NCBI GenBank assembly: GCA_027460525.1
Contig: JAPZAS010000033.1
Coordinates: 1 to 37,340 of the forward strand
Origin: Candidatus Methanoperedens sp.
Lineage (GTDB): Archaea > Halobacteriota > Methanosarcinia > Methanosarcinales > Methanoperedenaceae
Length of the DNA: 37,340 nt
Direction: 5' to 3'
The notes beneath the pieces are model-generated. The model searched no databases. It had not been told where the DNA came from and saw only the letters and a program-made list of their open reading frames with translations. Made by a program: the position numbers and the translations under genes. Of this stretch, positions 1-37,340 are shown piece after piece (the stretch's first letter is position 1; each line of letters begins with the position of its first letter).

Positions 1-162
1 GGACAGAAGCTCATTATACCACCTTTGCAGTTTAATAATTATTTTAATATTATTTAAGCTCTGTTATGATTTACAAAAAATGACCCCTTGACCGTAGCCA
101 ACAATACAACCCATTATAAATCTACCATCGAAATAAGAAAAATGTGCAAATATGCTTTTTAG

Positions 163-1143
163 TCAATAAAGCCAACCAAACAACCTCTGGAATATGCCAA
201 TCTCCTTCACCTCAACAGGCGCCTGCATAGTAGTTGAATATACGGTATCTCCATCCAGGTTTTCGTATCGTATCACCGTGTCCACTCCATAGGTCTTGGG
301 CACAGCCTTGCTATCTGCCTTTATTTTATAGCTGGCAACTACTGTATCACCGGGCTTTATGGTATAGAGGAATGCCTGGTCGTCCGTGGTGCTCAGGGGG
401 TCGGATGGGTTGATTATTGCCTTTGCATTCCTTGCTTCTTCCTCCCCCGTATTTTTAATCGCTATCTGCACGACATCTTCCCTTCCGGGATAAAGGCTGC
501 CTGTGGTTCGCACCACTTCAAAATCTGCCTGCGTTTTTACCTTGAATTTCAGGGTCTGGTTCTGGCTCATCATCGAGTACCAGTAGCTTGCATCGTATGT
601 TTGTACAGTGGCGTTTGGATTTGAGATCTGCACATATTTCTGGTAATCATAGGTTAGATTCAAATAGAGATTATATTCGCCAGCCTTGGCTTTCTTGGCG
701 ATTTTTATATCGAATTTTACCGGAGAAAGCGTATTCTCTCCGCTCTTTATGGAACCGACCTGCTGGGCTGGAGACATGACTTCAAGCGGACCGCTCGGAT
801 CTACGGAGAGCGCTGCAACTACGCCGGATGCATCAACGATCTTTGTCTCAAGCTTGACCTGGGTCTGGGCTGCATATATTTCATCAGCGGTTGTAGGGGT
901 ATGGTCTCTCTCAAATCCTAAATATTTGCCCTGGTTCATTAAGTCAATAGGCAGAGTAATGGTCTGGTCCCTGTCGAATTCATTGGTGCCGACTATGGTA
1001 GCATTAATATTAGGGCTTCCGTACGTATAATAGTAATGTTGCCCAAAATCAAAGCTCCTTGGCACGTTATATGTGGTCGGGGTATCCGCTCCGGCGGCGG
1101 ACATCAAAACCAATAGAAAAAAGGCAATCAAAATTTTTTTCAT
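163..1143 (-). CDS. Secreted COG1361-type (S-layer/CARDB-like) protein of ABC export operon
   Basis: A 326-residue protein with an N-terminal signal peptide (MKKILIAFFLLVLMSAAGA, cut near residue 19), so it is expected outside the membrane. The rest is beta-rich. From about residue 205 (FEVVRTTGSLYPGREDVV) it has the pattern of the COG1361/NEW3-like Ig-fold domains that bind or coat archaeal surfaces, ending in a short amphipathic tail (FQRLFGWLY). It starts on the base next to the stop of the ABC-2 permease, so it is the last gene of the TetR-ATPase-permease operon. Such proteins often accompany archaeal ABC-2 exporters; the precise job is unknown. An extracellular partner of the exporter is inference. 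Confidence 0.7.
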   Translation of the reverse strand: MKKILIAFFLLVLMSAAGADTPTTYNVPRSFDFGQHYYYTYGSPNINATIVGTNEFDRDQTITLPIDLMNQGKYLGFERDHTPTTADEIYAAQTQVKLETKIVDASGVVAALSVDPSGPLEVMSPAQQVGSIKSGENTLSPVKFDIKIAKKAKAGEYNLYLNLTYDYQKYVQISNPNATVQTYDASYWYSMMSQNQTLKFKVKTQADFEVVRTTGSLYPGREDVVQIAIKNTGEEEARNAKAIINPSDPLSTTDDQAFLYTIKPGDTVVASYKIKADSKAVPKTYGVDTVIRYENLDGDTVYSTTMQAPVEVKEIGIFQRLFGWLY

Positions 1144-2265
1144 TTATGCTTCCCTCCTGAAAAGATAGACACCAAGAGCGAAATAAAAAATCCCAAAGGA
1201 AATAAGTATAACCAAATCATTGGCTATAAAGCCAATCCCCTGACCCTTGATCATGATTGTGCGCATTGCATCGTTGGCATACGTGAGAGGCACCATATAC
1301 GCTATCCAGCGCATCCAGTCCGGAGCAGAGCTTAAAGGATAGAAAACGCCCGTGGCAAACATGGAAGGAAAGGCGACTAACATGCTTATCGCCTGAAAAG
1401 AGATCATGTCCTCTGATACGGCAGAGATAGCCATTCCAAGACCTACCGCCCCAAAAGTGAAGATGATAAGCACAAGAGCCACAAGGAGCCAGCTTCCATT
1501 CATCGTGACGCCTAGGATAACAATTGCGCCGACTATAAGTACCACAGCCCTGGCAAGCTGCAATACAAGCTGATGCAGGGTTTTACCGAAAATAACGGCT
1601 CCCCGGCTCACAGGTGTCATCATAATGCGAACTAATGTGCCGTCCTGCCGCTCGCCTGCTATCGCATAACCCATGGTCTGAATAGTACCGAAGAACACTG
1701 TAAGGGCAATAACAGCAGGTGTGAGGAAGTCGATGTACTGCAGCTTTCCGTAAATATCAGGAATATTCAACGAAATTCGCGAACCTGACGTTCCTGCAAA
1801 TAACTGTTTCATGAAATTAATGATTATGCCGCTTGATGTGGTGTCCGAGGAATCGGTCAGCAGTGTCAGGGTCACGCTCTCATTTTTTGCTACGCGTTCG
1901 CTATAATCGGGCGGAATTATCAGGACGGCTTTATACAACCCGGCATCTATTTTCCTCTCAGCCCCGGATTGCGACAAATCCTTCGTGTAGGTAATAGAGA
2001 ACATTCTGGGATCCCCGTATTTGGGGATGAAGCTTCCGATTTCCTGAACAAGGGAACTTGAGGCTGTACCCGTGTCGTCATTGACGATGAGAATGTCGGC
2101 ATTTTTGATCGTGCCACCCATGCCATAACCGAAAAAAACAATCATAACTATCGGGAACATGAACATCGGGATCATGAATGCTTTTTTCCTGAGGATCTGT
2201 CTGAACTCCTTGATCATAATTATCCAGGATTTCCGGATTTCATTTTTTAAATCCATTTCAATCAC
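1144..2265 (-). CDS. ABC-2 type transporter permease
   Basis: A 373-residue membrane subunit of an ABC exporter. It has an N-terminal cytoplasmic helix and a first membrane span (residues about 30-50, KKAFMIPMFMFPIVMIVFFGYG). A large extracytoplasmic domain follows (about 55-180), then five hydrophobic segments in the C-terminal half, the usual ABC2_membrane_3/YhgE-type layout. The region around MGYAIAGERQDGTLVRIMMTP is the family's conserved cytoplasmic loop. The predicted start is a GTG at 2265, four bases after a GAGGAG; an ATG lies three codons downstream. The gene overlaps the ATPase gene by 8 bases, indicating translational coupling. The substrate cannot be told from sequence; drug or lipid export are common in this family. 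Confidence 0.88.
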   Translation of the reverse strand: MIEMDLKNEIRKSWIIMIKEFRQILRKKAFMIPMFMFPIVMIVFFGYGMGGTIKNADILIVNDDTGTASSSLVQEIGSFIPKYGDPRMFSITYTKDLSQSGAERKIDAGLYKAVLIIPPDYSERVAKNESVTLTLLTDSSDTTSSGIIINFMKQLFAGTSGSRISLNIPDIYGKLQYIDFLTPAVIALTVFFGTIQTMGYAIAGERQDGTLVRIMMTPVSRGAVIFGKTLHQLVLQLARAVVLIVGAIVILGVTMNGSWLLVALVLIIFTFGAVGLGMAISAVSEDMISFQAISMLVAFPSMFATGVFYPLSSAPDWMRWIAYMVPLTYANDAMRTIMIKGQGIGFIANDLVILISFGIFYFALGVYLFRREA

Positions 2266-3016
2266 GTATCTCCTCGCCTGTCAGATGAATGAAAACTTCT
2301 TCAAGACTCGTGCTGTTTGAAGCCTTCTTCAGGTTTTCCGGCGTATCAAGTGCCAACAGTTTACCGGCATTCATTATCGCGACCCTGTCGCAGAGTTTAT
2401 CTGCCTCATCCATGTAATGTGTAGTGAAAATAAGAGTTTTTCCTTCCTTATTGAACTTACGGGCAAGTTTCCAGATAGCCTGCCTGGTCTGGGGGTCAAG
2501 ACCGGTCGTTGGTTCATCCCAGAAGATTATCTGCGGGTCGTGTATCACAGCACTGATAACTGAAAGGCGCTGCTTCATGCCGCCTGAAAAGCCGCCCGTA
2601 AGACGGTCTGCATGAGTTTCAAGATTGACCAGTTTCAGGTAGTACTCAATCCTTTCTTCCTTGACATTTTTCGGCACATCATAAAGGTTGCCCATAAGCT
2701 CCAGGTTCTCACGCGCCGTGAGGTCAGGGTAAAGGCTGAGCTTCTGTGGGACTATACCTATGATTGCCCTTATCCTGTCATCCTCCTTTTCAACATCAAA
2801 ACCAGCAACTTTTATGCTGCCGCTTGTAGGTTTTATCAAAGTCGTCATCATGGCAAATGCAGTGGACTTGCCTGCGCCGTTGGGCCCTATCATGCCGAAA
2901 ATCTCTCCTTTAAATATATCAAAACTGATATCATCTACTGCTGTTATTTTGGCTCTCCTTGCAAGGAAAACCTTGGTAAGATTCCTGACCTCAATGATGG
3001 ATTCCAAGTTACTCAC
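2258..3016 (-). CDS. ABC transporter ATP-binding protein
   Basis: A 252-residue ATPase subunit powering the adjacent ABC-2 permease. All family motifs are present: Walker A GPNGAGKS at residues 44-51, signature FSGGMKQR, Walker B IIFWDEP followed by TTGLDP, and the switch histidine in FTTHYMDEAD. It resembles the DrrA/CcmA-like ATPases of drug or polysaccharide export. The start is a GTG at 3016, one base after the TetR stop, so the two genes are co-transcribed. A decayed copy of the first ~65 bases of this gene lies upstream of the operon at about 3726-3803. Confidence 0.92.
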   Translation of the reverse strand: MSNLESIIEVRNLTKVFLARRAKITAVDDISFDIFKGEIFGMIGPNGAGKSTAFAMMTTLIKPTSGSIKVAGFDVEKEDDRIRAIIGIVPQKLSLYPDLTARENLELMGNLYDVPKNVKEERIEYYLKLVNLETHADRLTGGFSGGMKQRLSVISAVIHDPQIIFWDEPTTGLDPQTRQAIWKLARKFNKEGKTLIFTTHYMDEADKLCDRVAIMNAGKLLALDTPENLKKASNSTSLEEVFIHLTGEEIRD

Positions 3017-3017
3017 C

Positions 3018-3629
3018 TCATCTTCTTGTCCTCGACTTTACGATACCGTTTGTAAATATGTCAATAAACTCTTCAAACTCCTTTTCACTATCACCCAAAA
3101 CATCATCACTAAGTACTCCTTTTAATAAAGATGTGTGTACGAAATAGCTGACAAAAACCAATGCCGCCGATCGAGGATTGACATTACGCATTTTTCCATT
3201 TTTTATTTGCAGCTCAAAATATTCGCTCAGGCGCGCTATATTCATTTGAAAAATAGATGAAAAAATCTCAGCGACTTCGGGTCTCCTTCGCCCTTCTTCG
3301 ATCAGCATGAACATGAACATAAGGTATTCACGTTCTTTCATTCTATCCTTCATAGTCTTTGCAATGTTTTTACCTAAGTTGTGAAGGCTTGTTGTAAGGT
3401 CTGCCTCCTCTTCCATCCTGAATAAAGAATCGAGTACCGAAAGTACAGGCTCACGTTTCTTAATCAAAACCTCTTTCAGTAGGTTATCTTTTGATTGGAA
3501 TTTTCGGAACAAAGTCAGTTCAGCAACATTTGCCTCTTGTGCGATTCTGCGGGTAGTTGCGCCTTTGTATCCTTCGCTGGCAAACACTTTCATGGCTGCA
3601 TCTAATATCTTCTGCTCAGTCTCGTCCAC
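3018..3629 (-). CDS. TetR-family transcriptional regulator
   Basis: A 203-residue regulator with an N-terminal helix-turn-helix (ILDAAMKVFASEGYKGATTRRIAQEA, continuing to NVAELTLFRKFQSKDNLL; residues about 8-50). Its helical C-terminal ligand domain has no assignable specificity. It is the first gene of an operon with the ABC ATPase, permease and COG1361 protein, so it most likely represses its own operon until an exported compound is bound (inference from family behaviour). The start is a GTG at 3629. A nearby ATG at 3631 is out of frame. A perfect 16-bp palindrome and a TATA-like element lie immediately upstream, giving an almost leaderless transcript. Confidence 0.9.
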   Translation of the reverse strand: MDETEQKILDAAMKVFASEGYKGATTRRIAQEANVAELTLFRKFQSKDNLLKEVLIKKREPVLSVLDSLFRMEEEADLTTSLHNLGKNIAKTMKDRMKEREYLMFMFMLIEEGRRRPEVAEIFSSIFQMNIARLSEYFELQIKNGKMRNVNPRSAALVFVSYFVHTSLLKGVLSDDVLGDSEKEFEEFIDIFTNGIVKSRTRR

Positions 3630-3634
3630 ATTTA

Positions 3635-3650
3635 GTAAGTAATTACTTAC
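3635..3650. promoter_or_regulatory. Perfect 16-bp palindrome, probable TetR operator
   Basis: GTAAGTAATTACTTAC reads the same on both strands. It lies between a TATA-like element (minus-strand TTTAAATATTT, about 3652-3661) and the GTG start of the TetR gene at 3629. Binding there would block transcription initiation, the usual autorepression layout. The identity of the binding protein is inference from position. Confidence 0.7.
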
Positions 3651-3683
3651 AAATATTTAAAGCTTCCACATTTGGCACATGGT

Positions 3684-3803
3684 GCGAAATCCCTTTATCC
3701 TTCAAATATGCAACCACAGTCTCCGGTTATTTTGTCTCTCCTTGCGAGGAAAACCTTGGAATGATTCCTGACCTCAATAATGGATTCCAATTAAACCTCA
3801 CCT
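3684..3803 (-). pseudogene. Relic of an ABC transporter ATPase gene 5' end
   Basis: Bases 3726 to about 3790 match bases 2943 to about 3007 (the start of the ABC ATPase gene) with about five mismatches in 65 aligned bases. The minus-strand reading gives LESIIEVRNHSKVFLARRDKIT against LESIIEVRNLTKVFLARRAKIT in the intact gene. Beyond that, similarity fades with deletions and a stop codon, then ends near 3684. It is a decayed duplicate upstream of its parent operon and is unlikely to be expressed. Confidence 0.75.
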
Positions 3804-3883
3804 GTCATAGTAATCGCTCTATGATCTCTTTCTTGCACGGCTATGTTCATATAAAATTATGCTCAGGAAAATAAATATCACAA

Positions 3884-3991
3884 TTACCCGAAAACGTATG
3901 ATTGTTTGGCAAAGTAGTTTCCCCAGGTGAGCAACAGACCAAAGGCGAAGAGCAGCAGCGCGGGTCTCGTTCTTTGCAAAATTGCGATAGC
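3884..3991 (-). pseudogene. Possible C-terminal fragment of a membrane protein gene
   Basis: Between two in-frame stops the minus strand encodes 35 codons including RPALLLFAFGLLLTWGNYFA, a convincing hydrophobic segment with higher GC than its surroundings. There is no start codon. It may be the tail of a lost membrane protein gene. The remainder of the 3630-4023 gap holds the TetR promoter, the ATPase relic, a short inverted repeat (TCATAG/CTATGA, 3805-3824) and a TATA-like element for the MscS gene (CTTAATAC near 3991). The fragment could be chance. Confidence 0.25.
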
Positions 3992-4023
3992 TTAATACAA
4001 TCTCGGGTCAAATTGCATTCGAT

Positions 4024-4809
4024 ATGCTATTTGATGCTTTTTTCAGTTACAACACAGGTATGATGGTAGAAAAAATTGTGTATGTTCTTATTATCATTGC
4101 CATTGCTTCCGTTATTGCAAAGATAATCGCTACTGCAATATCTCGTTTTGGAAAACAGTCGGGTTTACCCGATAATGTCATCAGCTCTATAAATAAAATC
4201 ATCACCTATTTTATTGCTTTTATAGGGTTTGTAATGATTCTTGACATCTTTCAGTTCAATATTACTACTTTTATAGCCAGTTTTGGAATTATGGGTCTGG
4301 TAATCGGTCTGAGTTCTCAGGCTATTATATCGAATTTTATTTCCGGCATTCTTATCATGCTTGAAAAACCGTTTGATGCAGGAGATGTCATTGATATTAT
4401 GGGGAGCCCTGGCATTGTAGAGGATATAAGCATTCGAAGTACCCGTATCAGGACCTTTGATGGTCGAATGATCACGGTTCCAAACTCCACATTTTCATCC
4501 AGTGCGATCGTAAATTATTCAAAAACAGGGGGAATTCAGGTGAAGATACCTCTATCCCTGACATCGGGCGCTGATTTAAAAAAAGTCTCGAAAATAATGA
4601 TTTCAGCAGCCAAAAATAGACAGGGAATCCAGCAGCATGATATTGAGGTGTTAGTTACAGGGATAACACCTGGCGATTCGTCATGGAATGTAGGGGTTGA
4701 GCTTCGATTCTGGGTAAATCAGGTTTCAGAGAGAGATAGCATTGTTTCCATTGTTGTGGGCAGGATCAAAGAAGATTTTGCAAAAGAAAAAATAATGCTA
4801 AAGCCTTAA
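4024..4809 (+). CDS. Small-conductance mechanosensitive channel, MscS family
   Basis: A 261-residue inner-membrane channel that opens under membrane tension to release solutes during osmotic downshock. Three hydrophobic helices occupy about residues 12-35, 55-80 and 85-115. The pore-lining third helix carries the family pattern GIMGLVIGLSSQAIISNFISG, followed by LEKPFDAGDVI and the beta domain with ITVPNSTFSSSAIVNYS. The length is that of a minimal MscS protein. Its stop overlaps the convergent GAPDH stop: the four bases TTAA at 4806-4809 serve both genes. A weak TATA-like element lies about 30 bases upstream of the ATG. Confidence 0.93.
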   Translation: MLFDAFFSYNTGMMVEKIVYVLIIIAIASVIAKIIATAISRFGKQSGLPDNVISSINKIITYFIAFIGFVMILDIFQFNITTFIASFGIMGLVIGLSSQAIISNFISGILIMLEKPFDAGDVIDIMGSPGIVEDISIRSTRIRTFDGRMITVPNSTFSSSAIVNYSKTGGIQVKIPLSLTSGADLKKVSKIMISAAKNRQGIQQHDIEVLVTGITPGDSSWNVGVELRFWVNQVSERDSIVSIVVGRIKEDFAKEKIMLKP

Positions 4810-5819
4810 ATTCCAAGAGCCTTATTCGTCTTTTTTATAGATTTTAGCCCGTCTTTCTCCATTTCAAGCATTGCCCTGATTGCATCCACGTTTTCAGGAA
4901 CCACATCGGATTCCTGGTGTATCGCCTGGAAGAAATACAGCTCCCCCTTATGGAAAGAAATCGAATCCCTCCACACAACGTTCTCCCACATATCTCCGCG
5001 GGGCCTTCCAAGGTCTTTTGCGAATTCCATGGCTTCTGCTGTGGATTTTATCCCGTCCCTGCCGCTCACAAGCCTGATGCGCGGCCTTTCCTCGAAGACT
5101 TTTATAACCTCCTCTTCACTCATTGCCTTTTCCAGTTCGACATTCAGCGCATGGAGATGCATAAGCGTGGTTGGGGATTTTACTGCCATGGTTGTGATAT
5201 CAATATCCGGAAGAATCGAGTTCACATCAGGACCGTGGTGCGAGGGGAGTTTGATGGGGTCAGGGATAAGTGCGTTTATAGGACCTGTTTTTATATCATT
5301 GGGGTCTGCAGCGCGCCTTATCAACGTAACCCTTGCCTTCTTCACGCCAGAAGTAGCATCGAGCGCATATAAAACCCGCACCAGCCCTGTGGTGTTGCAT
5401 GAGACCACCCTTGCAAAATCCCTGCCAAGGGCTTTCTCATAGTTTGCCTCTGAATTAAAAGAAAAGCCAGCCAGTTCATGCTCCTCCCCGCCCTGCCAGA
5501 TTGCTTTGATATTATGTTTTTCATAGAGCTTCTTATATTCTTCCCCAAAATCGCCGGGAGTGGCATCAATGACTATATCAGCTTTGTCAAGAAGCTCATT
5601 AAGGGTGCCGCTGACATTTATTTTTGATTTTTTGAAGAGTTCGATATTCTCTCTGGCTGTGGTATAAAGCTCGTATCCTTTTTTTTCTGCGATACATGCT
5701 TCAAAACTGGGTTTCGTCTTCACGACACCGACAACTTCCATGTCGTCCTGCGCCGCAACCGCATCTGCCACGCGTTTTCCTATCGTTCCATAGCCGTTGA
5801 TTGCAACTTTCGCCTTCAT
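4806..5819 (-). CDS. gap: Glyceraldehyde-3-phosphate dehydrogenase, archaeal type II
   Basis: A 337-residue cytosolic enzyme that interconverts glyceraldehyde 3-phosphate and 1,3-bisphosphoglycerate with NAD(P); in this lineage it is expected to run mainly in gluconeogenesis. The N-terminal Rossmann fold begins AINGYGTIGKRVADAV. The catalytic cysteine is C141 in VVSCNTTGLVR, as in archaeal class II enzymes. The length is typical and the gene is intact. It starts 3 bases after the stop of a small CooT-like gene, so the two share a transcript. It ends convergently with mscS. Confidence 0.96.
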   Translation of the reverse strand: MKAKVAINGYGTIGKRVADAVAAQDDMEVVGVVKTKPSFEACIAEKKGYELYTTARENIELFKKSKINVSGTLNELLDKADIVIDATPGDFGEEYKKLYEKHNIKAIWQGGEEHELAGFSFNSEANYEKALGRDFARVVSCNTTGLVRVLYALDATSGVKKARVTLIRRAADPNDIKTGPINALIPDPIKLPSHHGPDVNSILPDIDITTMAVKSPTTLMHLHALNVELEKAMSEEEVIKVFEERPRIRLVSGRDGIKSTAEAMEFAKDLGRPRGDMWENVVWRDSISFHKGELYFFQAIHQESDVVPENVDAIRAMLEMEKDGLKSIKKTNKALGI

Positions 5820-5822
5820 CCG

Positions 5823-5996
5823 TTATTCTCCTATTATAGCTTCCTGTTTTGTTAAATTAACATCCATAATCCTGCCGTGAATGGTCTTGGTCTCGCCCAG
5901 CATGCCCTGGAGCTTGATCGAATCTTCATTCGCTGTTATCCTAACAACATCTTCCATTACGGTATTTCCTTTGAGAATTACCCTGAGTTCGCACAT
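5823..5996 (-). CDS. CooT-like small nickel-binding family protein
   Basis: A 57-residue gene (MCELRVILKGNTVMEDVVRI... ending QEAIIGE). The MCE start with cysteine at position 2, the EDVVRI segment and the small beta-rich remainder match the CooT family (PF10133 as I recall it). CooT dimers bind nickel through Cys2 and help load nickel into carbon monoxide dehydrogenase; nickel enzymes (Mcr, CODH/ACS) are central in this lineage. It is followed after three bases by GAPDH, an unexpected operon partner. Family assignment is from memory of the pattern; function here is inference. Confidence 0.7.
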   Translation of the reverse strand: MCELRVILKGNTVMEDVVRITANEDSIKLQGMLGETKTIHGRIMDVNLTKQEAIIGE

Positions 5997-6067
5997 GACA
6001 GTTAATTCTACTTGGTGATATTAATATTTATCATCCCTTGCGGCTATAATGACGTGGAGGCTTTACA

Positions 6068-6958
6068 ATACCTGAACTGAAGGTACTGCTCATACCCGAT
6101 AATACAGTCATGGAAGAGCATTCCATCGTGGTAAAAGGCGATGTTCTTGTGGGAAACTACGCAGAGCTGAGCTATGGTTTGATTGCCAGAAGCGTAATCG
6201 CAGGCGAGCACGTGAAGGTCTCAGGCAACATAATCTCTGAGGGTGATGTCAGAATCGACATGTGGTCTGAGATTACAGGCGATGTGAGGACAAAGACAGA
6301 TGCGTATCTCGGGGAATTTGTCAATATTTCCGGGAAACTCTTTGCTGCAGGCAATCTTGATGTTGGAAACAATGTGAAAATCAATGGCGGGTACGATGTT
6401 AAAGGCTGGATTGTTGTGCGCAACCCTCTTCCTGTGGTCATGTTCCTATTCCTTTATCTGATGGCACTGCTGCGCTTTGGAAACGAGGAGGAGGTTGAAA
6501 AGGCGCTTTCCGAGCTTTTTTCGGACGATATGCCGGATAATGAAGTTCTTTCAATACCCAACAGGACAAAGATAAGCCTTGAAGCAATCAAGACAATCTC
6601 ACCAGCTAAAATAGGGAGCCACTGCCGCCTGCTCGGCAATATCCGCGCCCGTTCCCTTTCCATGGGAAACCACGTAACACTGTTCGGCAGTATCCGCGCA
6701 ACGGATGATGTTGCCATAGGGCGAGGCTGTATAGTCCACGGAAATCTTGTCTCAACAAAAGGAAAGGTAATTCTGGGAAGAAACTGCAAGATTCTCGGTA
6801 AGATTAGCGCGGATACAGTATTAATGCATGAAACTTCTAACGTGGATGGCACCTTAACAGCCTCGGGCGGTGTGATAATAGAAAGGGACGACCTTGAGGG
6901 ACTGGGTGAGCTTGAAAAAAGGCTTTTTTATGGATTTACCCTGCTTGAGGATATTTGA
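6068..6958 (+). CDS. Beta-helix polymer-forming (bactofilin-like) protein; non-AUG start proposed
   Basis: A protein of 282 to 296 residues built from hexapeptide-like left-handed beta-helix repeats (for example GDVLVGNYAELSYG, GDVRIDMWSEITGDV, GSIRATDDVAIGRG, GNLVSTKGKVILGRN). A membrane-spanning segment (NPLPVVMFLFLYLMALLRFG, about residue 105-125) splits two helix halves. Such proteins are annotated as polymer-forming cytoskeletal or acyltransferase-like; no catalytic residues are evident. The first ATG is at 6110. The frame is open upstream, and the preceding codons (IPELKVLLIPDNTV) look like real coding sequence. A GTGGAGG sits 7 bases before an ATA at 6068, which I take as the likely start. 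If wrong, the gene begins at 6110. Confidence 0.72.
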   Translation: MPELKVLLIPDNTVMEEHSIVVKGDVLVGNYAELSYGLIARSVIAGEHVKVSGNIISEGDVRIDMWSEITGDVRTKTDAYLGEFVNISGKLFAAGNLDVGNNVKINGGYDVKGWIVVRNPLPVVMFLFLYLMALLRFGNEEEVEKALSELFSDDMPDNEVLSIPNRTKISLEAIKTISPAKIGSHCRLLGNIRARSLSMGNHVTLFGSIRATDDVAIGRGCIVHGNLVSTKGKVILGRNCKILGKISADTVLMHETSNVDGTLTASGGVIIERDDLEGLGELEKRLFYGFTLLEDI

Positions 6959-7003
6959 GGAAGTTGCATTTTATCGATAAAAATGGGGCACGCAATTCAA
7001 GTA

Positions 7004-7429
7004 CTAAGGGAAATCTTTTGGGTGATAAATATCAATTTCAACACGTCCCTTTATTCGCAATATAAAATCATCTTCGTCTAAGGATACGAGGACTGCATGG
7101 TGTTTTAGCGCAGTTTCGAGATAAAGAGAATCCATCGCATAAGTTCCGTACAGCGCCCCGGTATATCCCGCGCTGGTGCAGAAATGGCCATCGCAGATTT
7201 CCCATATAGAAACCATCCGCCTGAGGTTGTTCTCCTGAGTCTTTCCAGTTTCCATCCCAAGGTATTTTGTTATGTTCCGTATAACTTCGGTCAGGCAGAT
7301 TGTAGGCTCGATTAGATAGAATTCACCATCAGCTACCGCCTGAATCACTCGCTTGCAATCAGGAGAATAAGGCTCGTTCCCTTTTGTTGAAGCAATAAAA
7401 ACATTTGCGTCAATGCAAATTGGTTTCAT
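7004..7429 (-). CDS. PIN-domain ribonuclease, toxin of a toxin-antitoxin pair
   Basis: A 141-residue VapC-like protein. It has the PIN-domain acidic positions: D7 in CIDANVF, the glutamate in LTEVIRN, the aspartate in YAMDSLYLETAL and the acidic cluster in SLDEDDF. PIN toxins cleave RNA with divalent metal. The start overlaps the end of the upstream 73-residue gene by four bases (ATGA), the usual antitoxin-toxin coupling. Targets are unknown. A stand-alone metabolic PIN nuclease is the alternative. Confidence 0.85.
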   Translation of the reverse strand: MKPICIDANVFIASTKGNEPYSPDCKRVIQAVADGEFYLIEPTICLTEVIRNITKYLGMETGKTQENNLRRMVSIWEICDGHFCTSAGYTGALYGTYAMDSLYLETALKHHAVLVSLDEDDFILRIKGRVEIDIYHPKDFP

Positions 7430-7647
7430 TCATTGTGTCTCCTGTCCTTTTTTGTCATTTCGAGGACAGAAGGGGCAGTTTTTGGCCACTTTTTTTCAAG
7501 TTTTTTAGCATTTGCAAGCCAAGCTCTGGCTGCCGATTTGGTCTCATCTTCCTTTATGCGGCTGCCGCTTTCCAGAACCATTTTTCTGAGGTCATGTATC
7601 TGTTCATCTATGGATGTTATTTTCTCGATTATTTCGCCATCTGCCAT
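7426..7647 (-). CDS. Probable antitoxin partner of the PIN protein
   Basis: A 73-residue, charged, mainly helical protein (MADGEIIEKITSIDEQIHDLRKM...). No antitoxin family is recognised with confidence. Its place directly upstream of and overlapping the PIN gene, its size and its helical content fit an antitoxin. A TATA-like element (minus-strand ACTATTTAAA, 7671-7680) lies about 25-30 bases before the ATG, consistent with a near-leaderless bicistronic transcript. Confidence 0.65.
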   Translation of the reverse strand: MADGEIIEKITSIDEQIHDLRKMVLESGSRIKEDETKSAARAWLANAKKLEKKWPKTAPSVLEMTKKDRRHNE

Positions 7648-7717
7648 GCATCTTATTTTTATTTTTTAGGTTTAAATAGTTGCTTGAGATACTTATACCT
7701 GAAAAAATCAAGCCGGA

Positions 7718-8221
7718 TCAATAAACAGTCACGCTTTTTACCCCTTTTATCTTCGTGAGAGCGTTCACAAGCTCCCCGCTCACCTTTCCTTCCGTAATTA
7801 TGGTAAGCCTTGGATTTTCGGTGAGGTAGGGGTCGTCAGACACAGCCTGCCTGATAATAATTCCGTGTTCAGCCACAGATGTTGCCACGCTCCCCAGCAG
7901 CCCTTTTCTGGCAGCGTCGTCGGGCGTGATGATTATGACGCCAAGACCGAGCAAAGGCGCGACTTCCCGCAGGAGTGGCATGGTGCAGATATTCTGGAAT
8001 ATCGCCATGAGCTTTGCATCCTTTGAAACGGTTTCACAGGTTGCGTCAACCACCCTTCTGTCCACTCCGATTTCCTGAGCTATCTGGGTGTGAGGTATTT
8101 CGATACTGCCTGAGACCACCCTGCCGTCTTTATTTATCTGGAAACCCCTTTCTAAAAGCAGTCTTACAACTTTTTCCTGAGCCGGGTGGTTCTTGAATTT
8201 TTCCTGGATAATACTCCACAT
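7718..8221 (-). CDS. ACT-domain regulator of amino acid metabolism (COG2150 type)
   Basis: A 167-residue cytosolic protein. An N-terminal winged-helix-like region (residues about 1-60, including HTQIAQEIGVDRRVVDATCETV) is followed by a C-terminal ACT domain (about 90-167, GLLGSVATSVAEHGIIIRQAVSDDP). The combination matches the archaeal COG2150 family, predicted regulators that sense an amino acid through the ACT domain. The ligand and target genes are unknown. It is transcribed alone; the start ATG at 8221 follows an AT-rich stretch with TATA-like sequence. Confidence 0.85.
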   Translation of the reverse strand: MWSIIQEKFKNHPAQEKVVRLLLERGFQINKDGRVVSGSIEIPHTQIAQEIGVDRRVVDATCETVSKDAKLMAIFQNICTMPLLREVAPLLGLGVIIITPDDAARKGLLGSVATSVAEHGIIIRQAVSDDPYLTENPRLTIITEGKVSGELVNALTKIKGVKSVTVY

Positions 8222-8343
8222 TAATTCTATTATAGTTATACTTAATACAAATGTTTTGTCATCTCTAAAAGTGATTTCGACATAAAAAAGTCTCCAGATA
8301 CAAGAACACGGTTATATGCAACGCCTTCTGCAGCCCTTTTTAC

Positions 8344-8778
8344 TTACGCTTTTTTCAATTTGTTGGCTAAGTCTTTTCCCAGCCTCTTGCACTCTTCAAG
8401 ATCCTTGTCTGTAGGCTGATACTGTATGCGCAGTACAGGGTCGATAACATTAATACCGAGTTCGCGCATCTTTTCCGCAATCATCACAGGCGCCTCACCG
8501 CTCCATCCATAAGAGCCGAAGGCTGCACCTGTTTTACCCTTCACATTCGCTTTTGAAAGGCTGTCAATGAATTTTTCCATCGGGGGCAGCATCTTATAAT
8601 AGAAAGTCGAAGAGCCTATGGCAATGGCATCCGCAGACTTGATTTCTTCTATTCTCGCCTCATGGAAATTCATGACCGCAGCAGCAACATTCCTTGATTC
8701 AACACCTTCAGCGATTGAATCTGCCATCGCTTTTGTATTACCTGATGTACTGAGATACACAACAACTACTTTTGGCAT
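8344..8778 (-). CDS. Flavodoxin-like FMN protein
   Basis: A 144-residue flavodoxin fold. The FMN phosphate loop is STSGNTKAMADSIAEG (residues 10-25). The isoalloxazine-contact loops are GSSTFYYKMLPP and FGSYGWSGEA, very similar to the flavodoxin domain of archaeal FprA (F420H2 oxidase) but without the diiron domain. It probably shuttles electrons between low-potential partners in the cytosol. The start is supported by GGGAGG just before the ATG, with a TATA-like element (AACTATAATT on the minus strand) further upstream. Confidence 0.9.
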   Translation of the reverse strand: MPKVVVVYLSTSGNTKAMADSIAEGVESRNVAAAVMNFHEARIEEIKSADAIAIGSSTFYYKMLPPMEKFIDSLSKANVKGKTGAAFGSYGWSGEAPVMIAEKMRELGINVIDPVLRIQYQPTDKDLEECKRLGKDLANKLKKA

Positions 8779-8852
8779 ATTTTTCCTCCCTTTAGCGAGA
8801 TTGGAATTATAGTTTACACTATCCCTTTCTCATGATAATGTTAAAAGTGATT

Positions 8853-9341
8853 TTAGATAAAGCTTTCGCTCGTGGCTCTATGAGCATTCTTTTTCAATAC
8901 CTTCCCGTGCGCATCTATTTCTCCTTTTTTGATGCGCGTGCTGGAGATGGGCAAGCTGTCATCTGCAAGAACATAATCGACAAGTACGAGCTCTATCTCC
9001 CCCAAACCCTTTTCCCTGCGTATCATGTTTATCTTAAGCGCAACAGGAAGGGTCTCGGGGGATACCACAAGAAAATCAAAATCATCATGTATAGTAGGAC
9101 CATACGGATCATCAAGCCTGATAATCACAGGACTTATTCCCTGCGCATTGATAAATCGCTTGACTTCATCGTAGCGCGAGCGATAATCAACTACGCTGTG
9201 GGGCTTATTCCTAGCCATTTCATCCGAAGCAAGCCCGATGAGTAATTCCCCTTTGCGGCTAAGCTCGCAGGCTTTCATCAACAGGGCCTTATGACCGTCG
9301 TGCAGAGGGTCAAAAGTCCCTCCAACAACTACTCGCGCCAT
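8853..9341 (-). CDS. coaD: Phosphopantetheine adenylyltransferase, archaeal type
   Basis: A 162-residue nucleotidyltransferase that adenylates 4'-phosphopantetheine to dephospho-CoA in coenzyme A synthesis. The ATP-binding [11 protein letters not shown] motif has the HxGH signature at H14-H17. The second family motif [12 protein letters not shown] is near the C-terminus. The archaeal form is distinct from bacterial CoaD and matches this length. It is divergent from lysS, with start codons about 67 bases apart and a shared promoter region. A small overrun past the ISSTRI motif is normal for the archaeal family. Confidence 0.93.
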
Positions 9342-9378
9342 ATTCTCAGGATTGTGCAGGCAAACGATAAGAGTATCC

Positions 9379-9386
9379 TTTAATAT
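9379..9386 (+). promoter_or_regulatory. TATA-like element of lysS
   Basis: TTTAATAT lies 30 bases upstream of the ATG at 9409, the distance expected for a transcript beginning within a few bases of the start codon. Confidence 0.4.
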
Positions 9387-9408
9387 CTCTTATGCGATTC
9401 TAAGGGCG

Positions 9409-10917
9409 ATGACCGAAGAGACGATACACTGGGCAGACGTTATCGCAGAAAATGTGCTCACGAAGGGAAAAAAGCATACCGTAGCTTCGGGAATTACTCC
9501 CTCAGGCGCGATCCACATAGGCAACATGAGAGAGGTAGTAACAGCAGATGCGATATACAGGGCGCTTTCGGATAAGGGCGCGGATGTGCGCCTCATATAC
9601 ATAGCAGATACCTACGACCCGCTGCGCAAAGTGTATCCCTTCCTTCCCAAGGATTATGAAGACCACGTGGGAAAGCCGCTATCCGAGATTCCATGCCCAT
9701 GCGGCAGCCATAAGAGTTATGCCGAGCATTTCCTGCTGCCATTTATTGAGGCGCTGCACGCTCTTGGCATCAAGCCTGTTGTTTACAGGGCAGATGAACT
9801 TTATAAACAGGGGAAATACGTCGAAGCCGTTAAGAAAGCGCTGCTCAACAGGGATGCAATAGCAAAAATACTCTCCGAAGTATCAGGACGGGAACTTGAA
9901 CCTGACTGGAACCCGTTCAATCCTATATGCAATGAATGCGGGCGCCTCTCTACCACCAGAGTTACGGGTTTTGATATCGAAAAGGAGACGGTTGATTATG
10001 CCTGCAAATGCGGCTCTTCCGGCACTGTTTCCATTAAAGGAGGAGGAAAACTCACATGGCGCGTTGACTGGCCTGCGAGATGGCCCATATTCGGCACGAC
10101 GGTCGAACCTTTCGGCAAGGACCACGCCACAGCAGGCGGTTCTTACGATACCGGAAAAAGGATAAGCCGTGAGATATACAATTACGAGCCCCCCTATCCG
10201 ATAGTGTATGAGTGGATTATGCTGAAGGGCAAAGGTGCCATGCACTCCTCCACCGGTCTTGCGATTTCAATAAACGAGATGCTTGAGATAGTGCCGCCAG
10301 AGGTGCTTCGCTACCTGATTATCAGGCAGAAGCCTGAAAAACACATCGAGTTTGACCCCGGGCTTGCACTGCTGAATCTTATAGATGAGTATGACCGCGT
10401 TGAGGGGGATAAGCGCGCGTATCAGCTTTCCCAGACCGAGGCTTCAAAGCCCACGGATATCCCTTTCAGGCATATGGTTACAGCGGTGCAGATTGCAGAT
10501 GATCGGGGTTTTGATTACCTGCTCACAGTATTGAGGCGCACCAGTTACGATACCTCGGATGTGGAAGCAATCAGGCAGAGGGCGAATAATGCAAGGAACT
10601 GGCTTTCGAAGTATGCGCCTGCCTTTGTGAAATTCAAAGTCCAGGAGACACTTCCTCCGCAGGTGAAAAGTTTCACAAAAGAAGAGAAGCTTGCGCTTTC
10701 GATTCTGGCTGATGAGCTTGAGCAAGGCATGAGCGGTCAGGAAATCCATGATAACATGTATAAAGTGGCAGCTGAGTGCGGCATAGATGGGAAAAAGGTT
10801 TTTGAGGCTGTGTACACAGCGCTTCTCGGGCTGAAATCAGGACCGAGGGCTGGGCACTTTTTAGAGTCGCTTGACAGGGATTTTGTAGTGAAGAGGTTTA
10901 AAGAGGCGAGCAGATAG
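9409..10917 (+). CDS. lysS: Lysyl-tRNA synthetase, class I
   Basis: A 502-residue class I enzyme that charges tRNA-Lys; most archaea use this form in place of class II LysRS. The HIGH-type motif is PSGAIHIGN (H36). Zinc-finger-like cysteines occur at CNECGR and CKCGSS. The KMSKS-equivalent is [10 protein letters not shown]. The C-terminal anticodon-binding helical domain is complete ([17 protein letters not shown]). The open frame extends 19 codons further upstream (to 9352). I chose the ATG at 9409 because it follows a TATA-like element at the right distance and [11 protein letters not shown] fits family N-termini. Confidence 0.96.
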
Positions 10918-10970
10918 TTGGGTTCTTATTGTTTTCTCTGATTTTACGTTCTGCAAGTACTTCAAAAAAC

Positions 10971-11831
10971 CTACACTATAGCCTTCAGCAAGTCCTTATC
11001 GCGCAATAAACCCAGAAGTTTTCTTTTGCTGTTTATTACAGGCAGCTGGTCAATCTTGTTGCGCCTCATCTTCCTGGCACAATCGCTGACCTGCGAGCTT
11101 AACGCTGCCGTTTCCGGCTCACCCGTGAGCTTTAAAATATCCTTCACGGGCGAATCCGGGAGCTGGATTTTAGAGACGCTGTAATACAGACTCATTGTGT
11201 CGCGCAGGGATTCCCATGTCCATGCATCGTCATCGGAGCCGGCAGACATATCCGTCATCACCGTCTTGTCATCGATTATGCTCGCACTGATAAGATCCTT
11301 ATCAGCCGCCACGCCAACCAGCGTGAGACTCGTATCCAGGATAGGAACGGCTTTCACATCGGCTAATTCCATTATCGCGCCAACTACTGAAAGCGGGGTT
11401 TCGCTCCATACAGAAACCACATTATTTCCAATGTATTCACTGATAGGGGTTTTGATGTTCAACCTCGCTATAGCTCCCACTATATCAGCTATTGTAATAA
11501 GACCAGATAGAGAATGATCCTCAACTACTGGCAGCCGCCTGATATTGTTTTCTAAAATCAAACGTGCCGCTTCAACGATTGAGCTATCAGGCGTGATCGT
11601 GATAGCATTCCGGGTCATCAGTATCGCTATTTGTTCCTCTTCAGGGTTCTTCAACAGGTCTGTCCTGGTAACAATCCCTACAAGCTCACTGTTTTTTACA
11701 ATCGGAACTCCTGAAATATGTTTGGTCTTTAATATCTCAAGAACTTCGTCTCTGGATCCGGGTAATTCAGCAGAAGCAACATCCCTGACCATTATTTCTT
11801 CAACTGTGATGCTTTCTGGAGTATCAGCCAT
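10971..11831 (-). CDS. Protein with four CBS domains
   Basis: A 286-residue cytosolic protein made of two Bateman modules (four CBS repeats). The repeats begin near VEEIMVRDVASAEL, LMTRNAITITPDSS, NNVVSVWSETPLSV and PVKDILKLTGEPET. CBS pairs usually bind adenine nucleotides and act as energy or ligand sensors. There is no catalytic or DNA-binding domain, so its partner is unknown. It follows the universal stress protein gene by 23 bases and is the last gene of a five-gene minus-strand operon. Its stop converges on lysS across about 50 bases. Confidence 0.93.
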   Translation of the reverse strand: MADTPESITVEEIMVRDVASAELPGSRDEVLEILKTKHISGVPIVKNSELVGIVTRTDLLKNPEEEQIAILMTRNAITITPDSSIVEAARLILENNIRRLPVVEDHSLSGLITIADIVGAIARLNIKTPISEYIGNNVVSVWSETPLSVVGAIMELADVKAVPILDTSLTLVGVAADKDLISASIIDDKTVMTDMSAGSDDDAWTWESLRDTMSLYYSVSKIQLPDSPVKDILKLTGEPETAALSSQVSDCARKMRRNKIDQLPVINSKRKLLGLLRDKDLLKAIV

Positions 11832-11854
11832 TTTTTCTCCTCTTTTATGGTCTT

Positions 11855-12301
11855 TTATTTTTTACCGCGCACCACAAGTACAGGTATCTTCGACGTGCGC
11901 ACCACTTTTTCAGCCACGCTGCCCAGAAGGAATCTGTCAAGCCCGCTTTTTCCCAATGTTCCCATTACTATAAGGGAGATTGAGTTCTTTTCGGCATATT
12001 TTATTATCTCATCGGCAGGATGCCCTTCAACCGTATTTCTTTCCACATCCAGACCCTCGGCTTCCGCCCTGTCAGCCACATACTTTGTGGCTTCATCGCC
12101 TTCCTGCCTTAAAAGCTCGTACATGCTTTCCCATGCGGCATCCATCGGTATTGAGGCAAAAGCTGCGGTATCAACCACATAAATAGCATGCAGTTTTGAT
12201 CCTGTATTCTTTGCCAGGTCTATTCCGTAATCAACTGAGTTTTTTGTATATTCCGAACCGTCTGTAGCAATCAATATTTTTTTATACAATTTGCTTGACA
12301 T
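11855..12301 (-). CDS. Universal stress protein (UspA family)
   Basis: A 148-residue UspA-fold protein. It begins KILIATDGSEYTKNSVDYGI and carries the ATP-binding pattern G-x2-G-x9-G(S) in GTLGKSGLDRFLLGSVAEKV, so it is likely the nucleotide-binding type. It is preceded by TTAGGAGGGATGT as ribosome binding site and lies between the amidohydrolase and CBS genes in one operon. A CBS neighbour, also a nucleotide sensor, suggests joint signalling of energy state (inference). Confidence 0.94.
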   Translation of the reverse strand: MSSKLYKKILIATDGSEYTKNSVDYGIDLAKNTGSKLHAIYVVDTAAFASIPMDAAWESMYELLRQEGDEATKYVADRAEAEGLDVERNTVEGHPADEIIKYAEKNSISLIVMGTLGKSGLDRFLLGSVAEKVVRTSKIPVLVVRGKK

Positions 12302-12318
12302 ACATCCCTCCTAACACC

Positions 12319-13362
12319 TTAGATTATTTCAATAATATCATCCGGTCTTGCCCGCCTTACCAAACTGCTCAATGGGTTTGTTATACCCTGCATATTATTG
12401 GATTTTTTTGTCAGGATCATCAATCTTGCTTTTTTCCCCTTTTTTATGGAGCCGAATTCTTTATCTATTCCTAACACTTTTGCCCCATTTAGCGTGCACA
12501 GCTTAAATACTTGTCTGTCATCCAAAAGATTTATCTTTGCAAGAAATTCCATCTCAGAGAACATGTTCAAAGAATTAAGCATAACATTATCGGTTCCCGC
12601 AGCAACACGAATACCTTCATCCAGCATTTTTTTAACAGGCGGAAGCCCTGACCCTGTAATGAGATTTGAGCGCATGCACACCACAACAGGAATTCCGGCT
12701 TCTGCGACTGCCTCTATATCTTTTTTTTCAGCATGGGTCAGATGAATCAAGAAATCCGGCGAAAGTGAAAGTGCCGGGGATATGTCGGATGAATCTCTTT
12801 CACCTGCATGGATGGCAAATTTTTTTATTTTTTCTCTCGTCTGACTGATAATATCCTTTACAATCTCGATATCGATGTCATTAGTGCTGCTCAATCCTGT
12901 TCCATCGCAAAGCGGAAGATAATCCATATTCTGATCGATAGGTCTTCCAAATATCTGCGCTTTTATTTTATCACCGGGCTTGAGTGCTTCATTGAGCGCC
13001 TGAACACCGGAAAGTCCCCCTTCACGAAAATCAGCAAAAGCGCATGTGCCTGTTTGTATCATATCGGCAATACTCGCCTTCATCGAGCTGACGAGGTCAT
13101 CATAGGAAGTCTTTTTCAAAGTTCTGTGTTTCAAGCCATGCGGAGGCTGCACAAGTTCTGAAAGAGGCTGGTAAGGCGGATCCTTAATCACAGAATCGCC
13201 TATATGGGTGTGCGCATTAACAAAACATGGGGCGATTATGGTATCGGTGCGAACTCTACTTTCTTCAATGTTTATAATTATGCCGTTGTCTATAGTGATA
13301 TAACCATCAACAGGCTCAAACTCGTCGCCGTATATTATAGTCCCTTTTAGGATTTGTTCCAT
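12319..13362 (-). CDS. Amidohydrolase-superfamily metal-dependent hydrolase
   Basis: A 347-residue TIM-barrel hydrolase of the COG0402/TRZ-ATZ type (cytosine deaminase-like). Metal ligands are visible: NAHTHIGD (residues about 50-57), KFAIHAGE, LIHLTHAEKKD and AGTDNVMLN with the catalytic aspartate. The C-terminal segment GSIKKGKKARLMIL belongs to the small composite beta domain. It is shorter than typical deaminases (about 400+ residues). The substrate is not predictable; deamination of a purine, pterin or thioadenosine-like compound is possible. It sits 10 bases after the PQQ-propeller gene. Confidence 0.88.
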   Translation of the reverse strand: MEQILKGTIIYGDEFEPVDGYITIDNGIIINIEESRVRTDTIIAPCFVNAHTHIGDSVIKDPPYQPLSELVQPPHGLKHRTLKKTSYDDLVSSMKASIADMIQTGTCAFADFREGGLSGVQALNEALKPGDKIKAQIFGRPIDQNMDYLPLCDGTGLSSTNDIDIEIVKDIISQTREKIKKFAIHAGERDSSDISPALSLSPDFLIHLTHAEKKDIEAVAEAGIPVVVCMRSNLITGSGLPPVKKMLDEGIRVAAGTDNVMLNSLNMFSEMEFLAKINLLDDRQVFKLCTLNGAKVLGIDKEFGSIKKGKKARLMILTKKSNNMQGITNPLSSLVRRARPDDIIEII

Positions 13363-13372
13363 GCAAGGTAAT

Positions 13373-14659
13373 TTACCGATTTCTCCATCGTTTTATTATT
13401 GCAATCGTTATTAGCAGTATTATTATTGAAAATTCAAAACCTGGAGCTTTACGTGTTCCAGTCGGCGTGGCAGTCGGGCTTAAGGTCGGTGTCGCGGTTG
13501 GCGAAGCAGTTGTTTCTTTTATTGTCGGGGTTGCAGTTGCTGCCGGTGTTACCTGTGCCCCGGAAAACGCCAATACACGCCCGCCATTGGTTACCGCATA
13601 GAGCATATTCCCGGATAGAGCAGGGGAAGTTATGTAATCCTTCTGGTCCTGCCCGGTGGTATTTCTCCAGAGAACACGTCCGGTATCTGCATCAAGAGCA
13701 TATATCATATTACTTCTTGCTCCGAAATACACAACATCGTTTGAAATCGCTGGCGAAGAATCCACATAGCCTCCTGCCATAAATTGCCATTTCAGGGCTC
13801 CTGTTTGTGCATCAATTGCATAGAGGTTGGAATCCCTTGAACCTACAAAAATCGTGCCATCTTTTATGGATGGGGATGATTCCACATTATTCCCTGTGCT
13901 GTACTTCCATTTTAGAACTCCGTTCATGGTCAGCGCGTAGATATCTCCATCATTTGAACCGATGAATACAGTTCCATTTGCAATGAGCGGCGAAGATACG
14001 ACATCTGCTATGCCTGAGTCATAACGCCATTTCTCTTTTCCTGAAGTTTCATCAAGCGCCATTATAAGACCTTTGTCTGTTCCAAAGACAATAAGTCCGC
14101 CTGCGACTGCAGGAGAGGATTCGGATACTCTTCCTATGAGCGATACCCATGCCGGTTCTCCGGTTTGAACATTCAAAGCATAAAAGGTACCGTCCGTTTC
14201 CACATAAACCAGATTGTTTACGACTGCAGCAGAATGTTGATATCCACCTGTGGTATTTTTATAAGCCCATTTTATAGTCCCGTCTTTCGTATCAATAGCA
14301 ACGAATTGTCTGGCATCGGGTCCGACATACAAGACCCCATCAACGACTGTGGGAACGGCTTTAACAAAACCGTCGGTGCTCGTTCTCCACAATTCTTTTC
14401 CAGATTCAACATCTATGGCATGGATTCCATAATTTGAGCCCACATATAAAACATTGCCCACTATTACAGGGGATGATTCTGTATCATATCCGAGGTCGTA
14501 AGTCCATTTCAGGGTAAGCGGCGGATTGACCGTGTCGGTCGTAAAGCCGGAATGCGATAAATCATTTTTGAACATGCTCCAGTCCGAGGCAAAAGCAGGC
14601 GTGGCAAGCATCGACACTAATAACAGACATATTGCCAATCTCATATTTGCTCTTCCCAT
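13373..14659 (-). CDS. Secreted PQQ-like beta-propeller protein with PGF-CTERM-type anchor
   Basis: A 428-residue exported protein. The signal peptide is MRLAICLLLVSMLATPAFA (if translation starts at the internal ATG at 14644; the longer start at 14659 adds MGRAN). About seven PQQ-like repeats follow, each with the pattern SSPVIVGNVLYVGSNYGIHAID or similar and GKELWR. A Thr/Pro/Ala linker (residues 370-402) leads to PGFEFSIIILLITIAIIKRWRNR, a PGF-CTERM-type tripartite tail expected to be processed by an archaeosortase, anchoring the protein to the cell surface. The propeller has no enzyme motif. It may be a surface scaffold or interaction domain. Confidence 0.87.
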   Translation of the reverse strand: MGRANMRLAICLLLVSMLATPAFASDWSMFKNDLSHSGFTTDTVNPPLTLKWTYDLGYDTESSPVIVGNVLYVGSNYGIHAIDVESGKELWRTSTDGFVKAVPTVVDGVLYVGPDARQFVAIDTKDGTIKWAYKNTTGGYQHSAAVVNNLVYVETDGTFYALNVQTGEPAWVSLIGRVSESSPAVAGGLIVFGTDKGLIMALDETSGKEKWRYDSGIADVVSSPLIANGTVFIGSNDGDIYALTMNGVLKWKYSTGNNVESSPSIKDGTIFVGSRDSNLYAIDAQTGALKWQFMAGGYVDSSPAISNDVVYFGARSNMIYALDADTGRVLWRNTTGQDQKDYITSPALSGNMLYAVTNGGRVLAFSGAQVTPAATATPTIKETTASPTATPTLSPTATPTGTRKAPGFEFSIIILLITIAIIKRWRNR

Positions 14660-14668
14660 TTTAACATC

Positions 14669-15679
14669 TTACAATTGTTTTAGCTTATGGCGCGCAAGGG
14701 TATGCGAAGGGTCTAATTCAAGGACTTTCTTAAAATGGTTAATGGCTTCTTCCTCCCTTCCAAGTTCCTTGAACGTCAATCCTTTTTCATACCATGCCTT
14801 TGTATTGTTGGGGTTGATCTCAATGGACTTATCAAAAGCCTTCATTGACTCATTCTTCCTGTCAAGTTCCTTGAGAATGATGCCCTTTTCGAACCATAAT
14901 ATTGAATTTTTCGGATTTAACTCGATGGCTTTTTCATATGCCTTCAGTGCTGTATCATACGCTTTCATAGCATCGTAACGCCGATCAAGGGCGGCAAGGT
15001 CAGAACCTTTGAGCCCCCAGACCTTTCCCTTTCCAAACCAGGCATTCCAGTTTGCAGGATCGATCTTGAGTGCTTTTTCAAGCAAATCAAAACCTTCAGC
15101 GTATTGTCTTTTCGTACCTATGTTTAACCCTTTCCGTGCCAGTGCACCTGCATGATTCGGGTCGAGTTCAAGCACTTTCTCGTATACCGGCATTGCATCC
15201 TTTCCAAGCTCGGACAGTATCAGTCCCTTCTCAAACCATATTTTTGAGTTATTCGGATCTATCGCAAGCAGTCTTTCATATACCTTGAGGGCTTGCTCAT
15301 CCTTTTTCAATTCCCTTAATATCATTACTTTTTCATATAGCAGTTTAGTATTTTCGGGTTCATATTCCAGCACTTTATCATAAGCCTCAAGCGCTTCATC
15401 CAATCTCCCGAGATTAAGCAGTATGAAACCTTTTTCATACCAGGCTTTTACGTTCATGGGGTCAAGTCCCAGAATCTTCTCGTAAGCGTCAAGAGCCGGA
15501 AGGTATTGTTCAAGTGTAAGGTGTATCGACGCCTTGTCGTACCATGCTTTCAGATTCGTTGGGTCAAGTTCCAGGATGTTTCCATAAGCTTCAAGGGCAC
15601 GGTCGTATTTGCCTGTACGTTTGTAATCCTCTGCCTCTTGCATCAAATCCTTTTTCTTAAAAAGCCCGCTTATTTTCAT
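14669..15679 (-). CDS. Tetratricopeptide repeat protein
   Basis: A 336-residue protein made almost entirely of about nine TPR units (for example ALEAYGNILELDPTNLKAWY, ALEAYDKVLEYEPENTKLLY and SMKAFDKSIEINPNNTKAWY). It has no signal peptide, so it is probably a cytosolic scaffold for protein-protein contact. It is first in the operon TPR-propeller-amidohydrolase-Usp-CBS; the next gene starts 9 bases after its stop. A TATA-like element (minus-strand ATTTATAC, 15736-15743) lies upstream, back to back with the AtwA promoter. Confidence 0.92.
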   Translation of the reverse strand: MKISGLFKKKDLMQEAEDYKRTGKYDRALEAYGNILELDPTNLKAWYDKASIHLTLEQYLPALDAYEKILGLDPMNVKAWYEKGFILLNLGRLDEALEAYDKVLEYEPENTKLLYEKVMILRELKKDEQALKVYERLLAIDPNNSKIWFEKGLILSELGKDAMPVYEKVLELDPNHAGALARKGLNIGTKRQYAEGFDLLEKALKIDPANWNAWFGKGKVWGLKGSDLAALDRRYDAMKAYDTALKAYEKAIELNPKNSILWFEKGIILKELDRKNESMKAFDKSIEINPNNTKAWYEKGLTFKELGREEEAINHFKKVLELDPSHTLARHKLKQL

Positions 15680-15735
15680 GTATATTACCTCAGTCTCTCG
15701 TCCATAATCGTTTGGTATTCAGACTATTTTTGAAA

Positions 15736-15743
15736 GTATAAAT
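15736..15743 (-). promoter_or_regulatory. TATA-like element of the TPR operon
   Basis: GTATAAAT on the plus strand reads ATTTATAC on the minus strand, about 57 bases before the TPR start. It is the only TATA-like site close to this gene and would imply a leader of about 30 bases. Confidence 0.4.
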
Positions 15744-15820
15744 CTTTCTACACCCGCTTAGTGGAAATGGACTAAAAAATTGAACAACCTTCTAAAATAC
15801 TAAGAATACTCACCAACAAG

Positions 15821-15830
15821 AATATATAGA
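15821..15830 (+). promoter_or_regulatory. TATA-like element of atwA
   Basis: AATATATAGA precedes the AtwA start (15898) by about 70 bases, giving a leader of roughly 45 bases that contains GGAGG at 15885-15889. Confidence 0.45.
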
Positions 15831-15897
15831 CGTTCAAACATTACGAAATCGCAACATCTGTGATCACTAATTGCCGCATGTTTTGGAGGCTCTTTCG

Positions 15898-17610
15898 ATG
15901 CTGAAAGTTAATAATCTGGTTAAAGACTATGTAATCGATTCTGATAAAGTCAGGGTCCTGAACGGCTTAAGTTTCGATATAAAAGAGGGTGAAATCCTCG
16001 GTATCATCGGGAGAAGCGGAGGGGGAAAATCAACAATACTGAAGGTATTACGGGGCATTGAGCCCTTTGTCGGCGGAAGTTTTGAGCTAGATGGATTTAC
16101 GGTCAAACCCGACGCTTCGGCTGCGGATATCAAGAAACTCCAGAAAATGACCGCCATTCATCTCCAGCGGAATTTTGGGCTGTGGCCAGGGGCTGCTTAT
16201 GAAAACGTACTCCGCAGGCTCTATGCAGAGAGATTTGGGTTCGAAATACTGCCAGAAAAAGATTCGCCTTATTATGATGAATTGTACGAGGAAAGCATGG
16301 AGTATTTGAAACTTGTAAATCTCGATAAAAAGGCAGAGCATTCTTCGGCAGTGCTGAGCGGTGGAGAAAAGCAGAGACTGCTGATTGCAAGGCAGCTCGC
16401 TGCGAATCCTCATCTTCTTCTTCTGGACGAGCCAGCGACCATGACCTGCCCGGCGACAAAACAGGGAGTTCTTGATACAATAAAGAACGTTAATGAGAGA
16501 TTAAAACTCAAGACGCTTGTAGTCTCGCATCTACCTGAAGTTCACGCCTACCTTGCTCACCGCGTGCTCTGGCTTGAAAATGGCAAAATAATAGAGGAAG
16601 GAGAGCCAGAAGACGTATTAAAGGAATTTGTCAAGAAAATGAAACCAATCGTTCTTATGCCGGAGCGCAAATCCGATAAGACAGTAATCAAGGTCAGCAA
16701 CGTCTCCAAGAGGTACTGGCTTATCAGGCAGGGAGAGGTACTCGACCTCGACAGCATTAATATTGATTTCAAAGAGGGCGAAATTGCCGCGCTGATAGGT
16801 CCAAGCGGCGCAGGGAAAACCACGCTTCTCCATGCAATGGACGGGCTCGTATATCCCGATGACGGTGAGATAGAATTCCTGGTTGACAATGACTGGGTTG
16901 AAATGTCCACCTATTCGCCAAAGAGAATGGAGGTCAGAAGGATTACCAGTATCATGTACCAGGAGTTCGCCCTTTCGCCCCATTCCACAATAAAACAGCA
17001 GCTCGCATACAGATTGGGTGTAAAAGGGCAGAGTGTCATAGAGGAATCAAGAAAGCGCGCCAAAGAACTCGGTATATCCGATAGAGACCTGGATGAACTG
17101 TATAAGATGACCGATATGCCGGCGGAAAATGCTAAAGAGACGCTTGCAAGTATGGGTTTTACGCCTGCTATCCTTGGAGTACTTTTCCCAAGCTATCCGC
17201 TTACAGAAGTGCTGAATTATGCAAAGCCCATCTTTGAGGCTGTGGATTTACCATTGGAGGTTCTTGATGCCAAGCCGTACCAGATAAGCGGGGGCGAGAA
17301 TGTGAGAGCGGCTCTTGCGCTTGCTCTGGCTTCAAAACCCTCCATCCTTTTGCTGGATGAACCTTTCGGCGACCTTGACCCGATAACGCTTCGCGATGTC
17401 GCAAATTCCCTGAAAAATATCAACAAGAAATTCAATACGACCATTATATTCATAAGCCATCATATTGATTTCATAAAAGAAGTTGCAGAGAGGGCGATAT
17501 TGATAGATAAAGGGCATATCGTTATGGACGGGAATCCGAAGGAAGTTTGCAATGAGTTCATAAAAGCCAGCGAAGCAAGATACCTTTACGCCTGCCTTGA
17601 AGATTCTTGA
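15898..17610 (+). CDS. atwA: Methyl-coenzyme M reductase activation component A2 (AtwA-like double ABC ATPase)
   Basis: A 570-residue cytosolic protein with two ABC ATPase domains in one chain and no membrane part. In methanogens component A2 supplies ATP-driven activation of methyl-coenzyme M reductase; ANME archaea need Mcr in reverse. Domain 1 has Walker A GRSGGGKST (residues 38-46) and signature LSGGEKQR with LLLLDEPAT. Domain 2 has GPSGAGKTT, ISGGENVR and LLLDEPFGDLDP. The insertion patterns (FGLWPGAAYENVLRRLY; DMPAENAKETLASMGFT) are those I recall for AtwA rather than transport ATPases. I start at the ATG at 15898, 8 bases after GGAGG; a TTG 27 bases upstream keeps the frame but lacks such a site. 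Confidence 0.9.
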   Translation: MLKVNNLVKDYVIDSDKVRVLNGLSFDIKEGEILGIIGRSGGGKSTILKVLRGIEPFVGGSFELDGFTVKPDASAADIKKLQKMTAIHLQRNFGLWPGAAYENVLRRLYAERFGFEILPEKDSPYYDELYEESMEYLKLVNLDKKAEHSSAVLSGGEKQRLLIARQLAANPHLLLLDEPATMTCPATKQGVLDTIKNVNERLKLKTLVVSHLPEVHAYLAHRVLWLENGKIIEEGEPEDVLKEFVKKMKPIVLMPERKSDKTVIKVSNVSKRYWLIRQGEVLDLDSINIDFKEGEIAALIGPSGAGKTTLLHAMDGLVYPDDGEIEFLVDNDWVEMSTYSPKRMEVRRITSIMYQEFALSPHSTIKQQLAYRLGVKGQSVIEESRKRAKELGISDRDLDELYKMTDMPAENAKETLASMGFTPAILGVLFPSYPLTEVLNYAKPIFEAVDLPLEVLDAKPYQISGGENVRAALALALASKPSILLLDEPFGDLDPITLRDVANSLKNINKKFNTTIIFISHHIDFIKEVAERAILIDKGHIVMDGNPKEVCNEFIKASEARYLYACLEDS

Positions 17611-17654
17611 AACAGGGATAACTATTTGCTGACGTAATCACATTTTTTACAAGA

Positions 17655-18557
17655 ATGACAGGTTCCAGAAAAATATTAATTTATATAGCATCGGTTTTTA
17701 TTTTGCTGCTCATAATAGCCGGGAGCTTCTATGTAATCCTGGGCGGCAAGGACTGGGGAATTTCAAAAAACAGGGTTGAAGTAATCTATGTGCAGGGAGA
17801 GATGCTCACAGGCAGTGTCCCAGCAGGATTGGGAATTGCAACATCCGAGGAAATCACAAAAAGCCTGAAGGACGCATCCGATGATGATGGTGTCAAAGCC
17901 ATAGTGATGCGGATAAACAGCCCCGGAGGTTCTCCTGCAGCGGCTGAGGAGATAGTATCAGCGATGAAAAAAACTAAAAAACCCATAGTAGTTTCCATGG
18001 GTGATGTGGCAGCCAGCGCAGCCTATTATATCAGCGCCCCCGCAGATAAGATAATCGCAAACCCTGATACAATTACAGGCAGCATAGGCGTGATATGGGA
18101 ATTCCAGAATAGATCCGCATTCTATGCAAAGGACGGCACTTCGTTCTACATCTCAAAATCGGGTGCGTTCAAGGATATGGGAGGGGACTGGCGGGGATTG
18201 ACAGACGAAGAAAAACGTTATGCAGACCAGACCATAGCCGAGGCATACAGCCGGTTCGTGAAGGAAGTGGCTGAGGACAGGAATCTCTCTTTAAGTAAAG
18301 TCAAGGATATCGCAGATGGCAGGGTATATACTGGTGCCAAAGCTAAGGAACTTGGACTGGTGGATGATTTCGGAAGCCTTGATGACGCGATAGATGTTGC
18401 TGCTTCGCTTGGAGGAATAGCAGGCAAACCAGAAATCATCTATGCCAATAAGCCATCGCTTTCACAGTTGTTATTCGGTGGGGAAAAATTAGACGTTTCT
18501 CGAGTTACAAGCTATTATTTTGAGAGTCCTTACGGGCAGATGCTCTCAATATCATAA
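17655..18557 (+). CDS. sppA: Signal peptide peptidase SppA, S49 family
   Basis: A 300-residue membrane-anchored serine protease that degrades cleaved signal peptides. An N-terminal membrane span (residues about 7-30) precedes the protease domain. RINSPGGSPAAAEEI is the family's oxyanion-side motif. The catalytic dyad is proposed as S121 (GDVAASAAYY) and K173 (SGAFKDMGG), with the 52-residue spacing known in archaeal SppA. It is the half-size archaeal form. It follows atwA by 44 bases on the same strand and precedes the secreted cytochrome cluster. Confidence 0.94.
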   Translation: MTGSRKILIYIASVFILLLIIAGSFYVILGGKDWGISKNRVEVIYVQGEMLTGSVPAGLGIATSEEITKSLKDASDDDGVKAIVMRINSPGGSPAAAEEIVSAMKKTKKPIVVSMGDVAASAAYYISAPADKIIANPDTITGSIGVIWEFQNRSAFYAKDGTSFYISKSGAFKDMGGDWRGLTDEEKRYADQTIAEAYSRFVKEVAEDRNLSLSKVKDIADGRVYTGAKAKELGLVDDFGSLDDAIDVAASLGGIAGKPEIIYANKPSLSQLLFGGEKLDVSRVTSYYFESPYGQMLSIS

Positions 18558-18639
18558 TTGTATATGTGAGTTTTTTTGCACAAAATCGAAAAAAAACAAA
18601 GATGATTGACATCCAATTTTCATGTGCATTAACAGATAC

Positions 18640-18821
18640 GAAAAGTATATAAAGCACGACATAACATTCAATGTCCTATAGATAGGATATAGCGTAATAA
18701 TGTATGGTTAGGATAAAGGTAAGTCAAATTGATTCTTTCATAGGAGAGTCTATCGACTTTCAGTAATTATTCTATCACATATTGTTGCGATTATAAAAGA
18801 TAGGAGGATAGGAGGAATATA
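18640..18821 (+). promoter_or_regulatory. Promoter and leader of cytochrome gene 1 (first copy of a duplicated leader)
   Basis: It contains a TATA-like element GTATATAAAG (18645-18654), an inverted repeat TGTCCTAT-AG-ATAGGATA with one mismatched pair (18672-18689), a small stem AGTC-TATC-GACT, and a strong double ribosome binding site (GGAGGATAGGAGG). Nearly the same sequence precedes cytochrome gene 2 (23187-23366), so the two genes are probably co-regulated. Bases 18558-18639 hold nothing recognisable. Confidence 0.7.
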
Positions 18822-21800
18822 ATAACGAACAAAAAAACGGTAATGACAGTGTTATTGTTGACTCTGGCATTTATCCAGGGAGCGTCAGCACATGCTAACC
18901 AAAACGCTGCGTGCGAAAGTTGTCATAAGTACCCATCACAATTTCTAAAAAATACCGTAAGTATATCGTCTATCACGGTTGCTCCGAGTCAAAAATTTTC
19001 TGTCATAAACTGGACAGGAGGAGTGACATCTACGATAAGAGCATACGCTGCAGATGGCAAGGGTACGCAATCAAATACAGGTATGGAAACGGACTATAAA
19101 GATATTATAGTGACGGTTGCAACACCAACGCCAACCATATCACCGGTAATCACAGGCTTTGCTCCGTCTTCACCTGTAAATGATATCGTGGGTGCAACTC
19201 GAACCTTCAACATCACCGTTAACCAGAGTGTGAACGTTACCTGGTATTTCAACGGAACGCAGGTTAAGACAAATACGAGTGTGACTAATGCTGGTTATAC
19301 CAACTCCAGTGGAGTTCATGGTATCTGGAATGTAACAGCCACAGCAACCAATACCAATGGTGTTGTATCAAATGTGTGGATCTGGAACGTGACAGCAGCC
19401 CCGGCAGGAGCACCTAACATAATGAGCTTTGCTCCCTCATCACCAGTCAGCGATACAGCAGGGGCGACAAGGATCTTAAATATCACAGCCAACCGGACTG
19501 TGAACGTGACCTGGTATATCAATGGAACAAATGTTTCGACCAATATCGGTGTGACCGAAGCGAATTACACCAATACCAGTGCAGTTGCAGGATTCTGGAA
19601 CGTAACCGCATTTGCAACCAATGATAACGGCACGGATTCAAAGACATGGCTCTGGAACGTTACTTCTCCACCACCGGGAGCACCCAACATCACTTCATGG
19701 GGCAATAACAAGACAAATGATCAGAGCACGACTTTAACCCTGAACAATAGCGAAGGCATAAGGTTCAATGCCACTGCAAACCAGAGTATAACCACATGGA
19801 ACTGGTTCCAGGACGATGTTAACCAGAACAATAACTTTGACAATTTCTCAACCAACTTCACTGGCGGAACTCATACCATAAAAGTCAATGCAACTAATGG
19901 TAAGGGCGTAAGCAATACTATTACCTGGATTGTTACGGTAACAACTCCAACACCCACTCCAACACCTACCCCAACTCCAACGCCAACCTTAGCACTGGTA
20001 ATTACAGGCTTTGCTCCCTCATTGCCAGTCAGTGATGCAGCAGGGGCGACAAGGATCTTTAATATAACAGCCAACCAGACCGTGAACGTGACCTGGTACA
20101 TCAATGGAACAAATGTTTCGACCAATATCGGTGTGACCGAAGCGAATTACACCAATACCAGTGCAGTTGCAGGATTCTGGAACGTAACCGCGATTGCAGC
20201 CAATGATAACGGCATGGATTCAAAGACATGGCTCTGGAACGTTACTTCTCCACCACCGGGAGCACCCAACATCACTTCATGGGGCAATAACAAGACAAAT
20301 GATCAGAGTACGACTTTAACCCTGAACAATAGCGAAGGCACAAGGTTCAATGCCACTGCAAACCAGAGTATAACCACATGGAACTGGTTCCAGGACGATG
20401 TTAACCAGAACAATAACTTTGACAATTTCTCAACCAGCTTCACTGGCGGAACTCATACCATAAAAGTCAATGCAACTAATGGTAACGGCGTAAGCAATAC
20501 TATTACCTGGATTGTTACGGTAACAACTCCAACACCCACTCCAACACCTACCCCAACTCCAACGCCAACCTTAGCACCGGTAATTACTGGCTTTGCTCCG
20601 TCTTCGCCTGTAAATGATATCTTTGGTGCAACTAGAACATTCAACATTACTGCAAACCAGATCGTGAACGTAACCTGGTATATCAACGGGAGCCAGGTTC
20701 AGACAAATACGAGTGTAACCGATGCCGGTTATACCAGCACCAGTGCAGTCCTTGGCGTATGGAACATAACAGCCACAGCAACCAATACCAATGGTGTTGT
20801 ATCACAGGTGTGGATATGGACCGTGACAGCAGCCCCGACAGGAGCACCTAATATAACCAGTTTTGCTCCGTCTTCGCCTGTAAATGATATCGTGGGTGCA
20901 ACTCCAACCTTTAACATCACCGTTAACCAGAGTGTGAACGTAACCTGGTATATCAACGGGACGCAGGTTCAGACAAATACTAGTGCGACTAATGCCGGTT
21001 ATGCCAACACCAGTGGAGTTCATGGTATCTGGAACATAACAGCCACAGCAACCAATTCCAATGGTGTTGTATCACAGGTGTGGATATGGAACGTGACAGC
21101 AGCACCTGCACCTACACCTACACCTACAACGTCATCATTACCGCCACCAGTGCCTCAGAACCTTGGTTTATATGATACGGGGATAGACCAACTTCAGACC
21201 AACGCAACTAACCAGAATGCGTGCAGACAATGCCATCAAACATCAGGAACAAACGTCAGTGGTGGATACAATAACACCATTGTTGGTGGAGTACCAACAA
21301 GGCATCACATCCTGTTACCAACTCAAAAGATAAATCCATTAACCAAAGCCCCTTTCGGCTGCGGGGATTGTCATCCGTCCAATCCAGGAGTAGGGAATGG
21401 AATATTATTGGACCGAAGCTGTGTAGATTGCCATAATGGGACAAGTTTCTGGGGCGATTCAATCGGCGGACATGTAGGCAATTTCAGTAGACCTCACCAT
21501 GTCGATACATCGAGCGATACCGCAAATATTGGAACACCTGCTGCAAACAGGACGTGCAATTTCTGTCACGGCAGTTTCGTAAACAACTATAACGATGGAC
21601 ATTATAAACCATCTTATGCTACGGGCTTCATGATAACCCCCTTCGCTACCTTTAAAGCAACCAACTTCTCACAACCGGATGGACTTGGTGGCAATAAGGT
21701 ATGGGGAGGTTGTTTATCATGCCATGACCCCAATCCTGCAGCAACGCCAGCAATTGGCAGCAACCACGACAACCATCACAAGGAAATATTGGGTTTTGGC

Positions 21801-22742
21801 GGATTCGGTGGTAAGACTGCATTCCAAAATGCATCGACTCCGGGCGCGGCATGTTTCTGGTGCCATGTAATTGCGTCAGGTGGAACCGATCCATTGAGAA
21901 TCACCGTAAATAATTCATTTACTGGTGAGACTCTCACCAATGCGATGGAAGTTAGGAACTCAACCATTGAAGCAACCGATGTATTTGAACCAGGAACAAC
22001 TAATATCACCTTTAATGGTACAGGCTGCGAGAAATGCCACGGTGTCTCGTCGATCCATAACATCCAGTTTAACTCTGCCCCAGGTGGACAGCAAGGACTT
22101 GGGCATATAAACAATAACACGGATTGCTCTGGTTGTCACAATTCATGGCTGCCTTCATGGTCGCCAGCAGAGACATGGACGCCGGGAGCCCTTGTTCCAT
22201 ATGTGGATAGTGTAAGCCCGTCAGTAATGGCTGCAGGAACTGCTGCTACTCTCACCATCACAGGTTCGAACTTCGTGAATGGTGCCTATTCATCTGTAGT
22301 AACTGTAGATGGAGTGACATATACACCAACATCTATAACAGATTCACAGATAGTGGTTAACATTCCGGCACTCAGTGCAGGAGTCCACACAGTACAACTT
22401 GTGAAAGGCGGCGATACGCTTAGCAAACTGTCGACATTGACTGTTGTGCCAGTGGTCACTTTGTCTTCAGCGACATTGGATGGCGGAACCTTAACTATCT
22501 CCGGAATTGGACTGGGAAATCAACCAGCAACAAATGCTCAGCAATATGTCACTTTCAGTCATGCAGGAATAATCAATTATTCCGCGAGTATCATCAGCTG
22601 GAGCGATACACAGATAGTGGCAACATTATCTGGTTCAGTAGCAGCAGGAGATACGGTAGAAGTGATAACGGCAAACAGTGGACAAGCAACGGCTGCTATT
22701 GTAATACCAACGCCTACACCAACACCCATGCTAAATCAATAA
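18822..22742 (+). CDS. Secreted nine-heme cytochrome with Ig-like repeats and an OmcZ-like octaheme module
   Basis: About 1306 residues. The proposed start is an AUA at 18822; the first ATG is 18843, which would give 1299 residues. The AUA occupies the exact position of the ATG in the duplicated leader of the next cytochrome and adds ITNKKTV, restoring the positive end of the signal peptide. Layout: signal peptide; one heme site CESCH at residue 31; five to seven Ig-like repeats rich in N-x-S/T sequons (about 100-760) with TPTP linkers; a PPPVPQNLGLYD segment; eight CxxCH sites (CRQCH at 801 to CSGCH at 1102); and two IPT/TIG-like domains at the C-terminus. The octaheme part resembles OmcZ. 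A long-stalk surface electron carrier is inferred. Confidence 0.85.
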   Translation: MTNKKTVMTVLLLTLAFIQGASAHANQNAACESCHKYPSQFLKNTVSISSITVAPSQKFSVINWTGGVTSTIRAYAADGKGTQSNTGMETDYKDIIVTVATPTPTISPVITGFAPSSPVNDIVGATRTFNITVNQSVNVTWYFNGTQVKTNTSVTNAGYTNSSGVHGIWNVTATATNTNGVVSNVWIWNVTAAPAGAPNIMSFAPSSPVSDTAGATRILNITANRTVNVTWYINGTNVSTNIGVTEANYTNTSAVAGFWNVTAFATNDNGTDSKTWLWNVTSPPPGAPNITSWGNNKTNDQSTTLTLNNSEGIRFNATANQSITTWNWFQDDVNQNNNFDNFSTNFTGGTHTIKVNATNGKGVSNTITWIVTVTTPTPTPTPTPTPTPTLALVITGFAPSLPVSDAAGATRIFNITANQTVNVTWYINGTNVSTNIGVTEANYTNTSAVAGFWNVTAIAANDNGMDSKTWLWNVTSPPPGAPNITSWGNNKTNDQSTTLTLNNSEGTRFNATANQSITTWNWFQDDVNQNNNFDNFSTSFTGGTHTIKVNATNGNGVSNTITWIVTVTTPTPTPTPTPTPTPTLAPVITGFAPSSPVNDIFGATRTFNITANQIVNVTWYINGSQVQTNTSVTDAGYTSTSAVLGVWNITATATNTNGVVSQVWIWTVTAAPTGAPNITSFAPSSPVNDIVGATPTFNITVNQSVNVTWYINGTQVQTNTSATNAGYANTSGVHGIWNITATATNSNGVVSQVWIWNVTAAPAPTPTPTTSSLPPPVPQNLGLYDTGIDQLQTNATNQNACRQCHQTSGTNVSGGYNNTIVGGVPTRHHILLPTQKINPLTKAPFGCGDCHPSNPGVGNGILLDRSCVDCHNGTSFWGDSIGGHVGNFSRPHHVDTSSDTANIGTPAANRTCNFCHGSFVNNYNDGHYKPSYATGFMITPFATFKATNFSQPDGLGGNKVWGGCLSCHDPNPAATPAIGSNHDNHHKEILGFGGFGGKTAFQNASTPGAACFWCHVIASGGTDPLRITVNNSFTGETLTNAMEVRNSTIEATDVFEPGTTNITFNGTGCEKCHGVSSIHNIQFNSAPGGQQGLGHINNNTDCSGCHNSWLPSWSPAETWTPGALVPYVDSVSPSVMAAGTAATLTITGSNFVNGAYSSVVTVDGVTYTPTSITDSQIVVNIPALSAGVHTVQLVKGGDTLSKLSTLTVVPVVTLSSATLDGGTLTISGIGLGNQPATNAQQYVTFSHAGIINYSASIISWSDTQIVATLSGSVAAGDTVEVITANSGQATAAIVIPTPTPTPMLNQ
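19426..20589 (+). repeat. Tandem 582-bp duplication inside cytochrome gene 1
   Basis: Copy 1 (19426-20007) and copy 2 (20008-20589) are nearly identical. The stretch GGGGCAATAACAAGACAAAT recurs at 19699 and 20281, and GCTTTGCTCC at 19426, 20008 and 20590. The unit is 194 codons and encodes two Ig-like domains plus a TPTP linker, so the reading frame is kept. Confidence 0.9.
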
Positions 22743-22771
22743 CAGTTTACCATCATCGGCAAAGGTGAATA

Positions 22772-22906
22772 AGAGGAGGTACTCAGACATTTACGGTGAC
22801 TGCCAAGGACCAGAATGGTAATCCGATGAGTGCAAATAGCGGATCTATGTCTGGAGGTTGCTTCGGTAACTGTACAATAAAAAGTCGAAGCGATGACAGC
22901 GAGTAG
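22772..22906 (+). pseudogene. Remnant encoding part of a surface-protein beta domain
   Basis: An open frame without a start codon encodes GGTQTFTVTAKDQNGNPMSA and continues to a stop at 22904. TFTVTAKDQNGNP is typical of bacterial Ig-like (Big-1 type) or S-layer beta domains, so this is probably the broken tail of an older surface protein gene. The rest of the 22743-23366 gap holds a terminator hairpin (22929-22954) and the promoter/leader of the next gene (23187-23366). I see nothing in 22960-23180. Confidence 0.4.
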
Positions 22907-22928
22907 CGGAGAATAAGTAGAAACGTTG

Positions 22929-22954
22929 AAAGAAGGGATTTAAATCTCTTCTTT
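22929..22954 (+). terminator. Hairpin terminator after cytochrome gene 1
   Basis: AAAGAAGGGATT pairs with AATCTCTTCTTT (12 pairs including one G-T), followed by AT-rich sequence without a long T-run. Its stem sequence is almost the same as the hairpin after cytochrome gene 2. Confidence 0.55.
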
Positions 22955-23186
22955 AAACTTAATTTAGACTCCTTATTTCCAGTACACGTTTCATTATTTC
23001 GAAATACGGAAGGACAAACGGAAAACCAGATGGTCTTCTCATCATAGTTAAAGGAATCTCAAAATAAAAGCCAGAGATTTGATTTTGGCTTGGAGCCCAT
23101 CCAATAAATCATGTGACTTATTATATCATATAACGAAAAAAATCCAAAGGTAATAGACACTCTGTTTTCATTATGCATAAAACAAT

Positions 23187-23366
23187 AGAAAAGTATATTA
23201 GCACGCATGGCATAACATTCAATGTCCTATACATAGGACAATGTCGTAATAATTTGTGGTTAGGATAAGGATAAGCAAATTGATTCATTCATAGGAGAGT
23301 CAATCGACTTCAGTAATTATTCTATCACATATTTTGCGATAAAAAAAGGAGGATAGGAGTAAAAAT
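23187..23366 (+). promoter_or_regulatory. Promoter and leader of cytochrome gene 2 (second copy of the duplicated leader)
   Basis: TATA-like AAGTATATTA (23191-23200) is followed by a perfect inverted repeat TGTCCTAT-AC-ATAGGACA (23223-23240), the conserved GGAGAGTCAATCGACTT, and GGAGG at 23348-23352. The palindrome lies where transcription should begin, 30 bases after the TATA element. It is either an operator or a 5'-end RNA hairpin. Confidence 0.7.
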
Positions 23367-25223
23367 ATGAAACATTTTAAAAAAATAGTGCCAGCCTTAC
23401 TGCTGTTTGCAGTATTAGTTGGAATAGGAATAGCAGCTATACCGGCACCGCCGGTAAATCAAAACATTGGTTTCCCAGATACAATAATGCAAAATCTGTC
23501 AGTGACCACTTGCAGAGGTTGCCATCCATCGGCTCCTGATATCCACCACTTCATGGTAGGAAAAGGAAATACTCAACTGGGTTGCTCGGATTGTCATCCA
23601 TGGCAAGCGAGTACTCAAACGGTATATATAGAAAGGGATTGTCATGGTTGCCACAATGGAGCACCTGTCGCGCCTAACACAGTAAACCTGTCAGCAATTC
23701 GAGGATCCCCTGGCAGACCGCATCACAATACGATAAAGAATTCATCGTCAAATCTAGCGCTTCCAGCTGCTCATTTGGCTGCAGATAGACAGTGCAATAG
23801 ATGTCACGGTTCTGGTTTTGTAGCCAATTACAACGATAACCATTACGTACCATCCTACAATGTATCGATGGTAACTCCAATGGCCAGTTTCAAGATAAAT
23901 GCCACAGTTGGAGGCGGAAGAGTATGGGGCGGATGTTTAGCTTGCCACGATGCCGATCCAACGGCAAACCCGCAAATCTATAACAGCGATACTACTCACC
24001 ATACCGTGAGATTCTGGGTAGGTTACCAGTGCAACAATTGTCATGTATCATCTGGGTTTAGAGCAGAACCAGTTCCAGACTATAATCCAGAGCCAAGTGC
24101 GGAGAGGTATGAAGTATGGTTGAATCAATCATATCCATCGTACACCTCAATGTTCCAATGGGATACCTCTAAGAAACATTTTGAATTCAGAAATTCAACA
24201 ATGATTAATGCAGGCGATACACTCAACGGTACTGGATGTGAAAAGTGTCACTCTGTACAGACCATACACAATATTGAGGCTAGTGCTCCTGGTTTAACTG
24301 TTCAACAAACCATTGACCAAGGAAAAGCTGGATACGGCCATATAGGAAATAACTCAGACTGCAATGGGTGCCATCAGGGTTGGATGACCAGCGCTGATAA
24401 TCCATTCCCAGGTCCAAAAGCTATGAGTTTGGCGAGTATAGCTCCAGGAGTGTTGACTGCTGGTGTAGCCACAGATGTAACCCTCACAGGCAGCAACTTT
24501 GTGGAAGCTCCATACACGACGACGGTATTAGTAGATGGAGCGGCTGCAACACAGAAGTCTCTGACAGACACACAGATAGTAGTGACAGTGAACCTGGCCG
24601 TAGGCGGCCATAGTGTCCAGGTCGAAAAAGGCGGCGTGACAAGCACACTGACCACAGTGATAGCTATAGCACCGGGTACAATTGCCTCAGCGCAACTGGC
24701 AGACGGAGTCCTGACCATTGATGGTATAGGACTTGGAGCCGGTCAGTCAGCGGTTGCCATTACCAAGGCTGATGGAAGAACCGTATTTTCGGATAGTATC
24801 ACAAGCTCGACCGAAACCCAGACAGTAGCAGCAGCTTCCCTAGCGGCAGTCGGCGACACTGTAAAAGTGGAGACACCAACCGGTGAATCCACAGCAACAA
24901 TCGTAGCTGGAGTAACAGCAACACCAACACCAGTACCAACACCCACACCAACACCAACACCAACACCAGGGCCATCTATCACGTCGGCGACGTTGAAAAA
25001 TGGAGTCTTAACCATTGCTGGTTCAGGGTTTGAAACTAAGCCGTCGAAAAATCCTCAGAACAACATTTGGATTGTCATATCAGGAAAGACCTACTATGCT
25101 AAGAGTATCAAATCTTGGTCTCTTACAACGATAGTAGCAAATGTTCCTACCAACTTCAAAGTAAACCAAATGGTAACAGTGAAAACAGCATCTGGTAAAA
25201 CAGCTACGGCTAAAATCTCGTAA
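23367..25223 (+). CDS. OmcZ-like octaheme c-type cytochrome with IPT/TIG domains
   Basis: A 618-residue secreted protein. The signal peptide MKHFKKIVPALLLFAVLVGIGIA is followed by [17 protein letters not shown], much like the mature start of Geobacter OmcZ as I recall it. There are eight CxxCH sites: CRGCH (C49), CSDCH, CHGCH, CNRCH, CLACH, CNNCH, CEKCH and CNGCH (C332). Many extra histidines, including HH pairs, could give bis-His ligation. OmcZ-like landmarks are [23 protein letters not shown] and [15 protein letters not shown]. From residue 350 come two IPT/TIG-like beta domains, a TPTP linker (about 515-535) and a third beta domain. Residues about 26-505 are nearly duplicated in cytochrome 4. 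Confidence 0.88.
   Translation: MKHFKKIVPALLLFAVLVGIGIAAIPAPPVNQNIGFPDTIMQNLSVTTCRGCHPSAPDIHHFMVGKGNTQLGCSDCHPWQASTQTVYIERDCHGCHNGAPVAPNTVNLSAIRGSPGRPHHNTIKNSSSNLALPAAHLAADRQCNRCHGSGFVANYNDNHYVPSYNVSMVTPMASFKINATVGGGRVWGGCLACHDADPTANPQIYNSDTTHHTVRFWVGYQCNNCHVSSGFRAEPVPDYNPEPSAERYEVWLNQSYPSYTSMFQWDTSKKHFEFRNSTMINAGDTLNGTGCEKCHSVQTIHNIEASAPGLTVQQTIDQGKAGYGHIGNNSDCNGCHQGWMTSADNPFPGPKAMSLASIAPGVLTAGVATDVTLTGSNFVEAPYTTTVLVDGAAATQKSLTDTQIVVTVNLAVGGHSVQVEKGGVTSTLTTVIAIAPGTIASAQLADGVLTIDGIGLGAGQSAVAITKADGRTVFSDSITSSTETQTVAAASLAAVGDTVKVETPTGESTATIVAGVTATPTPVPTPTPTPTPTPGPSITSATLKNGVLTIAGSGFETKPSKNPQNNIWIVISGKTYYAKSIKSWSLTTIVANVPTNFKVNQMVTVKTASGKTATAKIS
23442..24886 (+). repeat. 1.45-kb octaheme/TIG segment, copy A (copy B at 29570-31014)
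   Basis: This segment aligns with 29570-31014 at a constant offset of 6128 bases, with no net insertion or deletion. In the first ~335 encoded residues (PPVNQ to IAPG) I count 13 amino-acid differences. Divergence rises in the second TIG domain. It is a recent duplication or a pair kept similar by gene conversion. Confidence 0.9.
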
Positions 25224-25253
25224 GGAGTAAATATAAAAAACCAAAATTGAAAG

Positions 25254-25291
25254 AAAGAAGGGATACATAATCTCTTCTTTCAATTTTTTTT
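25254..25291 (+). terminator. Hairpin plus T-run after cytochrome gene 2
   Basis: AAAGAAGGGAT (25254-25264) pairs with ATCTCTTCTTT (25270-25280) around a 5-base loop and is followed by eight T residues (25284-25291). It looks like an intrinsic-type terminator separating gene 2 from the cytochrome 3-protease operon. No clear promoter is visible between it and gene 3, so partial read-through is possible. Confidence 0.7.
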
Positions 25292-25352
25292 CTATTCATG
25301 TCAGAAAATGGAGAAATTGGGAGACTGCAGAAAAACAAGGGATGAAAATTTT

Positions 25353-26762
25353 ATGGATAAGGATAGGAAACATCATCTAATAATATATTATGTAATACCA
25401 GGTATAGTATTCATTACTCTCATAAGTTTAGCATTTGCGCTACCTCCAGTACCCCAAAGAATGGGAGTCTATGATACATTATTTGTCACTTATCAAGAGA
25501 GCACTTGCAGAGGTTGCCACGCATCAGGTGTACCTGACACGCATCATAACCTTGTAGCGAACAATACTATAAATCGGTACACAAGTCAGCCATTTCAATG
25601 TAAAGATTGTCACCCTGTTCTTCCAGATGGGACTGGTATTACAATGGTTAGGAATTGTTTACAATGCCATAATAATACCTTTAACGGGATGAATATTCGA
25701 AGACCGCATCACGAAACACAAGCTGCAACGGTTGGACATTGTCGAGCCTGTCATGGAAGTCTGGTAGATAATATTGACGATGGACACTATATAGCTACTT
25801 CCCCACTATCCAATTTGACACCCAGTACAACTTTTAAAGTAATCAATCTAACAAGTGGCAGGAAATGGGGTGGTTGTGAATCATGTCATGAACAGGATTT
25901 GACAGCCACTCCTTTCATAGCAAGTAATAATAAGACACATCACAACTTAGGAAATTTGAGCGGATTCAAGAATAACGATGTTACAAGATGTGTAATTTGC
26001 CATGGAAATCATGATGGTACATACGGACCTGATTCTATAAGATATTGTGAACGATGTCATGGTATAAATGCCATACATAATATTCAGTGGGACATTGCCA
26101 ATACATCTTCGCAGTCAGGCTTTGGTCATCTTGGACCAAATGATTGCCAAGGTTGTCATGCATGGTATGTAGCAGGCAGTTTAGCACCAGGATCTGACCT
26201 TATCGTACCTACTATTGACCACCTTAGTACAAATCAGGCACTTATAGGAGAACAGACAGAATTGACCCTCCATGGAGAAAACTTTGTGACAACAGTTAAT
26301 GGTATCACTCGATCATCAATTGTAGCCCTTACAAAAGGAGTTATTAAAAACGGAACAACTACAACTAATATTACAATAATTCCGACTAGTATAACCCCAT
26401 ATCAAATTGTTGTAACGATACCACCAATGAATAAAGGTTTGTACGCAATATATGTTTTAAAAGATGGAAATGCAGAAAGTAATAAAAGACCATTTGTAGT
26501 TGGGCCGGAAGTCATCGTCAACTCTGCTCTAATTAATTCTACGACAGTTACGATCAATGGTTCAGGATTTGGAACATACAATCCTGCATATAACAATTGG
26601 ACAAATGTGACGATCAATAGCGGAACTACGTTCCGTTCCGTACAAGTTACAAATTGGTCAGAAACGTCTATTATTGTCACGAGTCCAGATGCAACGATTG
26701 GAGATACAACAACAGTCAATAGCATTTATGGTACCAATTCCACACAGGTCACAGGAGAATAA
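25353..26762 (+). CDS. OmcZ-like octaheme c-type cytochrome (shortest, OmcZ-sized)
   Basis: A 469-residue secreted protein, close in size to the Geobacter OmcZ precursor. The frame opens at 25308, but I start at the ATG at 25353, which gives MDKDRKHHLIIYYVIPGIVF as signal anchor or peptide. After PPVPQRMGVYD there are eight CxxCH sites: CRGCH (C52), CKDCH, CLQCH, CRACH, CESCH, CVICH, CERCH and CQGCH (C265). OmcZ landmarks include IDDGHYIATSPLSNLTP, INAIHNIQWD and GFGHLGPNDCQGCH. Residues about 285-469 form two IPT/TIG-like domains without hemes. It is followed after 6 bases by a subtilase gene, matching the OmcZ/OzpA pairing. It is the best candidate for the wire-forming subunit (inference). 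Confidence 0.88.
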   Translation: MDKDRKHHLIIYYVIPGIVFITLISLAFALPPVPQRMGVYDTLFVTYQESTCRGCHASGVPDTHHNLVANNTINRYTSQPFQCKDCHPVLPDGTGITMVRNCLQCHNNTFNGMNIRRPHHETQAATVGHCRACHGSLVDNIDDGHYIATSPLSNLTPSTTFKVINLTSGRKWGGCESCHEQDLTATPFIASNNKTHHNLGNLSGFKNNDVTRCVICHGNHDGTYGPDSIRYCERCHGINAIHNIQWDIANTSSQSGFGHLGPNDCQGCHAWYVAGSLAPGSDLIVPTIDHLSTNQALIGEQTELTLHGENFVTTVNGITRSSIVALTKGVIKNGTTTTNITIIPTSITPYQIVVTIPPMNKGLYAIYVLKDGNAESNKRPFVVGPEVIVNSALINSTTVTINGSGFGTYNPAYNNWTNVTINSGTTFRSVQVTNWSETSIIVTSPDATIGDTTTVNSIYGTNSTQVTGE

Positions 26763-26768
26763 AATAAT

Positions 26769-28637
26769 ATGAAAATGCCACAAAAAGGTAAAGTGGTTCT
26801 GAATGTGGCTCTATCTACCTGTGCTATTATCATTATTTTAAGCGGAATGGCACTTGCAGCAGATCGTGACGTTATAATTGGTTATCATAAGCCTGTTGTT
26901 GGAGTTTCAGCAAAGGAATTGGTCGTCCAAAGTCATAGCGGTAAGGTGAAAAAAGATTTTCATCTGATAAATGCAGTCTCGGCAAGAATACCTGAAGACA
27001 AAATCGAAGAGATCAAAAAAGATCCTAGAGTTGCCTATATAGTAAATGACACTATTTTCAGGATGACAGATGAATATTCCAGTTCCTGGGGGGTCCAGTA
27101 TATCGGTAGTGAGCCCGTACATAACCAAAGTATCAATGGAACTGGAGTAAAAATAGCTGTACTCGATACAGGAATCGACTATAACCATCCAGACTTGGCT
27201 GGAAATTATAAAGGCGGATACGATTTTGTCAACAACTATCCAGATCCACGGGACGACAATTGTCTATCATATTATAAGACTTGTCACGGGACACATGTTT
27301 CCGGTATTATAGCTGCAGAACATAATGGTATTGGAGTTGTAGGAGTAGCGCCTGGGGCAAGTATATATGCAGTCAAAGTCCTGGACGGAGGCGGTTTTGG
27401 TGATGCCAGTTGGATCATATCTGGCATAGAATGGGCGAAAGACAATGGGATGAATATCATTTCCATGAGCTTTGGAAGTACTGAAAATAATACTGCTGTG
27501 CTCGATGCGGTTAATTCCGCATATGATTCTGGCGTATTATTAGTTGCAGCGGGAGGAAATACAAATGGACGCCCTGTTTTATATCCTGCGGGATACGATT
27601 CTGTTATTGCTGTGACGGCTATAGATCAGAATGGTCAGAATGCAAGTTTCTCTCCAAAAGATCAGAAGATTGAAGTTGCTGCACCCGGGGTAAATATAAA
27701 TTCTACGGTACAGGGTGGATATGGTATTTTGAGCGGAACATCTATGGCGGCTCCGCATGTGACAGGTGTAGCGGCTCTCATATTTTCAACAAATTTTCCT
27801 GATGTCAATGGTGATGGAAAAAGAGATAATAAAGATGTCAGGCAGATAATTGATAGTACAGCGTTTGATGCAGGAATTCCAGGCAAGGATGATATATACG
27901 GATATGGTATAGTAGATGCATCTAAAGCCCTTCTTGGAACTTCGGCATCTGCTTATGCTTCGGCATCTGCTAATGCTGACCTGTCGATAACTGAAGATGA
28001 AGCTGTATCCAATATCATTGCAGGAGACGGGAAGACCTATACTTATATTATTACTGTAAAGAACAACGGTCCTTCGGATGCCTCAGGTGTACAAGTATTT
28101 GATACGTGGCCCAGCGGATTTATCCGGGGTCCTGTTACATCATCTCAAGGAACTTGTGATACAGCGATTAACTTTACCTGCGATCTGGGAACTATGTCAA
28201 GAGATGGCACGGCAAATATCAATGTCAGTTATACAGTACCAAATACAACCATAGGAAACTACACAAATAGAGTTGAAGTAAAATCGACCAGTGCTGACAA
28301 TGATGTGAGCAACAATATAGCTGAGGATAAAAATATTGTTGAAATCATATTAAATCTCGTCGTTAAGGAACGTTCATCAAGTAAAAATGCGAAGCAAGTT
28401 TCCCTTTTAAAAGGAGACTATTCAATAACCATAACAAATAGCAAACTATCAGAAATTGATGTGAATGTCTATGAAAATGGTGTACTTAGAAAGGATCTAT
28501 CCTCCAAATATAAACTCAAAAAATCACAGGTTGTAAATTTCAATATGAATATTGAATCACCCAAACTTGATTTTGTGTTTATTCCAAATGGAGATAAAGG
28601 ATCGACAGGAACAATAACAAACATGAGGTCATCATGA
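26769..28637 (+). CDS. Secreted subtilisin-like serine protease (S8) with DUF11-like domain; possible OzpA counterpart
   Basis: A 622-residue exported protease. Order: signal peptide (to about residue 34, SGMALAA); an I9-type propeptide ([20 protein letters not shown]); the S8 domain with catalytic Asp in [14 protein letters not shown], His in [10 protein letters not shown], oxyanion Asn in VAAGGNTNG and Ser in [16 protein letters not shown]; then a DUF11-like beta domain ([20 protein letters not shown]) and a beta-rich tail. The usual GHGTHV reads CHGTHV here, with a second Cys seven residues earlier (possible disulfide). It lies between two octaheme genes and overlaps the next by ATGA. Cleaving the TIG tails of its neighbours is inferred from OzpA, which is needed for OmcZ maturation. 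Confidence 0.92.
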
Positions 28638-31039
28638 AAAACAAAAATATGAAAAAATACAGAATATTGAGACAAAGTGTAAGAATCTCGATTATATTTT
28701 GCTCAATATTATTGTCTATTAATGCAGCAAGTGCTGTAGATAAAACGTACAACTGGGATGATAAAACTGGAGTTTCTATAGCAGGTTTTGCTACCAACTG
28801 GAGCAGTTGCAGTCCTCAAGATGGATACAGGGTAACCAGTCTTAAAAGTTCAGCATCATCCTGTACCAACGGCATATTGAGCAGATCAAATGCAGGCGAT
28901 TTGTTCCTGGCGATTAATACAACAGCATATGGTTCTAATACCAATTTAGTAGGCAAAGGCGGAAACTATTTTTATTTATCAAGTAATAAATCCAGCTATA
29001 CTGCGATATTTCGTTTTGATGTGGGGTATGCTCAAGCAGGCACTTTTACATCATTGGGAAATGTGACCAAGAGTGTAACTTCTTCTACTGGTCAAAAAAT
29101 TGGCGTAGATTTGAAAACCATAAAAGGCACTGCACCTGCAGGTTCATATCCAGCACTAAAAGTCTCAGTCACCACTTCAAATGGAGGAAAAGTGAGTCTG
29201 GGAACAAATGGTGGAGCTAGTGGTACAAACAGCGGTCGTTTCACGGTTACAGAAACTGTTGCACCGGCTACCCCAACTCCAACACCAACTCCAACTTCAA
29301 CACCTACTCCAACACCGACTTCAACACCTGCTCCAACACCGACTCCAACTCCAACTGCAACACCGACTCCAACTCCGACTTCAACACCCACCCCAACACC
29401 AACTTCAACACCCACCCCAACACCGACTTCAACACCTACTCCAACACCTACTCCAACTCCAACTGCAACACCTACTCCAACTCCGACTTCAACACCCACC
29501 CCAACACCAACTTCAACACCTACTCCAACTCCGACTCCACCTCCGGGTCCTACCCTAACTCCAACTCACCCGGCACCGCCGGTAAATCAAAACATTGGTT
29601 TCCCAGATACAATAATGCAAAATCTGTCAGTGACCACTTGCAGAGGTTGCCATCCATCGGCTCCTGATATCCACCACTTCATGGTAGGAAAAGCAAACAC
29701 AAAACTGGGTTGCTTGGATTGTCATCCATGGCAAGCTAGTACTCAAACGGTATATATAGAAAGGAATTGTCATGGTTGCCACAATGGAGCACCTGTCGCG
29801 CCTAACACAGTAAACCTGTCAGCAATTCGAGGATCCCCTGGCAGACCGCATCACAATACGATAAAGAATTCATCGTCAAATCTAGCGTTTCCAGCTGCTT
29901 ATTTGGCTGCAGATAGACAGTGCAATAGATGTCACGGTTCTGGTTTTGTAGCCAATTACAACGATAATCATTACGTACCATCCTACAATGTATCCATGGT
30001 AACTCCATTTGCCAGTTTCAAGATAAATGCCACAGTTGGAGGCGGAAGAAATTGGGGCGGATGTTTAGCTTGCCATGATGCCGATCCAACGGCAAACCCA
30101 CAAATCTATAACAGCGATACTACTCACCATACCGTGAGATTCTGGGTAGGTTACCAGTGCAACAATTGTCATGTATCATCTGGGTTTAGAGCAGAACCAG
30201 TTCCAGACTATAATCCAGAGCCAAGTGCGGAGAGGTATGAAGTATGGTTGAATCAATCATATCCATCGTACACCTCAATGTTCCAATGGGATACCTCCAA
30301 GCCACATTTTGAATTCAGAAATTCAACAATGATTAATGCGGGCGATACACTCAACGGTACTGGATGTGAAAAGTGTCACTCTGTACAGACCATACACAAT
30401 ATTGAGGCTAATGCTCCTGGTTTAACTGTTCAACAAACCATTGACCAAGGAATTGCTGGATACGGCCATATAGGAAATAACTCAGACTGCGCTGGGTGCC
30501 ATCAGGGCTGGTTTACCAGCGCTGATAATCCATTCCCAGGTCCAAAAGCTATGAGTTTGGCGAGTATAGCTCCAGGCACGTTGACTGCTGGTGTAGACAC
30601 AGATGTAACCCTCACAGGCAGCAACTTTGTAGAAGCTCCATACACGACGACGATATTAGTAGATGGAGTAGCTGCAACACAGAAGTCTCTGACAGATACA
30701 CAGATAGTAGTGACTGTGAACCTGGCCGTAGGCGGCCATAGTGTCCAGGTCGAAAAAGGTGGCGTGACAAGCACACTGACCTCAGTGTTAGCTTTAGCAC
30801 CAGGTACAATTACTTCAGCGAAATTAACAGCTGGAGTATTGACCATTGATGGTACAGGACTTGGAGCTGATCAGCAGATGATTGCCATTACCAAGGCTGA
30901 TGGAAGAATCATACCGTCTGATGGTATCACCAGCTCTACCGATACGCAGATAGTAGCGGTAAGTGCGCAAGCGGCAGTCGGCGACACGGTAACTGTGATA
31001 ACACCAACCGGTGACAATTCTGCACTGGTCACGAATTGA
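28634..31039 (+). CDS. OmcZ-like octaheme cytochrome fused to a novel N-terminal domain by a Pro/Thr linker
   Basis: An 801-residue secreted protein. The signal peptide runs from [12 protein letters not shown] to INAASA. Next comes a beta-rich domain of about 170 residues ([20 protein letters not shown] to [10 protein letters not shown]) with two cysteines and no recognised family. [13 protein letters not shown] linker of about 100 residues follows, then [13 protein letters not shown] and eight CxxCH sites (CRGCH at C336 to CAGCH at C619), then two IPT/TIG-like domains. The heme part is nearly identical to cytochrome 2. It overlaps the subtilase stop by four bases, so it is translated from the same operon. 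It looks like a domain-shuffled paralogue; the N-terminal domain may give cell-surface or partner binding. Confidence 0.88.
29268..29569 (+). repeat. Pro/Thr-coding low-complexity repeat (linker of cytochrome 4)
   Basis: About 300 bases of CCAACTCCGACTTCAACACC-like repeats encode [12 protein letters not shown]. Units are multiples of three and imperfect. The opposite strand reads as an artificial VGVGVG frame. Confidence 0.9.
29570..31014 (+). repeat. 1.45-kb octaheme/TIG segment, copy B
   Basis: Partner of the segment at 23442-24886, colinear at an offset of 6128 bases. In this copy the segment is placed behind the novel domain and linker. The upstream similarity boundary falls exactly at CCGGCACCGCCGGT, that is PAPPV. 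Confidence 0.9.
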
Positions 31040-31050
31040 AGGAGGTTATC

Positions 31051-31938
31051 ATGAAATATAAAAATATGAAAAAATATAGAATATTGAGACAAAGTGTAAT
31101 AATCTCGATTATATTTTTCTCAATATTATTTTCCGTTAATGCGGCAAGTGCTGTCGATAAAACGTACTACTGGATCCCATCGTCAGGAGCTATAGATTCG
31201 TCAGGATTTACAGCCAACTGGGGGATATGTGGTGCTCAACCAGCATCATACAAAAATACTACTCTCAGCAGTAAAGGATTCACATGTAACAGCGATACAT
31301 TGACAAGGACTTCATCCGGAGACCAGTTTTTGGCAATTTATCCAACCCCATATAGTTCTGATACTAAAATAGTAGGCAAACCAGGTGCTACTTTTTATTT
31401 ATCAAGTCCTGCGACATATCGTTTTGATCTGGGTTATGCTAAAGGAGGCACTTTTACATCATTGGGATATGTGACCAATGGTGTAACTAAAAGTACAAAA
31501 TATAGCATAGATCTGAGAAAAATTAATGGCACTGCTCCTGCGGGTTCATATCCAGCATTAAAAGTCTCAGTTACGACTCCAAAAGGAGGAAAAGTGAGTC
31601 TGGGAACAAATGGTGGGTCTACAGGCTCAAATAGCGGCCGTTTCTATGTTAATGAGACTGTTGCATCACCGACCCCAGCTCCAATCCCGACTCCAACAGC
31701 AACACCTACCCCGACTCCGACAGCAACACCTACCCCGACTCCAACAGCAACACCTACCCCGACCCCGACAGCAACACCTACCCCAACTCCGACAGCAACA
31801 CCTACCCCGACTCCAACAGCAACACCTACCCCGATTCCAACAGCAACACCTACCCCGATTCCAACAGCAACACCTACCCCGACTCCGACTCCACCTCCGG
31901 GTCCTTATTGTCTAGCTTGTCATGCTGGTGCAGAATAG
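31051..31938 (+). CDS. Secreted novel-domain protein with Pro/Thr tail and a single C-terminal heme site
   Basis: A 295-residue protein. The start is the ATG at 31051, five bases after GGAGG; a longer TTG start at 31036 is less likely. The signal peptide and the ~170-residue domain ([19 protein letters not shown] to [10 protein letters not shown]) are paralogous to the N-terminus of cytochrome 4 and keep its two cysteines. A TATPTPTP repeat (about residues 207-285) then leads to [15 protein letters not shown], one CxxCH heme site six residues before the stop. It is either a real monoheme surface protein or an octaheme gene cut short by rearrangement. It lies 11 bases after cytochrome 4 in the same operon. 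Confidence 0.8.
31696..31887 (+). repeat. Eight-copy 24-bp tandem repeat encoding TATPTPTP-type units
   Basis: Eight units of ACAGCAACACCTACCCCGAC plus four bases, with point variants (ACT/ATT, CCG/CCA), encode a Thr/Pro/Ala stalk. Period and near-identity suggest recent slippage. Confidence 0.9.
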
Positions 31939-32222
31939 AAGTAGAGGGCACATGGTTCAGGAACCTTGGGTATTTATTGAACATACCGGAGTCAAGTTTG
32001 AAGGAACGAAAGTCCATGCACACGGTAAAGGCAAATGAACTGAAGTTGTCAGGAACTGCTAATACATTCTTAGTAGAGTTGAAAACGATAGCCAGTTATC
32101 GTCAAGACTGGCAAATACTTCAAGGAGCATGGTTCTACCCAACCTTTCAGTTGGGGGTCTCCTCTACCCCCTTGACACCACGAAGATGAATAAGAAAACA
32201 CAACAACAGGAGAAATTATAAT
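31939..32222. other. Gap with possible coding remnants
   Basis: No convincing gene. One frame gives MVQEPWVFIEHTGVKFEGTK and then HAHGKGK before a stop at about 32037. Another frame is open from 31908 to 32189 but overlaps the preceding gene and has no recognisable pattern. The end contains CAACCTTTCAGTTGGGGG-type sequence near 32135. It may be decayed coding sequence. Confidence 0.35.
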
Positions 32223-32489
32223 ATGCTTTCGCTAATTGAATTAATATTGATAGTAATATTAATCAATATACCCTTCGGCTACTGGAGATCCAAGGCCGAT
32301 AGGTTTTCCAGGCAGTGGATGATGGCTATACATCTACCAGTTCCTCTGGTATTTCTGTTGAGGATAATATCTGGTTTCAGTTGGACGATAATACCACTTC
32401 TTATGCTATCGTTTGCCTCAGGGCAGTTCATAGGAGGAAACATTAGAAATATTTTTTATAGGTGTAAAGATGAAACCGAACTTTATTAA
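32223..32489 (+). CDS. Small hydrophobic membrane protein, unknown function
   Basis: An 88-residue protein with three predicted membrane segments: LSLIELILIVILINIPFGYW, an amphipathic-to-hydrophobic stretch IHLPVPLVFLLRIISGF, and TIIPLLMLSFASGQFIGG. It is preceded by CAGGAGAAATTATAAT, a good ribosome binding site. I do not recognise the family. Between the octaheme operon and the giant cytochrome it could assist surface assembly, but nothing in the sequence says so. Confidence 0.6.
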   Translation: MLSLIELILIVILINIPFGYWRSKADRFSRQWMMAIHLPVPLVFLLRIISGFSWTIIPLLMLSFASGQFIGGNIRNIFYRCKDETELY

Positions 32490-32555
32490 GATTTACGGTC
32501 GTGTATCCCATCAATTGAAACATTAATGAATGCAGTGTGCGTATATATTAAATAA

Positions 32556-32712
32556 ATGAAAACCAAAAAAGAAAAGATAGAAATACCAGAAAATATACCC
32601 ATCATAACGCCAGAAATGATGGGAAAAAACCACCATCGAGATAGCTAAAAGGCGGGCTGGCAGAAAAGAATCGCCAGTGAAGGGAATTAAAGATATTAAG
32701 TGCTCATCGTGA
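32556..32712 (+). pseudogene. Small gene with an apparent frameshift at an A6 run
   Basis: From ATG at 32556 the frame reads MKTKKEKIEIPENIPIITPE then MMGKN before a stop at 32646. Removing one base of the A6 run at 32624-32629 joins it to TTIEIAKRRAGRKESPVKGI and KDIKCSS, ending at 32710, a coherent basic protein of about 52 residues. A TATA-like GTATATATTAAAT lies just upstream (32541-32553). It is either a pseudogene, a sequencing error in the homopolymer, or a slippage site. The rest of the 32490-32737 gap shows nothing else. Confidence 0.45.
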
Positions 32713-32737
32713 GGGAATGATACGATGTGGTTTAGAA

Positions 32738-35700
32738 ATGAAAAATGACAGGAGGTTGATAGTGATTTTTACGGTTTTGCTGGTGAGTATTAGCCAATAC
32801 ACTTTAGCGTCAGCGTATCCTTCTTATAATACAGAAACAGATTGCAGAAGTTGTCACGGTAATACAGTAGACACGCATCATCATCTGGTACATTATGGAA
32901 AAAAGGTGTGTACAGATTGTCATGCAATCAAAAATAACACAGTTGTGATAATTAGAAATTGTCTAATATGTCACCCTGGTACAAATCATGAGGGCTGCAT
33001 TTCATGCCATATAAGCGGCACCCCTGGAAATGTTAATAGTACAGCTCCTGGGCTATTGAATAGTACACCCCCTGGAAATGTTAATAGTACAGCCTTCTCT
33101 CTGGGTGTTCATGTCAATATTACGACCGATGGATTTGGTTTAATAAATAACAGCGATTGCTGGGCATGCCACTATAATCGGGATATGCATAGAAGCAATA
33201 TATGGCAGTGCGCAGACTGCCATACAGGCAGCGGCAGACCCGAAACTCCGCAAGCACCAAAAGTTCGCACGCATTATTTGCCTTCTGTCACTAACTATTC
33301 ATGTGTGGATTGTCACAGTAAAGTCACAGCAAATCCCGGGACAGGTATCCCCAATATAACTTCTCATTATGCACAGAGACCTACAGTACCGACAACGAAC
33401 TACTGTGCTTATTGCCATGGTCCCAATGCGACCTCTCCATTCCAGGCTCTGAACAGGACGATTACGGAGTTCAAGCACGATGACCCAAATTGGAATGGCA
33501 ATGCTACTTGCAGAACATGCCATTCAAATTCCAGTGTGTCAGCCGATCCGCTGGCTAAGGATAAATCTTCATTCCATGACATGAGCTGGGAATTGGGAGA
33601 TGCATATAATGGAACAATGAAAGCAGATTGTATTATCTGCCATATCGCCAAGGATCCTCAATTTGTTTTGGCTCCCAATCCTTCACATAATACGACGGGA
33701 ATGAACATTTCAACGTGTTATTTATGCCATGGAACTGGACCAGGCACGAAACCTCAAAAACTTCATAGCGTTGTAGGGGCCGGGGGACCGGACTGTATAT
33801 CATGCCATTATATTGGCAGTGCATTCCATAACATCGATACAACAGCCATAAACCTGAGTGTTCATGCAGGTATGAACAGCCAGAACGCATCGAATGCGGG
33901 AGTTGCTTCAATCAACGGTGCTTGCTGGGGATGTCATGATACTGATGGTAACATCAGTAACAATCCAAGCAACCAGGGAATGGGTGATATCTTCAACACA
34001 CCCAAGAAATGCGATGATTGTCATCTCTCCTCAGGTCAATATTATACTCAAACCCTCGCATGGGGAGGATTACAGGTAGCTCAGCATTACTATGGCGGCA
34101 CCACTATCAAAGCCGGCAATTCAAGTTCCAACATCTCTTCATGCATAAATTGTCATGAGAACGTAAGCGAGATGCTCCTTCCGAATAACGATACTGATAC
34201 CGGTTCATTCCCCGGTGACGGAGTAAGGCTCAATGGCGGGAACAGGAGTTTCTATCATTACGGTAAGAAACGACCCGAGTTACGGATCGGTTCGAACGAG
34301 AATTGTCCCTACTGCCACCAGAACTCCACAACCGCCTTCTCAAACGTGATGCAGAATGCAGGCAACTCGATGTTAGGTAACCATACCTCAGACGTGGTTT
34401 TTACTTTTCCTGCTCATCCTGCTGGTCTCCCAAGCTGTACACGTTGCCACGGGCAGGATATACTGCATGGAGCGAATATCTCCAAGCCTGTTCCAAATTC
34501 TGATTTTTGCCTTAAATGTCATAGTAATGACAGGCTTAAAAAAGACAGGCATAATGGTAAGGTCGAATGCATCAGATGCCATACAGAGAAACCTTCAGAT
34601 GTTCATAATATTAAATATATATTACCAGACGGGAGCTATCGTGGCATAAATGCAACATCATGCGGAGATTGTCATGACTTTAGCCTCCAGCTCCCTGCTT
34701 TTAGATTACCGTTTTTAGCTGTCAACTGCACCACCTGCCACCAGAATAGTGGGCTTGCAAAATTTTCTGAAGCACCGATCATACCTACGCCAGTGAAACA
34801 CAGTGCCAACCCTAATTCAGGAGCATTATGGAATGGTTCGCAACAAGCCTACTGGGACAATGCTGCTCAGCTGAGTTCATGCATCTACTGCCATGGAAAT
34901 GCCACCCACGCATCGAAAGCACTTGGAAAAATTGAGAATATTAGATCCGGAAACATGCCTAACCAGAGCATAACCAATACAAGCTACTGGTGCGCCAACT
35001 GCCATTATAATAAGAGCAATCCGGCAGGAAACTACTCATATAATGGCACTTCCTACTCTCCGGTACCTCCGGAAATACAGAACATGACAGGTCTGGTACC
35101 CGCAATGGCCAACGATAACACTACGTTCTTCAACCACTCCCTTGATGTGTGGTCTGATAGTATATGCGTCCAGTGCCATGGTAGCTCCTCTCCATCCACG
35201 ACTGCTTATTTTGTTCACAGCATCATCCCAGCCAGAGGGGGGCCGGACTGCATCTCATGCCATAATGTGAACGCAATGGGTGCGCCACTGGATAAAAGGA
35301 TAAATTTTTCAGCTTTCAAGGAAGGCGTACACAGGAACCTCAACAGCTTTGCGATGAACAACACATCGCTTTCAGATACCGCGGATAAAGCCTGCTGGGC
35401 ATGCCATGGAAATGCGACTGAGCCTGTCGGCGGGCATCCATTAAATTACAAAACTCCAAAAACCTGTAACAACAACAACTGCCATTCACTCTCACAATCC
35501 CCCTATAACGAGCCTATGGTCTATTCGCATTTCCAGAATGCAAGCCTGAACGGCAATCCGAACAATGGTACGAATTATAATATAACCACTTCAATACAAT
35601 GCCAGATCTGCCATATAAACAGTGTGGTGATAACGGATAACCACCCGCAACTGGCTCTTGTATCACATTACGCGACAAAAGATAATTTAATTGATTCCTT

Positions 35701-37340
35701 CAACTGCACCTATTGCCATATGGTTAAAAACAATAGTGAAGTCTGGGGGAATGCAACGTTAATATACAAGAACACAACCTCCCTTGTTGAACTTGAAAAA
35801 GAACGAAACAAACTGACAGCTTATGAGGGAGAGAGCATATACCTCGGTGATGGATATTCCATGAAAGTGGTGCAGATCTCCACGGAAAGGAGCGAGGCTT
35901 TAATCCAGCTTTTCAAAAACTATGGTATTGTAGATGAGTTCTCACTTCTTGTTGGCGTTCCTTATAACTATGAGGAATATATTACTATCGACAATGGAAC
36001 GTTCAGAACGCCCATTATTATATTGAATATGACCTCCATCTTCAAAGGCGCAAGCCAAAGCCTCATTAAGTTCAGTGGATTCAGGACAGCAAGAGTCCAT
36101 GCAGAAACCAATAGCACTTCATGCCTTGCCTGTCATCTGTACCGGTATTCCCCGGAAAAAGGACGGTATCTGGTCATCGACAGGGATGTCAAAGATAACC
36201 CCAATCATGATATAGTATATTACACCAATGTACTCGTTGATTTCGTATCTGAAAATAAAAGTAAGATATACTATAATAACGATGATTATGTTTTAAGCCA
36301 GATCAATACCAATTTTGGGAAATTTCTTCCCTCACCCACATCACAGAAATATCTAACCGAGGGGGAAACGTGGAACATTGGAGAGAACGTCTCATTGAAG
36401 CTTAATGGCGTCAGTACTGACAGCAAACAGGCATTGCTGGCTTTAATGATTAACAACAGCGTTGTCCAGGACTGGGCAGTTACCAGCGGGTCTGAGTTTA
36501 ATTACACGCGTGCACTCAGATATAAAGGATACGAAGATACCAATGTAACGGTTTTCAGCGCAAACCTTGCGTCGGTTGCCCAGGCAAATCCAAATTTCAT
36601 ATTACTTAAGAACGTTGTGGCGATTTCACCATCGATAAGGCAAACAACCGCCAACACCACAGTTTTTGGATTTAATAGCAGCTGGCTTTTCCCCAATGAT
36701 ACGTTTATAGTGGGGAAAGTCCCGGAGAATTTCCACGCACCTAACCTGTATACCGATCAAAGAGCGTGGGCTGATTGTGTTAAGTGCCATGATACCTCAA
36801 GAAAACTTAATATTCCAAATGTTGATGCTGTTTCATCAAGATTGGGAAAGCACTACAGGTTGAACATTAATGCCTCCGTTAAAACCCTTTTGTCGGATTC
36901 GATTGATAAAGCATGCTGGGCATGCCACACGTTGGATGGGCAGGAGCCGCAGGCGCATATTCCAACCTATGTTACACCAAGATATTGCAAATCCTGTCAC
37001 GTCTATCAGGAGAATCCAAATTTTGGGGCAATAAATATCAGCGATGAGCCTCACGCATCCGAACAGAACTGCCCGACCTGCCACATCCAGAATTCCCATA
37101 CTCTGGTCAGGTTTGATGTATCTCCTGTGATAAATAAAATTTCATTATCTAAAACTAAGGTAAGCAGGAATGAAACAGTTAAGCTGGTGGCTGAAGCAAT
37201 CGCTGGCTATAAATTCAAAATAAGAGCTGCTGAATATTTCCTGGATAAAATAGGCACATCTGGAAACGGGAGGCCTCTTAAACCGGTCGATGGGAAATTT
37301 GATTCGCAAATGAAAAACGTAACTTCGGATATCAATATAA
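32738..37340 (+). CDS. Giant S-layer-domain multiheme c-type cytochrome (partial, runs off the window)
   Basis: At least 1534 codons, open at the window end. The signal peptide is MKNDRRLIVIFTVLLVSISQ followed by YTLASA. I count 33 CxxCH sites plus one CX4CH (CNNNNCH, residue 910). Two non-heme blocks, about residues 1030-1120 (EGESIYLGDGYSMKVVQIS, with IILNMTSIFKGASQSLIKF) and 1204-1315 (EGETWNIGENVSLKLNGV), resemble the two halves of the archaeal S-layer family duplication domain. Heme clusters lie before, between and after them. Such fusions in ANME archaea are proposed to pass electrons through the S-layer. I chose the ATG at 32738 for its basic signal-peptide end; a GTG at 32762, six bases after AGGAGG, is an alternative. 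N-x-S/T sequons are abundant. Confidence 0.93.
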   Translation, partial: MKNDRRLIVIFTVLLVSISQYTLASAYPSYNTETDCRSCHGNTVDTHHHLVHYGKKVCTDCHAIKNNTVVIIRNCLICHPGTNHEGCISCHISGTPGNVNSTAPGLLNSTPPGNVNSTAFSLGVHVNITTDGFGLINNSDCWACHYNRDMHRSNIWQCADCHTGSGRPETPQAPKVRTHYLPSVTNYSCVDCHSKVTANPGTGIPNITSHYAQRPTVPTTNYCAYCHGPNATSPFQALNRTITEFKHDDPNWNGNATCRTCHSNSSVSADPLAKDKSSFHDMSWELGDAYNGTMKADCIICHIAKDPQFVLAPNPSHNTTGMNISTCYLCHGTGPGTKPQKLHSVVGAGGPDCISCHYIGSAFHNIDTTAINLSVHAGMNSQNASNAGVASINGACWGCHDTDGNISNNPSNQGMGDIFNTPKKCDDCHLSSGQYYTQTLAWGGLQVAQHYYGGTTIKAGNSSSNISSCINCHENVSEMLLPNNDTDTGSFPGDGVRLNGGNRSFYHYGKKRPELRIGSNENCPYCHQNSTTAFSNVMQNAGNSMLGNHTSDVVFTFPAHPAGLPSCTRCHGQDILHGANISKPVPNSDFCLKCHSNDRLKKDRHNGKVECIRCHTEKPSDVHNIKYILPDGSYRGINATSCGDCHDFSLQLPAFRLPFLAVNCTTCHQNSGLAKFSEAPIIPTPVKHSANPNSGALWNGSQQAYWDNAAQLSSCIYCHGNATHASKALGKIENIRSGNMPNQSITNTSYWCANCHYNKSNPAGNYSYNGTSYSPVPPEIQNMTGLVPAMANDNTTFFNHSLDVWSDSICVQCHGSSSPSTTAYFVHSIIPARGGPDCISCHNVNAMGAPLDKRINFSAFKEGVHRNLNSFAMNNTSLSDTADKACWACHGNATEPVGGHPLNYKTPKTCNNNNCHSLSQSPYNEPMVYSHFQNASLNGNPNNGTNYNITTSIQCQICHINSVVITDNHPQLALVSHYATKDNLIDSFNCTYCHMVKNNSEVWGNATLIYKNTTSLVELEKERNKLTAYEGESIYLGDGYSMKVVQISTERSEALIQLFKNYGIVDEFSLLVGVPYNYEEYITIDNGTFRTPIIILNMTSIFKGASQSLIKFSGFRTARVHAETNSTSCLACHLYRYSPEKGRYLVIDRDVKDNPNHDIVYYTNVLVDFVSENKSKIYYNNDDYVLSQINTNFGKFLPSPTSQKYLTEGETWNIGENVSLKLNGVSTDSKQALLALMINNSVVQDWAVTSGSEFNYTRALRYKGYEDTNVTVFSANLASVAQANPNFILLKNVVAISPSIRQTTANTTVFGFNSSWLFPNDTFIVGKVPENFHAPNLYTDQRAWADCVKCHDTSRKLNIPNVDAVSSRLGKHYRLNINASVKTLLSDSIDKACWACHTLDGQEPQAHIPTYVTPRYCKSCHVYQENPNFGAINISDEPHASEQNCPTCHIQNSHTLVRFDVSPVINKISLSKTKVSRNETVKLVAEAIAGYKFKIRAAEYFLDKIGTSGNGRPLKPVDGKFDSQMKNVTSDINI

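Follow-up and report, generated by a model that had tools for sequence, protein, structure and literature searches.

The final 1534 codons of the window, by which we mean the entire contig C33 analysed here (37,340 bases), encode what is, judging by sequence, an exported multiheme cytochrome of Methanoperedens (ANME-2d) of the published 'ANME MHC-A' kind. S-layer multiheme cytochromes are as such already known. The size of 34 hemes and the linkage of this S-layer cytochrome to OmcZ genes are not secure, and we posit that the 34-heme, OmcZ-linked frame is, with somewhat better than even probability, an assembly chimera or a collapsed repeat. The features on which this reading is built are listed in Table 1.

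Table 1. Features of the window, in order of position
Feature	Position	Strand	Remarks
OmcZ-like octaheme module, C-terminal to repeated domains with PT-rich linkers	18843..22742	+	
OmcZ-like octaheme cytochrome, C-terminal Ig/TIG domain	23367..25223	+	
OmcZ-like octaheme cytochrome	25308..26762	+	Geobacter OmcZ 8d9m match, E 3.5e-58
Subtilase (S8), I9 propeptide	26769..28637	+	OzpA-like by position
OmcZ-like octaheme module after ~200-aa domain and PT-rich linker	28634..31039	+	OmcZ part 94% DNA-identical to 23367-25223
Short protein, ~200-aa domain and PT-rich linker as in 28634..31039, one heme motif, stop	31036..31938	+	67% over 236 aa to start of the 37-heme G030 protein
Multiheme cytochrome open frame	32738..37340	+	1534 codons, 34 heme motifs, signal peptide-like N-terminal segment
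N-terminal segment, aa 2-84, first heme motifs	32741..32989	+	52-61% identity to N-terminus of 5-heme proteins, OmcZ clusters of G001 and G022
Module i, aa 85-330	32990..33727	+	58-67% identity to part of 640-925 aa cytochromes, no S-layer match found there
Module ii, aa 345-520	33770..34297	+	61-73% identity to cassette of long paralogues (G016, G022, G012, G027)
Module iii, aa 524-820, canonical MHC-A middle	34307..35197	+	53-67% identity among the 23-heme relatives, about 28-39% elsewhere among paralogues
Stretch of 189 bases, 100% identical to end of same-genome contig C4	34308..34496	+	doubtful joint
Module iv: last pre-S-layer hemes, S-layer domain, C-terminal heme group	35270..37339	+	sequence comparison
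S-layer domain, first subdomain (PF07752)	35708..36079	+	Pfam, fold match; aa 991-1114
Single heme motif CLACH, linker between S-layer subdomains	36122..36136	+	aa 1129
S-layer domain, second subdomain	36308..36640	+	aa 1191-1301; alone below Pfam cut-off; also covered by NCBIfam TIGR01567 match
C-terminal group of four heme motifs, past the S-layer domain	36776..37084	+	motif count

An S-layer multiheme cytochrome at the contig end

The sequence-only reading had counted 33 CxxCH motifs and one CX4CH motif in 1534 stop-free codons, and our recount gave exactly these numbers. The CX4CH motif (CNNNNCH) lies at residue 910 and is heme 27 in the count from the N- to the C-terminus. All cysteines of the protein (68 of 68) fall inside heme motifs, and shuffled proteins of equal composition contained on average 0.15 CxxCH motifs (maximum 2 in 500 trials), against the 33 observed. 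A search of the PDB sequences with the 1534-residue protein (P0001) returned no match. As in the family, MHC-A would be exported and would carry one heme c per CxxCH or CX4CH motif, attached by the Ccm system.

The S-layer/cytochrome fusion, likewise proposed from sequence alone together with a Pfam search for PF07752, is borne out by several lines of evidence. That search gave 49.9 bits versus a cut-off of 30, split over two stretches, and NCBIfam concurs. A profile of the S-layer region finds Methanosarcina MA0829 (3u2g) by sequence (E 2.9e-4), and a structure model of the window cytochrome matches the same protein by fold (E 1.8e-6). This AlphaFold model covers only residues 985-1534, lacks the hemes and is poor overall (mean pLDDT 46.9); its two beta-rich subdomains are of fair quality and match 3u2g. 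The linker CxxCH between the subdomains is present in all eight aligned sequences. Pfam detected neither a peptidase M6-like (type B) nor a pectin lyase-like (type C) N-terminus in the 1534 residues.

The architecture, with a two-subdomain PF07752, a linker heme and heme groups on both sides, is that of ANME MHC type A, for which Chadwick et al. (2022; PMC9012536) described the linker heme and proposed the carriage of electrons through the S-layer. Type A proteins contain 20-80 hemes (PMC9012536), compared with 34 in the window and 23 in the canonical Methanoperedens MHC-A. In Methanoperedens on electrodes, up-regulation was seen for an S-layer cytochrome that has 23 heme motifs (PMC10874420). 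While intact relatives end in a C-terminal helix, the C-terminus is missing here, the frame running off the contig end; relatives end about 70 residues beyond the point that matches the end of C33, with a membrane helix. A C-terminal hydrophobic segment with basic residues was found in the 12 relatives examined, more weakly in L004, L005 and L009. By analogy with the family, the two S-layer subdomains and the heme of their linker would seat MHC-A in the coat, with a heme in the plane of the S-layer; in this species, the membrane anchor may be a helix at the C-terminus, past the window. A further difference from type A lies at the other end: the relatives searched yielded no back half of this kind preceded by the N-terminal part of the window frame, and the joint between the two is doubtful.

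Mosaic structure of the frame

The relatives belong to Methanoperedens and the family around it. When the protein was scanned in 60-residue steps, its nearest relative switched sharply along its length. Residues 1-520, with 15 hemes, resemble cytochromes without the window's back half, and residues 524 onwards correspond to the canonical 23-heme MHC-A. The first 84 residues resemble proteins of the G001 and G022 OmcZ clusters, so that the front of the gene suits a position next to OmcZ genes. Module i is closest to L065/L084 and L086-L088, relatives in which PF07752 was not matched (Pfam run on L084 only), and module ii to L040, L041 and L017. For module iv (aa 845-1534) the nearest sequences are the LFW-280_4 and G015 genes, the DNA at 35406-37337 being 89.7% identical to the LFW-280_4 gene (L003).

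Every high-scoring module ii in the relatives precedes a non-canonical module (about 28-39% identity to module iii), and none of the module-ii genes read joins module ii to a canonical module iii. Module shuffling is common in the S-layer cytochrome family, and at least two other junctions of the window frame (module i to ii, and that behind the N-terminal 84 residues) are also unmatched, with no sign of an assembly break. Two contigs of other genomes, G014:C71 (L045) and G015:C363 (L037), start inside S-layer cytochrome genes, at aa 500 and aa 834, about where the window's gene passes from one cassette to the next and changes its nearest relative. The largest frame seen, on G007:C49 (part in L063), has 5615 residues with repeated heme-cassette matches and an S-layer-type end.

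A doubtful joint with contig C4

Module ii gives way to module iii exactly at the 189 bases shared with contig C4. C4 and C33 diverge upstream of this stretch, and the identity and the divergence together place the continuity of the frame at 34308-34496 in doubt. On C4 (113 kb) a canonical MHC-A gene begins; its start is intact, it has a signal-like segment, and its hemes show the canonical spacing. Its 6 hemes and the remaining 17 of the window sum to 23, with the CX4CH motif at heme 16, the pattern of all 17 canonical relatives tabulated, a set that includes genomes fetched twice and hence fewer independent genomes. These relatives have genes of 1174-1226 residues with 22 CxxCH motifs and one CX4CH motif, and their S-layer domain was confirmed wherever tested. 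The window frame, with 34 hemes and the CX4CH motif at 27, departs from this pattern.

Gene for gene, the region behind MHC-A on C4 corresponds to the LFW-280_4 (L003) locus (75-93% identity between the proteins), and the flanking DNA is 78-83% identical; the cytochrome at this locus is the one that shares 89.7% DNA identity with the end of the window. A second copy of the back half was sought in the assembly of the same genome and none was found. The 23-heme sum, the synteny of C4, the single copy and the order of the modules argue that the back half belongs at least to the C4 gene. Judging by the mosaic, the C4 overlap, the heme sum and the C4 synteny, we consider the joint at 34308-34496 most likely artificial. 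The back two thirds, from about residue 524, would then be the Methanoperedens 'ANME MHC-A' cytochrome, the front third would belong to another cytochrome adjoining the OmcZ set, and the 34-heme frame would have arisen where the assembly joined or collapsed the two genes at the identical stretch. Two counterpoints apply. Since assemblers join only sequences seen to overlap, the OmcZ-side gene probably has a stretch in common with MHC-A at the joint. This common stretch could extend as far as the C33 terminus, in which case both copies would be real and the halt of C33 close to the end of the gene would be accounted for.

C19 was weighed as a possible extension of C33 and rejected: at 149-202 (G000:C19:1-202, L023) it encodes 18 residues similar to the MHC-A C-terminal tail, but the 148 bases ahead of them, with which the contig starts, are unrelated. 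To locate the 3' end, homologues of the genes that follow in L003 and G015 were looked for in the window's own genome; they flank no fitting contig end. GC and GC3 shift gradually along the gene, leaving the 34308 joint unmarked.

The 34-heme gene may nevertheless be real, the OmcZ-side cytochrome having gained the MHC-A middle and the S-layer half by recent gene conversion or duplication, a scenario that we regard as possible but rather doubtful. The frame stays open across every module junction from 32738 to 37340. Natural long S-layer paralogues with 28-40 hemes exist in the relatives, the window holds a second near-identical duplication (the OmcZ modules, 94% DNA identity), and the ends of both contigs would be accounted for if a repeat began at 34308 and ran on to the end of C33. 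In that case the genome would contain a pair of S-layer conduits almost identical in their back halves, with one linked to the nanowire genes, which we likewise deem possible rather than probable. Against this stand the assembly with its single back half, the absence of any transition from module ii to a canonical module iii in the module-ii genes read, the lack of any comparable front-to-back match in 33 other family genomes, and the placement of OmcZ clusters and MHC-A genes on separate contigs in the relatives examined (G001, G005, G016, G022 and G030). The long S-layer cytochromes of G016 (28 hemes, 1510 aa) and G022 (40 hemes, 1959 aa) resemble the window frame in placing module ii ahead of an S-layer half and end in a C-terminal helix; they differ in having another middle module in place of the canonical module iii, and the surrounding contig stretches read contain no OmcZ-like gene. 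A real 34-heme S-layer cytochrome, formed by recent gene conversion onto an OmcZ-cluster cytochrome and uniting conduit and nanowire genes in one locus, can be entertained only tentatively.

A single ordinary MHC-A gene with a long, lineage-specific N-terminus, the C4 piece being a degenerate or strain-variant fragment, appears very improbable. It would agree with the one back half in the assembly and with the variable N-termini at the MHC-A locus, where L003 also differs (16 hemes in all), but it is at odds with the exact match over 189 bases and with a C4 gene whose start, signal-like segment and heme spacing are intact on a 113-kb contig syntenic with LFW-280_4.

The OmcZ and subtilase neighbourhood

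We return to the favoured explanation, a joined or collapsed pair of genes, for the surroundings of the front third. Upstream lie four OmcZ-like octaheme modules (18843, 23367, 25308 and 28634) and a subtilase (26769). Geobacter OmcZ (PDB 7lq5, 8d9m) is a homologue of the octaheme proteins, which may form filaments. The set is like the OmcZ/OzpA clusters of Methanoperedens and Borgs (PMC10874420, PMC11208441) in its OmcZ-like octaheme proteins, C-terminal Ig/TIG domain and adjacent subtilase, and in the large cytochromes that follow in the same orientation. Its counterpart in G030 consists of OmcZ-like genes, a subtilase and proteins with 37 and 15 hemes, counts that equal those reported by Ouboter et al. 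(PMC10874420) for the Methanoperedens cluster of OmcZ, OzpA and two cytochromes. The 37-heme G030 protein gave no PF07752 match, whereas in the window, provided that it is correctly assembled, the cytochrome that follows has an S-layer domain.

The sequence-only reading had linked the giant cytochrome to an OmcZ-like set. The OmcZ-like neighbours hold up by homology; one 34-heme S-layer protein adjoining them is not secure, because the back half completes the 23-heme C4 gene at another, syntenic locus. Nor is the linkage, which had been singled out as the point of interest, new in kind, since OmcZ homologues adjoining giant cytochromes are already published for ANME-2a/b (PMC9012536) and the OmcZ cluster with large cytochromes for Methanoperedens (PMC10874420).

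Two consecutive genes at 28634-31938 begin with the same domain of about 200 residues and PT-rich linker, one leading into an OmcZ module and the other halting after one heme; the simple-repeat linker may be another assembly joint. In other genomes, OmcZ modules are fused behind 13-23 further hemes (L076:2885-7252 in G001, L081:8837-13369 in G005 and L073:1489-4566 in G030), with totals of 29, 31 and at least 21 hemes, respectively; the G001 fusion is located in the interior of a 721-kb contig. Such proteins are possible filament bases or branching units.

Implications

The main practical lesson is one of caution: when metagenomes are assembled, repeated heme cassettes can cause distinct cytochrome genes to be joined or collapsed, and proof at the level of reads is therefore needed for record heme counts and for fusions. 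S-layer cytochromes have been proposed as the exit route of electrons from anaerobic methane oxidisers. Electrons would pass from menaquinol- or methanophenazine-linked cytochromes through the coat to OmcZ filaments, minerals or other outer acceptors. If true, the link to OmcZ genes would support a single path from the coat to the nanowire.
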